Below are positions 1 through 64,000 of a stretch of 64,000 nucleotides of DNA, in pieces; position 1 is the first letter of the stretch, and every line of letters starts with the position of its first letter. Source of the DNA: Aquirufa ecclesiirivi (lineage in GTDB: Bacteria > Bacteroidota > Bacteroidia > Cytophagales > Spirosomataceae); the NCBI RefSeq assembly GCF_011250515.1, contig NZ_JAANOP010000005.1, forward strand, positions 188,877 to 252,876, read 5' to 3'. The notes beneath the pieces were generated by a model that saw only the letters and a program-made list of their open reading frames with translations, was not told where the DNA came from and ran no database searches. Both the position numbers and the translations under genes were made by a program.

Positions 1-299
1 TCTGCTTTTTTGATAAAAATAGGCCAATCTGAAGCAAATTCAACCATTTGAACTGTCAAAATAGCCAATATTCCTGCTAACGCCGCCACAGTAATGATGA
101 GGCAAATAGCAATGGAAATGGAACGAGGAAGACCCTTGCGTTCTAACCAAGAAGCCAAAGGCAACAAAAGCATCGCTAAGATTAAAGCCGCAGCTAAGAG
201 GATCAATAAATCCTGCAAAAGGTATAATCCCAAAACCAATAAGGAAATGGAAATTAAAACAGAGGCTAAACGGACTATATAGGAAGATTCTTTCGCCAT
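1..299 (-). CDS. AI-2E family transporter, N-terminal part (partial)
   Basis: The reverse strand from ATG at 299 stays open to the window edge, giving 99 residues that begin MAKESSYIVRLASVLISIS. The visible part has two hydrophobic hairpins (about residues 9-50 and 62-90) with an LERKGLPRSISI stretch between them, the usual N-terminal pattern of the AI-2E/PerM/TqsA permease family, whose members have about 350 residues. The family exports small molecules or acts as a Na+/H+ antiporter, so the substrate cannot be told here. It is divergent from the response regulator that begins at 406. The family call rests only on this N-terminal fragment. Confidence 0.75.
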   Translation of the reverse strand, partial: MAKESSYIVRLASVLISISLLVLGLYLLQDLLILLAAALILAMLLLPLASWLERKGLPRSISIAICLIITVAALAGILAILTVQMVEFASDWPIFIKKA

Positions 300-343
300 A
301 AACCAAAGCTAATGATTAAATTTAGTCGAAAAAAATTAATAAT

Positions 344-370
344 TTGGTAATATAGGCCTCTCTATATTTG
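344..370 (+). promoter_or_regulatory. Putative promoter of the response regulator
   Basis: TATATTTG at 363-370 fits the Bacteroidota -7 element TAnnTTTG, 36 bases before the ATG at 406. A TTG lies at 344-346, but the 16-base gap is shorter than the 18-20 seen at other promoters in this window, so only the -7 element is reasonably supported. Confidence 0.45.
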
Positions 371-405
371 CAGCAAGTTTTAAGTTACTTCACTAATTTC
401 ATCTT

Positions 406-1104
406 ATGAGCCAGGCAACAGCCAATTCGACAAAAATTCTTTTGGTAGATGATGATCCTGATATTTTAGAATTATTGGAATATAATCTAGCGAAAGAAGG
501 ATTTTTGTTAGCCAAAGCATCTGATGGGAAAGAGGCCATTGCGATTGCTCAGGACTTTAATCCACAATTAGTGATTTTGGATGTGATGATGCCAACCATG
601 GATGGCATTGAGACGGCTCGTCGAATGAAATCCATGCCAGAATTAAAAGATGCCCTCATTTTATTTTTAACTGCCCGCGGAGAGGAATATACCGAAGTGG
701 CGGCCTTTGATGCTGGAGCCCATGATTACATCATCAAACCCATTAAGCCAAGAGCTTTGGTGAGTAGAATCAAAGCTATGCTGAAGCGGGAAACCATAGA
801 AGACAATCAAGATGTAATCGATATTGGAGGTTTGCACATCAATCGTACGCAATATGCCGCTACATTTGATGGAAAAGCTTTGGTATTACCCAAGAAAGAA
901 TTTGAATTACTGTCTTTCTTAGCCAAAAACCCCAACAAAGTCTTTAACCGAGATGAATTATTGGAGAAAGTATGGGGTTCTGATGTCTATGTGGTGGAAA
1001 GAACAATCGACGTACATATCCGTAAATTGAGGGAGAAAATTCCTGAATATTACATCAAAACATTAAAAGGTGTTGGTTATTTATTTTCGATTGAAAAGAA
1101 TTAA
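406..1104 (+). CDS. OmpR/PhoB-family response regulator
   Basis: A 232-residue two-domain regulator. The receiver domain (about 9-122) has the acidic pocket D15-D16-D17, the phospho-acceptor D59 in VILDVMMP, T89 and K111. The C-terminal winged helix (about 130-230) has the typical PKKEFELLSFLAKNP and RTIDVHIRKLREKI segments. It should bind DNA as a phosphorylated dimer. No kinase is adjacent; the next gene is a glycosidase-like protein 42 bases downstream. The PhoR-like kinase at 48.4 kb is a possible partner because both resemble the PhoB/PhoR type common in Bacteroidota, but nothing in the window proves the pairing. Confidence 0.93.
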   Translation: MSQATANSTKILLVDDDPDILELLEYNLAKEGFLLAKASDGKEAIAIAQDFNPQLVILDVMMPTMDGIETARRMKSMPELKDALILFLTARGEEYTEVAAFDAGAHDYIIKPIKPRALVSRIKAMLKRETIEDNQDVIDIGGLHINRTQYAATFDGKALVLPKKEFELLSFLAKNPNKVFNRDELLEKVWGSDVYVVERTIDVHIRKLREKIPEYYIKTLKGVGYLFSIEKN

Positions 1105-1146
1105 TTCTAGCACAATTCCATCATTTATAGGTAAATTGCTCCCTCA

Positions 1147-2652
1147 ATGAGGGTTTCTAATTTAATTCTAGCGCTATTTTTTTCGATCCATTCCTTGGCG
1201 GCACAAAGCCCTAAGCGGGAATTGCGTGGAGTTTGGGTGGCTACTGTACAAAACATCGATTGGCCTTCCGCCAGAAATTACAATAGTATTAAACAAAGAG
1301 AGGAGTTTATTGACCTGATTGATTCACACCATCAAACAGGCATGAATGCCATTTTTGTACAGGTTCGCTGTGCTGCCGATGCGCTTTATGCCAAAAGTAC
1401 AGAACCATGGTCTGCTTATCTATCAGGTTTTCAAGGCCAAGCTCCTAGTCCATATTATGATCCCATGGAATTCATGATTGAACAAAGTCATGAAAGAGGC
1501 ATGGAATTCCATGCTTGGTTAAATTTGAATCGGGCAACCATGTCTTCTAAAACCATTTTAAGTTCGGATCATTTGGCTCGTCGGCATCCGGAATGGTTAT
1601 TTTCCTACCATGGTCAATTGATCTTAAACTTTGGGATACCTCAAGTTCGCCATTACATAGCTGAATTGGTCAAAAATTTAGTCAAAAATTACGATGTTGA
1701 TGGCATACATTTTGATGATTATTTTTATCCCTACCCTGTTAAAGGAGCTAGTATTCCTGATGAAAAAACCTACCAACAATATAAATTTCCAGAGGAAAGC
1801 TTGGCAGATTGGAGAAGAAGAAATGTCAATATGCTCATTCAGGAAATTGCCGAAACAGTGAAGTCGACCAAGCCTAAGGTAAAGTTTGGTATTAGTCCTT
1901 TTGGTATTTGGCGGCATCAGAGTATTGACCAAGAAGATGGATCTCCTACTCGCGCAGGTTTACAATCATACGATGATTTATTTGCCGATACGGAATTATG
2001 GATTAGAAAAGGTTGGGTAGATTATTTGGCCCCACAATTGTATTGGGGAACGACCCACAAGGTCGCACCTTATAAAGCTTTAGCCACCTGGTGGAACGAT
2101 CATAGTTTTGATCGGCCTATTTATATCGGACATGCGGCTTACCATTTGAGTGATTTATGGGCGCCGAGTGAGTTGGCTAAACAATTGAGCATATCCCGAG
2201 GTTTACCTAAAGTTCAAGGAGCCATCTATTTCAGTTCCCGCCAGGTCAGTCAAAATACCAAAGGCTGGAGGGATAGTTTACGTACGAAGCACTTTGAGCA
2301 TATTGCTTTGGTTCCACCAATGTTATGGTTAGATAGCATTGCCCCCACGGCACCCCACCAAGTGAGTTTAACAAAGCAAAAAGACCAGTGGATTTTACGT
2401 TGGAAAGAAGGGGAACCTAGTTTAGACAATGACCCTCCTCGCTATTACTTGGTATATCGAATTCAAAAAGATGAAATTGAGCCTTTGGACAAAGCTGAAA
2501 ACATGATTTATAAAGGTTCTGACAAACAAATAATAATTGATTCAAAATGGATCAAATCGGGTACAGGATTTGTTGTAACAGCTTTGGACCGATTACATAA
2601 TGAATCTATTCCGGGGACTATTCAATGGATAGTGCCCAATGTAGTAGAATAA
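1147..2652 (+). CDS. Glycoside hydrolase-like family 10 (DUF187) secreted protein
   Basis: 501 residues with a signal peptide (cleavage likely near LAAQ, residue 20) and then the opening ELRGVWVATVQNIDWPS that typifies the GHL10/YngK (DUF187) family. The barrel covers about residues 25-340; its acidic strand end DGIHFDDYFYPYP (D185, D190, D191) is the likely active centre. About 100 C-terminal residues look like an Fn3-type domain. Relatives are exported and presumed to act on polysaccharide or peptidoglycan; the substrate is unknown. It follows the response regulator by 42 bases and the next gene begins four bases after its stop, so the three genes may share a transcript. Confidence 0.88.
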   Translation: MRVSNLILALFFSIHSLAAQSPKRELRGVWVATVQNIDWPSARNYNSIKQREEFIDLIDSHHQTGMNAIFVQVRCAADALYAKSTEPWSAYLSGFQGQAPSPYYDPMEFMIEQSHERGMEFHAWLNLNRATMSSKTILSSDHLARRHPEWLFSYHGQLILNFGIPQVRHYIAELVKNLVKNYDVDGIHFDDYFYPYPVKGASIPDEKTYQQYKFPEESLADWRRRNVNMLIQEIAETVKSTKPKVKFGISPFGIWRHQSIDQEDGSPTRAGLQSYDDLFADTELWIRKGWVDYLAPQLYWGTTHKVAPYKALATWWNDHSFDRPIYIGHAAYHLSDLWAPSELAKQLSISRGLPKVQGAIYFSSRQVSQNTKGWRDSLRTKHFEHIALVPPMLWLDSIAPTAPHQVSLTKQKDQWILRWKEGEPSLDNDPPRYYLVYRIQKDEIEPLDKAENMIYKGSDKQIIIDSKWIKSGTGFVVTALDRLHNESIPGTIQWIVPNVVE

Positions 2653-2656
2653 ATTG

Positions 2657-3715
2657 ATGAATATGAAATTCTTGCATTTATCTGTTAAAGAAATTACGGA
2701 AGAAACAAATGATACCAAAACGATACATTTTTGGCATCCGATCCATGAGGCATTAAGCTATCATTCAGGACAGTTTTTAACGGTTATTCCTGAAATTGAT
2801 GGAAAAAAAGCACGTCGTAGTTATTCTTTATCTTCCTCTCCCTTGATTGATCATTCTCCGGCAATTACGGTGAAGCGCATTGCGGGTGGAGCTGTTTCTA
2901 ATTTTTTGTGTGATCAAATCAAGGTAGGTGATAGTTTAGAGGTGATTGAGCCTATGGGAAACTTTTACATAGAACCCGAGGCCAATGCTAGCAAAACATA
3001 TGTTTTCATGGGAGCTGGATCGGGTATTACGCCTTTGATTTCCATGATTAAAACCCTACTTAAAGGAGAGCCACAGTCGAAGGTATATTTAATTTATGGC
3101 TCTAGACATGAAGATCAAATTATTTTCAAGAAAGTATTGGATGATTTGGAGAAGGCTTATTCAGGTAAATTTCAGGTATTACATGTCATCAGCAAACCCG
3201 CGGCCAATTGGCCTGGGTTAAAAGGAAGGATCAATAAGGCTTCTACGGTATATTATTTGAAACAAGAATTTGGTTTAAATATCCCCTCGGCGCATTATTA
3301 CCTATGTGGTCCTTCAGGCATGATGGATGAAATTCAGGAAGCTTTAGGCATGTTTGATGTACCCGTATTACATATTCACCGAGAATTATTTCATAGCAAT
3401 CCGCAGACGGAAGATGTAACGGAAGATGATGGTAGTTTAAAAGAACAGGAAATCACCATTATTTACGAAGGTAAAGAGCACCAAATCACGGTAAAACCCA
3501 ATGAGACTATTTTAGAAGCTGCCTTATCTGCCGATGTGGATATGCCCTATTCTTGTCAGGCGGGTATGTGTACTGCTTGTATGGGCCTTTGCAAAAGTGG
3601 AAAAGTGATGATGGATGAGGAAGACGGATTGACCGACAATGAAATTAAAAAAGGATATGTGCTTACCTGCGTCGCACACCCTTTATCTAGTGGTGTCGTA
3701 ATTGATTTAGATTAG
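2657..3715 (+). CDS. Ferredoxin-NADP reductase-like flavoprotein with C-terminal 2Fe-2S domain (PaaE-like)
   Basis: 352 residues from ATG at 2657; a second ATG at 2663 is also possible, and an in-frame TTG at 2654 is less likely. Domain order is FAD-binding (RSYSLS at 54-59), NAD(P)-binding (GAGSGITP near 120; CGPSGMM near 218) and plant-type 2Fe-2S ferredoxin with C300, C305, C308 and C338. This is the layout of the PaaE/HmpA-like reductases that pass electrons from NAD(P)H to an oxygenase or desaturase. No oxygenase gene lies nearby, so the acceptor is unknown. A perfect 33-bp palindrome follows the stop by about 40 bases and may end the transcript. Confidence 0.9.
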   Translation: MNMKFLHLSVKEITEETNDTKTIHFWHPIHEALSYHSGQFLTVIPEIDGKKARRSYSLSSSPLIDHSPAITVKRIAGGAVSNFLCDQIKVGDSLEVIEPMGNFYIEPEANASKTYVFMGAGSGITPLISMIKTLLKGEPQSKVYLIYGSRHEDQIIFKKVLDDLEKAYSGKFQVLHVISKPAANWPGLKGRINKASTVYYLKQEFGLNIPSAHYYLCGPSGMMDEIQEALGMFDVPVLHIHRELFHSNPQTEDVTEDDGSLKEQEITIIYEGKEHQITVKPNETILEAALSADVDMPYSCQAGMCTACMGLCKSGKVMMDEEDGLTDNEIKKGYVLTCVAHPLSSGVVIDLD

Positions 3716-3757
3716 TATATCAATTTCTTGATTCAATAAAAAAATCCTTTATTCGTT

Positions 3758-3790
3758 AACCTTGACAGCGTTTGAAACGCTGTCAAGGTT
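3758..3790. repeat. 33-bp palindrome, copy 1 (arms in swapped order)
   Basis: A 15-base arm AACCTTGACAGCGTT, centre TGA, and the exact inverse arm AACGCTGTCAAGGTT. It lies between two convergent genes, the flavoprotein and the aldo/keto reductase. Three further copies (23080, 36082, 49417) carry the same unit but with the arms in the opposite order. It may act as a bidirectional terminator, although no long T-tract follows. Confidence 0.9.
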
Positions 3791-3800
3791 TAAATTTCGC

Positions 3801-4616
3801 CTAAAAATCTCTTGGATCCCAAGCTACTCGGGTATTATCGAAAAGTTGGCTCAACTGTTTCATATCGTCTGTTGAAATATGAAAGTCAAACACATCCATA
3901 TTCTCTTGAATTCTAGCACGTTTGACAGATTTAGGAATGGTTACAGCACCTAACTCGATGTTCCACCGAACAAGTAATTGATACGTACTTTTCCCATAAT
4001 GAGTCGCTATTTCGTTCAAAACAGAATCGTCTTTTTTCCAACCTCGAACTAAAGGAGCATAGCCTTCTACTTGAATACCATGTTCTTGATTAAATGCCAA
4101 TTCTTCGGGCATATAACAAAATGGACTTAACTCAAACTGATTAACGGCAGGACAAATATTGGCATGAAGAAATAATTCTTCAAGGTGTTTTTTGTAATAG
4201 TTTGATACGCCAATGGAACGACATAATTTCTGTTCATATAGTGATTCCAAGGCTTTCCACGTTTCTTTCCGAGCTGTGTCTTTGGGCCAATGAATTAAAT
4301 AAAGATCTAGATATTCTACACCCAAATCATTCAATGTTTTATCAAATGCGTGTAATGTAGCATCATAACCCATGTCATCCATCCACACTTTACTGGTGAC
4401 AAACAAATCCTTTCTGGTCACACCTGATGCTACTATTCCCTGTCCTACTTCCTGTTCATTGCCATAAATCGCTGCTGAATCAATCAACCGAATACCTAAA
4501 TCCAAGGCATCCAATACCGATTGTTTTACTTCGTTTTGTTGCTTGGGAGCATATAAGCCTAGGCCTAATTGCGGCATTGAAATGCCATTATTCAATGTGA
4601 CAAAAGGTATGCTCAT
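3801..4616 (-). CDS. Aldo/keto reductase
   Basis: 271 residues forming one complete AKR barrel. The catalytic tetrad is visible as D46 and Y51 (DSAAIYGNE), K76 (TSKVWMDD) and H109 (LYLIHWP), and the C-terminal phosphate-binding loop shows as TIPKSVKRARIQEN. It reduces aldehydes or ketones with NADPH; it resembles the 2,5-diketo-gluconate/glyoxal reductase branch, but the substrate cannot be told. It is transcribed alone, convergent with the flavoprotein upstream and divergent from the M3 peptidase. Start: ATG at 4616, preceded by the repeat-rich gap. Confidence 0.93.
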   Translation of the reverse strand: MSIPFVTLNNGISMPQLGLGLYAPKQQNEVKQSVLDALDLGIRLIDSAAIYGNEQEVGQGIVASGVTRKDLFVTSKVWMDDMGYDATLHAFDKTLNDLGVEYLDLYLIHWPKDTARKETWKALESLYEQKLCRSIGVSNYYKKHLEELFLHANICPAVNQFELSPFCYMPEELAFNQEHGIQVEGYAPLVRGWKKDDSVLNEIATHYGKSTYQLLVRWNIELGAVTIPKSVKRARIQENMDVFDFHISTDDMKQLSQLFDNTRVAWDPRDF

Positions 4617-4663
4617 GATCGTATTTTCTTGGTAATCTTCTAAACTATTTTTGCTTATCTCCT

Positions 4664-4720
4664 AGATTTGTCAACTTTTAAAAAGTTGACAAATCTATTG
4701 GCAAATCTATTGACAAATCT
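4664..4720. repeat. 33-bp palindrome of diverged sequence plus 12-bp tandem units
   Basis: 4664-4696 is a perfect palindrome: arm AGATTTGTCAACTTT, centre TAA, inverse arm AAAGTTGACAAATCT. Its last 12 bases (GTTGACAAATCT, 4685-4696) are followed by ATTGGCAAATCT (4697-4708) and ATTGACAAATCT (4709-4720), three near-identical tandem units. It lies in the 227-bp gap between divergent genes. Length, arm size and the TGTCAA/TTGACA core positions match the other palindrome family of this window, while the flanking base pairs differ with compensation. Confidence 0.9.
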
Positions 4721-4820
4721 AAAGAAAAATCAAATCAACATATTATCCAATTTATCAAGCATTTGATTTCTTCTTATCAATAAACCTATTTTTTCATCTG
4801 CAAAAGCCAAATACCTTACG

Positions 4821-4828
4821 TATTTTTG
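4821..4828 (+). promoter_or_regulatory. Putative -7 element of the M3 peptidase gene
   Basis: TATTTTTG matches TAnnTTTG and stands 16 bases before the ATG at 4844. No TTG is present at the expected upstream distance, so only half of the promoter is visible. Confidence 0.4.
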
Positions 4829-4843
4829 TGAAAAATTAATCGC

Positions 4844-6571
4844 ATGAGTAGAACAATCAGCGTAGCTGCGCCTAAAAGAAATTTCCTTCCTTCTGATTTT
4901 CAACTGAGCACTTGGGAAAGTGTGTTACCTTTTTTTGAAAAACTAAGCTCTTTGAGCATTCAAAACCTGGCAGAATTACAACAATTTTGCATCAGTCGAT
5001 CCGAATTAGAAAGTTATTTATCTGAAAATTTCGCCTGGCGATATATCAAAATGTCCTGCGACAATCAACATGAGGAACTTCAAAAAAGTTACCAACAGTT
5101 TGTGAATGACATTATGCCCAATGCATCTATTTACGAAGATGCTTGGAACAAAAAAGTCGTTGAGTCCGGCTTTGCCGATCAATTACCGTCACATGGTTAT
5201 GGTATCATGCTTCGTGGGATGAAAAAGGCGATTGACATATTTCGCGAAGAAAATATTCCACTTTACACGGAGCTATCCAATTTATCCACGGAATATGGCG
5301 CCTTGACTGGCGGATTGATGGTGGAAATAGATGGCCAAGAAAAAACACTTCAGCAGGCCAATGCCTATTTGGAATCTACCGACCGAAATAAACGACAAGA
5401 GGTCTATTTACTTGTAGCAAATAAGCGATTGAGTATTAAGCAGGAATTGAATGAGCTTTTCAATAAATTAATTGAGAGAAGACATCAAGTGGCTCAGAAC
5501 GCTGGATTTGACAATTTTAGAGATTATTCTTTCGCCAGCTTGGGCCGTTTTGACTATACCGCTGCCGATTGTTTTGAGTTTCATGAGGCCGTAGCTCAAA
5601 CGGTAGTTCCCATGGTCAACCAACAAGCTGCCAAAAGAAAAGAGGTTCTTCAAGTAGATGCCTTAAAGCCTTGGGATAAAGCGGTGGACCCTTGGGGAAG
5701 AAAACCTTTGGTACCATTCAGTACTGCCGATGACTTATTAACAAAAACCATCCAAGTTTTTGATGAATTAGACCCATTCTTAGGTAATTGCCTGAAAGAA
5801 ATGGTGAAGCTAAATCGCTTTGATTTGGATTCTCGAAAAGGTAAAAACCCAGGTGGATATAATTACCCCCTTGAAGAAAGTGGCTTCCCTTTTATCTTCA
5901 TGAATGCTGCGGGACAAGTACGTGATATGGTTACCTTATTGCACGAAGGCGGGCATGCCGTACATTCCATTGTAACCAAAGATTTAGCATTAAATGCTTT
6001 TAGAAATGTGCCTTCAGAAGTGGCCGAATTGGCCTCTATGAGCATGGAACTACTTACCATTGATCATTGGGATATTTATTTCCCAAATCCAGAAGAAGCT
6101 AAAAGAGCCAAAATTAAGCACTTAGAAGATATTTTAGAAACCCTGCCTTGGGTGGCCACAATTGATGCTTTCCAACACTGGATTTATGAAAACCCAGCTC
6201 ATAGTCAAGCTGAACGAGATGCAAAATGGTTAGAAATCATAGCACGTTTTTCCGACAATATCACGGATTGGTCTGATTTGCAGGAGATTAAAACCAATAT
6301 TTGGCAAAAGCAATTGCACTTATTTGAAGTACCATTTTACTACATTGAATACGCTATAGCTCAATTAGGCGCTTTAGCTGTTTGGAGAAATTTTTGCCGC
6401 CAACCCAAACAAGCTTTAGAGCAATACTTACAAGCATTAGAGTTAGGTTATACCGAACCTATGAAAACGATTTATGCAGCCGCAGGTATTGAATTTAATT
6501 TTAGTAAAGCCTACATTGCTGAATTAATGAGCTTTTTAGCGGAAAAAATCAAAAATTTAGAAGAAAGCTAA
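4844..6571 (+). CDS. M3-family oligoendopeptidase
   Basis: 575 residues without a signal peptide, so probably cytoplasmic. The zinc-binding motif HEGGH is at 367-371 (TLLHEGGHAVHS), with the third ligand expected in EVAELASMSMELL about 25 residues on. Length and the helical N-terminal half fit the pepF/M3B oligoendopeptidase group, which degrades peptides of roughly 5-20 residues. Start: ATG at 4844, just after a -7 promoter element at 4821. It is a single gene followed by a small lipoprotein gene that has its own promoter-like element. Confidence 0.93.
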   Translation: MSRTISVAAPKRNFLPSDFQLSTWESVLPFFEKLSSLSIQNLAELQQFCISRSELESYLSENFAWRYIKMSCDNQHEELQKSYQQFVNDIMPNASIYEDAWNKKVVESGFADQLPSHGYGIMLRGMKKAIDIFREENIPLYTELSNLSTEYGALTGGLMVEIDGQEKTLQQANAYLESTDRNKRQEVYLLVANKRLSIKQELNELFNKLIERRHQVAQNAGFDNFRDYSFASLGRFDYTAADCFEFHEAVAQTVVPMVNQQAAKRKEVLQVDALKPWDKAVDPWGRKPLVPFSTADDLLTKTIQVFDELDPFLGNCLKEMVKLNRFDLDSRKGKNPGGYNYPLEESGFPFIFMNAAGQVRDMVTLLHEGGHAVHSIVTKDLALNAFRNVPSEVAELASMSMELLTIDHWDIYFPNPEEAKRAKIKHLEDILETLPWVATIDAFQHWIYENPAHSQAERDAKWLEIIARFSDNITDWSDLQEIKTNIWQKQLHLFEVPFYYIEYAIAQLGALAVWRNFCRQPKQALEQYLQALELGYTEPMKTIYAAAGIEFNFSKAYIAELMSFLAEKIKNLEES

Positions 6572-6645
6572 GCTGCATATTTAAAGAAATTTTTTTTGTA
6601 CCAATTTTGGACTTATTTTTGCATTCGGATTTATTACACAACTAT

Positions 6646-6879
6646 ATGAAATTGAAAAGTTTATTGCCTGCCCTTCTTGTTGTAGCTCTAGCTAGCTCAT
6701 GCGATTACCAAAAAAACAATCGAATTAAACAAAAAGATGTTCGTCAGGGCGATACTTATGTATACGGTGTTCATCCAGACAGTGCAGCAGCACAAACCAA
6801 GCAAACTTATACCGCAAAGCCCGAATTGGAAGTGAAAGCCAATGAGCTTCGTGCTAAATTATACAGTGCAAAAAAATAG
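6646..6879 (+). CDS. Small lipoprotein of unknown function
   Basis: 77 residues. The ATG at 6646 is chosen over an in-frame codon at 6607 because it gives a clean lipoprotein signal (MKLKSLLPALLVVALASSC) with the lipidated cysteine at residue 19, and because TATTTTTG, a likely -7 element, lies at 6614-6621 inside the longer version. The mature part is charged, has no motif I recognise, and is predicted to sit in the outer membrane or face the periplasm. A strong terminator follows. No function is assigned. Confidence 0.75.
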   Translation: MKLKSLLPALLVVALASSCDYQKNNRIKQKDVRQGDTYVYGVHPDSAAAQTKQTYTAKPELEVKANELRAKLYSAKK

Positions 6880-6911
6880 GAGAGTTTTACTCCCTGTTCT
6901 TCTTTATTATG

Positions 6912-6937
6912 GCCTCCGAATTTCGGGGGCTTTTTTT
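6912..6937 (+). terminator. Rho-independent terminator after the small lipoprotein
   Basis: Arms GCCTCCGAA (6912-6920) and TTCGGGGGC (6922-6930) pair with one wobble and are followed by seven T. The T-tract reaches into the stop codon of the convergent gene at 6936. Confidence 0.85.
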
Positions 6938-7388
6938 ATTTATCCATGAAATAATCCCGAATAAAATCTAGCTGGTAGATCAAGGCCGTATAGATACCAG
7001 CCCACAAAAAGGCCGAGATGGCCATAAAAAACAAAATTCGAGGTAATGGCACTTTAAAAGATAGAGCCAATAAACTTCCTCCTATGGGTGTTAAAAACAA
7101 GGGTGTGCAGGCTGCAATCCCCTTGATACCAAATTTTGTCCAAATCTTAACGGCTAAACGTGCTCGTTTACTGAATACCAAGGGTTTTTGATTTCGCCAT
7201 GCAGCAATATACTTAACCAACCATTGACCAAGGCTAATCATGAAACTGACTGTAATCATCATGCCTAACCAGGTGAAAAGTATTGTTTCCACCCAACTTA
7301 GACCCAAACTAAAACCCGTAATGGGCCCAGCTATGAACTTAATGGCAGTGGCGGCCATGACAGCCGAATAAGAAGACCAATCCATCAT
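6936..7388 (-). CDS. Integral membrane protein, possibly small multidrug export (Sm_multidrug_ex-like)
   Basis: 150 residues with about four hydrophobic segments (10-28, 32-54, 85-108, 115-140). A CTPLFLTPIGGSLLAL stretch near residue 95 recalls the small multidrug-export (PF06695-like) proteins, but I am not certain of the family. Its first ATG overlaps the dsbD stop codon by one base, so the two are almost surely translated together. Linkage with DsbD suggests a membrane or envelope role, which is only inference. Two ATG codons in a row make the start ambiguous by one residue. Confidence 0.8.
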   Translation of the reverse strand: MMDWSSYSAVMAATAIKFIAGPITGFSLGLSWVETILFTWLGMMITVSFMISLGQWLVKYIAAWRNQKPLVFSKRARLAVKIWTKFGIKGIAACTPLFLTPIGGSLLALSFKVPLPRILFFMAISAFLWAGIYTALIYQLDFIRDYFMDK

Positions 7389-9361
7389 TAATTCATTTTA
7401 TATTGACGCACACCTTTATCCAAAAACTCCACAAAATGATCAACATTGGCATCAAAAGCCACAGGAGTCACCATAGGATTACCCTCTTTACGGGGATCCA
7501 ATAAGACATAATGAGGCTGTGCATTGGAATTAAATCGACTAATCTGAAAATCTAAATTTTGGTCTCCCAGCGTTTTTTTCTCTTGTCCGTCTACTTTGGA
7601 AATATACCATTGATCTGCTGGCAACTCCGTTTTATCATCGCAATACAAAGCCACAATCACGTATTCCTCTTGCAAGCGCTTTAAGACTTTGGGGTCAGAC
7701 CAGACATATTCCTCCATTTTCCGACAGTTTACACATCCGTGACCTGTAAAATCAATGAACAAAGGTTTCCCTACTTGTGCAGCATAAGCTTTGGCCTCTT
7801 GATAATCAAAAAAACCTGTGAGACCTAAAGGCAATTCTAAAAAATCACCATACTTAACTACTCCCGTAGAACCGGGTTTAACCGTAACTTCTCCTGAATT
7901 TCCTTTAAAATCTTGACTACTCAATGGTGGTAACCAGCCCGACAAGCCTTTCAATGGTGCGCCAAACATGCCGGGAATCAAGTACACTACGAAGGCCAAG
8001 ACAGCCGTAGCAAATAAGGTTCTCGGGATTGACAATTTCCCACTAGGCCCATCATGTGGTAAAGAAATCTTACCAAATAAATACAAGGTCAAAGCACCAA
8101 AAATAGCAATCCAAATGGCTAAGAAAATCTCTCTATCTAATAAATGCCAGTGATACACCTGATCCGCTACACTTAAAAACTTAAAGGCTAAGGCTATTTC
8201 TAAGAAACCTAAAACCACCTTCACCTCATTCATCCAATTGCCCGACTTGGGTAATTTCTGCATGAATCCAGGGAAAATGGCAAATAAAGTAAAAGGGATA
8301 GCGAAGGCTAGAGAAAAGCCCAACATGCCAATAATAGGCTTCACAAAGGCCCCTTGAGATGCTGCGATCAAAATGCTTCCTGCTAAAGGTCCAGTACATG
8401 AAAACGAAACTAAGACTAAAGTGAAGGCCATAAAAAACACCCCAATAATGCCGCCTTTATCCGACTTAGCATCCACCGAATTAACCATTCCAGATGGCAA
8501 TACGATTTCGAAAGCACCTAAAAAGGAGATTCCAAAAAAGATAAAAATACCAAAAAATAACAGGTTAGGAATCCAGTGGGTACTTAGGAAATTGGCAAAG
8601 CTAGCACCCGCAAAAAAGGCCAGCAAAGTTCCGAAAAACACATAAATCAAAACGATGAAAGAACCATATAAAAAAGCTAATCCTTTACCACCCTTTTGCT
8701 TGGTGAAAAAACTCACCGTCATAGGAATCAATGGATAAACGCAGGGAGTCAATAAGGCTAAAAGCCCCGCACCCATAGCAATCCAAAAAAATTGCCATAA
8801 AGATTCTGAAGGAGCAACAGGGCTTGCCGTGGCTTCAATACTTAGTTCAGGGATTTTTTTTTTTGCTTCGTCTGTACTTACATCCGAGGCTGCGGCAGAA
8901 CTTGCTATCACAAAGGGGCCTTTGACAGGCACACAAAGCCCACTTTCATTGGAACAAGCTTGAGAGTCGTAAAGCCCTTCAATCTTCCAATTTTCAGCGG
9001 TTATTTTAATTTTCTGCCTGAACTCCCCCTTTTCAGTGAAGTAGGTATACGTTCCGTTCCAAATCTCTTTATCGAATTTGGAATGAGGATTAATCGCCTT
9101 TAAACCACCTACTAGCTCAAATCCTACTGGATTTTTGATGGTCACTGTTGTAACAACGGGACCTAAATCTTTATCAAAATCTGAAGAATACAAATACCAG
9201 CCTTTTTCAATTTTTACTTGAAATACGATTTCAGCCTCTTGACCTACCGAGGGCTTAGCTGGTTCCAATGTCCAAGACCATTTAGCAGGCACCAACTTTT
9301 GTGCAAGCACCGGGCTAAGCACAAATAGAAACAAGCTTAATAGAAGTAATTTGTATTTCAT
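7388..9361 (-). CDS. dsbD: Thiol:disulfide interchange protein DsbD
   Basis: 657 residues with the three-part DsbD layout: signal peptide (1-20) and N-terminal periplasmic domain (about 22-165, including C-S-N-E-S-G-L-C), a CcdA-like membrane core of about eight helices (about 190-450, with SCTGPLAGS), and a C-terminal thioredoxin-like domain whose active site GHGCVNCRK has C543 and C546. It carries reducing power from cytoplasmic thioredoxin to the periplasm, for example for cytochrome c maturation; several c-type cytochromes are encoded in this window. Its stop overlaps the next membrane-protein gene. An 8+3+8 inverted repeat lies 18 bases before its start. Confidence 0.93.
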   Translation of the reverse strand: MKYKLLLLSLFLFVLSPVLAQKLVPAKWSWTLEPAKPSVGQEAEIVFQVKIEKGWYLYSSDFDKDLGPVVTTVTIKNPVGFELVGGLKAINPHSKFDKEIWNGTYTYFTEKGEFRQKIKITAENWKIEGLYDSQACSNESGLCVPVKGPFVIASSAAASDVSTDEAKKKIPELSIEATASPVAPSESLWQFFWIAMGAGLLALLTPCVYPLIPMTVSFFTKQKGGKGLAFLYGSFIVLIYVFFGTLLAFFAGASFANFLSTHWIPNLLFFGIFIFFGISFLGAFEIVLPSGMVNSVDAKSDKGGIIGVFFMAFTLVLVSFSCTGPLAGSILIAASQGAFVKPIIGMLGFSLAFAIPFTLFAIFPGFMQKLPKSGNWMNEVKVVLGFLEIALAFKFLSVADQVYHWHLLDREIFLAIWIAIFGALTLYLFGKISLPHDGPSGKLSIPRTLFATAVLAFVVYLIPGMFGAPLKGLSGWLPPLSSQDFKGNSGEVTVKPGSTGVVKYGDFLELPLGLTGFFDYQEAKAYAAQVGKPLFIDFTGHGCVNCRKMEEYVWSDPKVLKRLQEEYVIVALYCDDKTELPADQWYISKVDGQEKKTLGDQNLDFQISRFNSNAQPHYVLLDPRKEGNPMVTPVAFDANVDHFVEFLDKGVRQYKMN

Positions 9362-9378
9362 GAGTTCAATATTTTCAT

Positions 9379-9397
9379 TACCAAACGTTGTTTGGTA
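9379..9397. promoter_or_regulatory. Perfect inverted repeat upstream of dsbD, candidate operator
   Basis: TACCAAAC, spacer GTT, GTTTGGTA: perfect 8-base arms ending 18 bases before the dsbD ATG. The size and symmetry fit a dimeric regulator site (for example TetR type), but no matching regulator gene is in the window and no T-tract makes it a terminator. Confidence 0.45.
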
Positions 9398-9516
9398 TAT
9401 AACTAGTTCGTGTGATTGAAATAATTTATAAAATTAAACAATTTAGTGGATATCTATGACAAATCTATTGAACTGAAAAGGCCGTCATTTGGTTTTTCTA
9501 TTCGGATAAAAAAACG

Positions 9517-9524
9517 TAATTTTG
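9517..9524 (+). promoter_or_regulatory. Putative -7 element of glyA
   Basis: TAATTTTG matches TAnnTTTG and lies 37 bases before the chosen glyA ATG at 9561. The nearest upstream TTG is 25 bases away, too far for a standard match. Confidence 0.45.
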
Positions 9525-9560
9525 TGCCCATTCTCACGTAAATACGAACAATATATTTCC

Positions 9561-10853
9561 ATGGCTGCAAGCACATTCCCACAACAGCGCGATAACGAAA
9601 TTTTTTCATTGATTAGTCAAGAAGCTCACCGTCAGGAATTCGGGATCGAGTTAATCGCTTCTGAAAACTTCACGTCTCCTCAAGTGATGGAGGCTCAAGG
9701 TAGCGTTTTGACGAATAAATATGCGGAAGGACTTCCAGGAAAACGTTATTATGGTGGTTGTGAGGTAGTGGATGAAGTAGAAACATTGGCCATCGAGCGT
9801 GCCAAAAAATTATTTGGAGCAGCTTGGGCTAACGTACAACCTCACTCGGGTGCACAAGCCAATGCAGCCGTATTTTTATCTTTTTTAAACCCTGGTGACA
9901 AGATTTTAGGATTTGACTTGTCTCATGGTGGTCACTTATCACATGGTTCTCCCGTAAACTTCTCTGGAAAGTACTTTCAGGCCTTTTTTTACGGAGTAGA
10001 AAAAGAAACGGGCTTAATAGATTGGGACAAAGTAGAAGCTACTGCTGCTAAAGAAAAGCCGAGATTAATCATTTGTGGTGCCTCAGCTTATTCTCGTGAT
10101 TGGGATTACGCTCGTTTAAGAGCCATTGCTGACCAAGTTGGTGCTATTTTATTAGCTGATATTTCACATCCATCGGCTTTGATTGCCAAAGGTTTATTGA
10201 ATAACCCGATGCAACATTGCCATATCGTTACCACAACCACCCATAAAACCTTGCGTGGACCACGTGGAGGTTTGATCATGATGGGAAATGATTTTGAAAA
10301 TCCATTTGGATTCAAAACATTAAAAGGAGAACTAAAAACCATGTCGGCATGCTTGGACGGTGCTGTATTCCCTGGAACTCAGGGTGGCCCATTGGAGCAT
10401 GTTATTGCCGCTAAAGCCATTGCTTTTGGTGAAGCATTAACCCCAACTTTTGAGGCTTATGCCAAGCAAGTGCAAAGCAATGCGCAAGCGATGGCTAAAG
10501 CCTTTTTAGCTAAAGGATATGATATTATTTCAGGTGGTACAGATAACCACTTGATGTTGATCGATTTACGTCCAAAAGGATTAACAGGTAAATTAGCCGA
10601 AAACACCTTGATCAAATCCGATATTACCATCAATAAAAACATGGTACCTTTTGATGACAAATCTCCCTTTGTAACCTCAGGAATGCGTGTAGGTACAGCG
10701 GCCATGACAACGCGTGGTTTGAAAGAAACCGAAATGGAACAAATCGTAGATTTAGTAGATCGCGCTTTAATGAACCACGAAAATGAAGCCGTATTGGCTC
10801 AAGTGAAAACAGAAGTAAATCAGTGGATGAAGCAATTCCCACTTTATGTATAA
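9561..10853 (+). CDS. glyA: Serine hydroxymethyltransferase
   Basis: 430 residues from ATG at 9561. An in-frame codon at 9522 is rejected because it falls on the -7 promoter element and would add a 13-residue tail unknown in the family. The enzyme converts serine and tetrahydrofolate to glycine and methylene-tetrahydrofolate in the cytoplasm. The PLP lysine is K229 in [14 protein letters not shown]; the N-terminal [16 protein letters not shown] and the [12 protein letters not shown] segments are typical. It is followed nine bases later by tatC, suggesting an unrelated co-transcribed pair. Confidence 0.97.
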
Positions 10854-10862
10854 AAAACAAAC

Positions 10863-11729
10863 ATGGCATTAGATCAGGATTGGGACGACGAGGACCAGGA
10901 TGAAGATAAGGACGGCACTGAGATGTCGTTTATGGATCATTTAGAAGAACTAAGGTGGCATATCATTCGCTCCATAGCTTCTATTGTGATTTTCACTATC
11001 ATGGCATGGATTTTCAGAAATGAGATCTTTGGTATCATCATCATGGGACCTACCAAAGTCGATTTCTATACCAATCAAGTACTTTGCCACCTAGCTGAAT
11101 TAACAGGCATGACTAGCTTGTGCATGCAAGCCGCCGATTTCATTCTTCAAAGTAGGGAAGTGTCGGGACAGTTCATGATGGCATTGACTCAGTCGATCAT
11201 CGTGGGTCTATTATTCGCTTTCCCATATGCCTTTTATGAAATCTGGCGATTTATTCGTCCAGGTTTAAAAGAAAAAGAACAAAAAGCAGCCCGAGGAGCC
11301 GTATTCTGGGTATCCTTACTGTTTTTTATCGGGGTATCATTTGGCTATTTTGTCGTGGCACCCATGGCCATCAATTTCTTAGCGAATTTCAAATTAGACC
11401 CTAGCATCCAAAATCAATTTGATATTAACGATTACATTTCGTTATTGTCCATGTTAACCTTGGCTTGCGGCCTTACTTTCCAATTACCGATGATTGCCTT
11501 TGTACTTTCTCAAGTAGGTATTTTAACCCCTTCTTTCATGAGAGAATACAGAAAACATGCATTAATCGTGATTTTGTTAGTTGCGGCTATCATCACCCCT
11601 TCCCCCGATGTGATTTCTCAATTACTAGTGGCCTTCCCTCTCTTTGGCCTCTATGAAATCAGTATCCTCGTTTCAGGAAGAGTATTGCGCAGAAAAATGA
11701 GAGAAGAAGCGCTCGAATCGAATTCATAA
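10863..11729 (+). CDS. tatC: Sec-independent protein translocase subunit TatC
   Basis: 288 residues. After an acidic N-terminal tail (about 20 residues rich in D and E) comes the signature MSFMDHLEELRWHIIRSI, followed by six predicted helices. TatC recognises twin-arginine signal peptides and works with TatA, which is not encoded here. A local candidate substrate is ActB, which carries THRRDFLKMLGFG near its N-terminus. The gene lies 9 bases after glyA and 21 bases before the ABC-F gene on the same strand. Confidence 0.95.
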   Translation: MALDQDWDDEDQDEDKDGTEMSFMDHLEELRWHIIRSIASIVIFTIMAWIFRNEIFGIIIMGPTKVDFYTNQVLCHLAELTGMTSLCMQAADFILQSREVSGQFMMALTQSIIVGLLFAFPYAFYEIWRFIRPGLKEKEQKAARGAVFWVSLLFFIGVSFGYFVVAPMAINFLANFKLDPSIQNQFDINDYISLLSMLTLACGLTFQLPMIAFVLSQVGILTPSFMREYRKHALIVILLVAAIITPSPDVISQLLVAFPLFGLYEISILVSGRVLRRKMREEALESNS

Positions 11730-11750
11730 TAGAATTCCTAATTAACAAAC

Positions 11751-13610
11751 ATGAATTACCTATCCGCGGAAAATATTTCTCGCAATTTGGGTGAAAGATG
11801 GGTCTTTAAAAACCTGTTCTTTGGCCTACAAAAAGGAGAAAAAGTATCCCTCATTGGAAAAAATGGTACGGGTAAAACGACCCTGATGGAAACCTTGATG
11901 GGTCTCCAAAGCCCTGATGAAGGTAAAGTAACCATCCGCAAAGGCATACGCGTGGGTTACCTTCCACAAAACCCCATTTTTCAGGAAAATGAAGAAGTTT
12001 TAAATTACCTTTTTTCCGACGATTTGCCGAGTGCTCAGGCGATCAAAGCCTATGAAAAGGCTATGATTTCAGGTGATGCCAAAGAACTTGAAGATTCTTT
12101 TGCGCTCATGGAAGCCCATAATGCCTGGGACTATGAGGCTAGAGCCAAGCAAATCATTACTCGCCTTGGTATTCCCGACGGAGATCAAAAAGTAAGCACC
12201 CTTTCAGGTGGTCAAAAGAAACGACTTTCTTTGGCCAAATTATTGATCGAAAGTCCAGATATCATGATTCTGGATGAACCAACCAACCACTTGGATATTG
12301 AAACGATAGAATGGCTAGAAGGTATTCTTTCTGGACCCAATGTCACCGTCTTAGTGGTTTCTCACGATCGATATTTCCTAGATAAAGTTTGCAATAAAAT
12401 GCTGGAGCTAAGCAATGGCTCCATCTATACCTATGAAGGTAATTATGCCTATTTCCTGGAGAAAAAGGCAGAACGCGAAGCTTCAGAAGCAAGTACGATT
12501 TCCAAAGCCAAAAACTTGTACCGCAAGGAATTGGAATGGATGAGACGTCAACCCAAAGCTCGTGGCACTAAGGCTCAGTCGCGCATTGATGCTTTTGCTG
12601 AGACAGAAGAAGTGGCACATCGCAAAACCGATGATAGCAAACTGGAATTAAATATCCAGATGTCGCGCCTGGGTAATAAAATCATAGAAATCAACCACCT
12701 AAAGAAAGCCTGGGGAGAAAAGAAGATTGTCAATGATTTTACCTATACCTTCAAGAAAAAAGATCGTATCGGTATCGTAGGTAAAAATGGTGCAGGTAAA
12801 ACAACTTTCCTTCAACTTTTAACAGGCTTAGAACAACCTGATGCTGGTACAATTGATCCAGGTGAAACACTAGTAATTGGGTATTATACCCAAATACCTT
12901 TTGAGTTTAAGCCTGAACAGCGCGTTATTGATACCATTACCGAAATTGCCGAAGTGATTCCCTATGGAAAAAATGAGTCATTGACCCCAAGTCAGTTCTT
13001 AAGTAAATTTTTGTTTCCTACTGCCCAGCAATATACTCCCGTAGAAAAGCTATCGGGAGGTGAGAAAAAAAGGCTGCAATTGATGCAAGTATTGGTCAAG
13101 AACCCCAACTTCTTAATTCTAGATGAGCCTACCAATGATTTGGATTTAGATACCTTACAGTTATTAGAAGATTTCTTAAGTGAGTTCCAAGGTTGCTTAT
13201 TATTGGTTTCTCACGACCGATACTTCATGGATAATTTAGTCGATCAATTGATTTTAGTAGAAGGAGAAGGTGAGGTAAATTTCTTCAATGGTAATTATAC
13301 GGACTATCGCATTGCACTAGAAAATAAAGAAAAAGAACCTGCGGTAGAGAAAAAAAATCCTGCTCCAGTAATCGAAAATAAACCCACTCCCAAAGGAGCA
13401 AAATTAAGTTTTAAAGAAGCGAAAGAATTGGAAGAACTAGAAAAGGAGATGGCCGTGATGGAAGGTCAAAAAGAAGCGCTCATTGAACGACTTAGCAAAG
13501 GTTCCGATGATTTTCAAGACTTAACGGCTTGGGCAGCAGAAATTGAACGATTAAAAAACAGTTTGGAGGAAAAAGAATTGCGCTGGTTAGAATTATCTGA
13601 GCGCGCTTAA
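11751..13610 (+). CDS. ABC-F family ATPase (Uup-like)
   Basis: 619 residues with two ABC domains and no membrane segment. The Walker A motifs are GKNGTGKTT (36-44) and GKNGAGKTT (about 343-351); the signatures are [12 protein letters not shown] and [12 protein letters not shown]; each is followed by LDEPTN. The linker of about 80 residues is charged, and a C-terminal coiled coil (about 555-619, rich in E, K and L) places it with Uup/EttA-like proteins that bind the ribosome or branched DNA. The exact subfamily is uncertain. It follows tatC by 21 bases and precedes the small VF530-family gene by 10 bases. Confidence 0.93.
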
Positions 13611-13620
13611 ATCATCACCT

Positions 13621-13842
13621 ATGGACGAAGGACAAGTATCCAATGACCCTTTGCATGGCAAAACCTTAGCCTTCATCATGGAGCAATTGGTGGAGCGTTA
13701 TGGCTGGGAAGAACTAGCCCGAAGAATTCGCATTAACTGCTTTGCCATCAATCCAAGTATCAAATCCTCTTTAACTTTTTTGAGAAGAACGCCTTGGGCT
13801 CGACAAAAAGTAGAAAACCTGTACATTCGTACTAAATGGTAA
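13621..13842 (+). CDS. VF530-family (DUF2132) small protein
   Basis: 73 residues. The run [21 protein letters not shown], then [27 protein letters not shown], is characteristic of the VF530/DUF2132 family, small helical proteins thought to bind DNA. Real function is unknown. It begins 10 bases after the ABC-F gene, apparently the last gene of the glyA-tatC run, and is closed by a strong bidirectional terminator. Confidence 0.88.
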
Positions 13843-13865
13843 CAAATAACTATTACATGAAAACA

Positions 13866-13891
13866 AAAAAGGCTCCTTTCGGAGCCTTTTT
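13866..13891. terminator. Bidirectional terminator
   Basis: AAAAAGGCTCC, loop TTTC, GGAGCCTTTTT. Symmetric A and T flanks serve both the VF530 gene (+) and the convergent ThuA gene (-). Confidence 0.92.
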
Positions 13892-13907
13892 CATGAAATA
13901 TACTTTC

Positions 13908-16900
13908 CTAATTCTCAAAATAGATTTCCTTCAAACCATACAAAGGCTTATCCCCTGCATTCGGATTAGAGAAAACAAAATATAAGTTCTGAGAACCTGA
14001 TACGTTAATTGGCATTTTAGCATCTCCTGTCGTATTAATATCAATTGAGCCTAAAAGCGTACCACTTGGACTACCTGACCTCAATTCTAGTTTACCTCCA
14101 GCTGTTTGCCCTGGCATCACAAAAGAAGAAACTTGGATCGACTTAATTCCAGTCAAATCTATCATACCAAAATTGGCATAACCTTTATCAGCCGTAGCAA
14201 CCAAAAGCTCTCCAATACCATCGATTTTATATTTCATGGTCTTTGAAGTCTGATCAGCCGTTGCTGCAGCCACTCGTGAATTACGTAATGTAATTACTTG
14301 CTGGCCCGTAGCCGAACCTACTTTAGAACCACCTTTGTCGGTATAGCTAGCCACAAATAAGAATGTACCTGGCTTACCTCCATCATTCGTCACATATTCC
14401 CCTTTTAATGGTTTCGACGTTTTCTTGGTATCCGATAAACTTAAGATATAACGAACCATTTCTTTGGCATCATCCGATTTGATTTGTGGGTGAGCAGCCA
14501 TCACTTGTTCTCCCCAAACTCCACCACCACCAGAAATAACTTTCTTCGCTAACATATCAATATTAGCTGCAGTAGCGCGGTATTTCTTGCCTACTTCTGT
14601 ATAAGATGGTCCAATGGATTTCTTTTCTACCGCATGGCATGTTTTACAATCCGATAACTCTATTAAACGCTTTCCGTTAGAGAATGAAGTATTGCTTTGA
14701 TGTCCTTGCTCAATTAAGGTCTTATCAAACCCTTGTAAGTAGTTGATATTCAACACAACATCTTCTTCCGCAATTTTCTTACTACTTAAAGTGCCATCTT
14801 CCTTATCTTCTACCTTCACTTGGTATTTCACAGCTTTGTCATTCCAATAGAACGATTTATTTCCTTCAATACTCACATCTACTTTTGGAATTTCATTTCC
14901 CACTTTGACAATGGTCTCGGCTGAGCTAACATTACCTTTCGCATCTTTCACTTTCAAAACAGCTTTAAATACACCTGATTTGGTATACGTAATACTTGGA
15001 TTAGCCAATGTACTCGTTTGTCCATCACCAAATGACCAGGCATATTTAATAGCGTCGCCATCATAATCTAAGGTACCTACCGAAGAGAATTTTACTTTTA
15101 AAGGCGATGCTCCAACTTTCTTATCTACCGCAATTTCCACCTTCGGAGGACGGTTACCTCCATTGTATTCTATTTTATACAAGGTCGCCTCCTCGTTTTG
15201 TGCAAACCAGTTTGGACCATATTCTAAACCATAGAATGTGCCATCTTTGGCAAATTGCATATCAATTGGATGAGAAAACTTCATCGATGGTAAGAAACGC
15301 TCCATGGAATCAAAATCCCCATTTTGCTTCATTGAAACTGTATAAATAATATCTCTAGCCCAATCGTAAGCAAACAATTTTCCATCATAATAAGCTGGGA
15401 ACTTTGTCTTAGAATTGGCAGGAAAATCCTCAGAATAATAAACTGGGCCAGCCATGGCATTTCTAGAACCTTTTCCAATAACTGGACCAAATTCAGGAGA
15501 ATCTACATATGGATAGAAAATAAAGGCTTTTTGAGGTTTAGGCAAATGAGCAAAACCCGTATTATGAGGAGAATCGTTGATCGGAGCCTCCACACTAAAC
15601 TTAGCCCAAGTACTGTCTTTTACAAAATCTCTTTGATTGTAGGTTTGATTATTACCTACAAATAGTGGCCATCCAAAATAACCTGCCTCACGGGCCTGAT
15701 TTACTTCATCATATCCTCTTGAACCATATTTAGGTGAATTTTCACCTGCATCTGGCCCAACTTCTCCCCAATATAAAAAGCCTGTACGCTGATCCACCGC
15801 TATACGGTAAGGATTACGATTACCCATCACATAAATCTCAGCTTTAGCGTGAGGTGTCTTCTCTGGGAATAGATTACCCTTCGGAATGGTGTAAGAACCA
15901 TCTGCTGTTGGCTTAATACGCATAATCTTACCTCTTAAATCATTGGTATTCGAGCTTGTAGAACGAGCATCCCAACCCGCTCTTCCTGGACGATTATCAA
16001 TTGGGCCAAAACCATTCGATTCAAATGGGTTGGTATCATCTCCTGTGGACAAAAATAAGTTTCCTTCTTTATCCCAAGCGATAGAACCTCCTGTATGACA
16101 GCATCCTGTGCGCTTGACCGGAACACGTAATAATACCTTCTCCGTATTCATTAATAAAGTATCTTTCACATCATCGTAAGTAAAACGAGATAAATGCTGT
16201 GCTGTATCGGGCTGACCAGTTTGTGGGGAATAAAATAAATAAATCCACTTATTTTGATCGTAATTAGGGTCAATATTCATCCCCATTAAACCATATTCAA
16301 ACTTATTAAATACATCCAAATTAGCGACAACTTTCGTTTTACCTTTTTTCGGATCAAACATCTTCAATTTACCTTTACGCTCTGCATAAAAGATTTTTCC
16401 TTGATTGGTTACGGCCAATTCAGTTGGCTCGTCCAAATTACGATCTAACGTAATTTTAGTAAATCTGTTTTCCTCAGGAAGTACTCCTGTACGCAATTTT
16501 TTATTATAGTTAATATCAGCACCTGAAGCCACCCATTGAAGACCTCCCCAAATATGCTTTAATACCAAATCCTCAGAAAAAGATTCATGGGTATGTCCCC
16601 AGTTGGTATAAAATGCCCGTCCACCATCAAATTCATGGTACCAAGCCATTGGGTGAAAATCACCCATTTTACCATCTTTATATGATTTCTCATCAACAGT
16701 CACCAACACTTTAACGTCTTTGTTAAACTCTTTGATATCATAGAATTCGTCCTTACGATTAAAACTAGCTGGCATGTGAGAAGTAGAAATATGAGTTCCG
16801 TCTACCACGTTCATCTTACCTTCTTGTACATTCGGACGACCCGGATGTGAGGCAAAATACCCTCCTGATAATTTGCCATACCAAGGCCAATCATATTCTG

Positions 16901-17279
16901 TGTCCGTAGCAGCATGGATACCAAGATACCCTCCTCCTGCTTGGATATAGCGCTCAAATGCATTTTGCTGAGGAGCAGTCAAGACATTTCCAGTGGTATT
17001 TAAAAATACCACAACACGGTATTTCATCAAATTATTTTCAGTAAAAGCAGCAGCGTTCTCTGTCGTATCCACAGAAAAACCCTTTTCAGCGGCCATCTTC
17101 AAAAATGCAATTTTGCCAGGCTCAATAGAACTATGACGAAATCCTTTGGTCGATGAAAAAACCAAAACCTTTTTACCTTTGAGTACGTTTTTATCTTGTG
17201 CAACAAGTGAGAACGAAAATAAACAGGCAAGACAGATGCTTGCAAAAATTCGGACAGAGCCGAAGAAATTGTTTTTCAT
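13908..17279 (-). CDS. Secreted multidomain ThuA / sorbosone dehydrogenase / PKD / cytochrome c protein
   Basis: 1123 residues with a signal peptide (1-27). Domains in order: ThuA-like (about 33-250), a PQQ-type glucose/sorbosone dehydrogenase beta-propeller (about 270-700, with TGCCHTGGSIAWD and EVGPDAGENS), a PKD domain (about 705-795), a class I cytochrome c with CKTCH near residue 875, and a C-terminal carbohydrate-binding-like domain (about 980-1123). It probably oxidises a sugar in the periplasm or outside the cell and passes electrons through its own heme. Such fusions are known in Bacteroidota. The substrate is unknown. It is transcribed alone, divergent from the dienelactone hydrolase. 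Confidence 0.9.
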   Translation of the reverse strand: MKNNFFGSVRIFASICLACLFSFSLVAQDKNVLKGKKVLVFSSTKGFRHSSIEPGKIAFLKMAAEKGFSVDTTENAAAFTENNLMKYRVVVFLNTTGNVLTAPQQNAFERYIQAGGGYLGIHAATDTEYDWPWYGKLSGGYFASHPGRPNVQEGKMNVVDGTHISTSHMPASFNRKDEFYDIKEFNKDVKVLVTVDEKSYKDGKMGDFHPMAWYHEFDGGRAFYTNWGHTHESFSEDLVLKHIWGGLQWVASGADINYNKKLRTGVLPEENRFTKITLDRNLDEPTELAVTNQGKIFYAERKGKLKMFDPKKGKTKVVANLDVFNKFEYGLMGMNIDPNYDQNKWIYLFYSPQTGQPDTAQHLSRFTYDDVKDTLLMNTEKVLLRVPVKRTGCCHTGGSIAWDKEGNLFLSTGDDTNPFESNGFGPIDNRPGRAGWDARSTSSNTNDLRGKIMRIKPTADGSYTIPKGNLFPEKTPHAKAEIYVMGNRNPYRIAVDQRTGFLYWGEVGPDAGENSPKYGSRGYDEVNQAREAGYFGWPLFVGNNQTYNQRDFVKDSTWAKFSVEAPINDSPHNTGFAHLPKPQKAFIFYPYVDSPEFGPVIGKGSRNAMAGPVYYSEDFPANSKTKFPAYYDGKLFAYDWARDIIYTVSMKQNGDFDSMERFLPSMKFSHPIDMQFAKDGTFYGLEYGPNWFAQNEEATLYKIEYNGGNRPPKVEIAVDKKVGASPLKVKFSSVGTLDYDGDAIKYAWSFGDGQTSTLANPSITYTKSGVFKAVLKVKDAKGNVSSAETIVKVGNEIPKVDVSIEGNKSFYWNDKAVKYQVKVEDKEDGTLSSKKIAEEDVVLNINYLQGFDKTLIEQGHQSNTSFSNGKRLIELSDCKTCHAVEKKSIGPSYTEVGKKYRATAANIDMLAKKVISGGGGVWGEQVMAAHPQIKSDDAKEMVRYILSLSDTKKTSKPLKGEYVTNDGGKPGTFLFVASYTDKGGSKVGSATGQQVITLRNSRVAAATADQTSKTMKYKIDGIGELLVATADKGYANFGMIDLTGIKSIQVSSFVMPGQTAGGKLELRSGSPSGTLLGSIDINTTGDAKMPINVSGSQNLYFVFSNPNAGDKPLYGLKEIYFEN

Positions 17280-17368
17280 ATGATATTTCAGTCTTAAAGA
17301 GTTGGTAAAGTTAAGTTAAATGCATCATTTTCGATTAAATTATTCAAAAATTTTATTCAAATAATACC

Positions 17369-18202
17369 ATGAAAAAAATCGTCATTCTCCTCTCATTAAT
17401 TTTGGGTTTCCAAGAACTCGATGCCCAATCCTGCTGCTTTCTCAAAAAAGACGACATGCAATTAATGGCATCCAATAAAGCCTTCCAACGCTCACATAAA
17501 TTGCCTAAACCTTATGTACATATCTCAAAAGCTGGAGGTGAAATGATTGAGTTCAGTACACCTGACGGCCAAAAAGCCAAAGCATTTTATATCAAAGCCG
17601 CTAAGCCTACCAAAACTACTTTATTCGTATTCCAAGAATGGTGGGGACTCAATGATCATGTTAAAAGAGAAGCCGAACACTTCTATAGTACATTAGGAAA
17701 CGTCAATGTCCTAGCCATCGACATGTATGACGGCAAGGTTGCCACCACGCGAGAAGATGCAGGAAAATACATGGGAGAAGCAAATCCAGCCCGACTAGAA
17801 GCCATCATCCGTGGTGCAATAAAACAGGTAGGACCAGAGGCTAAAATTGCCACCGTAGGCTGGTGTTTTGGAGGTGGATTATCTTTAAAAGCGTCTATTT
17901 TGGCGGGAAAACAAGGTGTAGCTTGTGTGATGTACTACGGAATGCCTGTGAAAGATGTCTATGAATTAAAAGCCTTGAATACCGATGTATTGGGTTTATT
18001 CGCAGGTAAAGAACAATGGATTTCCCCAAAAGTAGTTGCAGAATTTGAAGAAAACATGAAGGCCGCTGGCAAAAAACTACAAGTGAAAAGCTTTGATGCT
18101 GAGCATGCTTTCGCCAATCCTTCTAACCCAGCATTCGACAAAAAATCCACTGAAGAAGCCTGGAATATGGCCATTGCTTATTTCAAGGAAAGAATAAAAT
18201 AA
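17369..18202 (+). CDS. Exported dienelactone hydrolase family protein
   Basis: 277 residues with a signal peptide (about 1-20). The alpha/beta-hydrolase nucleophile is C166 in GWCFGGG and the histidine is H247 in DAEHAF. The third triad residue, normally Asp, appears as E215 in AGKEQWISP. The family hydrolyses lactones or esters; the exported form suggests a periplasmic substrate. It is divergent from the large ThuA protein, 89 bases apart, which hints at a shared carbohydrate role, and its 3' end faces the amine oxidase. Confidence 0.9.
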   Translation: MKKIVILLSLILGFQELDAQSCCFLKKDDMQLMASNKAFQRSHKLPKPYVHISKAGGEMIEFSTPDGQKAKAFYIKAAKPTKTTLFVFQEWWGLNDHVKREAEHFYSTLGNVNVLAIDMYDGKVATTREDAGKYMGEANPARLEAIIRGAIKQVGPEAKIATVGWCFGGGLSLKASILAGKQGVACVMYYGMPVKDVYELKALNTDVLGLFAGKEQWISPKVVAEFEENMKAAGKKLQVKSFDAEHAFANPSNPAFDKKSTEEAWNMAIAYFKERIK

Positions 18203-18253
18203 ATATTTAGGGCAGCTTCTAGAGCGTTTCTTTCAACACTTCAGAAGCTGCCC
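18197..18253 (-). terminator. Terminator overlapping the 3' end of the amine oxidase gene
   Basis: GGGCAGCTTCT (18210-18220) and its perfect inverse (18243-18253) enclose 22 bases. Read on the minus strand the hairpin is followed by TAAATATTTATTTT. The amine oxidase stop codon lies within the second arm, so the stem also encodes the protein's last residues. Confidence 0.6.
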
Positions 18254-19574
18254 GATAACCCGATGAGATAGCCCCATCTAAATAACCACACCATTTCTCT
18301 GCGGTTTCAGTTCCAGCAAAATGTATGTGTTTAAATGGGACTCTAATTTGGTGTCCAAACTGCGTCAAGGTATTTGGCCCCATCAAACCTGTATAACATC
18401 CACGAGAATACACTTCCTTCGTCCAACATTTATCGATGTATTGCATCGGCATGGAAGCTTGATGACCAAAAATTTTCTCTACGCATTCTAATATCATTTT
18501 TTTGCGAGCCCCTTCTTCCAAATCAATGAAATTTCGAGCATCATTTCCTTCAACAAAGACCAATAATACCCCTTGATCTGAATCAGCATGTCCCACATCA
18601 AAGGTCACTTTAAGTGGATATTCATCACTCACTATTTGCCCACTAAAACCCATTTCTCTCCAAAAAGGAGTCGGGTAAATTAAGTACACCTTCATGGCTG
18701 CACCCATGGGCATTCGCTGGTATAACTGCGCTTTTTGTTGAGGTAAAGGTGGTTCAAATACAATCGTATTTATTAATACAGGAGGAATCGTCAAAATACA
18801 TTTCCTAGCATGTATTTTTAACTTGTTAGTTTCAGCAATAATTCCACTGGCTTGTTGACTCAAGCGTAATAAAGGTGACTCAAGATTAATTTTGTCCAAA
18901 AATGAGGCAGCTATTTTTTTAATTAATCCCTGAGTTCCTCCTTTCAAAATGCTCTGTTGAGCTCCATTTTTTATGGAAATGAGGGTATCCATATTGTCCC
19001 CCGATTTAAAATAAAACAAGGCAAATAGCAGCGAAATCTCCGAAGCTTCTGCGGCAAAAACCGTTTGTATGCCTATCTCAAATAAATGTTTTGCCTTGGC
19101 CGTCCAGATATATTTTTCCATCCAAGTGGCCAAAGTCATGGCATCAAATTCCTTAGCTTTTGGGTGATTCCAAGGCTCGGTCAACGAAATTTGCGCGGAA
19201 AGCTTATTCATTTTACTGATGGCAATTCCTAAATTAATCAATGAAATGGGGTCTATCTTAGGAATCGTACCCGTATAGGAACTGATTTTATTTTTAAACT
19301 TCAATAGGTTCTTTCCTTGGTCATAGGTATCATAGGTTTCTGTTTGGGTTTCCTTGATCCATTCCCATACTAAGTGCTGAGTCGGCCCCACCCACTTCGC
19401 ACCCATATCAACCGTCACACCCGATTCCAAATCCTCCGTCAAGGTTCTTCCTCCTATTCGATCTCGTGATTCAATCACCATAAAATCTTGCTGAGCAGTA
19501 TGTAATTTTTTAGCGGCTGCAATTCCTGCATATCCAGCTCCAACGATCAAAATGTCTGTATTAATTTCCTTCAT
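18219..19574 (-). CDS. Flavin monoamine oxidase-like FAD enzyme
   Basis: 451 residues. FAD-binding GAGYAG is at 12-17, ESRDRIGGRT at 35-44, and the C-terminal FAGTETAEKWCGYLDGAI near 419-436. It resembles animal monoamine oxidase closely: SRGCYTG places C393 where MAO attaches FAD covalently, K295 matches the catalytic-site lysine, and Y431 matches an aromatic-cage tyrosine. It should oxidise an amine with O2 to an aldehyde, ammonia and H2O2; the substrate is unknown. Its start lies 14 bases inside the upstream C69 peptidase gene, indicating coupled translation. Confidence 0.92.
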   Translation of the reverse strand: MKEINTDILIVGAGYAGIAAAKKLHTAQQDFMVIESRDRIGGRTLTEDLESGVTVDMGAKWVGPTQHLVWEWIKETQTETYDTYDQGKNLLKFKNKISSYTGTIPKIDPISLINLGIAISKMNKLSAQISLTEPWNHPKAKEFDAMTLATWMEKYIWTAKAKHLFEIGIQTVFAAEASEISLLFALFYFKSGDNMDTLISIKNGAQQSILKGGTQGLIKKIAASFLDKINLESPLLRLSQQASGIIAETNKLKIHARKCILTIPPVLINTIVFEPPLPQQKAQLYQRMPMGAAMKVYLIYPTPFWREMGFSGQIVSDEYPLKVTFDVGHADSDQGVLLVFVEGNDARNFIDLEEGARKKMILECVEKIFGHQASMPMQYIDKCWTKEVYSRGCYTGLMGPNTLTQFGHQIRVPFKHIHFAGTETAEKWCGYLDGAISSGYRAASEVLKETL

Positions 19575-20895
19575 GTTTCATTACCCTATTTTGCCATTTC
19601 CAATACAAGAAATATGCGAACGATCTTATGTTGAATTTGCTTTTGCCTTTTTGTTGTTCCAGTGCTTTCACCAACCGCAAACAAGTATCAATAGCATTCT
19701 GGCTAAGCTCTTCTCTCTTTTTCATGTCCATACTTAGGGACAATATTTGATCTTCTTCTAGCCAAGAATTCTCGTTTTCTTGTTGGAATAGCTGAATTTT
19801 AGCATGCAAAGATCGATAATCGCTCAAAGCCTTACGGTGAATTTTCTCCCATTGCCACCAATAGGAATGGTCCAAACGCTTACTAGCCTGTGGAAATACA
19901 TCGTCATTCAAGGTATTGGTTCCAAAGTAAAAAGGTTTAAAAACCGACAAACATGGTGCGGATGATCCGGTAAGCCATACACTAGAATTAGCTTTACCTC
20001 TTAACTCCACCACCATACTACCCGTGGTTTGGGAAGGAGTCAATAGTCCTTGTGCATGCAAACAAATATTTCCCATATTTCCTTGGCATGGCTCGAAATT
20101 TTCCTTGATTCGGTGGCTTCTCAAAATACCAAAAGCATCTTGAATACTGAATTTTTGGCTATCTAAAGCAGGTGCTTGAAGCTCACATTGATGTTTACGA
20201 GATAGCCCCTTACCCAAAAATGTCATGATGGGCTCGGAAAAAGCCCTTTGGAAATCGAAAGGAACCCCTTCTTTCATCCAAGATTTTTGATAGGCAAAAG
20301 CTTGGGCATCAGGATGTATCTGATCAAAATCAGTGCCAAGCGTCAACACATTGGAAATGGCATAAAAGGAATCAATGTGTTTATATGCCCAAAATGGTCC
20401 AGCCGTTTCCAATACATAAGCTGAATGAGGGTCGGCAATCAAAAAACTATTACTGTAAAACATTCCCTTGTCTTGATAGCCACCACAAGCATCTTGCCCA
20501 TATTTCCCCAAGAGTTCAAGGATCATTTCCAAAGCAAATTGAGCCGTTTTCGACTGTTCCAAGGCTAAGCGCAATAAGTCCATTCCAGTCAAGCCATCAT
20601 TTTTTCGGGGCAAATGCATTTTGGTAAATACCGCCTCATTCCCAATAGCCACACCATGTTCATTGATACCCATTTCTGCACCCCACATGTGGAAAGGTTT
20701 GGAAAGGATAACCTCATGAACTTGTTCTGGACAATCTACTACAATAAATGTTGCCTTTACTCGTTTCTGAGGTCGCTGTTGAGCAGAAAATCGAACAATT
20801 TGTTGAGCTTCATTTGGCTCACGATCTGAATTTTTAGCTAAGATGGCATTCCCATGTAGGATTCGATAAGAAGGGCTAAAAAAAGTATCGCACAT
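19561..20895 (-). CDS. Secernin-like C69 family peptidase
   Basis: 444 residues from ATG at 20895. An upstream in-frame start at 20985 is rejected because the C69/secernin fold needs an N-terminal nucleophilic cysteine, and only the 20895 start gives Met-Cys (MCDTFF). The N-terminal part, with GNAILAKNSDREPNEAQ, is typical of secernins and other N-terminal-nucleophile hydrolases. It probably cleaves an amide bond, but no substrate is known. It overlaps the amine oxidase gene by 14 bases, so the two may work on the same nitrogen compound: amide hydrolysis releasing an amine, then oxidation. That link is inference. Confidence 0.85.
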   Translation of the reverse strand: MCDTFFSPSYRILHGNAILAKNSDREPNEAQQIVRFSAQQRPQKRVKATFIVVDCPEQVHEVILSKPFHMWGAEMGINEHGVAIGNEAVFTKMHLPRKNDGLTGMDLLRLALEQSKTAQFALEMILELLGKYGQDACGGYQDKGMFYSNSFLIADPHSAYVLETAGPFWAYKHIDSFYAISNVLTLGTDFDQIHPDAQAFAYQKSWMKEGVPFDFQRAFSEPIMTFLGKGLSRKHQCELQAPALDSQKFSIQDAFGILRSHRIKENFEPCQGNMGNICLHAQGLLTPSQTTGSMVVELRGKANSSVWLTGSSAPCLSVFKPFYFGTNTLNDDVFPQASKRLDHSYWWQWEKIHRKALSDYRSLHAKIQLFQQENENSWLEEDQILSLSMDMKKREELSQNAIDTCLRLVKALEQQKGKSKFNIRSFAYFLYWKWQNRVMKHEGN

Positions 20896-21051
20896 GTTTG
20901 GGAGGTATTTAAGCAAACAATTAAAATACAAGTATGGAATTAATTTCACGCATCTCAAAATAATTGTAGTTCCTGTAAATCTCAAAAATGAGAAGCAGGA
21001 TTATTCAATCAAAAATCTTAAGTTTGTACTACATCAAAAGCGCTCAATGCA

Positions 21052-21243
21052 ATGAAATACCTCGTTCTATTTTGCTTGATTTCATTCAGTATTCCGGCTC
21101 ATAGCAGGGTAGTAGATTCAAAAGTGGAGTTAAGCTATTCAAGCTCAACGAACAAGAAAGCGGCTAAATATCGTAAAAAGAAAGGTTTTCTTTGGGGACT
21201 TTTCAAAAAGAAGAAAAAAGGCTGCGATTGTCCAAAATTGTAA
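21052..21243 (+). CDS. Tiny secreted lysine-rich protein, unknown
   Basis: 63 residues: signal peptide (about 1-18), a short Ser-rich stretch, then a strongly basic C-terminal half with KKAAKYRKKKG and FKKKKKG, ending CDCPKL. A TAAGTTTG element (21019-21026) fits a -7 box 25 bases before the ATG. I do not recognise a family; a two-cysteine Cys-Asp-Cys-Pro end on a cationic tail is distinctive. It is isolated between the divergent C69 gene and the convergent PhyH gene. It may be a cell-surface or RNA/DNA-binding peptide, unproven. Confidence 0.65.
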   Translation: MKYLVLFCLISFSIPAHSRVVDSKVELSYSSSTNKKAAKYRKKKGFLWGLFKKKKKGCDCPKL

Positions 21244-21268
21244 TTTGTTTTTTCGTTAATGCCTAGGC

Positions 21269-22060
21269 TTAAACCAAAACAGGATTCAAAGTAGAAGCAG
21301 CCGCTTTTCCTGGAGCTAAACCTTGCAACCAACGCTGACGGTCTGCTTCTTGATTTTCATTTTGAGGTTCAATGATGATGGCATCCGCATCCATATAAAT
21401 GATGGTCATTACCTCCCGCATTTTATTCGAATGATTGCCCGGTGCGGCATGCAAAGTCCAACCCTTATGAAAGGTCGCATCTCCTGCTTTCATCGTTTTT
21501 TGAGCTACAATCGGAAAATTCTTTTCCTTGACAAATTGACTGATCATCTGTTCCGACTCATCGGATATATTTACCAAAGGTAAGTTGACATCTTGAGTAC
21601 CTGAGGCAAAAGTAAGCATCCCCATTTCTTCGTCGATATCCACCAAAGGCATCCACATGGTCACGGTATTTTTGGTATTTAAAGGCCAATAATACTGATC
21701 TTGATGCCATGGAGTTAGGCCTCCTCCTGGCTCCTTAAATAAAGCTTGATCATGATATAGTCGAACCCGCTCAACCCCCAATAAATCGGCTGCTATTTGA
21801 GCAAATCGTTTGGCTAAAGTAAATTCTCTGATTTTAGTATCCTCTTCCCACAAATTCATCATTTGTAAAAATGCTTTCCCATAGGTATCGCGTTCAGCTA
21901 AGGACTTTTGCTTCGCGCGAAAATCCTTAGCCCAGCGATTGATTGCTTCCCTATATGGTTGCAAATCATCGGCACTCAACACGTCTGGTAAATAGACGTG
22001 TCCATTCATATTAAAATAGGTTTTGTCTGTGTTCTTCAGTAAGTAAGCTTGATCAAGCAT
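21269..22060 (-). CDS. Phytanoyl-CoA dioxygenase (PhyH) family protein
   Basis: 263 residues. The iron ligands of a 2-oxoglutarate dioxygenase are visible as H119 and D121 (TPWHQDQYYW) and H204 (GWTLHAAPGN), with R215 placed to bind 2-oxoglutarate. The family hydroxylates diverse small molecules; members near AraC regulators in Bacteroidota often have unknown substrates. It is divergent from the AraC-type gene, 127 bases apart, so it is a likely target of that regulator. It ends 25 bases from the tiny basic protein gene that runs toward it. Confidence 0.9.
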   Translation of the reverse strand: MLDQAYLLKNTDKTYFNMNGHVYLPDVLSADDLQPYREAINRWAKDFRAKQKSLAERDTYGKAFLQMMNLWEEDTKIREFTLAKRFAQIAADLLGVERVRLYHDQALFKEPGGGLTPWHQDQYYWPLNTKNTVTMWMPLVDIDEEMGMLTFASGTQDVNLPLVNISDESEQMISQFVKEKNFPIVAQKTMKAGDATFHKGWTLHAAPGNHSNKMREVMTIIYMDADAIIIEPQNENQEADRQRWLQGLAPGKAAASTLNPVLV

Positions 22061-22187
22061 CTAGCTAATTTTTCGATCAAAGTTCTATAAAAAGAATCCG
22101 ACTATCTACCGTGAAATTTGTAAAAATTAATGCAATTTTACCATAGAATAATACATATATCGACTAATCTGATAATTTTCAAATAAG

Positions 22188-23075
22188 ATGAAAGCAAGTT
22201 TGGAGCATTTAGCCAAAGGAAGTGATGCTTTTTCCTTTGAGATCAAGGAAGTGAAACAAGCGCGTTTTGATGCTCCCTATCATTTTCATCCAGAATTGGA
22301 ACTCACCTTAATTATTTCAGGAGAGGGAAAAAGATTCATTGGAAATCAAATAAGTGACTTCAGCCCAGGGGATTTAGTTCTTCTGGGGTCAAATTTACCG
22401 CATTGTTGGCAAAATCACCGGAAAGATTGGCTAACGGAGGATTTGGAAGAAGATGCAGCCCAGGCTTTAGTGATACATTTTTCTGCAGATTTCTTGGGAG
22501 AGGCCTTTATGAATAGAAAAGAAAGTGCCGCTATAAAATCGTTATTAGAAAGAGCCAAACTGGGATTCGCCATTCAAGGGAGTACACAAGATAAAATTGC
22601 CAGGGAAATGCTACTCTTAAAAGGCTTAGCCCCCTTCCCGCGTTTATTGAATTTTTTGCAAATCTTACATACACTAAGCACACAAGCAGCGGATCTTCAA
22701 CCCATTGAGTCCAGTGAAAGTAGTTATACCCTATCTACGGTTGATTTAGAAAGAATCAATCGTGTATACGCTTATGTCATTGCTAACTATACCCATGAAG
22801 TCCACTTGGATGAAGTGGCTCATTTGGCCAACATGACTGAAACCGCTTTTTGCCGCTATTTCAAAAAAGTAACCAATAAAACCTTTGTAGAGTTAGTCAC
22901 GGAATTCAGGATAAAACATGCTTGTCAATTACTTAGAAGCAGCTCCAAACCCATGATTGAGATTTGTTTTGAAAGCGGATTTGGGAATCTTTCTCATTTC
23001 AACAAGCAGTTCAAACAATGGATGAAAATGCCTCCCTTACAATATCGAAAATTGACCTTGGAATGGCATCAATAA
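22188..23075 (+). CDS. AraC-family transcriptional regulator
   Basis: 295 residues. The N-terminal cupin-like ligand domain (about 15-100, with FDAPYHFHPELELTLI and LPHCWQNH) is followed by an AraC double helix-turn-helix (about 190-290), with FESGFGNLSHFNKQFKQWMKMPPLQYRK as the second helix pair. The ligand is unknown. It reads away from the PhyH dioxygenase gene, the classic arrangement for local control. A 33-bp palindrome begins five bases after its stop. Confidence 0.93.
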   Translation: MKASLEHLAKGSDAFSFEIKEVKQARFDAPYHFHPELELTLIISGEGKRFIGNQISDFSPGDLVLLGSNLPHCWQNHRKDWLTEDLEEDAAQALVIHFSADFLGEAFMNRKESAAIKSLLERAKLGFAIQGSTQDKIAREMLLLKGLAPFPRLLNFLQILHTLSTQAADLQPIESSESSYTLSTVDLERINRVYAYVIANYTHEVHLDEVAHLANMTETAFCRYFKKVTNKTFVELVTEFRIKHACQLLRSSSKPMIEICFESGFGNLSHFNKQFKQWMKMPPLQYRKLTLEWHQ

Positions 23076-23079
23076 TCCT

Positions 23080-23112
23080 AACGCTGTCAAGGTTTCAAAC
23101 CTTGCCAGCGTT
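23080..23112. repeat. 33-bp palindrome, copy 2
   Basis: Arm AACGCTGTCAAGGTT, centre TCA, arm AACCTTGCCAGCGTT, with one mismatch in the stem. It sits between the AraC gene (+) and the terC-like gene (-), which converge. Confidence 0.9.
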
Positions 23113-23169
23113 GGGCAAATTTCACAAATTATCCCCAAATTCTCTGCCAACAAACTGATAATAAACTGA

Positions 23170-24213
23170 TTATTTCTTCTCAGGGAACAGCATACTTAAT
23201 ACAATACTCACAGTCAAAATTCCAATAATGACTCCTAAAGATGCTAAGGTTCCAAAACCTATTTGCTCCAAATAATGATGCGCTAACATCTTGATACCAA
23301 CAAAACTCAAAAGCACCCCTAAACCGATCGGTAAAAAACGGAATAGACCCATTAAGTTTGACAAAAAGAAAAATAAAGACCTCAATCCCATAACAGCAAA
23401 AACATTGGAAAAGAAAACAATGTATGGGTCTTTTGAGATGGAAAAAATAGCTGGAATAGAATCCACTGCAAATAAAATATCCGTAAATGCAATAACCACC
23501 ACTACGACAAAAATGGGTGTAATGTATAATTTGCCCGTTTTCATTCGAACAAAAAAGCGGCCAATCACATTTCTTTTATACACGTTAAAATACTTAGACA
23601 ATATCTTCACGACAGGATGATGACCAGGAACCATTTCTTCCTCACCGTCTTTTTTTATGATAATACTTATACCCGTGTAGACCAAAAATGCCCCGAACAA
23701 ATAAATAATCCAATCGAATTTTTGCAATAAGGCTGCTCCTAAAAATATGAAGATTAGTCGCAATACAATGGCCCCCAATACCCCCCAAACTAAAATCTTT
23801 TTGTAATAGCGCTTTTGAACCCCGAAAGAATTAAAAATCAAAATAAAGACAAAAACATTATCAGCCGATAAAGAGTATTCCACCAAATAACCTGTAATAA
23901 ACTCCAAGGACATATTTTCCTGAAATACAGCTAGTTGATCTAAATAAGTACCCGACCCTAATTGAATCTGTTTGGCATATAATTCCTGAACAATCTGCAA
24001 ACTTGGCACGTCATGAATACCATGAACCATACCTCCATTAAACCTCAAAAACAGATAAAACAATAGGGCCAAAACCACCCAAGCTCCACTCCAAAAACCT
24101 GCTTCTCGAAAAGTCACTTCCGACTGTGGCCCAGTCTTAAAAACACCTAAATCCACCAACATCACTGCCAAGACTCCCACTGAAAACAGAATAAAAAACA
24201 AAGTTTCGCTCAT
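23170..24213 (-). CDS. TerC family integral membrane protein
   Basis: 347 residues with about nine membrane helices. Acidic membrane motifs typical of TerC/Alx proteins are present: SLEFITGYLVEYSLSADNVFVF (about 103-124) and FTDILFAVDSIPA (about 248-260). The family is tied to metal (Mn2+) export or tellurite resistance; a manganese role during protein secretion has been shown in Bacillus and E. coli relatives. It is a single gene, divergent from the glycosyltransferase 55 bases away. Confidence 0.92.
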   Translation of the reverse strand: MSETLFFILFSVGVLAVMLVDLGVFKTGPQSEVTFREAGFWSGAWVVLALLFYLFLRFNGGMVHGIHDVPSLQIVQELYAKQIQLGSGTYLDQLAVFQENMSLEFITGYLVEYSLSADNVFVFILIFNSFGVQKRYYKKILVWGVLGAIVLRLIFIFLGAALLQKFDWIIYLFGAFLVYTGISIIIKKDGEEEMVPGHHPVVKILSKYFNVYKRNVIGRFFVRMKTGKLYITPIFVVVVVIAFTDILFAVDSIPAIFSISKDPYIVFFSNVFAVMGLRSLFFFLSNLMGLFRFLPIGLGVLLSFVGIKMLAHHYLEQIGFGTLASLGVIIGILTVSIVLSMLFPEKK

Positions 24214-24268
24214 AAATATCTAATTTTACACCAAAGCCCAAAGTTCGTAAATCTTTGGCACACATTTT

Positions 24269-25009
24269 ATGTACGAAGGGAAAAAGGTAATTGTTGTGAT
24301 GCCTGCCTACAAAGCCGCACTCACACTCGAAAAAACGTATAACGAAATTCCTCACGATTGGGTGGATGAAGTCATTCTTGTAGATGACCATAGTCCCGAT
24401 AATACGGTTGAAGTCGCGAAGCAAATTGGCATTCAACATGTGATTCGCCACGACAAAAACAAGGGTTACGGAGGCAATCAAAAAACTTGTTATACCAAGG
24501 CCTTGGAATTACAGGGAGACATTGTCATTATGCTTCACCCGGATTATCAGTATACTCCATTGCTCTTAAAAGCCATGATAAGTATTATTGGAAATGGTTT
24601 ATATCCCGTGGTTTTTGCCTCCAGAATTCTAGGGAAAGGTGCTTTGAAAGGAGGAATGCCCATTTATAAATACATCGCCAATCGTATTTTAACCTTGTAT
24701 CAAAATATTTTGATTGGTCAAAAATTATCCGAATACCATACAGGTTACCGAGCTTTTTCAAGAGAAGCTTTAGAAGCTGTTTCTTTTCAAGAATGTGACG
24801 ATGATTTTATCTTCGACAATCAAATGGTCCTCCAATTATTTTGGAAAAACTTTGAAGTAGGTGAAGTAACCTGTCCCACCAAATATTTTGAAGAGGCTTC
24901 TTCCATCAATTTCAAACGTAGTTCCATTTATGGATTTGGCGTATTATGGTATTCCCTTCGTTATCGCTTAGCCAAAATGGGCTGGACTTGGGATTTAATG
25001 GGAAAGTAA
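24269..25009 (+). CDS. Family 2 glycosyltransferase (dolichyl-phosphate-mannose synthase-like)
   Basis: 246 residues with one GT-A domain. VVMPAYKAALTLEKTYNEIP opens it, the nucleotide-binding VDDHSPDNT is at about 36-44, and HPDYQYTP near residue 91 replaces the usual DxD with the DPM/DPG-like HPDYQY. The missing C-terminal membrane anchor suggests a soluble or peripheral enzyme that transfers a sugar to a polyprenyl phosphate or glycan. No glycan cluster surrounds it. A bidirectional terminator separates it from the convergent TonB receptor. Confidence 0.9.
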   Translation: MYEGKKVIVVMPAYKAALTLEKTYNEIPHDWVDEVILVDDHSPDNTVEVAKQIGIQHVIRHDKNKGYGGNQKTCYTKALELQGDIVIMLHPDYQYTPLLLKAMISIIGNGLYPVVFASRILGKGALKGGMPIYKYIANRILTLYQNILIGQKLSEYHTGYRAFSREALEAVSFQECDDDFIFDNQMVLQLFWKNFEVGEVTCPTKYFEEASSINFKRSSIYGFGVLWYSLRYRLAKMGWTWDLMGK

Positions 25010-25024
25010 CATTTCAAAATTCCA

Positions 25025-25060
25025 TAAAAAAATCCCCTGCCAGACCGACAGGGGATTTTT
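25025..25060. terminator. Bidirectional terminator
   Basis: AATCCCCTG (25031-25039) pairs with CAGGGGATT (25049-25057), flanked by an A run and a T run. It lies between the convergent glycosyltransferase and TonB receptor genes. Confidence 0.9.
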
Positions 25061-25071
25061 GTTGAATTAGC

Positions 25072-27522
25072 TTACAAGCGAATGGAAAGTCCAACCAAAA
25101 AGTTAAATCCTGCCTGAGGATATTGAAAGTTCTCCGTAATTACTTTTTGTTCATATACATAGCTGTACGTATATCCATTAGATGAGTACAAAGTATTCGC
25201 TACATTATTTAACAACAAACTAGCTTGTAAATTCTTTGCCCAACTCGTCTTTATTGGATAAGTTAAACGAATATCCTGAGTCCAATAAGCTTTCAATTTC
25301 CTATTTTCATCTGATGTATTATCTAAATATTGCTGACCCACATATTTAGTTAACAAGCTCGTTTCCAAACCTTTCCAAGTATAAGTCAATTGACTTCCGG
25401 CGATGGACGATGGAGAATAAGCGATATCCGTAGTTCCATGATTCACGATTTTAACGCCATAAGTATCATAATCTGAAATACTTTCTACAAAATTCAGGAC
25501 CTTGTTCTGACTTAAAGTAAGATTAGCCTGCCAAGTAAATTGATTGGACAATCGGTAGTTCAAACTAGCTTCTATTCCCATCCGATAACTATCAGGCACA
25601 TTCGTTCTAATGGCCTCACCCACACTATTAACAGCACCAGTCAAGACCAATTGATCGCGATACTGCATTCGATACAAATTCAATTGAAATGAATAATTAG
25701 AAGCCGTTCTTTCAAAACCCAATTCAAAATCCGTCAAAAACTCGGATCGTGGAGTCGTGCCAGGATTGTCGATAAAATCTTGTCGACTAGGCTCTTTACT
25801 ACCTACTGCCAAAGAACCATACATTTTACTTGATTCACTTAGTTGATGCGTCAAGCCAAATTTAGGATTAAAGAAATTATACGTCCAAATTTGACTTATA
25901 TCCTGCATTTTATCGGCAGTTCCTTGCATGGAATAGCCCACAGTACGGTACTGCAAGTCCAGGTAACTTTGCCATTTAGCGGCCAAAGCATAATTCATTT
26001 TGACAAACATATTCAAATCGGTTTTTTGCGATCTGCTCTGATACCAGCGATGACCCAAATAAGAATTTGGCAAATTGTCGCCTGAAATGACTTCTCCAAA
26101 ATGCCGACCCACATAACGGCTCCATGCACCGCCAAAAGTAAATTTAAATCCTTGATTCGCATCGTAATTTAAGGCAAAAGTGCTTCCATAAAAATCATTA
26201 TCCAGCCATTTCCTTCTGACCAAATTGGTGTTTGTCAATTGGACCGATCCGAGATTGATGGGAGCTAAACCATACTTCGATAAACTAGCATCAGCTTTAT
26301 ACTCTTCGTAATAACCTCTTCCATAGGTATAATGCCCATTTAGGTCTAAATTCCAATGAGCCCCCAAGCTATGGTGCGTCAAGAATTGATAATGATCTTG
26401 GGCATAATTATCTGTTTGATTGGGATAGGTATAATAATTATAAGTCCTTCCGCTCTCCAACAAATTTTGGGCATCCGCTTCACCTAACCCATTTCGCGCT
26501 ATGTAAGCATTCATTCCTGCGATGTCATTATTCACCCTACTTTCAGGAGTTCCATACCAAGATTGAAACGTTTTTTCTTTTCCAATGAAATAATTCAATC
26601 GAAAAAAAGATTTCTTAGCAAAATAAGCGGTCGACAAATACACCGATTGCAAATTGGAAGACGCTCGGTCTAGATAACCCGTTGAAACCACACGAGACAA
26701 TCGACCATCGATGGTCCATTTCCCTCCCAATAAACCTGTTCCAAGTTTTAAGGTGGATTTTAATGTTCCAAATGAGCCTCCAGAAACATTTATTTCGGCA
26801 TAAGGATCTTTTTCAAAACTATTGGTTTGCATATTCACCGAACCGCCAAATGCTCCCGCTCCATTGGTGGAGGTTCCAACCCCACGCTGAATTTGAACAG
26901 AGGCTACCGAACTAGCAAAATCAGGCATATTCACCCAATAGGTTCCTTGTGATTCTGAATCATTCACCGGAATTCCATTGATGGTCACATTCACACGAGT
27001 AGCATCAGAACCACGGATACGAATGCCCGTATATCCAACTCCAGCTCCTGCATCGGATGTTGTCACAATGGATGGTGTGAAATTGAGCAATACCGGCATA
27101 TCCTGACCTAAATTTGACTTAGATAATTCTTTAGCCCCCACATTCGTATAAGCCATCGCTGAGTTTCCATCTGCTCGAGTAGCTCTAACAACCACTTCAT
27201 CGTTTAAAAATGATGATTTTTTCAGCTGAATACTGATGGATTTTTCTGAAGAATTTAATACCCTAGTTTGGGTTTCAAATCCAATAAAATGAATCGAAAT
27301 GCTCACCGATGATTGCGTGCTACTTATGACAAAATGGCCCTTACTATCTGTAACGGTACCTCGCTGGCTATCTTTTAGCTGAATATTCGCCCCCCAAAGA
27401 GCTTGGGAGTTTTCTTGGTCTACGACCGTCCCTTCCCAACGGAAGGTTTTCTGCGCCCAAACTGGCACAGCCATCATGGCAATGACTACAATAAGAAAAA
27501 TTTGTGTCGTTATCTTTTTCAT
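25072..27522 (-). CDS. TonB-dependent receptor, likely thiamine-related
   Basis: 816 residues from ATG at 27522; a TTG six codons upstream is rejected because ATG gives a clean signal peptide (MKKITTQIFLIVVIAMM). Domains: signal peptide, CarboxypepD_reg-like domain (about 25-110), TonB plug (about 125-230, with IRIRGSDATRVNVTINGIPVN) and a 22-strand-type barrel to the end. It imports a large or scarce nutrient across the outer membrane. The TPP riboswitch just upstream points to thiamine, a thiamine precursor or a thiamine phosphate. No inner-membrane PnuT-like transporter or thi gene lies nearby. Confidence 0.93.
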   Translation of the reverse strand: MKKITTQIFLIVVIAMMAVPVWAQKTFRWEGTVVDQENSQALWGANIQLKDSQRGTVTDSKGHFVISSTQSSVSISIHFIGFETQTRVLNSSEKSISIQLKKSSFLNDEVVVRATRADGNSAMAYTNVGAKELSKSNLGQDMPVLLNFTPSIVTTSDAGAGVGYTGIRIRGSDATRVNVTINGIPVNDSESQGTYWVNMPDFASSVASVQIQRGVGTSTNGAGAFGGSVNMQTNSFEKDPYAEINVSGGSFGTLKSTLKLGTGLLGGKWTIDGRLSRVVSTGYLDRASSNLQSVYLSTAYFAKKSFFRLNYFIGKEKTFQSWYGTPESRVNNDIAGMNAYIARNGLGEADAQNLLESGRTYNYYTYPNQTDNYAQDHYQFLTHHSLGAHWNLDLNGHYTYGRGYYEEYKADASLSKYGLAPINLGSVQLTNTNLVRRKWLDNDFYGSTFALNYDANQGFKFTFGGAWSRYVGRHFGEVISGDNLPNSYLGHRWYQSRSQKTDLNMFVKMNYALAAKWQSYLDLQYRTVGYSMQGTADKMQDISQIWTYNFFNPKFGLTHQLSESSKMYGSLAVGSKEPSRQDFIDNPGTTPRSEFLTDFELGFERTASNYSFQLNLYRMQYRDQLVLTGAVNSVGEAIRTNVPDSYRMGIEASLNYRLSNQFTWQANLTLSQNKVLNFVESISDYDTYGVKIVNHGTTDIAYSPSSIAGSQLTYTWKGLETSLLTKYVGQQYLDNTSDENRKLKAYWTQDIRLTYPIKTSWAKNLQASLLLNNVANTLYSSNGYTYSYVYEQKVITENFQYPQAGFNFLVGLSIRL

Positions 27523-27628
27523 TTTTGAAAAGTTTAACAACAGGTAAAGGAGTCAAATCCTGTCTGATTTAACATGCTAACCCTTACATCGATGATTTTT
27601 TTGAGTTTTCAGCGCTAAAAACTCGACA

Positions 27629-27701
27629 AAATCCCTTCGTCGGTACTAACCGAATCAGGTTCAATGGGTATAATCTCAGCCCAAATATTTGGGCACCCCT
27701 T
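27629..27701 (-). ncRNA. TPP (THI element) riboswitch
   Basis: Read on the minus strand the region has all the conserved blocks of a TPP riboswitch in order: GGGGTGCC (27692-27699), CTGAGA (27674-27679), ACCC, GAACCTGAT (27654-27662), GTACCGACGAAGGGAT (27631-27646). It lies 107 bases before the TonB receptor start. An expression platform is not obvious: a hairpin at 27603-27624 has no T-run, so control may act on translation. TPP binding should lower receptor synthesis. Confidence 0.95.
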
Positions 27702-27713
27702 TTTGTGGATACA

Positions 27714-27742
27714 CAAAGATACAAAAATTCCTACCTTTGCAA
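27714..27742 (-). promoter_or_regulatory. Promoter for the TPP-riboswitch transcript
   Basis: On the minus strand TTG (27740-27742), 18 bases, then TATCTTTG (27714-27721) matches TTG-N18/20-TAnnTTTG. Transcription would begin about 5-10 bases before the riboswitch. It overlaps the mfd -7 element on the other strand. Confidence 0.6.
27732..27739 (+). promoter_or_regulatory. Putative -7 element of mfd
   Basis: TACCTTTG, 41 bases before the mfd ATG. The best TTG (27703-27705) is 26 bases away, so only the -7 element is supported. It lies inside the TPP-switch promoter of the opposite strand. Confidence 0.5.
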
Positions 27743-27780
27743 GCCCTAAGAAAAAATTGGCTGCCCTGATTCGGTAGATT

Positions 27781-30700
27781 ATGATTGTAAAAGATTTTAT
27801 TGCCCAATACCAACACGATGGAATTATTCAAACTCTTTCTTCGCAGATTCATCATGCCCAAAAAGGAAGCAAATTCCATGTAAAAGGCTTATCTGGCTCG
27901 CTAGACGCTATCCTGATGGCTGCCACCAAACAAGAAAAAAGACCTTATCTACTGATTTGCGAGGAAAAAGAAGAGGCCCATTACCTCCTGAATGACTTAC
28001 AGTCTTTAGTAGGAGATGCGGAGGTTTTACTATTTCCGATGTCCCATAAAAAACCCTATGAATGGGAAGAAATAGATAATGCCAATGTATTGATGCGTGC
28101 CGAGGTACTCAATGTACTCAGTAATTTATCATCCAAAGACACTTACATTGTCACCTACCCAGAGGCATTAAGTGAAAAAGTAATCAATCGAAAATCACTG
28201 GTTAAGAATACCCTTTCTATTCGGGTTGGGGATAAAATAGATCCCAATTTTGTAGCAGAAACGCTCAACGAATATGATTTTGAGCGAACCGATTTTGTCT
28301 ATGAAGCAGGTCAATATTCCGTTCGTGGAGGAATATTAGATGTATTTTCGTATGCGACAGAGTTCCCCTATCGACTAGATTTTTTCGGAAATGAAGTAGA
28401 TAGCATTCGAACATTCCATCCAGAAACTCAACTTTCCATTCAGTCCGTTTCTGCCATGCACCTCATCCCTGATGTGCAAACTAAGCTCATTCAAGAAAGT
28501 AGAGAAAGCTTTTTGAGTTTCTTCCCAGAAAACAGCATCATTTGGATAAAAGACCAAGATATGCTCTTGGAAATCATTCAAAATTACTTCCAAAAAACAC
28601 ATGATGCTTTTGAAGAACTGAAAAGTCGGGGTAGCGACATTCAACTTATGTCTGATCCTTCCGAACGTTGGGAGAGTAAAAAAGAATTTTTGAAGTCCCT
28701 CAACCAATTTACCCAAGTAGAATACGGGAAAAGAAATCACTTGAAAAATGCGGAATCCATTACGTATGCTTCTAAAAACCCTGGGGCATTTCATAAGGAT
28801 TTCGAACGATTAGCGGGTGCTTTGCTCGATAACCAAACGCAAGGCTATCAAAATATCATTTGTTCCGAATCTTCCCGTCAACTAGAACGACTGGAAGTCA
28901 TTTTCAACGAATTAAATACCTCGATTCAATTTAAAAACCTACAAATTACGTTACGCGAAGGTTTCATTGATGAGCAAACAAAAATAGCTTTTTATCCTGA
29001 CCACCAACTTTTTGATCGTTTTCATCGATTCAAAGAGAAAAACAAATTTTCTAAAAATAAAGCCCTGACTTTAAAGGAATTAAGGAGTTTACAGGTAGGG
29101 GACTTTGTTACGCACATTGATTATGGAATTGGCCGATTTGCTGGTTTAAACTTGATTGAAACATCCAATGGCGAACAAGAAGTCATTCGACTAATATATC
29201 GGGATGATGATGTCCTTTCGGTATCCATTCATGCTTTACATAAAATTTCTAAATATTCGGGGAAAGAAGGTGCGCCTCCGAGTATGTCTAAATTAGGTTC
29301 TCCAGATTGGGACAACAAAAAATCGAGAGTCAAAAAACAGGTAAAAGACATTGCCAAAGAGTTAATTTCCTTGTATGCCAAAAGGAAATCGGCACCCGGT
29401 TTTTCTTTTTCTCCCGATACCTATTTGCAGGCCGAATTAGAATCTTCCTTTTTATATGAAGATACCCCCGACCAAGCAAAAGCGACACAAGATGTGAAAG
29501 CCGACATGGAAAAACCTCACCCCATGGACCGACTGGTTTGTGGAGATGTTGGTTTTGGAAAGACCGAAATTGCGGTAAGAGCTGCCTTTAAAGCCGTAGC
29601 AGATTCCAAGCAAGTAGCTGTTTTAGTACCTACGACGGTTTTGGCAATGCAACATTTTAGAACCTTTCATGATCGATTGGCTGCATTTCCTTGTAAGGTG
29701 GAATACATCAACCGATTTAAGTCGCCGAAACAAATCAAAGAAACTCTCGATCGAGTGGCGAAAGGTGTGACCGACATTTTAATTGGTACCCACCGTTTGG
29801 TCAATAAAGATGTTGTTTTCAAAAATTTGGGCCTTATGATCATTGATGAGGAACAAAAATTTGGAGTGAAGGTCAAAGATCGCTTGAAAGAAATGCGAGT
29901 AGATGTGGATGTATTAACGCTGACCGCCACTCCTATTCCGCGAACCTTACACTTTTCACTCATGGGTGCGAGGGATTTATCCATTATTGCCACACCTCCT
30001 CCGAACCGCCAGCCAGTGGAAACCAAATTGGTTGTATTAAATGATGAACTTTTACGAGATGGAATTAGAGAGGAATTATCGAGAAATGGACAGGTTTTTG
30101 TGGTCTACAACCGAATTGGAGAACTAGAAAGTATAGCCAATCGAATATTACGTTTGGTACCGGATGCCAAAATTGCGGTAGCTCACGGACAAATGGACGG
30201 TGATAAATTAGAAAAAATCATGTTGGGATTCATTGAGGGTCATTATGACGTATTAGTGGCCACCAATATCATTGAATCTGGATTAGATATTCCGAATGCG
30301 AATACCATTTTTATCATCAATGCCAATAATTTTGGTTTATCTGATTTACATCAAATGCGGGGACGCGTCGGTCGATCCAATAAAAAAGCCTATTGCTATT
30401 TAGTAACACCTTCCCTGGCGAATTTGACCAGTGATGCCCGTAAAAGATTAAGCGCACTGGAAGAATTTTCCGACTTAGGGGATGGGATCAAAGTAGCCAT
30501 GCGCGATTTAGATATACGTGGAGCAGGGAACTTGTTAGGAGCAGAACAAAGCGGGTTCATCAATGATTTAGGCTATGATATGTACCACAAAATCCTAGAT
30601 GAAGCCGTTCAGGAATTGAAAGAAAACGAATTTAAAGCCTTATTTGAGGCTGATTTACAGGAAGTTGCCGAGACATTAAAAGTAGATTGCCAAATTGAGA

Positions 30701-31131
30701 CAGATATGCGGGTTTTAATTCCTGATACCTATGTTCAAAGTATTTCCGAACGATTAGCCTTATATACTCGATTGGATGAAATAGATCATGAAGAAGATCT
30801 AAACAAATTCATTCAAGAAGTAGAAGACCGTTTTGGCAAATTACCTCAAGAGGTCAGTGATATGATCGAATTAGTGAAATGTCGCTGGAAAGCACAAGTT
30901 TTAGGAATTGAAAAAATACTGCTAAAAAACAATATCCTTAAACTTCATTTCGTTTCATCTGAGACACACCAAAAACATGCTAGTTCCATTGTTTTGAAGG
31001 TCATCAATTTTGTAAATACTCGAAAAGGACAGTGTCAATTGAGAGAAAAAGCCAACAAATTGATTCTTCAAGTAGACCGAATCAGTAGTATTGACGAATT
31101 AAATACTATTTTAGTGGATATTTTAGGCTAG
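27781..31131 (+). CDS. mfd: Transcription-repair coupling factor Mfd
   Basis: 1116 residues, close to the usual 1100-1180. Order: N-terminal UvrB-homology region (about 1-360), RNA-polymerase-interaction domain (about 430-500, opening LRSLQVGDFVTHIDYGIGRFAG), RecG-like translocase with Walker A GDVGFGKTE near 588 and DEEQ near 690, then the TRG and C-terminal domain. It removes stalled RNA polymerase at lesions and recruits UvrA. ATG at 27781; the promoter overlaps the TPP-switch promoter on the other strand. It is followed closely by gldJ, which has its own promoter. Confidence 0.96.
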   Translation: MIVKDFIAQYQHDGIIQTLSSQIHHAQKGSKFHVKGLSGSLDAILMAATKQEKRPYLLICEEKEEAHYLLNDLQSLVGDAEVLLFPMSHKKPYEWEEIDNANVLMRAEVLNVLSNLSSKDTYIVTYPEALSEKVINRKSLVKNTLSIRVGDKIDPNFVAETLNEYDFERTDFVYEAGQYSVRGGILDVFSYATEFPYRLDFFGNEVDSIRTFHPETQLSIQSVSAMHLIPDVQTKLIQESRESFLSFFPENSIIWIKDQDMLLEIIQNYFQKTHDAFEELKSRGSDIQLMSDPSERWESKKEFLKSLNQFTQVEYGKRNHLKNAESITYASKNPGAFHKDFERLAGALLDNQTQGYQNIICSESSRQLERLEVIFNELNTSIQFKNLQITLREGFIDEQTKIAFYPDHQLFDRFHRFKEKNKFSKNKALTLKELRSLQVGDFVTHIDYGIGRFAGLNLIETSNGEQEVIRLIYRDDDVLSVSIHALHKISKYSGKEGAPPSMSKLGSPDWDNKKSRVKKQVKDIAKELISLYAKRKSAPGFSFSPDTYLQAELESSFLYEDTPDQAKATQDVKADMEKPHPMDRLVCGDVGFGKTEIAVRAAFKAVADSKQVAVLVPTTVLAMQHFRTFHDRLAAFPCKVEYINRFKSPKQIKETLDRVAKGVTDILIGTHRLVNKDVVFKNLGLMIIDEEQKFGVKVKDRLKEMRVDVDVLTLTATPIPRTLHFSLMGARDLSIIATPPPNRQPVETKLVVLNDELLRDGIREELSRNGQVFVVYNRIGELESIANRILRLVPDAKIAVAHGQMDGDKLEKIMLGFIEGHYDVLVATNIIESGLDIPNANTIFIINANNFGLSDLHQMRGRVGRSNKKAYCYLVTPSLANLTSDARKRLSALEEFSDLGDGIKVAMRDLDIRGAGNLLGAEQSGFINDLGYDMYHKILDEAVQELKENEFKALFEADLQEVAETLKVDCQIETDMRVLIPDTYVQSISERLALYTRLDEIDHEEDLNKFIQEVEDRFGKLPQEVSDMIELVKCRWKAQVLGIEKILLKNNILKLHFVSSETHQKHASSIVLKVINFVNTRKGQCQLREKANKLILQVDRISSIDELNTILVDILG

Positions 31132-31133
31132 TT

Positions 31134-31164
31134 TTGAGCTTATTAATTGAATTTTATACCTTTG
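31134..31164 (+). promoter_or_regulatory. Promoter of gldJ
   Basis: TTG (31134-31136), 20 bases, then TACCTTTG (31157-31164). It starts three bases after the mfd stop and precedes the ATG at 31195 by 30 bases. Confidence 0.65.
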
Positions 31165-31194
31165 CTTTTCAAATTCTTACGATAAAAGATATCA

Positions 31195-32454
31195 ATGATT
31201 GCTAAATTGAAAATTGTAATGGGGATTTGTGCTAGTGTATTTCTCTTGACATCATGTCCAAGTGGAATCAAAACTGGCGTAAAACCTAGCAGTGTAAATA
31301 TCGGTTCAAAATCCTCTGCCACAGGCATTTCCTATAACCAAAAGGGTGGATTTCAAGTAGATAAAAAATTCAGTGGTCAATTAACAGGCCCTAATTTGGT
31401 GTTTATTGAAGGTGGCCGTTTCACCATGGGTTCTTTAGAAGAGGATGTATTGGGGATGCATGACAACGTAGAAAGAACGGTATCTGTTCAATCTTTTTAC
31501 ATGGATGAAACAGAAATCGCTAACGTTCATTATTTAGAATATTTATATTCGGTTCAAAAAGACTCCACACAAGATTTTTACGAATCTGCTTTACCCGATA
31601 CGACTGTTTGGAAAAACGACTTAGCATTTAATGATCCTTACGTGGAGCAATATTTGCGTTTTCCGGGCTTCCGTATGTATCCAGTAGTGGGTATTTCTTG
31701 GAAACAAGTAAATGATTACTGCGTTTGGAGAACAGCCGCTGTCAATCAGCAATTGGCAGGTTCAGATAAAGTCAAAGAAAAGAAACCTAAAAAAGGAGCT
31801 GCTACTGCTGGTACTGCCGCTACAGCAGCCACGACAAGAACCAATACAACGGCTCGTTTGACTATTGAATCAGGCCGAGTTCTGCCTTCTTACCGTCTAC
31901 CTACTGAAGCTGAATGGGAATACGCAGCTAAAGCCATGATTGGAACGCAACAGGAAGATGAGAACCAAATCAACCAACGTATTTATCCTTGGGATGGACC
32001 ATCGTTACGCCAGTCGCAAGGAAAAGCCAGAGGAACCATGTTGGCAAACTTCAAACGTGGACGTGGTGATTATGCTGGTATAGCTGGAAAATCCAATGAC
32101 GGAGCTATTATTACAACAGAAGTCTACAAATACCCACCAAATGATTTTGGTTTATATCAAATGGCAGGTAACGTAAATGAGTGGGTGCAAGACTTATATC
32201 GCCCTCTTTCATTTCAAGACTTCAATGATTTAAACCCAATACGTAGAAACGAAAAATTAGATAAAGCGAGTCGTTACGACAGCAAAAACAATAATTCATT
32301 GATTGATAACAAGGTTCGCGTATACAAAGGTGGATCTTGGTCAGATGTGGCTTATTGGTTGGCACCAGGTACTCGTCGTTATTTGGATGAAGATTCTGCT
32401 ACAGCTACCATCGGATTCCGTTGTGCGATGATTTCCGCGGGAACGAACAAATAA
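31195..32454 (+). CDS. gldJ: GldJ-like gliding-motility lipoprotein (SUMF1/FGE domain)
   Basis: 419 residues. Lipoprotein signal with Cys21 (SVFLLTSC), then a Ser-rich stretch and an FGE-sulfatase/SUMF1-like domain (about 65-415, from GPNLVFIEGGRFTMGS to STRRYLDEDSATATIGFRCAM-type end). GldJ is needed for gliding and type IX secretion in Bacteroidota, attached to the outer membrane or periplasm. An Ala/Thr-rich, lysine-led insertion (about 197-224, KEKKPKKGAA then repeated Ala-Thr) interrupts the domain. GldK, a paralogue, shares this domain, so the name is likely but not certain. Its terminator lies in the convergent comF gene. Confidence 0.85.
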   Translation: MIAKLKIVMGICASVFLLTSCPSGIKTGVKPSSVNIGSKSSATGISYNQKGGFQVDKKFSGQLTGPNLVFIEGGRFTMGSLEEDVLGMHDNVERTVSVQSFYMDETEIANVHYLEYLYSVQKDSTQDFYESALPDTTVWKNDLAFNDPYVEQYLRFPGFRMYPVVGISWKQVNDYCVWRTAAVNQQLAGSDKVKEKKPKKGAATAGTAATAATTRTNTTARLTIESGRVLPSYRLPTEAEWEYAAKAMIGTQQEDENQINQRIYPWDGPSLRQSQGKARGTMLANFKRGRGDYAGIAGKSNDGAIITTEVYKYPPNDFGLYQMAGNVNEWVQDLYRPLSFQDFNDLNPIRRNEKLDKASRYDSKNNNSLIDNKVRVYKGGSWSDVAYWLAPGTRRYLDEDSATATIGFRCAMISAGTNK

Positions 32455-32465
32455 CATTGACTCTT

Positions 32466-33146
32466 TTACGGTAAAGCCGCCAGAGCTAAAAAAGACACTT
32501 GTCTAGCTCCGGCGGCTTTTATTTTTTTCCCCAATGCCAGCATGGTGGCTCCTGTGGTTAAGGTATCATCGACAATTAACACATGCTTCCCTTGAAAAAG
32601 TGATGGATCCGATACCTGAAATACGTCTTCCAATCCACTAAATCGCTCTTGTCGATTTTGATGAATCAAAGTTTGACTATTCTTGATTCTTTCTACCCCA
32701 GTCATTAAGATAGGAATTTGCGTACTTTGGGATATTCCTTCAGCAATGCAAAGCGCTTGATTGTATCCTCGTTGATTCATTCTTTGTTGGTGCATGGGAA
32801 TAGGAAGAATAAGCTCGTAGGCTGAAGGCCAATTGTACTTATTTAATTCTGCACCACACCAAATCCCTAGAAATCGACCTAAATCTTGGGCTCCTTTGTA
32901 TTTAATTTGATGCATGAGGTGCTGAACTCGGCCTCCTTCAGAAAATAAAAAGAAACAATGTACATCCTGATAATCCATCCATCCGTCAAATTTCAGACGA
33001 AGCCAATTAGGCTTTAGAAGGAATAAACCTGGCCTTGGGAGCTCTAATCGACACGGAGTACAAAGGAAATTTTCTGATTCCAATAGGGTCTTGGAACACG
33101 CAAAACAAACTTCCGGATAAAGCAATTGTAAAATGCGCTTAAACAT
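32466..33146 (-). CDS. comF: ComF family amidophosphoribosyltransferase-like protein
   Basis: 226 residues. The N-terminal zinc ribbon has CFACSK and CTPC pairs (about 15-35); the C-terminal phosphoribosyltransferase domain ends with the PRPP-binding VLIVDDTLTTGATM near 188. ComF is required for DNA uptake in competent bacteria and is widespread. Its last codons coincide with the terminator of the convergent gldJ gene, 11 bases away. It is divergent from fusA, whose promoter lies just before the comF start. Confidence 0.92.
   Translation of the reverse strand: MFKRILQLLYPEVCFACSKTLLESENFLCTPCRLELPRPGLFLLKPNWLRLKFDGWMDYQDVHCFFLFSEGGRVQHLMHQIKYKGAQDLGRFLGIWCGAELNKYNWPSAYELILPIPMHQQRMNQRGYNQALCIAEGISQSTQIPILMTGVERIKNSQTLIHQNRQERFSGLEDVFQVSDPSLFQGKHVLIVDDTLTTGATMLALGKKIKAAGARQVSFLALAALP
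32473..32527 (+). terminator. gldJ terminator inside the comF 3' coding end
   Basis: AAAGCCGCCAGAGCTA (32473-32488) pairs with TAGCTCCGGCGGCTTT (32504-32519) with one mismatch, followed by TATTTTTTT on the plus strand. The stem also codes for the last residues of ComF (ends AALP), so one DNA segment serves as both. Confidence 0.85.
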
Positions 33147-33158
33147 TTGAAAAAAGTT

Positions 33159-33187
33159 TTGTATTTAATTAAGATTCAGTAATTTTG
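33159..33187 (+). promoter_or_regulatory. Promoter of fusA
   Basis: TTG (33159-33161), 18 bases, then TAATTTTG (33180-33187), leaving a leader of about 100 bases before the ATG at 33295. Confidence 0.65.
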
Positions 33188-33294
33188 CACCCCTAAATAA
33201 GAACCTAAAGTTTACATCCTAAAACCATGTTGCTCAAGTTCTTGATAATCTTAGAGAAGAGTAAAAACACTTATATCATAATTAACCTTTAAAA

Positions 33295-35388
33295 ATGGCA
33301 CGCGATTTAAAATTCACTAGAAACATCGGTATTGCTGCGCACATTGACGCTGGTAAAACCACCACGACGGAACGTATCCTGTATTACGCAGGTGTGAGTC
33401 ACAAAATTGGTGAGGTACACGATGGTGCGGCAACCATGGACTGGATGGAGCAAGAGCAGGAGCGTGGAATCACGATTACTTCTGCTGCAACAACTGTAAG
33501 CTGGAAATACCGTAACGAAGATTACCATGTTAACATCATTGATACACCGGGTCACGTTGACTTTACTGTCGAGGTAAACCGTTCACTACGTGTGTTAGAT
33601 GGCTTAGTATTCTTGTTTTCTGCGGTAGATGGTGTTGAGCCACAGTCAGAAACGAACTGGCGTTTAGCGAACAATTACAATGTCGCTCGTATTGGTTTCG
33701 TTAACAAAATGGACCGTTCTGGTGCAGATTTCTTAAACGTGTGTAAGCAAGTGAAAGAAATGCTAGGTAGTTACGCAGTGCCATTGCAATTACCAATCGG
33801 TGCTGAAGAGCATTTTGAAGGAGTAGTTGACTTAGTTAACTTCCGTGGTATCAAGTGGAATGAGGCTGATAAAGGAATGACATTCACTGAGGTACCTATC
33901 CCAGATGATATGTTAGAAGAGGCGACAGAATACCGTGAGAAATTATTAGAAGCAGTGGCTGAGTTTGATGAGACTTTGATGGAGAAATACTTCGAAGATC
34001 CTAACTCAATCACGGAAGATGAAATTTTAGCTGCTTTACGTGCTGCTACTATTTCCATGAAAATTGTTCCTATGCTTTGTGGTTCTTCTTTCAAAAACAA
34101 AGGAGTTCAAACCATGTTAGATTACGTGATGGCGATCTTGCCTTCACCAATGGATAAAGAAGGTGTTAAAGGAACTGACCCAAATACAGGAGCAGAAATC
34201 TTAAGAAAACCATCTGAATCAGAACCTTTTGCTGCATTAGCATTTAAAATTGCAACGGATCCTTACGTGGGTCGTTTATGCTTTATCCGTGCTTATTCAG
34301 GTGGATTGGATTCAGGATCTTATGTTTTGAATAACCGTTCAGGAAACAAAGAGCGTATTTCTCGTATTTTCCAAATGCACGCTAACAAGCAAAACTCCAT
34401 TGAGCGTTTAGGTGCTGGAGATATTGGTGCGGTTGTTGGATTTAAGGATATCAAAACGGGTGATACATTATCTGACGAAAAACACCCAATCATTTTAGAG
34501 GCTATGGATTTCCCAGAACCTGTAATTGGTTACGCGATTGAGCCTAAGAAAACAGCTGATGCTGATAACTTCTCAAAAGCCATCACAAAATTGATTGAAG
34601 AAGATCCTACCTTACAAGTAGAATCCAACGAAGAGACTGGTCAAACGATCATCAAAGGAATGGGTGAGCTTCACTTAGAGATCATCATTGACCGTATGCG
34701 TCGTGAGTTCAAAGTAGAAGTAAATCAAGGTGCACCTCAAGTTGCTTACAAAGAGTCTTTAACCAAGACTACTGAGCACCGTGAGGTTTACAAAAAACAA
34801 TCAGGTGGTCGTGGTAAGTTTGCAGATATCGTATTTGAAATCGGACCAAGAGAAGACGACAAACCAGGTTTAGAATTTGTGAACAATATCGTAGGTGGTG
34901 TAATTCCTCGTGAATTCATTCCTGCAGTTCAAAAAGGTTTCGATGAGGCTATGAAAACAGGTGCTTTAGCGGGTTATCCAATGGATTCCATGAGAGTACG
35001 TTTGTTCCACGGTTCTTACCATGATGTCGATTCAGATTCATTATCATTTGAATTAGCCGCTCGTATGGGTTACAAAGAAGCAGCAAAAAGTGCAGGTGCT
35101 AAATTAATGGAACCTATCATGGCTGTTGACGTAGTTACTCCAGATGAGTATACAGGACCTATCACAGGTGACTTAAACCGTCGTCGTGGTATCATGAAAG
35201 GGATGGATTCTCGTCAAGGTGCTGTTATCTTAAAAGCAGATGTACCTTTATCTGAATTATTCGGATATGTAACGGATTTACGTACCATGTCTTCTGGACG
35301 TGCTACTGCATCATTAACTTTCTCTCACTATGAATTTGTTCCACAAAACATTGCAGACGAAGTAGTTAAGAAAGCGAAAGGATTGTAA
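33295..35388 (+). CDS. fusA: Elongation factor G
   Basis: 697 residues, the normal length. G motifs: AHIDAGKT (15-22), RGITI (about 60), DTPGH (about 83), NKMD (about 137). Domains II-V follow, with the GRGKFADI region of domain IV present. It drives GTP-dependent translocation on the ribosome. It stands alone here, not in the str operon. Frequent GGT, CGT and TTC codons contrast with its neighbours and fit a highly expressed gene. A classic terminator follows. Confidence 0.97.
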
Positions 35389-35410
35389 TATCCAAGCAAT
35401 ATTAAAATGG

Positions 35411-35440
35411 AAAGCCCTCGATTTTCGAGGGCTTTTTTTT
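35411..35440 (+). terminator. fusA terminator
   Basis: AAAGCCCTCG, loop ATTTT, CGAGGGCTTT, then more T: a 10-bp stem followed by an eight-T run. Confidence 0.94.
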
Positions 35441-35473
35441 GTTCTAAACTAAAACTATACTGCCTCAAAAAGG

Positions 35474-35481
35474 TATATTTG
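35474..35481 (+). promoter_or_regulatory. Putative -7 element of the YdeI-like gene
   Basis: TATATTTG, 16 bases before the ATG at 35498; an upstream TTG at the right spacing is not evident. Confidence 0.4.
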
Positions 35482-35497
35482 GGTTAAAAATCTTCTA

Positions 35498-36073
35498 ATG
35501 GCAGCGAGTAAAGCGGAAATTATAGCTTTCAAATCCACCCATGAATGGCGAGAGTGGCTGGAAAAAAACCATGTGCATTCCCCAGGAATTTGTCTTCAAA
35601 TCTCCAAATTAAAAGCTCCAGATCTAACCATTTCTTATAAGGAAGCTCTAGATGAGGCCCTTTGTTTTGGTTGGATAGATAGCCAAAAATTTCCCTTAAA
35701 TGAACATTATTGGCTACAAAAATTTAGTCCTCGAAAGCCCAAAAGTATCTGGTCCAAAATCAATATCCAACACATTGAGCGATTGACCCAAGCTGGGAAA
35801 ATGATGCCTGCCGGATTAAAAACGGTACAAGCAGCCAAAGACGATGGGAGATGGGAACAGGCTTATGCTGCTCAAAGCGACATGGTGATTCCCGAAGATT
35901 TCCTGCATGAATTAAAAAAGAACAAAGCTGCTGAACTCTTTTACCATTCCCTTAACCGTTCCAATTTATTTGCTATCTATTTCAGACTTCAATCGGCAAA
36001 AAAACCAGAAACAAGAAAAAAAAGAATGGAGCAAATCATTGAAAAACTTTCTTCTGGCGAAAAATTTCATTAA
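35498..36073 (+). CDS. YdeI/OmpD-associated family protein
   Basis: 191 residues. EWREWLEKNHVHSPGICLQISK, then EALCFGWIDSQ and the C-terminal AKKPETRKKRMEQIIEKLSSGE, are characteristic of the YdeI/OmpD-associated (bacteriocin-protection) family. Biochemical function is unproven; E. coli YdeI is linked to resistance to cationic peptides. It is a lone gene, followed eight bases later by a 33-bp palindrome. Confidence 0.88.
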   Translation: MAASKAEIIAFKSTHEWREWLEKNHVHSPGICLQISKLKAPDLTISYKEALDEALCFGWIDSQKFPLNEHYWLQKFSPRKPKSIWSKINIQHIERLTQAGKMMPAGLKTVQAAKDDGRWEQAYAAQSDMVIPEDFLHELKKNKAAELFYHSLNRSNLFAIYFRLQSAKKPETRKKRMEQIIEKLSSGEKFH

Positions 36074-36081
36074 AAATCCCC

Positions 36082-36114
36082 AACGCTGTCAAGGTTTAAA
36101 ACCTTGCCAGCGTT
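36082..36114. repeat. 33-bp palindrome, copy 3
   Basis: Arm AACGCTGTCAAGGTT, centre TAA, arm AACCTTGCCAGCGTT, identical to the copy at 49417. It lies between the convergent YdeI-like and acyltransferase genes. Confidence 0.92.
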
Positions 36115-36174
36115 AAGCAAAACTACCTTATTTTCCCATTTTGCCATTCGAAAAAACTGATAATTCATCCAGCT

Positions 36175-37206
36175 TTAAACAAAATATCGTTTAAGTGATT
36201 GAATGGGTTTTTCAAACAATTGGTAAGAAATAAAACTAAAAGAAAATAAGGCTATTATTCCGTATATATGGAATGGATCATGAATCGAAATATGAAGTCG
36301 ATTCATCAACTGATAAAATAAATCAGGGATCAGCATATGGTACAAATACAAGCCATAACTAACCTTCCCTATTTCTCTTAATGGACGAAAGGATAAAACT
36401 TGAGACAAGAATCCCGATTTCAATGCGGCTAATATTAAACCTGCTGAAAGTATGGATGTAAACGTTCTAAAGAACAATTGCTTTCCAATATTCAGGTCAG
36501 ACATCAACAAGATAGTAATTAAAAATCCGATCAAAGCCAAAGGAATAAGCCATTTGGCGAAGGACCTTACTTGTTCTTCTTTTCCCACTCGTATATAATA
36601 GGCTAATAAGCCCCCCCAAGCAAATGTATCCACACAAGTAATCATGTAGACTCCAATGCCTTCGTATTGATGAATCAAAATAAACCTTGCAACCAATCCA
36701 AGTAAAGTGGTGATCCATAAAACTGACAATAATCTCCCCCTAGAACTTATCCCTAAGATTAATATGGGCCAAATGATATAAAATTGCTCTTCTACTGAAA
36801 GTGACCAATAGGGAGAGAGCATGTCGGACCAATTTTGACTTTGTTCTAACCAATGATTGTATAAATAGGACCAGTAATAGCCTGGGTGTTCATAAAAATC
36901 GCTAACAATTTGAATGCCGTATGATTTTAAAACGAGCAAGGAAGTCAGGACAGCGTAATAAATAGGAAATATGCGTAGAGCACGTCGAACCACAAAATTA
37001 CCAAATGATTTAGCGAAAGTCTGGCTTTCTCTTTGACTTAATAAAATCGAGGTAATTAAATAACCACTCAGTACAAAAAATAGCGTGACGCCCACTGGAC
37101 CATTGGGAATGGTATTAATCCAATGATTGGTGGGAAACCAATGAAAAATCAATACTAATAAGATTGCTATGGCTCGAATGCCATCCAAAGCAGGGATATA
37201 TTTCAT
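36175..37206 (-). CDS. Acyltransferase 3 (OafA/YrhL-like) membrane protein
   Basis: 343 residues with about ten membrane helices. PALDGIRAIAILLVLIFHWFP carries the catalytic-type His of the family near residue 22; SGYLITSILL and YWSLSVEEQFYIIWP are also typical. ATG at 37206 is preferred over a GTG one codon earlier. The enzymes O-acetylate lipopolysaccharide, exopolysaccharide or peptidoglycan; the acceptor is unknown here. No glycan cluster surrounds it. Confidence 0.93.
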   Translation of the reverse strand: MKYIPALDGIRAIAILLVLIFHWFPTNHWINTIPNGPVGVTLFFVLSGYLITSILLSQRESQTFAKSFGNFVVRRALRIFPIYYAVLTSLLVLKSYGIQIVSDFYEHPGYYWSYLYNHWLEQSQNWSDMLSPYWSLSVEEQFYIIWPILILGISSRGRLLSVLWITTLLGLVARFILIHQYEGIGVYMITCVDTFAWGGLLAYYIRVGKEEQVRSFAKWLIPLALIGFLITILLMSDLNIGKQLFFRTFTSILSAGLILAALKSGFLSQVLSFRPLREIGKVSYGLYLYHMLIPDLFYQLMNRLHISIHDPFHIYGIIALFSFSFISYQLFEKPIQSLKRYFV

Positions 37207-37361
37207 CACGTAATTCTACAGCCAACAAAGCTAAAACATATTGAGCAATAAACCTCTTATCCTTCCTAGAGCTACTTTATCCACGATGCGTATCTTTTGT
37301 AGAAAAGTGAAACTTCTTTCAGGTATTGGATGTATTTTTAAGATATTTTATTCCTGAAATT

Positions 37362-38069
37362 ATGACCAAAATTATTGAAACAAGAAATATTTCCAAACGA
37401 TATGTGATGGGAGAAGAGGTTATCGATGCCTTAAAAAACATTAGTATTTCTGTGGATAAAGGCGAATATGTAGCATTTATGGGCCCTTCTGGCTCTGGCA
37501 AGTCTACCTTAATGAATATTGTTGGTTGCTTGGATACCCCAAGTACAGGCAAATACATCTTAAATGGTCATGACGTCAGTGAAATGTCAGAGAATGAATT
37601 AGCGGCTGTTCGTAATAAAGAAATTGGATTTGTATTTCAAACGTTCAACTTGTTACCCAGACAGTCTGCTTTAGATAACGTGGCACTTCCCTTGATATAT
37701 GCAGGTTATTCCAAAAAAGAAAGAACCGAAATTGCCATGGAAACTCTTAGAGGAGTAGGTCTCGACAATCGAGCTAGCCATAAGCCTAATGAGTTATCAG
37801 GAGGACAAAGACAACGTGTTGCTGTAGCCAGAGCTTTAGTCAATGAACCCTCTATTTTATTGGCTGATGAGCCAACAGGTAATTTAGATACCAAGACTTC
37901 CTATGAAATTATGGATCTTTTTGATCAACTGCACAAAAAGGGAAACACCATTGTGATGGTAACTCACGAGGATGACATTGCTCAATATGCACACCGCATT
38001 ATCCGATTGAGAGATGGACTTATCGAGTCTGATACCATCAATCAAAACGTAAGAAAAGTAATCAAGTAA
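37362..38069 (+). CDS. ABC transporter ATP-binding protein (LolD/MacB-like)
   Basis: 235 residues from ATG at 37362; an in-frame start at 37326 adds an untypical tail. Walker [10 protein letters not shown] (about 39-47), signature [15 protein letters not shown] near 144 and Walker [12 protein letters not shown] are all intact, and the spacing matches the LolD/MacB/FtsE type. Partner permeases of this type are often encoded next to the ATPase, but none is here, so it may serve a permease elsewhere. A strong terminator follows. Confidence 0.9.
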
Positions 38070-38090
38070 TTTATTCACTATAAACACTAA

Positions 38091-38131
38091 GCCCTAAAAT
38101 TAGAAAGATCTCTAATTTTAGGGCCTTTTTT
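38091..38131 (+). terminator. Terminator after the ABC ATPase gene
   Basis: GCCCTAAAATTAGA (38091-38104), loop AAGATC, perfect inverse arm (38111-38124), then CTTTTTTT. A 14-bp perfect stem. Confidence 0.95.
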
Positions 38132-38387
38132 TGACCTATATCAAGTATTTTTCTTGAGAAAGCGCAAGAAATTAAATTCCAGAACAGCTTTATATCCTAC
38201 ATAATTGGCTATCCACCAATGGATTTATATCTTTGGAACGTTCTAAATGTATACACCCCTTGAAGATTTCAAATTCTTCATTTCTGAATCTCATTTTAAT
38301 TTGTTGCAAATCTAACCAGATTTCCAAAGTAAAAGAGTATGTCCGCATTTATATCACTCTAATCATTTTATACTTTATACCCTTTTT
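38132..38387. other. Intergenic region with one promoter
   Basis: Together with the terminator this makes about 318 bases without a gene. Apart from the promoter at 38205-38235 I see no open frame, repeat or RNA structure. If that promoter is used, the Crp/Fnr message has a leader of about 145 bases. Confidence 0.6.
38205..38235 (+). promoter_or_regulatory. Putative promoter of the Crp/Fnr gene
   Basis: TTG (38205-38207), 20 bases, then TATCTTTG (38228-38235). It is 153 bases from the ATG, so it would give a long leader. Confidence 0.55.
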
Positions 38388-38996
38388 ATGACCACTTTAG
38401 CTAGCTTAGAAGCTTACCTTAAAACATTTAACTTATTGAACCCTGCAGAGACGAAACAACTAGCTGGATATTTTAAGCCCGCTGTCTTTCAAAAGAATCA
38501 AATTATTATTGCTGAAGGAGAAATTAATAGTAAATTTTACTTTTTAGCATCTGGTCTTTTACGAGAATATTCGTGGGTTGACCAATTAGACATGCCCGAA
38601 CCTATTTCAAGATGGTTTACCTTGCCAGGTAAATTTGGTATCTCAGCTGAAAGTTTCTTCCATGAAAGACCAAGCGAAATCACCCTTGACGCACTTAAAA
38701 AATCCGAGGTATTCTACATGGAAAAAGATGATTTAGAAAGAGCATATGTTGAAATCCCACATTCGAATACTATTTGTAGAATCATACTTCAAGAAACGCT
38801 CGTTCAACACGAACGAATTACCTCATTCTTACACATCAGAAATACCCAGATAAGGTATGAAGCGTTTCGAAAATCATTTAAAGATATGGATGAGCAGGTG
38901 CCCGATAAATACAAAGCTTCATTCCTCAACATGAGCCCATCTGAATTAAGTCGAGTTAGGCGAAAAATCATGGAAAATGGGTCACTAATTGACTAA
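38388..38996 (+). CDS. Crp/Fnr-family cyclic-nucleotide-binding regulator
   Basis: 202 residues. The N-terminal cNMP-binding roll (about 20-120, with VFQKNQIIIAEGEINSKFYFLASGLL) is followed by a helical linker and a short DNA-binding part with SPSELSRVRRKI (about 180-192). The family is very common in Bacteroidota and usually binds unknown ligands; the residues that bind cAMP in Crp (RxS in the phosphate cassette) are not evident. Target genes are unknown. Confidence 0.88.
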   Translation: MTTLASLEAYLKTFNLLNPAETKQLAGYFKPAVFQKNQIIIAEGEINSKFYFLASGLLREYSWVDQLDMPEPISRWFTLPGKFGISAESFFHERPSEITLDALKKSEVFYMEKDDLERAYVEIPHSNTICRIILQETLVQHERITSFLHIRNTQIRYEAFRKSFKDMDEQVPDKYKASFLNMSPSELSRVRRKIMENGSLID

Positions 38997-39389
38997 ACTT
39001 GCGTTTTCTCAACTTTATTTATTGATTTTTCGCAAGAATAATTCATGTAAATATCCTCAACTTTGTGATGTGATAATCGAAAGAAATCTTCTTTTATTCA
39101 GAAGAAATTAATCGTTATCGGTCAATAAGAGAAAAATATTACAATCTGTGTTCTAAATCCAATCGTTAAAATATGGAAGTTCAAACAACCAAATTTTTAA
39201 CCATTTTCGAATCTAATATGTATGTATATGTTTCGAAAATAATTTGTTACTTAATCTCTCTTATTAACCACCTAATCACTAATAATTTATAATGCAAAAG
39301 AGGAGCCTAAAAACTCCTCTCTTGTAAAGACAATTCGCCTAATCAAAGTCATCTACGAATTTACATCTAACCACTAGTGCCCTAAAACA
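38997..39389. other. Noncoding gap between convergent genes
   Basis: About 390 AT-rich bases between the Crp/Fnr stop and the rplS terminator. It holds a 9-bp inverted repeat (ATTTTCGAA at 39203-39211, inverse at 39232-39240, 20-base spacer) and a short hairpin at 39299-39320 (AGAGGAG / CTCCTCT) with a weak T-tail. No open frame or RNA family is recognised. Confidence 0.6.
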
Positions 39390-39417
39390 AAAGAGCTGCC
39401 CTTTCGAGCAGCTCTTT
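39390..39417 (-). terminator. rplS terminator
   Basis: AAAGAGCTGC (39390-39399), loop, GCAGCTCTTT (39408-39417); on the minus strand the arm is followed by TGTTTT. It may also work for the convergent Crp/Fnr gene. Confidence 0.85.
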
Positions 39418-39440
39418 CTATTTCAAAGAATTCAAACCTC

Positions 39441-39794
39441 TTATTTTTTCTTCTCTTTAACACGAGCAGCTTTACCTTGCTTTCCTCTCATGTAATATAA
39501 ACGAGCTCTACGTACTTTACCGCGACGTAATACTTCAATTTTGTCAATGTTAGGTGACAAGATTGGGAATATACGCTCAACACCAATTCCATTAGAAATT
39601 TTACGCACCGTGAATGACTCACCAGCACCAGAATTCTTACGCTGGATTACTAATCCTTGAAAAACCTGGATACGCTCCTTGTTACCCTCACGAATCTTCA
39701 CGTGTACATTAATGGTATCTCCTGCTGCAAATTCAGGATGATCTGCTCTACGAGCTGCATTTTCTGCTTCAACTAATTTAATTAAATCACTCAT
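39441..39794 (-). CDS. rplS: 50S ribosomal protein L19
   Basis: 117 residues with the L19 fold and the hallmark [23 protein letters not shown] and a basic C-terminus [12 protein letters not shown]-like. It sits at the 30S-50S interface. It is separated from the trp operon by 130 bases and has its own TATCTTTG -7 element (39873-39880, minus strand), so it is transcribed independently of trpA or by read-through. Confidence 0.97.
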
Positions 39795-39872
39795 CTTAAT
39801 TATTTGTTCAAACTTTGGTGATTATCAGTGCTTAGCGGTCCAATCGTACATAAGCCTCACTGATTTGGGATG

Positions 39873-39880
39873 CAAAGATA
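39873..39880 (-). promoter_or_regulatory. Putative -7 element of rplS
   Basis: TATCTTTG on the minus strand, 78 bases before the rplS ATG. No clear TTG at the expected distance. Confidence 0.45.
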
Positions 39881-39925
39881 GAAAATTTATTATTTCTAAA
39901 AAACTGTTAGTCAAAAAATTGTGAA

Positions 39926-40705
39926 TTATTTAAGGCCTTTTATCCCGCGAACAAAAGCTACAATATCATCTTGTAAATGACTCGACTTACCTAACAACTT
40001 CACAAATGCACTACCAATAATAGCACCAGAAGCGGAAGCCGAAGCTTTCAAAAAGCTTTCACGATCTGATATTCCAAAGCCAATCAATCTTGGATTTTTC
40101 AAATTCATTTCATTGATTCTTTCAAAATACACTTCTTGATCTGAACTAATCCCAGTTTTAGCACCAGTGGTACTAGCCGAGGAAACCATATAAATAAAGC
40201 CTTGACTCACCGAATCAATTCGACGAATGCGCTCATCAGTGGTTTGAGGTGTAATCAAAAAGATATTAAATAACCCATATCGCTCAAAAATCGCTTGATA
40301 TTCCGTCTCATATTCTGCCATGGGCAAATCCGGCAAAATCAAGCCATCAATACCTATTTCTTGGCATTTTTGACAAAATTTTTCTACGCCAAACTGTAAA
40401 ACAGGGTTGATATATCCCATCAACAATACAGGAACCTGAACTTTGGATCTCATATCTTTCAATTGCTCAAACAACAAAGCCACGGTCATTCCTTGATCTA
40501 AGGATACCTGGTTCGACTGCTGAATGGTTTCTCCGTCTGCCACAGGATCAGAATAAGGCATTCCAATCTCTATAATATCGACGCCTCCTTCCTGAAGAGC
40601 CTCCAATACCGTCATCGTATCACCCAATTGGGGATAACCTGCCGTAGCATATACATTTAATATAGGGCCTTTCGCCGATTCAAAAACTGCTGAAATTCGA
40701 TTCAT
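39926..40705 (-). CDS. trpA: Tryptophan synthase alpha chain
   Basis: 259 residues. Catalytic E46 and D57 lie in DIIEIGMPYSDPVADG. It cleaves indole-3-glycerol phosphate to indole, which passes through the tunnel to TrpB. Start abuts the trpB stop (no gap), the last gene of trpEGDCFBA. Confidence 0.97.
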   Translation of the reverse strand: MNRISAVFESAKGPILNVYATAGYPQLGDTMTVLEALQEGGVDIIEIGMPYSDPVADGETIQQSNQVSLDQGMTVALLFEQLKDMRSKVQVPVLLMGYINPVLQFGVEKFCQKCQEIGIDGLILPDLPMAEYETEYQAIFERYGLFNIFLITPQTTDERIRRIDSVSQGFIYMVSSASTTGAKTGISSDQEVYFERINEMNLKNPRLIGFGISDRESFLKASASASGAIIGSAFVKLLGKSSHLQDDIVAFVRGIKGLK

Positions 40706-41896
40706 CTAAACTAAATTTAATCTTTGTTGGTAAGTCGCCAAATCCTTATCCCCTCTTCCTGACAAATTAATAACCACTATTTCAGTAGGTTTGGCTTGTA
40801 ATTTAGGTAATACCGCTAAGGCATGGGCTGACTCTAAGGCGGGAATAATTCCTTCCAATTGACTTAACTCCAAAGCCGACACCAAAGCTTCCTCATCTGT
40901 AATATCGTAAAAATGAGCGCGCCCTGTCTTAAATAGATGAGCGTGCATTGGGCCAATTCCCGGGTAATCCAATCCTGCTGAAATAGAATAAGGTTCGATC
41001 ACTTGTCCATCTTCTGTTTGCATTAATAAACTCTTACTGCCATGCAAAACGCCAGCCTTACCTAAAAAAGTAGTCGCTGCCGAATGTCCCGTATTTATCC
41101 CCTGACCGGCAGCCTCCGCCGCCACCAATTGAGTTCTTTCCTCATCTAAATAATGATAAAAAGCTCCCGCTGCATTAGAGCCTCCTCCCACACATGCCAA
41201 CACATAGTCGGGATAATTTCTCCCAACTTTTTCCATCAATTGAGCCTTTATTTCCTCCGATATTACAGATTGAAATCTGGCTACCATATCTGGATAAGGA
41301 TGTGGCCCCACTACAGAACCAATGATGTAATGCGTATCAACTGGATGATTAATCCAATGGCGCATCGCTTCATTTGTGGCATCTTTCAAGGTCTTAGATC
41401 CGGACTCTGCTGCGACAACCTGCGCACCTAACATCCTCATCCTAGCCACATTAGGCGCCTGCCGCTCTATGTCGATAGCCCCCATGTAAACAATACACTC
41501 TAAGCCCATCAAGGCACAAACCGTGGCAGTAGCAACACCATGCTGACCCGCTCCTGTTTCTGCTACAATCTTATTTTTACCTAATTTCTTAGCTACTAAA
41601 ATCTGCCCAATGGTATTGTTGACCTTATGAGCGCCAGTATGACAAAGATCTTCCCTTTTTAAATATATCTGAGTTTGGTATTTCTCTGATAATCTTTTTG
41701 CCTCAAACAAGGGTGTAGGTCTTCCTACGAAATCCTTCAATAAAGCATGAAATTCTTGTTGAAAAGTCGGATCATGTATAATTTCAAGGTAATGTGTTCT
41801 AAGTTCTTCCACATTAGGATAAAGCATCTCGGGAATAAATGCCCCGCCAAATTCCCCATAATACCCTTTGTCGTTTACTTGATAAGTAAGTGCCAT
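40706..41896 (-). CDS. trpB: Tryptophan synthase beta chain
   Basis: 396 residues, TrpB1 type. PLP lysine K91 in [22 protein letters not shown] binds the PLP phosphate. It joins indole and serine to give tryptophan. It sits four bases after trpF and directly before trpA. Confidence 0.97.
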
Positions 41897-41900
41897 AACG

Positions 41901-42518
41901 CTAATTTTCTGCTAATATTTCCGAAATTTCTCGTACTTCTTGTACATTTTTCAATCCAGCCTTGATCTCCACTTTACTGTTAAAATCAAGTGCATGAATG
42001 GGATATCTTTTACTCAAATCCATTGCTTCCTTTGCATTCTCCTTACTTAAACCGCCTGCTAAAAGAAAAGGTTTTCCAGCTGCATATGAGGCTAATATAT
42101 CCCAATCAAATCGTTGTCCTGTTCCACCTGTTTGCTTTCCTTGTTTGGTATCAAATAAATAAAAATCAGGCGCTTCACTCAAGCCTTCCACATCCTGTTT
42201 ATCTGCCACCGATATGGCCTTTATTACAGTTAAACCCGCATTTTTTAATGCCAAAATCTCATCTTCTTTTTCCTCCCCATGTAGCTGAACCCAAGTAAAT
42301 CCTGCCCTTTGAGATAATTCAATAATACTGGAAACAGCTCGATTCACAAATACCCCAACTGGAATTGTTTTACCTAAAACTTCCTTGGGAATCACAAAAT
42401 CTTCTCCTACGTATCGAGGTGAAGCTTCTGCCCAAATAAATCCCATGTATTCTGGATTCGCTTTGGCCACTTCTTGGATATTATCCATTTCTCGCATGCC
42501 GCAAATCTTCCATTTCAT
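41901..42518 (-). CDS. trpF: Phosphoribosylanthranilate isomerase
   Basis: 205 residues, a single TIM barrel. KICGMRE at the N-terminus holds the catalytic Cys; a later Asp in the [19 protein letters not shown] stretch fits the acid. It converts phosphoribosyl-anthranilate to CdRP. TrpF and TrpC are separate genes here, not fused. The start lies one base from the trpC stop. Confidence 0.96.
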
Positions 42519-42519
42519 C

Positions 42520-43308
42520 TTATCCTTGATTTAAAAAATCCAATAAGGCCTTTCCTGGAGCATCTGTTTTCATGAAACTTTCTCCAATCAAAAAACCTTT
42601 ATATCCATATCCGCGCAATTGTTGAATGATGCTGTGTCCCGAAATACAACTTTCAGATACCTTTATACAAGTCGCTGGAATTTTTTCTGCCAAACGCATG
42701 GACGCCTCTACATTCTGCTCCGCGAAATTCTTCAAATTACGATTATTCACTCCGACCACAGAAATATAATCCCCCAAGCTACGATTCAACTCCTCCTCAT
42801 CATGCACCTCTAACAACGTTTCCATGCCTAAGGATCGAGCCAATGTTCCTAATTGCTTAATTTCCTGAGGGCTCAATGCCGCGGCTATCAACAAAATCAC
42901 ATCCGCTCCCATCGCCTTTGCCTCCACAATTTGGTATTCATCAACCATGAAATCTTTACGCAATATGGGTGTATGGGGATTAGCCCGACGAGCCTCTTCG
43001 AAATCTTGGTCCGTTCCACCAAAAAATGGGGTATCGGTTAAAACAGATAAACAAGCAGCACCAGCAGCAGCATAGGCTTGGGTCACTTCTTCTACGGTTA
43101 AACGATCATTGATCACTCCCTTGGAAGGCGATTTACGCTTAAATTCAGCAATAATTCCCGTGGAAGCAGGCTGCGTTAATGACATCGATAAGGAATGACA
43201 ATTACGCGCAAAAAATCCCGTTTTCTCCAATGCATTCATGGAAATGTGTGACTTCCTTTCCGCAACTTCCTTCCTTTTGGAATCTAAAATTGTAGCTAAA
43301 ATACTCAT
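42520..43308 (-). CDS. trpC: Indole-3-glycerol phosphate synthase
   Basis: 262 residues. IIAEFKRKSPSKG (about 53-65) with the substrate-binding lysines, LLEVHDEEEL near 163 and VVGVNNRNLKNF near 180 are characteristic. It closes the indole ring from CdRP. One-base spacings to trpD and trpF indicate tight coupling. Confidence 0.97.
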   Translation of the reverse strand: MSILATILDSKRKEVAERKSHISMNALEKTGFFARNCHSLSMSLTQPASTGIIAEFKRKSPSKGVINDRLTVEEVTQAYAAAGAACLSVLTDTPFFGGTDQDFEEARRANPHTPILRKDFMVDEYQIVEAKAMGADVILLIAAALSPQEIKQLGTLARSLGMETLLEVHDEEELNRSLGDYISVVGVNNRNLKNFAEQNVEASMRLAEKIPATCIKVSESCISGHSIIQQLRGYGYKGFLIGESFMKTDAPGKALLDFLNQG

Positions 43309-43309
43309 C

Positions 43310-44299
43310 CTAATCCATGATAAATTTCTTGAAAACTTGAAATGCTCTACCGCTTTCCAAAGACTCTTTGGCCATCAAATACCCATCTGACAAATTACTT
43401 ACCTTTTCCGCCACGAGCAAAGCTGCTCCTGCATTGGCCAAAACCACTTGGGTTTGAGCAGGTGTACCTTGTCTTTGTAATATCTTATATAACATATCGG
43501 CCGACTGCTCTACATTAATTCCTCCACTTAAATCTTGAGATTGAACGGTTTCACATCCAAAATCACTTGGTAAATATCGTTTTTCTCCTTCCTTCGTCGT
43601 CAATAAAAATGAACTCGTTAAAGAGATTTCATCATATCCATCTTCTCCAAAAACGATTCCAAATTGCTTAGGTCCAGAAGCATAAAATTGCACAAACAAA
43701 TCGTATACTTCTTTGGCATAAACCCCGGTTAATTGCTTCGTAACTAAAGCAGGGTTCATCAAAGGCCCCAACAGATTGAAAAACGTTTTCACTCCCAATT
43801 CCTTACGAATCGGTCCAACATGGCGCATCGCAGGATGAAACAATGGCGCATGTAAAAAACAAATTCCCGATGAATCCATTTTACGTTTTAAATAGCTGGG
43901 ATCATTACTGAACTTAACCCCTAAAAATTCCAATACGGTAGAAGAACCAACAGCCGATGAAACTCCGTGATTACCATGTTTGGCAATCTTTTGTCCTGCG
44001 CCCACCACAACAAAAGAGGAAGTGGTACTGACATTGAAAGTATCTTTTCCATCGCCACCCGTTCCACAGACATCCATGGCATCAAATTCAGTTAAGTCGA
44101 TGGTCACCGCCAATTCCATCATGGCAGAGACAAAGCCCTTTAATTCTTGAACTTGAATGGGGGTATACCAATAACTCGCTAAAAATGCAGCTATTTGACT
44201 CGGATTAATTCCTCCTTGACCTACACGTAACAATACGTCTTTAGCTTCTACCTCTGTTAAGGAATATCCTTGAACTCGCTTACTTAATATATTTTTCAT
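43310..44299 (-). CDS. trpD: Anthranilate phosphoribosyltransferase
   Basis: 329 residues. The PRPP-binding CGTGGDGKDTFNVST (about 79-93) and the KHGNHGVSSAVGS motif (about 109-121) are intact. It adds phosphoribose to anthranilate. Three bases separate it from trpG. The TrpG and TrpD parts are not fused. Confidence 0.97.
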   Translation of the reverse strand: MKNILSKRVQGYSLTEVEAKDVLLRVGQGGINPSQIAAFLASYWYTPIQVQELKGFVSAMMELAVTIDLTEFDAMDVCGTGGDGKDTFNVSTTSSFVVVGAGQKIAKHGNHGVSSAVGSSTVLEFLGVKFSNDPSYLKRKMDSSGICFLHAPLFHPAMRHVGPIRKELGVKTFFNLLGPLMNPALVTKQLTGVYAKEVYDLFVQFYASGPKQFGIVFGEDGYDEISLTSSFLLTTKEGEKRYLPSDFGCETVQSQDLSGGINVEQSADMLYKILQRQGTPAQTQVVLANAGAALLVAEKVSNLSDGYLMAKESLESGRAFQVFKKFIMD

Positions 44300-44302
44300 G
44301 TT

Positions 44303-44866
44303 TTATTGAATCCAATTTTTAATCATTTGCAATCCATGTTGCGTTAAATACGCTTCTGGATGAAATTGTACACCACGTACATCATATTTCTGATGAGCTT
44401 CTGCCATCACATATCCTTGATCATCCACTGCCGTAATTTTCAAATCGGAAGGCATCGTTTCTGGAATGACCGTCCATGAATGGTAGCGGCAAACTTCGAA
44501 TCGAGAAGGAATACCTTGAAATAATCTTTCTGTAGGATCTGTCACGACACACTCGGTAGTAACTCCGTGCAAAACCTCACCCATATTTTGCAATTTCGAA
44601 CCAAAAGATTCCGCTATGGCTTGATGTCCTAAACAAACACCTAAAATCCGTTTTGTCGATGCATATTCCTTCAACAAATCTAGCATAATCCCTGCTTCTG
44701 AAGGAATCCCAGGACCTGGTGATAATAAGATATGGTCATATGCCTTCACTTCTTCTAAGGCTATTTTATCATTTCTAAATACATCTACCTCTGCTCCAAT
44801 CTCTTTCAATAGGTATACCAAATTGTATACAAATGAATCATAATTATCTATTACTAGTACTTTCAT
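44303..44866 (-). CDS. trpG: Anthranilate synthase glutamine amidotransferase component
   Basis: 187 residues, class I amidotransferase. Catalytic C78 (GVCLGHQA), H169 and E171 (QFHPEAYL). It supplies ammonia to TrpE. It lies six bases after trpE. Such enzymes can also serve folate synthesis (PabA), but the operon decides for trpG. Confidence 0.95.
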   Translation of the reverse strand: MKVLVIDNYDSFVYNLVYLLKEIGAEVDVFRNDKIALEEVKAYDHILLSPGPGIPSEAGIMLDLLKEYASTKRILGVCLGHQAIAESFGSKLQNMGEVLHGVTTECVVTDPTERLFQGIPSRFEVCRYHSWTVIPETMPSDLKITAVDDQGYVMAEAHQKYDVRGVQFHPEAYLTQHGLQMIKNWIQ

Positions 44867-44872
44867 GGCTTC

Positions 44873-46294
44873 TTATGCTAAATTTTCAGCTACATCCAAG
44901 GCCTTTTTCAGGGCAGCTAATTTGTTATGTATCTCTTGCATTTCACTGGCTACTATGGACTTAGCCACGACACCCATTCCTGCTTGATAAAATAAGGTAT
45001 TCCCTTTACTCAAAAAGGTACGAATAGCGATGGCATGATTAAAATTGCCTTCAAAATCCATAAAACCAATGGCTCCTCCGTAAATATGGCGGTTCGTCGG
45101 TTCCAAACGATTGATAATCGTCATGGCATTGTGCTTAGGTGCCCCGCTTAAAGTCCCTGCTGGAAACGTATCTGCTACCATTTGCAAGGGATTAACTCCC
45201 TTTTGTAAAGTACCTGTCACCTTCGACACTAAATGTATCACATGAGAAAAAAACTGCACTTCCTTAAAGGTCTCTACCTTCACATTATCAGCACTCCTAC
45301 TTAAATCATTTCTGGCCAAATCCACCAACATCACATGTTCTGCTGATTCTTTAGGATCAGCAATCAATGCTTGAGCTAATTCTGCGTCTCGTGCATCATC
45401 TCCCGTCCGACGAAATGTTCCAGCAATCGGGTGAATTTCTGCCAAATCATGATCTATTTTGATTTGTTTTTCTGGCGAAGCACCAAAAATGCGGTATTGT
45501 TCATAATCAAAAAAGAATAAATAGGGAGATGGGTTAACTGAGCGTAAGGCCCGATAAACCTGAAAGTCATCCCCTGAAAAATTTTGACTGAACCTTCTGG
45601 ATGGAACAATTTGAAATACATCCCCACGCAAGCAATGCTTAATGCAAGTCTTTACAATCTCTTCGGTTTGAGCTTCGGTAAGATTACTTTGTTCATCACC
45701 TACTCGCTTAAATGCCTCCAAGGTATAATGCGGCATGTCTAAATGATAAGCCACCGCATCTAAGTTAGGGGTTTCTCCTTCCAAATAACTGTGGGCATAC
45801 CAAGTCATCTGGTTATTGAAATGATTCAATGCTACCACATATCGATACACATTATATCGAATGGAAGGTATGGCTGTCTCTGGGTTTTTATCTTGTATTT
45901 GAATATCTTCAAAATACGTGACGGCATCATAACTGATGTGACCAAAAAGGCCATTGGCCATGGGAGAATCACCTACTTCCTTTTGATACGCAAAACGTGA
46001 AGAAAAATCTTGTAATACCTTCACGGCATCTTTGGAATTTTCCAACTGGAAAGTTTCTACTGTTCCGTCGGGGAAAGTCTGAGTGACAAGCTGTTGATCC
46101 AAAACAAAACTAGCTACAGGATCAAAAGCGATATGAGAAAAACCATGTTCACGACCGTGATAATCAGCACTTTCTAAAATAACAGAATTTTTATAGTGTT
46201 TTCTGATTTTCAAGAAAATACCTATGGGCGTTAACGTATCTGCTAACAAGGTCTTCCTAGTGGTATGGATGGTAAATTTATTTGAACTGGACAT
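44873..46294 (-). CDS. trpE: Anthranilate synthase component I
   Basis: 473 residues from ATG at 46294. An in-frame start at 46375 is rejected: it would begin upstream of the attenuator hairpin and code through its stem. The chorismate-binding catalytic half (about 200-465) is complete with the ASPEKQIKI, PIAGTFRRTGDDA and GGAIGFMDFEGN segments. The N-terminal feedback region reads LLADTLTPIGIF, where the usual LLES is LLAD. It uses chorismate and ammonia. First gene of the operon, preceded by the leader peptide and attenuator. Confidence 0.95.
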   Translation of the reverse strand: MSSSNKFTIHTTRKTLLADTLTPIGIFLKIRKHYKNSVILESADYHGREHGFSHIAFDPVASFVLDQQLVTQTFPDGTVETFQLENSKDAVKVLQDFSSRFAYQKEVGDSPMANGLFGHISYDAVTYFEDIQIQDKNPETAIPSIRYNVYRYVVALNHFNNQMTWYAHSYLEGETPNLDAVAYHLDMPHYTLEAFKRVGDEQSNLTEAQTEEIVKTCIKHCLRGDVFQIVPSRRFSQNFSGDDFQVYRALRSVNPSPYLFFFDYEQYRIFGASPEKQIKIDHDLAEIHPIAGTFRRTGDDARDAELAQALIADPKESAEHVMLVDLARNDLSRSADNVKVETFKEVQFFSHVIHLVSKVTGTLQKGVNPLQMVADTFPAGTLSGAPKHNAMTIINRLEPTNRHIYGGAIGFMDFEGNFNHAIAIRTFLSKGNTLFYQAGMGVVAKSIVASEMQEIHNKLAALKKALDVAENLA

Positions 46295-46311
46295 GAGGCT
46301 ATCGGCAAAAT

Positions 46312-46346
46312 TAAAATAAAAAGGCTTACTGGGAACAGCAAGCCTT
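46312..46346 (-). terminator. trp operon attenuator terminator
   Basis: On the minus strand AAGGCTTGCT (46346-46337), loop GTTCCC, AGTAAGCCTT (46330-46321), then TTTATTTT. The stem contains one G-U pair. It ends about 18 bases before the trpE ATG. CTGTTC at its loop can pair with GAACAG upstream (antiterminator). Confidence 0.85.
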
Positions 46347-46392
46347 GAGTAAAACATATCATGTACACACAGCAAAACTGTTCAAAGGAATT

Positions 46393-46434
46393 TTAGCCTT
46401 GCCACCAGTTTTTGTTGTATGTTGTTTTAGTCAT
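46393..46434 (-). CDS. trpL: trp leader peptide with tandem Trp codons
   Basis: ATG at 46434 opens a 13-residue frame MTKTTYNKNWWQG, stop TAA at 46393-46395. Residues 10 and 11 are both Trp, rare side by side in a short peptide, and it lies 46 bases before the attenuator hairpin. Stalling at the TGG pair under tryptophan shortage should free the downstream segment CCTTTGAACAG to form the antiterminator. Ribosome-mediated attenuation is the established mechanism for such leaders. Chance occurrence is unlikely. Confidence 0.9.
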   Translation of the reverse strand: MTKTTYNKNWWQG

Positions 46435-46452
46435 TTCTATAATAATTTGATG

Positions 46453-46482
46453 CAAATGTAATCTGAAATATGGTAAATCAAA
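46453..46482 (-). promoter_or_regulatory. Promoter of the trp operon
   Basis: On the minus strand TTTG (46479-46482), 18 bases, then TACATTTG (46453-46460). It lies 19 bases before the leader peptide ATG, so the message would start a few bases upstream of trpL. Confidence 0.7.
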
Positions 46483-46499
46483 ATTTCAAGATAAAAAAA

Positions 46500-46892
46500 C
46501 TAGGCTTTCCTTTCTACTAAATCCCACAAATTGCCATATAAATCGGCAAATACCGCCACTTTTCCATATTCCTCAATACTAGCCTCCCGAATTATCTGAA
46601 CTTCATGTTGTAATAAATTTTGATAATCTCGATCAAAATTATCTGTATGTAAAAACAAGAAAACTCGTCCGCCGGTTTGATTCCCTATACAGATTTTTTG
46701 TTCTTCATTTGCTGCTTTAGCTAATAACAATTGACAGGAACCTTCCCCCACAGGTTTTACAATTACCCAGCGTTTCGAAGGACTCATGATGGTGTCCTCC
46801 ACTAAATCAAAACCGAGCTTTCGCGTATAAAATGCAATGGCTTCATCATAATCATCTACTACCAACGAAATTTGTGCAATCCTTTGATTCAT
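46500..46892 (-). CDS. VOC family (glyoxalase-like) protein
   Basis: 130 residues with two beta-alpha-beta-beta-beta motifs, IAQISLVVDDYDEAIAFYTRKLGFDLVED and FADLYGNLWDLVE. Metal ligands of the VOC family would be few; the function may be lactoylglutathione-like, dioxygenase-like or resistance, undecided. Four bases after purB, so co-transcribed. The trp promoter begins just after its stop. Confidence 0.88.
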   Translation of the reverse strand: MNQRIAQISLVVDDYDEAIAFYTRKLGFDLVEDTIMSPSKRWVIVKPVGEGSCQLLLAKAANEEQKICIGNQTGGRVFLFLHTDNFDRDYQNLLQHEVQIIREASIEEYGKVAVFADLYGNLWDLVERKA

Positions 46893-46896
46893 CAGC

Positions 46897-48261
46897 TTAG
46901 TTTTCGTCTCTTCCCACGAAATTAAATGGAGAAATTAATAACAATTCAGCTTTAATAGCATCTGAAACGGCTAATCCATGAATAAACTGTTGGAATACCG
47001 CTTGATCTATCTTACCATGATGACGAGTAAGCTCTTTTAGCGCTTCATAAGGTTTAGGATAAGATTCCCGGCGTAAAACTGTTTGTATGGCTTCTGCTAT
47101 CACCACCCAATTTTCCTCTAAATCTTGATGTATTTTGGATTCATTCAATTCCAATTTGCCTAATCCCCTTTGAAGTGAAGTCAAGGAAATAAGGATATGA
47201 GCTAATGGAGTTCCTACATTTCTTAGAACGGTAGAATCCGTCAAATCTCTTTGCAAGCGTGAAATAGGTAATTTAGCCGATAAAAATTCCAATAAAGCAT
47301 TGGCAATAGCAAGGTTACCTTCCGCATTTTCAAAGTCAATGGGATTCACCTTGTGAGGCATAGCAGAAGAACCTATTTCGCCAGCTTTGATCTTTTGCTT
47401 GAAATAACCCATGGAAACATAAGACCAAACATCACGAGCTAAATCCACCAAGATGGTATTTAAACGCTTTAAGCCATCAAAATAAGCCGCTAAATTATCA
47501 TAATGTTCAATTTGAGTGGTGTATTTACTGCGTTGTATCCCTAACTTATTTTCCAACAAATTAGCCCCGAAAGCTGGCCAATGAATCTCAGGAAATGCTA
47601 CATGATGCGCATTAAAATTACCTGTTGCACCACCAAATTTACCTGTAAAAGGCACTTGAGCTAATAGATCCAATTGCCTTTCTAGACGTTCAACAAATAC
47701 TTGGATTTCTTTCCCCAAACGCGTTGGAGAAGCCGGCTGCCCATGGGTGTGTGCCAACATAGGAATGTCCTTCCAATCACTTGCTACTTGAGCCAAATGC
47801 TCTTTAACCTGTAAATAAGCTGGCAGTATGACTGCACGATGAGCTTCCAAAATGGAAACAGGAATCGCGGTATTATTAATATCTTGAGAAGTTAAACCAA
47901 AGTGAATAAACTCCAAGTATTCAGTTAAGTCGCCAAATTGGGTAAAACTAGCAATCTGATCTTTAATGAAGTATTCAACCGCCTTCACATCGTGATTGGT
48001 TTCTTTCTCTTTCTCTTTAATCCAAAGTGCGTCTTGCTCTGAAAAATTTTGGTATAGAGCACGTAAGGCAGGGATAGCAGCCGCAGGAAAACTTTGTAGT
48101 GGAGCCAATGGAATTTCGCATAAAGCAATGAAATATTCGATTTCAACTCGAACACGGTATTGAATTAATCCAAATTCAGAAAAATAAGGAGATAAGACTT
48201 CCGTTTGTTTTCGGTAACGACCATCTACAGGAGAGATGGCACTTAAGCGATTTAATTCCAT
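46897..48261 (-). CDS. purB: Adenylosuccinate lyase
   Basis: 454 residues from ATG at 48261; an in-frame start at 48282 would place seven extra residues upstream of the family's opening MELNRLSAISPVDGRY. The fumarase-superfamily signature GSSAMPHKVNPIDFENAEGN lies near residues 293-312, and THGQPASPTRLGKE near 172. It acts twice in purine synthesis. TACCTTTG on the minus strand (48280-48287) is a likely -7 element. VOC gene follows in the same transcript. Confidence 0.96.
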   Translation of the reverse strand: MELNRLSAISPVDGRYRKQTEVLSPYFSEFGLIQYRVRVEIEYFIALCEIPLAPLQSFPAAAIPALRALYQNFSEQDALWIKEKEKETNHDVKAVEYFIKDQIASFTQFGDLTEYLEFIHFGLTSQDINNTAIPVSILEAHRAVILPAYLQVKEHLAQVASDWKDIPMLAHTHGQPASPTRLGKEIQVFVERLERQLDLLAQVPFTGKFGGATGNFNAHHVAFPEIHWPAFGANLLENKLGIQRSKYTTQIEHYDNLAAYFDGLKRLNTILVDLARDVWSYVSMGYFKQKIKAGEIGSSAMPHKVNPIDFENAEGNLAIANALLEFLSAKLPISRLQRDLTDSTVLRNVGTPLAHILISLTSLQRGLGKLELNESKIHQDLEENWVVIAEAIQTVLRRESYPKPYEALKELTRHHGKIDQAVFQQFIHGLAVSDAIKAELLLISPFNFVGRDEN

Positions 48262-48279
48262 GGGATTTTTTGTAAAGCG

Positions 48280-48287
48280 CAAAGGTA
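48280..48287 (-). promoter_or_regulatory. Putative -7 element of purB
   Basis: TACCTTTG on the minus strand, 18 bases before the purB ATG. Confidence 0.5.
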
Positions 48288-48380
48288 CAAAAATGTGCGT
48301 AAAACCTGATTATCCTAAAACAATTGGGCGCATGATTCCCCAAAAGAAATATAAATTGTAACTTGAAAACAAAAAACAGC

Positions 48381-49409
48381 ATGTTAAGCCCTAGATACCT
48401 TTCCTTATTATTGGCCTTTGTGATTGCTGGGGTTTGCACCTCCTTCCTTTCTTTTTTACCTAACACAGACTTTACCATACTTTTTATAAGTTTCATTAGC
48501 TCCTTTATCTTTGGAAGTGCCGTCATTTATTTTGCCCTAGACAATCTGGTCTTTAAGGAAGTCAATAAATTATATGACCGTATCAAACAAATTAAAAAGA
48601 AGAATTTTTCTGTCATTCCGCGCAAACAATTAATTGAAAAAGAGAACCCCATCGAGTTATTAAAGGAAGAGTTGAACTCCTATGTGACTACCAAAGAAGA
48701 TGAAGTTAAGGAACTAAAGAAAGCTGCGAAATACCGACAAGAATTCTTAGCTGATGTTTCACACGAATTAAAAACACCCATTTTTGCTGCGCAAGGCTTT
48801 GTTCATACTTTATTGGACAATCCAGAGGAAGACCCAGAAATCAGAAAAAGGTTTTTAGAAAAGGCTGCTAAAAGCTTGGATGGACTGGATATCCTAGTAA
48901 AAGATTTATTAACCGTATCTCAAATTGAAACAGGGGCCATTAAAATTGATAAAAGAGCCCTTGATTTAAAGCCATTGGTTATTGAGATCTTTGAACAATT
49001 AGAAGCCAAAGCCAAATCAAAAAACGTCGAATTGAAGCTAATTGGTCACCATGGCCCTGTATTGGTAAAAGCGGACTATCAACGAATTAGTCAAGTATTG
49101 GTCAATTTAATTGATAATGGAATTAAATATGGCCACCAAGATGGTAAAGTAAGCGTCCATTTGGAAGAAAAGAAAAAAGCATTTTTAATTATGGTGAAGG
49201 ACAATGGGCCAGGCATACCAGCAGAACACCTTCCGCGTTTATTTGAAAGATTTTATCGGGTAGATAAAAGTCGGGCAAAAATGAGCGGGGGATCAGGCTT
49301 AGGTTTATCGATTGTGAAACACATCATCCAAGCTCACAACAGTAAGATCGCCGTTTTCTCCAAAATAGACAAAGGAACGTCCTTTCAATTCAAATTAGAA
49401 AAGGCCTAA
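48381..49409 (+). CDS. PhoR-like sensor histidine kinase
   Basis: 342 residues from ATG at 48381 (a TTG at 48363 is the alternative). Two membrane helices (about 5-22 and 28-50), a short linker, HisKA with H128 in FLADVSHELKTPI, and HATPase_c with NLIDNGIKYG, DNGPGIP and GGSGLGLSIVKHI. There is almost no periplasmic part, so the signal is probably sensed in the membrane or by a partner. No regulator is adjacent. It is the type that pairs with PhoB-like regulators such as the one at 406. Confidence 0.93.
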   Translation: MLSPRYLSLLLAFVIAGVCTSFLSFLPNTDFTILFISFISSFIFGSAVIYFALDNLVFKEVNKLYDRIKQIKKKNFSVIPRKQLIEKENPIELLKEELNSYVTTKEDEVKELKKAAKYRQEFLADVSHELKTPIFAAQGFVHTLLDNPEEDPEIRKRFLEKAAKSLDGLDILVKDLLTVSQIETGAIKIDKRALDLKPLVIEIFEQLEAKAKSKNVELKLIGHHGPVLVKADYQRISQVLVNLIDNGIKYGHQDGKVSVHLEEKKKAFLIMVKDNGPGIPAEHLPRLFERFYRVDKSRAKMSGGSGLGLSIVKHIIQAHNSKIAVFSKIDKGTSFQFKLEKA

Positions 49410-49416
49410 AAATCTT

Positions 49417-49449
49417 AACGCTGTCAAGGTTTAAAACCTTGCCAGCGTT
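49417..49449. repeat. 33-bp palindrome, copy 4
   Basis: Arm AACGCTGTCAAGGTT, centre TAA, arm AACCTTGCCAGCGTT, identical to the copy at 36082. Seven bases after the kinase stop, between convergent genes. Confidence 0.92.
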
Positions 49450-49506
49450 GGCGGTTTAACAATTTTTACGGGACTTTTGTTTCTATTTTTTAACCAGTTA
49501 CTTGAT

Positions 49507-49537
49507 AAAAAAACAGCCCTAGGTTTTCACCTAAGGC
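49507..49537 (-). terminator. prfA terminator
   Basis: On the minus strand GCCTTAGGT, loop GAAA, ACCTAGGGC, then TG and a seven-T run. One A-C mismatch in the stem. Confidence 0.85.
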
Positions 49538-49565
49538 CGCTTTAAAGGGATATCATTTACTGCTT

Positions 49566-50636
49566 TTACATCGAACCTTCTTTCAATCGTTCCGCATTTT
49601 CAGCAATTCGTAACTGCTCAATAAATTCAGCGATTTCACCATCCATCACCACGGGTAAATTGTACACCGTTAAACCGATACGGTGATCCGTTACACGACC
49701 CTGAGGATAATTATAGGTTCTGATTTTATCTGATCGATCACCCGAACCAACCATGGATTTTCTGTTTCCTGCAATCTCCGCATTTCTTTTCTCTAACTCA
49801 ATCTCATATAACCTAGACCGTAACACCGTCATGGCCTTATCAAAGTTTTTAATTTGAGATCTTTCATCTTGGCACTGCACCACCAAACCTGAAGGTATGT
49901 GTGTTACACGTACGGCTGAATAGGTCGTATTTACGGACTGTCCACCTGCACCAGAAGAACAGAATGTATCTTTACGGATATCATTCATATTGATCTGAAC
50001 ATCCACCTCATCTGCTTCTGGCATCACCGCTACCGTGGCAGCTGAGGTATGAATTCTTCCTGCAGATTCCGTAGCAGGAACACGTTGCACACGATGAACG
50101 CCTGATTCAAACTTTAATTTGGCATAGACATCCTCTCCTTGAACAGAAACAATAATCTCTTTAAAGCCTCCAGCAGTCCCTTCCGTGAAATCCATGATTT
50201 GAAAGGACCAACCCATCTTCTCCGCATAACGCTGGTACATACGGAACAAATCCCCTGCAAAAATAGAAGCCTCATCCCCGCCAGTTCCACCACGTATTTC
50301 CAGAATACAATCTTTAGAATCATTCGGATCTTTAGGAATTAACATTTCCTTCAACTCCTCTTGCTTTTCCTTTTCTTGTGGAACTAAAGTCTCCAATTCC
50401 GCTTTAGCCATATCTCTAAAATCCTCATCCTTTTCCGTAGCTATAACCTCTTTTGCTTCTTCAATGGATTTTAATAAATTTTGATAGACCATATATTGAT
50501 CTACAATCTTCTGTAAATCCTTGTATTCTTTACTTAAAGTCTTGAATTTCTTTAAATCAGAAACGATTTCAGGCATGGCAATTTGTTGCTCTACCTCTAA
50601 AAATCTTTCCCTAATAGCCTCCAGCTGCTCCAACAT
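49566..50636 (-). CDS. prfA: Peptide chain release factor 1
   Basis: 356 residues. GGQ at 231-233 ([11 protein letters not shown]) triggers peptide release; the RF1-type codon-recognition segment [22 protein letters not shown] carries the PAT motif, so it reads UAA and UAG and is not RF2. TATCTTTG on the minus strand (50665-50672) is the likely -7 element. It is a single gene; hemK or hemA, frequent partners elsewhere, are not next to it. Confidence 0.97.
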
Positions 50637-50664
50637 ACTCGTATAATATTTTTAAAATTCCCCG

Positions 50665-50672
50665 CAAAGATA
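50665..50672 (-). promoter_or_regulatory. Putative -7 element of prfA
   Basis: TATCTTTG on the minus strand, 28 bases before the prfA ATG. Confidence 0.45.
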
Positions 50673-50685
50673 ACAATTAAATTCA

Positions 50686-50716
50686 TTGCCCTTTCTGCTT
50701 GGATGGAATACCTTTG
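50686..50716 (+). promoter_or_regulatory. Promoter of the lipoprotein gene at 50734
   Basis: TTG (50686-50688), 20 bases, TACCTTTG (50709-50716), 17 bases before the ATG. It supports the downstream start choice. Confidence 0.65.
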
Positions 50717-50733
50717 TACATCAAATCAATCCC

Positions 50734-51219
50734 ATGAAAAAATCGCTCTTTTTATCTTCCCTTGTTTCAAGCATCCTTTTGCTTCAATCATGTGATTTCT
50801 CCAAACGCATTGATACAACAGCAGCGGTCAAGGAAATGAAAAGCCGACAAGTAAAACGGATTCTTCCGCAGGACATTACCAATAAAGCTGATACCTGGGG
50901 GCAAGAAATCCAAGCCGTGATAGAAAACCCATCGAATACATTGAGTTTGGATAGTATTTCTAAACAATTTCAGATTCGGATTCAGTCGGGAAAGGCTCTA
51001 GTTCTAAAACAACAAAACAAGGATAAGAAGATTCAAGAGGTCTTAGATGCCTTGGATTATAGCTTATCTTTAAAACAAGAAATCCCTCCTAGTATCCAGA
51101 AAAACACGACTGGAGATAGCTTATTTTATATATTTATCAATAAAAAACAAGAAGTGATTCTATTGGGATTTAGTAAATCTCAAATTGTCATGAACATTGA
51201 TAAACCTTTAATTAAGTAG
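50734..51219 (+). CDS. Lipoprotein of unknown function
   Basis: 161 residues from ATG at 50734. A longer in-frame version from 50686 is rejected because the promoter lies inside it and because only this start gives a lipoprotein signal (MKKSLFLSSLVSSILLLQSC, Cys20). The mature part is charged and helical, with KEMKSRQVKRILPQDI and no heme or metal motif. It resembles no family I can name. Its last eight bases overlap the convergent DUF2520 gene. Confidence 0.8.
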   Translation: MKKSLFLSSLVSSILLLQSCDFSKRIDTTAAVKEMKSRQVKRILPQDITNKADTWGQEIQAVIENPSNTLSLDSISKQFQIRIQSGKALVLKQQNKDKKIQEVLDALDYSLSLKQEIPPSIQKNTTGDSLFYIFINKKQEVILLGFSKSQIVMNIDKPLIK

Positions 51220-51997
51220 TCTTTACAATTTGCTGGACCATATTTCGATATACTTCTTGCAGTTCCACAGTCGACAAAAACCCTTGTTGTTCCAACATCA
51301 AGCGGCCATCTTGTAAAGCATTGGCTTCAATTTGATTAGACACGGGTAAATTCTTGAAATACGACTGCACATAGTTTTGAATCAACCCTTGAAGCAAGGA
51401 CGTATCGAGTTCAATGGATTGTAATAATCGACTCGCTTCTGCCCAAAGCTGTTGTGTAAATATGCCTGCCAAAAGCATGGATAAGTAAATCTTTTTACGC
51501 TCTTCCCCATTCACCAAATACATGGCATCGGTAATATCACGAGCCAGCTGAACCAATACCTGTTCAGTTTCTTCCACCATCACTTCTAAGCAAATGGGCA
51601 TGTGACCCAAATTAATTTTTCTTCCACTTTGCAAATGTTGTACCGGGAAAAAAATGGCAATTTGATTCGTACTTTCTCTGGCTGGATCATACCAAATGGA
51701 GGCCTCTGCCAATAAAACCGTTCCTGAAACCAATAATAAAGTGGCGTATTTAGGAAGAATTAATTCCTTCAAAACAGTCGAATAAGCATTATCTGGAACA
51801 CAGAAAAAGAAGACAGTGGATTTAGATTCAGAAAAATCTAAATGCTCCTGCACTTTGGCATTATATAAATAACTGACTAAATCTTTGGCTTTAGCTGGGT
51901 CTCGACTAAAAACTTCTTGAACACTATGTCCCGCATTTTCCAGTGCCTGCGTCAAATGCCAGGCCACATGACCAGAACCAATAAAAGAAATATTCAT
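51212..51997 (-). CDS. Rossmann-like and DUF2520 domain protein
   Basis: 261 residues. The N-terminal NAD(P)-binding part (ISFIGSGHVAWHLTQALENAG) and the C-terminal helical DUF2520 domain resemble ProC-like dehydrogenases; the true substrate is unknown. It starts two bases before the HNH gene stop, read in the same direction, so the two form an operon. The stop overlaps the lipoprotein gene by eight bases. Confidence 0.9.
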   Translation of the reverse strand: MNISFIGSGHVAWHLTQALENAGHSVQEVFSRDPAKAKDLVSYLYNAKVQEHLDFSESKSTVFFFCVPDNAYSTVLKELILPKYATLLLVSGTVLLAEASIWYDPARESTNQIAIFFPVQHLQSGRKINLGHMPICLEVMVEETEQVLVQLARDITDAMYLVNGEERKKIYLSMLLAGIFTQQLWAEASRLLQSIELDTSLLQGLIQNYVQSYFKNLPVSNQIEANALQDGRLMLEQQGFLSTVELQEVYRNMVQQIVKTT

Positions 51998-51999
51998 GT

Positions 52000-52515
52000 T
52001 TAAACGATTTGCTCCATTTTAGATCCGACAAATGGAATCCATTGTTGATCCAAAATTCCAGAAAAATTACGCAAAAACATAACAAAGGATGGTTTAAATG
52101 GTCGCCTCCTCAATGTCATCCCTGCCTCTTCTGGCGTATGATCTCCTTTTTTTGAATTACAATATTTGCAAGCTGTTGTTAAATTATCCCAAGAAGTCCT
52201 CCCTTGCCTTGATTTTGGCATTACATGATCAAGGGTTAAATGATCCTTTGATCCACAATATTGACACATATTGTCGTCCCGCTTAAAAATATTTTGCCTA
52301 CTTAACATCACTCCCTTGTAAGGAAAATAAACATATCGGTTCAAGCGAATCACCGAGGGAAAAGGAAAGGTTTGTGAAATAGAATGAAGTTTTTCAGTGG
52401 TCGATTCGGCCACCAATTCCGCCTTATTGAGGTAGACCAAAAGAAAGGCCTTGGGCATGGAACAAATGGTTAATGCACTATAATCTTGGTTTAAAACTAA
52501 AACTTTCCGACTCAT
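52000..52515 (-). CDS. HNH endonuclease domain protein
   Basis: 171 residues. An HNH domain with zinc cysteines C84, C87, C116 and C119, and catalytic H97 and N111 (LTLDHVMPKSRQG, SWDNLTTACKYCN). The opening KVLVLNQDYSAL is shared by a widespread chromosomal HNH family of unknown role in Bacteroidota and cyanobacteria. It is not near restriction or phage genes, so it is probably housekeeping. It is upstream of the DUF2520 gene. Confidence 0.92.
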   Translation of the reverse strand: MSRKVLVLNQDYSALTICSMPKAFLLVYLNKAELVAESTTEKLHSISQTFPFPSVIRLNRYVYFPYKGVMLSRQNIFKRDDNMCQYCGSKDHLTLDHVMPKSRQGRTSWDNLTTACKYCNSKKGDHTPEEAGMTLRRRPFKPSFVMFLRNFSGILDQQWIPFVGSKMEQIV

Positions 52516-52599
52516 AGGACAAAAGATTAAAGGTGAATAAGCTCCTACACATCCCTTGTCTTTAAAGTTAAGAAAAAAACTCTTTGAAGCAATATTTTG

Positions 52600-52607
52600 T
52601 AGATTTG
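52600..52607 (+). promoter_or_regulatory. Putative -7 element of the M20 gene
   Basis: TAGATTTG, 19 bases before the ATG at 52627. No TTG at the standard distance. Confidence 0.4.
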
Positions 52608-52626
52608 TAAAAAATTAAATTTTATT

Positions 52627-53820
52627 ATGTCGAGCCTTCTTAAAAAGATACAGGAACTAGCTGAGCAACAGGCCCATGCAAATATTGCCGCACGCCGTCA
52701 TTTGCATTCCCACCCCGAACTCTCCTTTCACGAATTCGAGACTCAGGTGTATGTGGAAAAACAATTGCACGAACTAGGAATTCCGACTCAGCGTATAGCC
52801 AATACTGGAGTAATCGCCATCATTGAAGGGAAAAACCCACATAAAAAAGTAGTTGCTTTACGGGCCGACATGGACGCATTGCCCATCCAAGAAACCAATG
52901 ATGTTCCTTATAAATCTCAGAACCCAGGTGTGATGCATGCTTGTGGACATGACGTGCATACTTCTTCCTTACTTGGAACAGCTCGCATCCTGCAATCTGT
53001 AAAAGAGGAGTTTGAAGGAACCATTAAATTACTGTTCCAACCTGCCGAAGAAAAAGCACCTGGTGGAGCTAGCATTATGATTCAAGAAGGTGCTTTACAA
53101 AATCCCAGTCCAGCGGGTATTTTGGGTCAACACGTAGCCACCAACATCCCAGCTGGAAAAGTTGGATTTAGAGAAGGTATGTACATGGCTAGTGCGGATG
53201 AATTGTATTTGACTGTAAAAGGTAAAGGAGGACATGGTGCTATGCCGGATCAATGCATTGACCCGATTTTGATCGCTTCTCATATCATCATTGCGATGCA
53301 ACAAATCATCTCAAGAAATAAAAATCCAAGATTACCATCTGTATTGAGCTTTGGGAAGTTCATTGCTGAAGGAGCAACCAATGTCATTCCCAATGAAGTA
53401 AAAATTGAAGGAACTTTCCGGGCAATGGATGAAGAATGGAGGGCGGATGGTCTGGCAAAAATGAAAAAGCTTGCGGAAGGAATCGCCGAATCCATGGGTG
53501 GTTCCTGTGATTTTTTTGTTCTAAAAGGCTATCCATTCCTAAAAAACAACCCCGAATTAACTCGTCGCATGAAAGACGCCGCCATTGCCTATATGGGAGC
53601 AGATAACGTGATTGACTTAGATATATGGATGGCAGCAGAAGATTTTGCCTTTTACACCCATCATGTGGATGCTTGCTTTTATCGATTAGGAACAAGAAAC
53701 GATGACAAAGGTATCGTCAATGGTGTTCATACGCCCAATTTCAATATTGACGAAAAGGCACTTCATGTAGGGCCTGGTTTAATGGCTTGGTTGGCCATTC
53801 AGGAGTTAAGTTTAACTTAA
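52627..53820 (+). CDS. M20 family amidohydrolase / aminoacylase
   Basis: 397 residues. Metal-binding HACGHDVHTS (about 101-110), ADMDALPIQE and QPAEEKAPGGA are typical of the M20D group (IAA-amino acid or hippurate hydrolase, N-acyl-amino-acid deacetylase). The dimerisation insert is present (about 180-290). No signal peptide, so cytoplasmic. The exact acyl amino acid is unknown. The stop codon shares TTAA with the stop of the convergent epimerase gene. Confidence 0.94.
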   Translation: MSSLLKKIQELAEQQAHANIAARRHLHSHPELSFHEFETQVYVEKQLHELGIPTQRIANTGVIAIIEGKNPHKKVVALRADMDALPIQETNDVPYKSQNPGVMHACGHDVHTSSLLGTARILQSVKEEFEGTIKLLFQPAEEKAPGGASIMIQEGALQNPSPAGILGQHVATNIPAGKVGFREGMYMASADELYLTVKGKGGHGAMPDQCIDPILIASHIIIAMQQIISRNKNPRLPSVLSFGKFIAEGATNVIPNEVKIEGTFRAMDEEWRADGLAKMKKLAEGIAESMGGSCDFFVLKGYPFLKNNPELTRRMKDAAIAYMGADNVIDLDIWMAAEDFAFYTHHVDACFYRLGTRNDDKGIVNGVHTPNFNIDEKALHVGPGLMAWLAIQELSLT

Positions 53821-54608
53821 TTTTCAATTGGAAATGATAAAGGATCTGGGTATTGAAACGAATAATTCAATGCCTGGATTAGTTTATCCGAGCTGACCAC
53901 TTTAATTGCCTCTTTATCATCGAGGTATTCCAAAGGTAGGGGCAGTCCCCGTCGACCGCATTCTGATTTGACTAGCTCAGATTTAATAGGATGCTGAGGA
54001 GCTACTACATTATAGATGCCTTTGAGTTGACTTTTTATGCCTTGACTGATTATTTCAAGCACATCGGACCGATGTACATAATTTACCGGATGATTGGCTG
54101 AAGGAACAAGCTTACCTGCATAATATTTGGCCACATAACGTTCACCTCCCATTAATCCACCCAACCTAAGAATAAGTAATGGACTCTGAATCCCTTGTAA
54201 AATTTCCTCTGCCTGAGTCATTAAATTGTTTTCCAAAGTAGATTCTTCCGTTACCAGATTGTTTTCAGCTTGATATACCGAAGTGGAAGAAAGGAAAATT
54301 ACTTGTTGATAGGATTTTTGATTCAACAAACGAACAAAATCCCTTAACACATCTTGGTAAAAATGATCTCCATTTACTTTTCGACGAGGGGGAATGGTCC
54401 AGATAATTGTCTTTGCATTCAAGATTGATTCCCAGGCTTCAAGGGCTGAATTCTCTTCTGCCCGCCATTGAATTAATTTAATGTGGGGATTTTGAATTTT
54501 TTCAGTTTGAGAAGACTGACTAATTTGTACAGAATAACCCTGTTTAGCTAGTTTTTCTGCCAAAGGTATACCAACCCAACCACCTCCGAGAATAGAAATA
54601 TCAAACAT
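53817..54608 (-). CDS. NAD(P)-dependent epimerase-like (extended SDR) protein
   Basis: 263 residues. The cofactor motif reads ILGGGWVGIPLAEKL at 6-20, a YeeZ/YeeZ-like Gly-rich loop; the FLSSTSVY segment fits the SDR serine. The usual YxxxK is not obvious, so catalytic activity is uncertain. Function unknown. The stop overlaps that of the M20 gene by four bases. Confidence 0.85.
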   Translation of the reverse strand: MFDISILGGGWVGIPLAEKLAKQGYSVQISQSSQTEKIQNPHIKLIQWRAEENSALEAWESILNAKTIIWTIPPRRKVNGDHFYQDVLRDFVRLLNQKSYQQVIFLSSTSVYQAENNLVTEESTLENNLMTQAEEILQGIQSPLLILRLGGLMGGERYVAKYYAGKLVPSANHPVNYVHRSDVLEIISQGIKSQLKGIYNVVAPQHPIKSELVKSECGRRGLPLPLEYLDDKEAIKVVSSDKLIQALNYSFQYPDPLSFPIEN

Positions 54609-54750
54609 ATGCGTTTATGTGGGAACAAAATCCACTTGTTAGCCGTTAATTCAGCAAATTAACGAGGTTTATCTTGGGATAAACACCGCTTATCCAAATT
54701 ATTTTTGATTTTCTCCAGCTTTGATTGTATTTGCCACTCTAAATTAAGCC

Positions 54751-56001
54751 ATGAATAAATTAGTATTTATCCCCATCATGAGTTTGGTCATACTTGCCAT
54801 TGATTATTATGTGTGGCAGGCATTCAAAACGGGCTTTCAACAACAGAATCAATCCACTCAGCAAATCATTCGATGGGTGTATTGGAGTATTTCTGCAAGC
54901 ATCATTTTAGGAATCATCGGATATAATTTTCTTCCCTTGGAATATTGGAACAAAACGATTCGTACTTTCTTTATGGCGAGCGTAATGATTACAATCGTTT
55001 CCAAACTATTTGTCGTTATATTTTTGTTCATTGAAGACATTACCCGCATCATTCGTTGGGCCTTTGCCAATAAAAATCTAGATATCATTCCGGGTGAACC
55101 TGCTCCTGGCCAGATTAGTCGAAGTGAGTTTTTATCCAAAACAGCTTTGGTGGTAGGCGCAGTACCCGCGGCTACTTTTACGTTTGGAATACTTTCAGGA
55201 GCACATGATTACCGCGTGGAAAAGATTAGTCTAAAAATCCCCAACCTACCTAAGGCATTTGATGGTCTACGGATTGCACAGCTTTCAGACATCCATTCGG
55301 GTAGTTTTTACAATAAAAGAGCGGTGCAAGGTGGCGTAGATATGGTGATGAAAGAAAAGGCCGACTTACTCTTTTTTACGGGAGATTTGGTGAACAACGA
55401 GGCTACCGAAGTGGAAGATTATTTCCAAATGTTTTCCAAATTACATGCTCCTATGGGGGTTTACAGCACATTAGGAAACCATGATTATGGAGATTATGTC
55501 AAGTGGAAGACGCCACAGGCTAAGAAACAAAATCTCCAAAATTTGATGAAAGCACATGAATTAATGGGCTGGAATTTGATGATGGATGAGAATAAAATCA
55601 TTGAAGAATCAGGTGAGAAATTGGCTTTGATTGGGGTTCAGAACATCGGTGTGGGTCGTTTCCCTTGGTATGGAAATTTAGCTAAAGCACATCAAGGAAC
55701 AGAGGAGGCAAGCACCAAATTACTACTTTCTCATGACCCTACGCATTGGAATGCAGAGGTTACAACAAAATACCCAGATATCGATGTTGCATTTGCGGGT
55801 CATACCCATGGTACGCAATTTGGTGTCAAAGTAGGTGACTTCAAATGGTCACCAGCCCAATATGTGTATAAGCAATGGGCAGGCTTGTACCAAGAAGGAA
55901 AACAACAATTATATGTTAATCGGGGCTTTGGGTATATAGGTTATCCGGGACGCGTGGGAATGCCACCCGAAATTTCGGTGTTTACGTTGACAAGAGGTTA
56001 G
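54751..56001 (+). CDS. Membrane-anchored metallophosphoesterase
   Basis: 416 residues. Three or four N-terminal helices (about 3-100) anchor a calcineurin-like domain (about 165-410) with the full metal set: LSDIHSG, FTGDLVNNEA, LGNHDYGD, LSHDP, FAGHTHGTQFG. It belongs to the YkuE/LpxH-like group of phosphodiesterases; YkuE relatives are twin-arginine exported, this one is membrane-anchored. The substrate may be a lipid or cell-wall phosphate. Single gene before tRNA-Cys. Confidence 0.92.
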   Translation: MNKLVFIPIMSLVILAIDYYVWQAFKTGFQQQNQSTQQIIRWVYWSISASIILGIIGYNFLPLEYWNKTIRTFFMASVMITIVSKLFVVIFLFIEDITRIIRWAFANKNLDIIPGEPAPGQISRSEFLSKTALVVGAVPAATFTFGILSGAHDYRVEKISLKIPNLPKAFDGLRIAQLSDIHSGSFYNKRAVQGGVDMVMKEKADLLFFTGDLVNNEATEVEDYFQMFSKLHAPMGVYSTLGNHDYGDYVKWKTPQAKKQNLQNLMKAHELMGWNLMMDENKIIEESGEKLALIGVQNIGVGRFPWYGNLAKAHQGTEEASTKLLLSHDPTHWNAEVTTKYPDIDVAFAGHTHGTQFGVKVGDFKWSPAQYVYKQWAGLYQEGKQQLYVNRGFGYIGYPGRVGMPPEISVFTLTRG

Positions 56002-56141
56002 TTGACCGATTCACCTAGATGAATGAAACATAGATGTTGAATAAGATCAACTTTATGAGCTTATAACAATAGATAATGGGTAACATTTTGGCAAAAAATC
56101 TAATTTTATGCCATTCTCATACTGCTAGAAATAAAAAACAC

Positions 56142-56172
56142 TTGGCATTTTAACAAAAATGACCTAATTTTG
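56142..56172 (+). promoter_or_regulatory. Promoter of tRNA-Cys
   Basis: TTG (56142-56144), 20 bases, TAATTTTG (56165-56172), 15 bases before the mature 5' end. Confidence 0.7.
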
Positions 56173-56187
56173 TGTCCCCAAAACGAT

Positions 56188-56261
56188 GGTTTCGTGGCCG
56201 AGTGGCTAGGCAGAGGTCTGCAAAACCTTCTACAGCGGTTCGAATCCGCTCGAAACCTCCA
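56188..56261 (+). tRNA. tRNA-Cys (GCA)
   Basis: 74 bases including an encoded CCA. Acceptor GGTTTCG pairs with CGAAACC; D-arm GCC/GGC; anticodon loop CTGCAAA gives GCA; T-arm AGCGG TTCGAAT CCGCT. Discriminator T. A terminator follows directly. Confidence 0.97.
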
Positions 56262-56263
56262 AA

Positions 56264-56289
56264 AACCTCCCAATCTGGGAGGTTTTTTT
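56264..56289 (+). terminator. tRNA-Cys terminator
   Basis: CCTCCCA, loop ATC, TGGGAGG, then seven T, three bases after the CCA end. Confidence 0.95.
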
Positions 56290-56411
56290 ATGCAAAATCG
56301 ATTATATACAATTTATTATCAGAATATTTAAATTTCAAGAATGGCTTATTTTGAAAAATTCTAAATAGATGGGTAAAGCTTAAAAATTCCTGAAATTGAA
56401 TGGCAAATAAA

Positions 56412-56442
56412 TTGTTTCCTAAAAATTCGAATTGTAGTTTTG
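56412..56442 (+). promoter_or_regulatory. Promoter of the act operon
   Basis: TTG (56412-56414), 20 bases, TAGTTTTG (56435-56442), 29 bases before the actA ATG. Confidence 0.7.
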
Positions 56443-56471
56443 CGGACTGAATAAATAGGAGATTTTCAAAC

Positions 56472-57674
56472 ATGAATCGCAAAAATTTTACGCTCGTTAA
56501 GTTCCTTTTCTCATTTCTGTTTTTGTTTGCATCAGCATATGCGACTTTAGCGCAAGACGCTGCAGAGGGGGAAACATTGTTTAAAAACAACTGTGCTGCT
56601 TGTCATAGTAGCTCGGATGAAGTACTTGTAGGACCAGGTTTAAAAGGTATTGGAGAACGCAGACCGATCGAATGGATCGTGAAATGGGTTCATAACCCAC
56701 AGGCAGTTATTGCTTCTGGAGACAAATATGCCAATGAATTGTACAATAAGTTCAATAAGGCGGCTATGACACCATATCCTAACTTTACGGAAGGTCAAAT
56801 CAAAAGTATTATTGCTTACGTGGATGCTTCAAATGCCGCTCCTGCCGCTCCGGCTGCCGGTGCTGCTCCATCAGGTGCAGCTGCGCCAGCTGCTGCTAGT
56901 TCAGGTGGAATGATGGAAGTATTGTTAGTAGGATTGTTAATAATCATGGTATTTGTATTAATTGCTTTACTATCAATCGTAAGTACATTAAGCAAATTAA
57001 GCGGTGGAGAGGTTGATTCAGAAGCTCCATTGATGAAAAGAATAGCGGAAAACGCGAAGAAGTTAGCTGCTAATTCCGCAGTAAAGACGGGTATCATCAT
57101 CTTCGCCTTATTGTTAGGAGGTAAAGCGACCATTGATGCGGCTTATGGTGTTGGTATTCATCAAGGATACGCTCCAGAGCAACCTATTAAATTCTCTCAC
57201 AAATTACATGCTGGTCAGTATCAAATCAACTGTAATTACTGCCATACAGGTGTTTATGAAGGCAAAGGCGCTAACGTCCCTTCCGCCAACATTTGTATGA
57301 ATTGCCACAATGCCATCAAAAGAGAATCCCCAGAAATTCAAAAAATTTATCAAGCACTTGAAAATGACGAGCCAATTCAGTGGGTTCGTGTACATAACCT
57401 TCCTGACTTAGCTTATTTCAATCACTCACAACATACCAATGTGGGTAATTTGGAGTGTAAGAACTGCCATGGAGATATTGAAAAAATGGAAGTAGTAGAG
57501 CAACGTTCTACGTTAACCATGGGATGGTGTATTGATTGCCACCGTAATACGGATGTTAATGCCAAAGGAAATGCCTATTACGATAAGTTGGTTGAAGTTC
57601 ACAATAAGGACAGCAAAACACCCCTTAAAGTACAAAACATTGGTGGTTTAGAATGTTCTAAGTGCCACTATTAA
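56472..57674 (+). CDS. actA: Alternative complex III ActA, cytochrome c fusion with pentaheme domain
   Basis: 400 residues. Signal peptide (1-27), a monoheme class I cytochrome (CAACH near 39), an Ala/Pro-rich linker (about 120-140), one or two membrane helices (about 140-175 and 200-222), then five CxxCH motifs: CNYCH, CMNCH, CKNCH, CIDCH and CSKCH, the last ending one residue before the stop. The usual ActA is pentaheme, so this form has six hemes. It carries electrons out of the complex. First gene of actABCDEF, 51 bases before actB. Confidence 0.95.
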   Translation: MNRKNFTLVKFLFSFLFLFASAYATLAQDAAEGETLFKNNCAACHSSSDEVLVGPGLKGIGERRPIEWIVKWVHNPQAVIASGDKYANELYNKFNKAAMTPYPNFTEGQIKSIIAYVDASNAAPAAPAAGAAPSGAAAPAAASSGGMMEVLLVGLLIIMVFVLIALLSIVSTLSKLSGGEVDSEAPLMKRIAENAKKLAANSAVKTGIIIFALLLGGKATIDAAYGVGIHQGYAPEQPIKFSHKLHAGQYQINCNYCHTGVYEGKGANVPSANICMNCHNAIKRESPEIQKIYQALENDEPIQWVRVHNLPDLAYFNHSQHTNVGNLECKNCHGDIEKMEVVEQRSTLTMGWCIDCHRNTDVNAKGNAYYDKLVEVHNKDSKTPLKVQNIGGLECSKCHY

Positions 57675-57725
57675 TAGTATACGCGTCATAAAAGATTCAA
57701 TTTTAGTCTGAATAAGAAAGATTAT

Positions 57726-60700
57726 ATGGAAAATTCGAACAAGAGGTATTGGAAAGGGATTGAGGAGTTAACCAATGAACCATCGTTTGTAAAAAATATC
57801 CACAACGAATTTGGCAATATGCCATCGGAGAACGATTCTAAAGGGGAAGCCCTTGTGGATGGTTCAGGAACACATCGTCGTGATTTTCTTAAAATGTTGG
57901 GATTCGGTGTTGCAGCCGTTTCATTAGCTGCATGCGAGGCTCCAGTAAAGAAAACCATTCCTTACTTGAACAAACCAGTTGATGTAGAACCTACCATTGC
58001 TAACTGGTATGCTTCAACGTATACAGATGGTGGTGAATACGCTTCTATCTTAGTTAAAACAAGAGAAGGTCGTCCCATCAAAATTGAAGGAAATAAACTT
58101 TCTGCTGTTTCAAAAGGAGTTCTTTCAGGTAGAGCACATGCTTCTGTATTAAGTCTTTATGACAACGAGAAATTAAAAGGTCCTCAAATCGGCGCTAAAG
58201 CAGCTGATTGGGCTCAATTAGATAAAGAATTCACGGCTAAATTAGCGGCAGTTGCAGCTAAAGGAGGACAAATCAGAATTGTATCCAATACGATTCTTTC
58301 TCCAAGCACGAAAAAAGTAATTACTGAATTCACAGCAAAATACCCAACGACACAACATGTCGTGTACGATGCAAACCCAGCTTATGGTTTAACACAAGCA
58401 CACGGTGGCATCTTACCAAGTATCGATTTCAGCAAAGCAAAGACCATAGTTTCTGTAGGTGCTGATTTCTTAGGTACATGGGTAGCTCCTACTGAGTTTG
58501 CAGCACAATGGGCTGAAACTCGTCGTGTAGGATCTGCAAAAGATGGTAAAAAAGAAATGTCTCGCCATTATCAGTTTGAGACGATCTTATCCAATACAGG
58601 AGCAAATGCCGACTACCGTGCTACTTACAAGCCCTCACAAGAAGGTTTGGTGGTAATTAGTTTATTCAACGCAGTAGCTAAATTAACTGGTGCTGCTGCA
58701 TTAGCAGGGGCAACCATTAAATTAGATCACTTAGATAAAGCTGCTAAAGATTTAGTTGCCTCTAAAGGAGCATCTATTGTAGTAGCAGGTTCTAATGACC
58801 CAGAAGTTCAAAAAGTAGTGGTTGCTATCAATGCCTTAGTTGGCGCTTATGGTTCAACCATCAACACAGGTGTAGCTGTTCATTATCGTCAAGGTAATGA
58901 TATGGCGATGGCTAATTTCATTAAAGAAGCTGGTGCAGGAAAAATTGCAGCCGTTATTTTCTACAATGCCAATCCAGTATATAATCACCCAATGGGTGCA
59001 GCTTTAGCAGCTGCTTTACCTAAGGTTGAAGTGAGTTTAGCGACCAACGATCGTGCCGATGAAACAGCTTCCTTGTGCCAGTTCATTGCTCCTGATTCTC
59101 ATTATTTAGAATCATGGAATGACGCAGAACCTAAAACAGGATTCTACTCATTGACTCAGCCAACCATCTCGACTATATTCAAAACGCGTCAAGCACAATC
59201 AAGTTTTTTAACTTGGGCAGGTTTAAACGGAGATTATGCTACCTATTTAGAGCGTAATTGGGAAACCAATATCTTGAAATCAGGTGCTGTACAATGGAAA
59301 AATGCCTTACACGACGGCGTATTCCAACCGAATGCAGTAACTGTGTCAACTGCTGTACCTTCCGTAGATGCTAATGCAGCAGCAGCGGCTATTTCAAAGG
59401 CTTATTCAGCTAATTCAACTGGATTAGAAATTTCAGTATATGAAAAAGTAGGTTTAGGTACAGGTTCACAAGCCAACAACCCTTGGTTACAAGAATTCCC
59501 TGAGCCAGTATCTAAAGCATGCTGGGATAATTATGCATCCATTTCACAGCCAACGGCAACTAAATTAAACTTGAAACAAGGTGATGTAGTTAAAGTAGCA
59601 GGAAAAGGATATGAAGTAACATTACCTGTATTAGTTCAACCAGGTCAGGCTCAAGATACAGTAGCTATTGCAATTGGATATGGTAGAACAAAAGCTGGAA
59701 AATCAGCTGATGGAGTAGGTGTTAATGCCTATCCATTTATATCAGAAATCAATGGTGCTTGCGTAGGTACTTGTACGGCAGGAGTAAGCATTAGCACAAC
59801 AGGAGAAAGTAAAGACATTGCTCAAACGCAAACTCACCACACGGTGATGGCGCGTCAGGCAGTTGTTCAAGAAACAGTTTTAGGAGAATTTGTTAAGAAT
59901 CCTCAATCGGGACGCTTCAATCCAACTGTGGCAACAGCAGAAGGCAAGAAAAATGCTACTGATTTAACTCTTTGGAATGGTCACCAATACAACAACCATG
60001 CGTGGGGTATGGTGATTGACTTAAATACATGTACGGGTTGTTCAGCTTGCGTAATTTCATGTTCGGCTGAGAACAACGTGCCAGTAGTGGGTCGCCAAGA
60101 GGTTATTAACCGTCGCGAAATGCACTGGATGCGTATTGACCGTTATTATTCTTCTGATGCTGAGGTAGAAGATTTGAAAGGATTAGAAGTAGCTTCAGAT
60201 AATCCTGAGGTGGTATTCCAACCAATGCTTTGCCAGCACTGTAACAATGCTCCTTGTGAGACTGTTTGTCCGGTATTAGCTACGACCCACTCAACAGAGG
60301 GTTTAAATCAAATGACTTATAACCGTTGTATTGGTACTCGTTACTGTGCTAACAACTGCCCATATAAAGTTCGTCGTTTCAACTGGTTCCGTTACTACCA
60401 AACAGATGAGTATGATTTCCACTTCAACAATGACTTAGGTCGTATGGTGATTAATCCAGACGTAACGGTTCGTTCACGTGGGGTCATGGAAAAATGTTCG
60501 ATGTGCGTTCAACGTATCCAAGAAGGTAAGTTGACTGCGAAGAAAGAAAAGAGAAGACCAGTCGATGGAGAGATCCAAGTTGCTTGTGCTCAATCTTGTC
60601 CTACCAATGCGATTACATTTGGTGACATGAACGATCCTGCTTCTGAAATTTCTAAATTATTAGCTGTTGAGAAAGAAGGAAGAGCTTACGGAGTTATCGA

Positions 60701-60773
60701 AGAGATTAACGTAAAGCCAAACATCTCTTACTTAATGAAGGTTCGTAACAAGGACGTTAAAAAAGAAGCATAA
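57726..60773 (+). CDS. actB: Alternative complex III iron-sulfur subunit ActB
   Basis: 1015 residues, a fusion of a MopB-like molybdopterin-type domain (about 80-720, without the cofactor in known homologues) and an NrfC-like domain with four cysteine clusters: CTGCSACVISC, CQHCNNAPCETVC, CIGTRYCANNC and CSMCVQRIQ with CAQSC. THRRDFLKMLGFGVAAVSLAAC near 45-66 is a TAT signal-like and lipobox-like segment. It is peripheral and relays electrons from quinol toward the hemes. 32 bases before actC. Confidence 0.95.
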   Translation: MENSNKRYWKGIEELTNEPSFVKNIHNEFGNMPSENDSKGEALVDGSGTHRRDFLKMLGFGVAAVSLAACEAPVKKTIPYLNKPVDVEPTIANWYASTYTDGGEYASILVKTREGRPIKIEGNKLSAVSKGVLSGRAHASVLSLYDNEKLKGPQIGAKAADWAQLDKEFTAKLAAVAAKGGQIRIVSNTILSPSTKKVITEFTAKYPTTQHVVYDANPAYGLTQAHGGILPSIDFSKAKTIVSVGADFLGTWVAPTEFAAQWAETRRVGSAKDGKKEMSRHYQFETILSNTGANADYRATYKPSQEGLVVISLFNAVAKLTGAAALAGATIKLDHLDKAAKDLVASKGASIVVAGSNDPEVQKVVVAINALVGAYGSTINTGVAVHYRQGNDMAMANFIKEAGAGKIAAVIFYNANPVYNHPMGAALAAALPKVEVSLATNDRADETASLCQFIAPDSHYLESWNDAEPKTGFYSLTQPTISTIFKTRQAQSSFLTWAGLNGDYATYLERNWETNILKSGAVQWKNALHDGVFQPNAVTVSTAVPSVDANAAAAAISKAYSANSTGLEISVYEKVGLGTGSQANNPWLQEFPEPVSKACWDNYASISQPTATKLNLKQGDVVKVAGKGYEVTLPVLVQPGQAQDTVAIAIGYGRTKAGKSADGVGVNAYPFISEINGACVGTCTAGVSISTTGESKDIAQTQTHHTVMARQAVVQETVLGEFVKNPQSGRFNPTVATAEGKKNATDLTLWNGHQYNNHAWGMVIDLNTCTGCSACVISCSAENNVPVVGRQEVINRREMHWMRIDRYYSSDAEVEDLKGLEVASDNPEVVFQPMLCQHCNNAPCETVCPVLATTHSTEGLNQMTYNRCIGTRYCANNCPYKVRRFNWFRYYQTDEYDFHFNNDLGRMVINPDVTVRSRGVMEKCSMCVQRIQEGKLTAKKEKRRPVDGEIQVACAQSCPTNAITFGDMNDPASEISKLLAVEKEGRAYGVIEEINVKPNISYLMKVRNKDVKKEA

Positions 60774-60805
60774 TTTTTCAATCGTATTAAAAAGTAAATA
60801 AAAAT

Positions 60806-62203
60806 ATGTCGCACGTTGTATCACCCATAAGAGAGAAACTAGTTACTGGTGGCAAATCTTATTCCGATGTTACCCACGATATTTGCAAGCAGGTAGAAGG
60901 GGAACCCACCAAAGAATGGAAATGGGCCTTCGGTATATCTTCTATTGTATTTATCTATGGAGCTTACTGTCTATTCTATACCTGGTGGCAAGGTATTGGG
61001 GTTTGGGGTTTGAATAAAACCGTAGGTTGGGCATGGGATATTACCAACTTCGTATGGTGGGTAGGTATTGGTCACGCCGGTACATTGATTTCCGCCGTAT
61101 TATTATTATTCCGTCAAAAATGGAGAACATCCATTAACCGTTCAGCAGAAGCGATGACAATTTTTGCCGTACTTTGTGCTGCATCCTTCATCTTGGCTCA
61201 CATGGGTCGCCCTTGGTTAGCTCATTGGGCATTACCTCTTCCAAATGCATTCGGTTCTCTTTGGGTTAATTTTAACTCTCCATTGGTTTGGGACGTATTT
61301 GCGATCTCGACGTATTTGTCTGTTTCTTTATTATTCTGGTACATGGGTTTAGTGCCTGATTTGGCTTCTATACGTGACCGTGCTACCACTAAAGGACGTA
61401 AATTTTGGTATGGTTTGTTCAGCTTAGGTTGGACAGGTTCATCTAAGACTTGGGCTCGTTACGAATACATGTCATTAATTTTGGCTGGTATCTCTACTCC
61501 CCTAGTACTTTCTGTACACACGATTGTATCCATGGACTTTGCTACTTCGGTCATTCCAGGCTGGCACACGACAATCTTCCCTCCATATTTCGTGGCAGGT
61601 GCGATTTTCTCAGGTTTCGCCATGGTACAAACACTTTTGTTAATCACACGTGTGGTTTTCAAATTGGAAGATTATATTACCATTGAGCATATTGAAATGA
61701 TGAACATCGTTATCACAGTAACTGGTTCTGTTGTAGGTATTGCTTATTTAACTGAATTCTTCATCGCTTGGTACTCAGGAGTAGAATATGAGAGCTATGC
61801 GTTCATCAACCGTGCAACGGGTCCATATTGGTGGGCATATTGGATGATGATGACATGTAACGTAATCTCTCCACAATTATTCTGGTCAAAAGCGATTCGT
61901 ACCAATTTAATGGTGAGTTTCTTCTTATCCATCGTTGTAAACGTGGGTATGTGGTTTGAGCGTTTTGTGATTATCGTCACATCTTTACATAGAGATTACT
62001 TACCTTCTTCATGGGCTATGTTCTCTCCAACCATGTATGATATTGGTGATTACATTTTCTCTTTCGGTTTATTCTTTACCTTATTCTTCTTATTCGCTAA
62101 ATATTTGCCGGTAGTAAATATGGCAGAGGTGAAATCAGTCATGAAAGGGGTATCAAGCAATTTCCCTGAAAAGAAAAAAGTATCGAAAAAAACCGAAGAA
62201 TAA
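60806..62203 (+). CDS. actC: Alternative complex III membrane subunit ActC (NrfD-like)
   Basis: 465 residues with about ten helices, NrfD/PsrC family. [19 protein letters not shown] (near 90) and [10 protein letters not shown] (near 131) mark the quinol-side conserved region. It binds menaquinol and may move protons. 28 bases before actD. Confidence 0.95.
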
Positions 62204-62231
62204 TTTATTTGCAATTCGAAATTAAAACAAT

Positions 62232-62753
62232 ATGAGTTCGACAACTAACTACATTTTAGGTGTATACGATGATGAGGATGAGGTGTTACACGCAGTTAGC
62301 GAGGTAAAATCCAAAGGCATCAAAATTGAAGACGTATTCACTCCTTTTCCGATTCACGGATTGGATCGTGCTGTAGGGCATGAGCGTACGCGCTTACCTA
62401 TTGCAGCCTTCATGTTTGGTGTATTGGGATTAACCTGTGCATTAGCGTTAATTAGCTATACCATGGTTTTTGACTGGCCTATGATCATTGGAGGTAAAGA
62501 TTTCTTTGCTCTACCAAACTGGATTCCAGTTACCTTTGAAGGAACCGTATTGTTTACTGCATTTGGATTGGTGACTACCTTTTGTATTTCCAATAACTTA
62601 TATCCTGGTAACCAACCAGATTTATTAGATCTTAGAATCACGGACGACAAATTTGTTATGGCAATCAATGTTGACAAAAACAAAAAAGTAAGTGCCGATG
62701 ATATCAAGAAAGCCTTGAAAGACTCAGGTGCGATTGAAGTAAATGTTAAATAA
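62232..62753 (+). CDS. actD: Alternative complex III subunit ActD (DUF3341)
   Basis: 173 residues, DUF3341. The N-terminal soluble part (VYDDEDEVLHAVSEVKSKGI, about 12-45) precedes two helices (about 56-80 and 99-120) and a small soluble tail. Role in the complex is structural. 38 bases before actE. Confidence 0.94.
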   Translation: MSSTTNYILGVYDDEDEVLHAVSEVKSKGIKIEDVFTPFPIHGLDRAVGHERTRLPIAAFMFGVLGLTCALALISYTMVFDWPMIIGGKDFFALPNWIPVTFEGTVLFTAFGLVTTFCISNNLYPGNQPDLLDLRITDDKFVMAINVDKNKKVSADDIKKALKDSGAIEVNVK

Positions 62754-62791
62754 TTAACCCAGAACAATTGTTCACGAAGAAGCATAACAAA

Positions 62792-63403
62792 ATGTTGAAT
62801 CCAAGATACCAATTCGTTTTATTTGCTGGTTTAGCCCTAGGCTTATTGTCCTCTTGCAGTGACGACCACAATGATACAGGAACAGAATTTGCTCCAAATA
62901 TGTACCATTCCGTTGCTTATGAGCCAATGACTCAAACTGATGGTGACACCAATACCATCAATCCTTATGGAATGAACATGCGTCAACCAGTAGCAGGAAC
63001 AGTTGCTAGAAGCAAATACACAGGAAGCGATTCCTTACAAAAAGAACTCTTACATCAAGATTTGATCTCAAGAACTATTCCTAACGATAGTATCACCTAC
63101 TCAGCTGCAGCTTTGAAAAACCCATTAGCAGCTACTCCTGAAAATATCGAAGCAGGAAAATTACAATATGAAAGATATTGCCAACACTGCCACGGTGAAA
63201 CAGGTAAAGGCGATGGTTTGGTAGCCAAAATGTACAAAGGGGTTCCCGTATATTCGAGCGATGCATTAAAAACCTTGAACGATGGTCATATCTATCACGT
63301 GATTACTCATGGTAAAGGAAGAATGTGGCCTCATGGCTCACAAATTACCTCAGCCAATCGTTGGAAAATTGTACTTTATGTACATGAATTACAAAATCAA
63401 TAG
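62792..63403 (+). CDS. actE: Alternative complex III monoheme cytochrome ActE
   Basis: 203 residues from ATG at 62792; a TTG at 62768 is rejected because ATG gives a lipoprotein signal (FAGLALGLLSSC, Cys21). One heme site, CQHCH near 130, with the methionine ligand likely in RMWPHGSQI. It probably docks to the periplasmic face and passes electrons to ActA or oxidase. 32 bases before actF. Confidence 0.94.
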   Translation: MLNPRYQFVLFAGLALGLLSSCSDDHNDTGTEFAPNMYHSVAYEPMTQTDGDTNTINPYGMNMRQPVAGTVARSKYTGSDSLQKELLHQDLISRTIPNDSITYSAAALKNPLAATPENIEAGKLQYERYCQHCHGETGKGDGLVAKMYKGVPVYSSDALKTLNDGHIYHVITHGKGRMWPHGSQITSANRWKIVLYVHELQNQ

Positions 63404-63435
63404 TTCAATTATTAAAAATTAAAATACCAGATAAA

Positions 63436-64000
63436 ATGGCGGGACACTCACATTTTTCCCCAGCAAACGTTGAAGAGCATTTTGAATTCACTTCTGAAGG
63501 CAAAAAAAGAGTTATATATGCTTTCATTGCCGGAGTAGTAGCTTTAGTGCTTGGAATATATCTTTTATCCAAAGGTGAAGCTGGTGGCCACGAAGTTGCC
63601 AATGCAGGACATGACGCTGTAAAAGCAGGCCATGAAGCTGCCGCAGAACACCTTTCAGGCGGTGCGGTATCCCACCAACCGGCTACTGAAGAACATTATG
63701 ATTGGACTAATCGTATTTGGGCTAACGTATGGTTAAATGCGGTATTTTTTACAGGTATTGCCATCATCGGAATGTTCTTTGTTTCATTACAATACTTAAC
63801 TAAATCAGGTTGGTCATCAGTTATGAAGCGTGTTCCAGAAGCATTTCCTAAATTCTTATATATCACACTTCCTATTTTATTATTGGTATTCTTCTTCAAA
63901 GGAGATGCAATTTTCCATTGGATGCACCATGGTGTTACTGAAGTAGGCAATGAAAACTATGATAAAATCATTGCTGGAAAATCAGGTTATTTAAATAAGA
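63436..64000 (+). CDS. actF: Alternative complex III membrane subunit ActF, N-terminal part (partial)
   Basis: The ATG at 63436 opens a frame that runs without stop off the window (188 residues visible). N-terminal soluble stretch, one helix (about 27-46), a His/Ala-rich loop (about 50-85), then helices near 100-122 and 135-155. Sequence and place in the operon identify ActF, homologous to ActC (NrfD-type), whose full length is about 400 residues or more. Confidence 0.88.
   Translation, partial: MAGHSHFSPANVEEHFEFTSEGKKRVIYAFIAGVVALVLGIYLLSKGEAGGHEVANAGHDAVKAGHEAAAEHLSGGAVSHQPATEEHYDWTNRIWANVWLNAVFFTGIAIIGMFFVSLQYLTKSGWSSVMKRVPEAFPKFLYITLPILLLVFFFKGDAIFHWMHHGVTEVGNENYDKIIAGKSGYLNK

What the first reader, a model, noticed from the sequence alone, without database searches (positions are those of the whole stretch)
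46312..46482. Complete ribosome-mediated attenuator in front of trpEGDCFBA
Promoter, 13-codon leader peptide with adjacent Trp codons, a stop, a mutually exclusive pairing (CTGTTC with GAACAG, and CAAGG with CCTTTG) and a T-tailed hairpin stand in order within 171 bases. The leader frame sits just 19 bases after the promoter -7 element, so the 5' leader is nearly leaderless. This is classical in Proteobacteria but far less studied in Bacteroidota.
Basis: partly seen in the sequence, partly recalled or inferred. Interest (0 to 1): 0.75.

Follow-up and report, generated by a model that had tools for sequence, protein, structure and literature searches.

The report
Tryptophan operon attenuator in Aquirufa
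A freshwater bacterium carries, just before its tryptophan-making genes, a tiny gene with two tryptophan codons and an RNA switch that should stop transcription when tryptophan is plentiful; the switch is conserved in relatives and belongs to a kind already described.

Summary
On the minus strand before trpEGDCFBA of an Aquirufa genome stand a TAnnTTTG box, a 13-codon leader MTKTTYNKNWWQG, an antiterminator strand GAACAGT, its partner GCTGTTC and a T-tailed terminator. A leader with Trp codons precedes trpE in 105 of 105 distinct upstream regions of a first set (94 with WW or WxW, 11 with one Trp; shuffles 31 of 2100) and in 68 of 80 of a second. The antiterminator pairing changes on both sides between genera; at most 1 of 20,000 partner permutations did as well. 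Its 5' strand starts about 15-18 nt after the last Trp codon in the first set, while the stop codon's place varies, as expected if a ribosome stalled at Trp decides.

It is not a new kind. Rfam RF01692 (Bacteroid-trp) describes this element; the window scores 21.9 bits against a cut-off of 49, family relatives at the same place up to 52.3. Side findings: an Aquirufa clade with one Trp codon, tandem trp attenuators in two genomes, probably leaderless trp leaders elsewhere. Response to tryptophan is untested.

The parts
46479..46482 (-). TTTG, possible -33 element of a Bacteroidota sigma-A promoter (name recalled)
   Evidence: sequence; 18 nt before the -7 box; not tested further
46453..46460 (-). 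TACATTTG, -7 box (TAnnTTTG)
   Evidence: TACATTTG in 29 of the 30 rows of alignment A1, TATATTCG in Sandaracinomonas L079; TAnnTTTG within 60 nt of the leader ATG in 84 of 100 loci against 4% of mononucleotide shuffles
46393..46434 (-). leader peptide ORF MTKTTYNKNWWQG, stop TAA 46395-46393
   Evidence: leader with Trp codons in 105 of 105 distinct upstream regions of the first set
46402..46407 (-). tandem Trp codons TGG TGG (codons 10 and 11), the control codons
   Evidence: 19 of the 30 rows of A1 keep both, 11 (one clade) keep the second only
46365..46422 (-). 1:2 hairpin (anti-antiterminator): ACATACA, CAAAA, CTG, CAAGG of the leader with CCTTTG, CAG, TTTTG, TGTGTGT
   Evidence: fold; 94.8% of cells paired in 30 sequences against 26-51% when slid, 2 pairs changed on both sides; partner permutation 0 of 20000 at each of three thresholds
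46377..46383 (-). antiterminator 5' strand GAACAGT (region 2), starting 18 nt after the last Trp codon
46333..46339 (-). antiterminator 3' strand GCTGTTC (region 3), lying in the upper stem and loop of the terminator
   Evidence: covariation between genera
46311..46346 (-). intrinsic terminator (3:4): AAGGCTTGCTG TTCC CAGTAAGCCTT, then TTTATTTTAA
   Evidence: 99.7% of cells paired in 30 sequences; a terminator found automatically in 100 of 105 distinct loci
44873..46294 (-). trpE, first structural gene
   Evidence: NCBIfam TIGR00564, E 2.3e-120, below that model's curated cut-off
39926..44866 (-). trpG, trpD, trpC, trpF, trpB, trpA, following trpE on the same strand
   Evidence: trpG, D, C, B and A each pass the cut-off of at least one matching model; trpF matches phosphoribosylanthranilate isomerase models only below their cut-offs

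Best explanation
This is a ribosome-mediated transcription attenuator that senses charged tRNA-Trp, the Aquirufa form of the Bacteroidota trp leader (Rfam RF01692). Transcription starts about 14 nt before the leader ORF (inferred). A ribosome begins the 13-codon leader while RNA polymerase moves on. If Trp-tRNA is scarce, the ribosome stalls at codons 10 and 11 and covers the 5' half of the 1:2 hairpin. GAACAGT, 18 nt beyond the last Trp codon, is then free and pairs with GCTGTTC as that emerges. This takes the upper stem and loop of the terminator, and transcription continues into trpEGDCFBA. If Trp-tRNA is plentiful, the ribosome runs on to the stop codon 9 nt before GAACAGT, or leaves and lets 1:2 form; the terminator closes and transcription ends near 46315. 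Shown here by sequence comparison: leader, Trp codons, the three alternative pairings, terminator and spacing. Inferred: the transcription start, coupling, response to Trp and the size of the effect.
For: Trp leader before trpE in 105 of 105 distinct upstream regions (94 WW or WxW, 11 single Trp) against, for WW or WxW, 2 of 105 on the reverse strand and 31 of 2100 shuffles; second set 68 of 80 (class 5 of 5, family 38 of 40, other classes of the phylum 25 of 35), reverse strand 1 of 80. Terminator found automatically in 100 of 105 and in 62 of 68. Antiterminator pairing: 1, 0 and 0 of 20000 permutations of partners as good as the native set at three clustering thresholds; native mean -10.3 and -9.9 kcal/mol against -4.6 and -4.5 for composition-keeping shuffles. 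Start of its 5' strand: median 17 nt after the last Trp codon in 98 loci; among dereplicated loci median deviation 1.5-2 against about 12 in shuffles; second set median 15, deviation 2 against 13, and 2.5 against 13.6 after dropping seven regions that share stretches with the first set. With a ribosome stalled at Trp and polymerase just past the loop, the predicted fold holds GAACAGT/GCTGTTC; the E. coli trpL control behaves alike. RF01692 matches over positions 1-131, with Trp codons and AAGGCUUG aligned; in the family 26 of 31 places matched by RF01692 lie just before trpE.
Against: The window's RF01692 score is far below the cut-off (21.9 against 49); none of the 8 genomes of the genus matched at E up to 1; and another stretch of the same genome, inside a 200-codon ORF, scores higher (24.9). 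The native partner is the single best of all partners in only 4 of 15, 8 of 24 and 6 of 34 clusters, and a looser clustering gave 733 of 20000. The Aquirufa antiterminator is short (7 pairs). Once the terminator is fully transcribed it is part of the minimum-energy structure in each of the four ribosome states tried, so the switch must be kinetic; the three states tried for E. coli show the same. With the ribosome at the stop codon a shortened 2:3 helix still forms in the intermediate (-10.0 against -13.8). Within Aquirufa, 2:3 and 3:4 hardly vary, so covariation comes from other genera. Outside the family the spacing is looser: 8 of 22 dereplicated loci at 13-20 nt, a number also reached in at least one of 100 shuffle sets. 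Twelve of 80 regions have no WW or WxW leader. No expression data.
Confidence: 0.93

Rival explanations
1. The leader peptide is an arrest peptide that senses free tryptophan (as TnaC does, recalled), rather than a sensor of charged tRNA.
For: Within the 30 aligned close relatives the peptide end is well kept (mostly NKNWWQG or NKNGWQG).
Against: Between genera the Trp run is kept while the rest of the peptide and its length change, from MIWWWHSSQKG to MRFEAISSNLWWRSSSIEVEQSAHAL. The genes controlled are biosynthetic, so stalling should switch them on at low Trp.
Confidence: 0.04
2. The hairpin is only the terminator of the upstream gene (46500-46892, weak similarity to glyoxalase-like families) and the Trp ORF is chance.
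For: The hairpin lies between two genes on the same strand; tandem-Trp short ORFs occur at 7 places in the window.
Against: Trp leader, terminator and a pairing between them are found together before trpE in 98 loci of the first set and 61 of the second. A TAnnTTTG box stands between the upstream gene and the leader here, and within 60 nt of the leader in 84 of 100 loci.
Confidence: 0.01
3. Another RNA switch: a T-box, a TRAP site or a ribosomal-protein L10 leader.
For: The best Rfam E-value in the permissive search is L10_leader, 27.8 bits, E 0.01.
Against: That score is below its cut-off of 44 and covers A-rich single-stranded sequence plus the terminator; the gene is trpE, not rplJ. Only a TPP riboswitch and a tRNA, both elsewhere, reached a cut-off in the window. 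The leader from 46448 to 46321 holds one TAG and no GAG, so no run of TRAP repeats (repeat motif recalled).
Confidence: 0.01

Closest known systems
Bacteroid-trp leader RNA, Rfam RF01692 (Weinberg et al. 2010, PMC2864571; only the Table 1 entry and search passages seen)
   Same: Phylum, gene (trpE), leader AUG, Trp codons at the start of a hairpin, ending in AAGGCUUG of the terminator; six genomes of the same family pass the cut-off just before trpE.
   Different: Aquirufa scores below the cut-off; two Trp codons and a 13-codon peptide; the Rfam model ends inside the terminator 5' arm and so does not hold the full 2:3 and 3:4 helices.
Escherichia coli trpL attenuator (L172, NC_000913.3)
   Same: Leader peptide of 14 codons with tandem Trp codons and a terminator before trpE; antiterminator in the stalled intermediate, terminator in the finished RNA.
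   Different: No Shine-Dalgarno-like sequence is evident by eye before the Aquirufa leader; the promoter box is TAnnTTTG; the antiterminator pairs with the loop and upper arm; no common ancestry of the element is claimed.
Leader-peptide attenuation in Flavobacterium psychrophilum (PMC9723704 and PMC6414381, passages)
   Same: Same phylum; one paper reports strong clues for leader-peptide attenuation before amino-acid operons, the other that Bacteroid-Trp is conserved before its trp operon.
   Different: A flavobacterium, not a cytophaga; the passages seen give no tryptophan-response experiment.

Membership tests
Bacteroid-trp RF01692 | score at or above the curated cut-off of 49 bits | tested here: not met
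   21.9 bits. Over the cut-off in 6 of 101 genomes of the family, in 0 of the 8 genomes of the genus; Sandaracinomonas, alignable with Aquirufa, 40.9 bits at the same place. Called a divergent homologue here, not a cut-off member.
Bacteroid-trp RF01692 | lies just before trp genes in Bacteroidota | tested here: met
Bacteroid-trp RF01692 | leader AUG, Trp codons and terminator 5' arm in register with the model | tested here: inconclusive
   aligned in register over positions 1-131, but at 21.9 bits, E 5, with many non-standard pairs; register is supported mainly through relatives
Ribosome-mediated trp attenuator (mechanistic class) | translated short ORF with control codons | tested here: met
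   ORF and Trp codons conserved; translation itself not shown
Ribosome-mediated trp attenuator (mechanistic class) | mutually exclusive antiterminator and terminator | tested here: met
Ribosome-mediated trp attenuator (mechanistic class) | anti-antiterminator (1:2) hairpin overlapping the control codons | tested here: met
Ribosome-mediated trp attenuator (mechanistic class) | termination changes with charged tRNA-Trp | not testable with these tools
   needs expression experiments
Trp_leader of Gammaproteobacteria (Rfam; name recalled) | match to the family | tested here: not met
   not among the matches

The most novel reading that the evidence does not exclude
In Bacteroidota trp attenuators the conserved quantity is the distance from the last Trp codon to the antiterminator strand, about one ribosome front edge (15-18 nt), while the stop codon floats: the strand starts anywhere from 31 nt before to 13 nt after it. 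The decision would then rest on stalling at Trp alone and not, as in the textbook picture, on a ribosome parked at the stop codon over region 2. Evolution tunes the gain by Trp codon number (three, two or one) and by adding a second attenuator in series.
Probability: 0.4. Interest if true: 0.5.

Novelty: new member of a known kind. Interest (0 to 1): 0.35.

Why it matters
The class was listed in 2010 as a candidate from comparative genomics (PMC2864571), and the listings and passages seen here (searches, several of them capped) showed no paper testing it. The comparison here supplies what a test needs: defined alternative pairings, their covariation, and a spacing rule. It also gives a natural series of three, two and one Trp codon, including one clade of Aquirufa that seems to have lost a codon once. 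Bacteroidota initiate mostly without Shine-Dalgarno pairing (recalled), so this is a tractable place to ask how coupling works there.

Tried and rejected
Pattern search of the own genome for TTTG-ATG-TGGTGG: 202 matches (73 with the pattern reversed), too loose to be of use. The second RF01692 place in the genome lies inside a 200-codon ORF and was dropped as chance. L10_leader and STnc340 matches below their cut-offs were rejected. Generality in this genome: in the 61 nt before hisG a hairpin but no run of His codons was seen by eye, and no leader ORF by eye before ilvD (sequences printed; the ORF lists start at 20 codons, and one search covers the wrong side of ilvD); not pursued. A first clustering at 60% likeness lumped 66 of 83 loci and left a weak test (733 of 20000); stricter clustering was then used, and this choice came after seeing the first result. 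The permutation test can be helped by differing G+C between genomes; the shuffle test keeps composition. The interval 13-20 nt was chosen, so for the first set it is not an independent test; for the second set it is.

Rows and misses. First set: 105 distinct regions of 149 recovered with trpE starts (120, 29; seven loci without a usable start dropped). Terminators were not found automatically in five (L086, L090, L150, L161, L152); hairpins are visible by eye (L086 and L090 rechecked), and those five are left out. L154 and L159 gave no helix of 5 pairs. Many rows of the first set are close relatives; the dereplicated numbers are those. Second set: 40 of 69 family genomes without loci, and 40 (5 of the same class, 35 of 98 of other classes), chosen by hand, mostly from different genera. 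It is not fully independent: L238 and L246 are nearly the same sequence as L101 and L104, and five more share short stretches; without all seven, 61 of 73 have a leader and the spacing is 15 nt, deviation 2.5 against 13.6. Twelve of 80 have no WW or WxW leader, six more no terminator found, one no helix. L182 and L192 give distances of 81 and 143 nt, probably wrong hairpins, and are kept in the counts. One search takes the end of the first Trp cluster, another the last Trp of the peptide. Only ATG starts and peptides of 8-45 codons were considered.

Full report
What is there. The finding lies on the minus strand before a complete trpEGDCFBA cluster. The genome is close to Aquirufa (Cytophagales): its TrpE is 98% identical to that of A. 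nivalisilvae. Reading 5' to 3': a possible TTTG at 46482; TACATTTG at 46460-46453, fitting the Bacteroidota -7 box TAnnTTTG; the leader ATG at 46434; MTKTTYNKNWWQG with TGG TGG at 46407-46402; TAA at 46395-46393; GAACAGT at 46383-46377; a hairpin at 46346-46321 followed by TTTATTTTAA; trpE ATG at 46294. In Flavobacterium psychrophilum the -7 box occupies -12 to -5 (PMC9723704, passages). By that rule transcription starts near 46448 and the 5' leader is about 14 nt, so 'nearly leaderless' overstates it.

Pairings. Three helices compete. 1:2 joins leader codons (ACATACA, CAAAA, CTG, CAAGG) to CCTTTG, CAG, TTTTG, TGTGTGT. 2:3 joins GAACAGT to GCTGTTC. 3:4 is the terminator. The 2:3 partner strand lies in the upper stem and loop of the terminator rather than along its whole 5' arm.

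Within the genus. In 30 distinct sequences (29 from the genus and Sandaracinomonas), 2:3 pairs in 100% of cells but varies only by two wobble changes. 3:4 pairs in 99.7% and shows no compensatory change. 1:2 pairs in 94.8% against 26-51% when slid, with two pairs changed on both sides. Eleven of the 30 end in NGWQG, that is, one Trp codon instead of two. They form one clade in a TrpE tree of 37 sequences (support 0.94), so one codon was probably lost once while the rest of the element stayed.

Beyond the genus. In the first set, 105 of 105 distinct upstream regions hold a leader: 94 with WW or WxW and the 11 single-Trp ones; the WW/WxW test finds 2 of 105 on the reverse strand and 31 of 2100 in shuffles. 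In a second set of 80 regions taken afterwards, leaders occur in 5 of 5 of the same class, 38 of 40 of the family and 25 of 35 from other classes of the phylum; reverse strand 1 of 80, shuffles about 2%. Seven of the 80 share stretches with the first set; without them 61 of 73 have a leader. The helix 2:3 changes on both sides between genera: GCTGAACGG/TCGTTCGGC, GCTAAACGA/TCGTTTGGC, GTCGTGA/TCACGAC, AGTGAACAAC/GTTGTTCACT, CGGGGTTCT/AGAACCCCG, and 12 pairs in Flectobacillus. With partners permuted among dereplicated loci, 1, 0 and 0 of 20000 permutations were as good at thresholds 0.7, 0.8 and 0.9; the native partner is the single best one in 4 of 15, 8 of 24 and 6 of 34. A looser clustering had given 733 of 20000. 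Against composition-keeping shuffles the native mean is -10.3 against -4.6 kcal/mol at threshold 0.8.

A spacing rule. The 5' strand of 2:3 begins a median of 17 nt after the last Trp codon (10th to 90th percentile 15-18, minimum 8, 98 loci). Among dereplicated loci the median deviation is 1.5-2 nt against about 12 in shuffles, and 18 of 22 or 28 of 32 lie at 13-20 nt against 3.3 or 5.1 expected. The second set agrees: median 15, deviation 2 against 13, 25 of 41 at 13-20 nt against 5.7; without the overlapping regions 22 of 38 against 5.3. The stop codon does not keep its place: relative to it the strand starts from -31 to +13, leaving out L112 (+21) and L182 and L192 (+45, +125), whose hairpins are doubtful. 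The rule is weaker outside the family (deviation 4.5; 8 of 22 loci at 13-20 nt). A ribosome stalled at the Trp codons should impose such a rule. It does not fit a strict need for a ribosome parked at the stop codon.

Folding. With the ribosome at the Trp codons and polymerase just past the loop, the predicted structure holds GAACAGT/GCTGTTC (-13.8); with the ribosome at the stop codon a shortened helix still forms (-10.0). Once the 3' arm is made, the terminator is in the minimum structure of each of the four states tried. The E. coli trpL leader gives the same picture in the states tried, so a kinetic switch is expected in both.

What it is called. RF01692, Bacteroid-trp, was published in 2010 (PMC2864571; Table 1 entry and passages seen). 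The window matches over all its positions with 21.9 bits, below the cut-off of 49. In the family, 30 of 101 genomes match at E up to 1 and 6 pass the cut-off; of the 31 places, 26 lie just before trpE and five elsewhere (compare). Sandaracinomonas scores 40.9 there; the 8 genomes of the genus gave no match in that search, which uses stricter filters. So the Aquirufa element is taken as a divergent homologue of a described family. Papers: one states that Bacteroid-Trp is conserved before the trp operon of F. psychrophilum (PMC6414381, passages), one reports clues for leader-peptide attenuation before amino-acid operons there (PMC9723704, passages), and one mentions short ORFs reminiscent of leader peptides in Bacteroides thetaiotaomicron (PMC7366714, passages). 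The listings showed no experiment on trp attenuation in this phylum; searches list only part of their hits (20 of 84, 20 of 35, 15 of 16), and most listed papers were seen as titles and abstract beginnings only.

Verdict. It is a new member of a known kind. The value lies in the comparative detail: covariation of the antiterminator, the spacing rule, the one-codon clade and the tandem attenuators.

Noticed in passing
L111 and L112, upstream of trpE (leaders at -275 to -221 in both; second leader -130 to -82 in L111, -149 or -131 to -71 in L112): Two Trp leaders, each with WWW and each followed by its own T-tailed hairpin (by eye), stand in series before trpE in two distinct Bacteroidota genomes: tandem trp attenuators.
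   Followed up: partly
L062, L065, L066, L068, L069, L070, L071, L075, L078, L088, L125: One Aquirufa clade has a single Trp codon in the leader (NGWQG); monophyletic in a TrpE tree, support 0.94.
   Followed up: yes
L050, L054, L112, L149, L157, L158, L162, L165, L166 and five others: The TAnnTTTG box ends so close to the leader ATG that the predicted 5' leader is 0-6 nt: probably leaderless trp leader peptides (14 of the 84 loci with a box).
   Followed up: partly
L157, L158 and L114: Trp codons are interrupted: WLW and WYW instead of WWW.
   Followed up: no
L214 and L215 (genomes G096 and G117, one genus), and ten other-class genomes: No WW or WxW leader found before trpE although relatives have one; loss, a moved promoter or a non-ATG start.
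   Followed up: no
window 27615-27710, minus strand: TPP riboswitch at 77.2 bits.
   Followed up: no
L169, just before hisG in the same genome: A hairpin with a T-rich tract in the 61-nt gap before hisG, without a run of His codons by eye; probably the terminator of the preceding gene.
   Followed up: no
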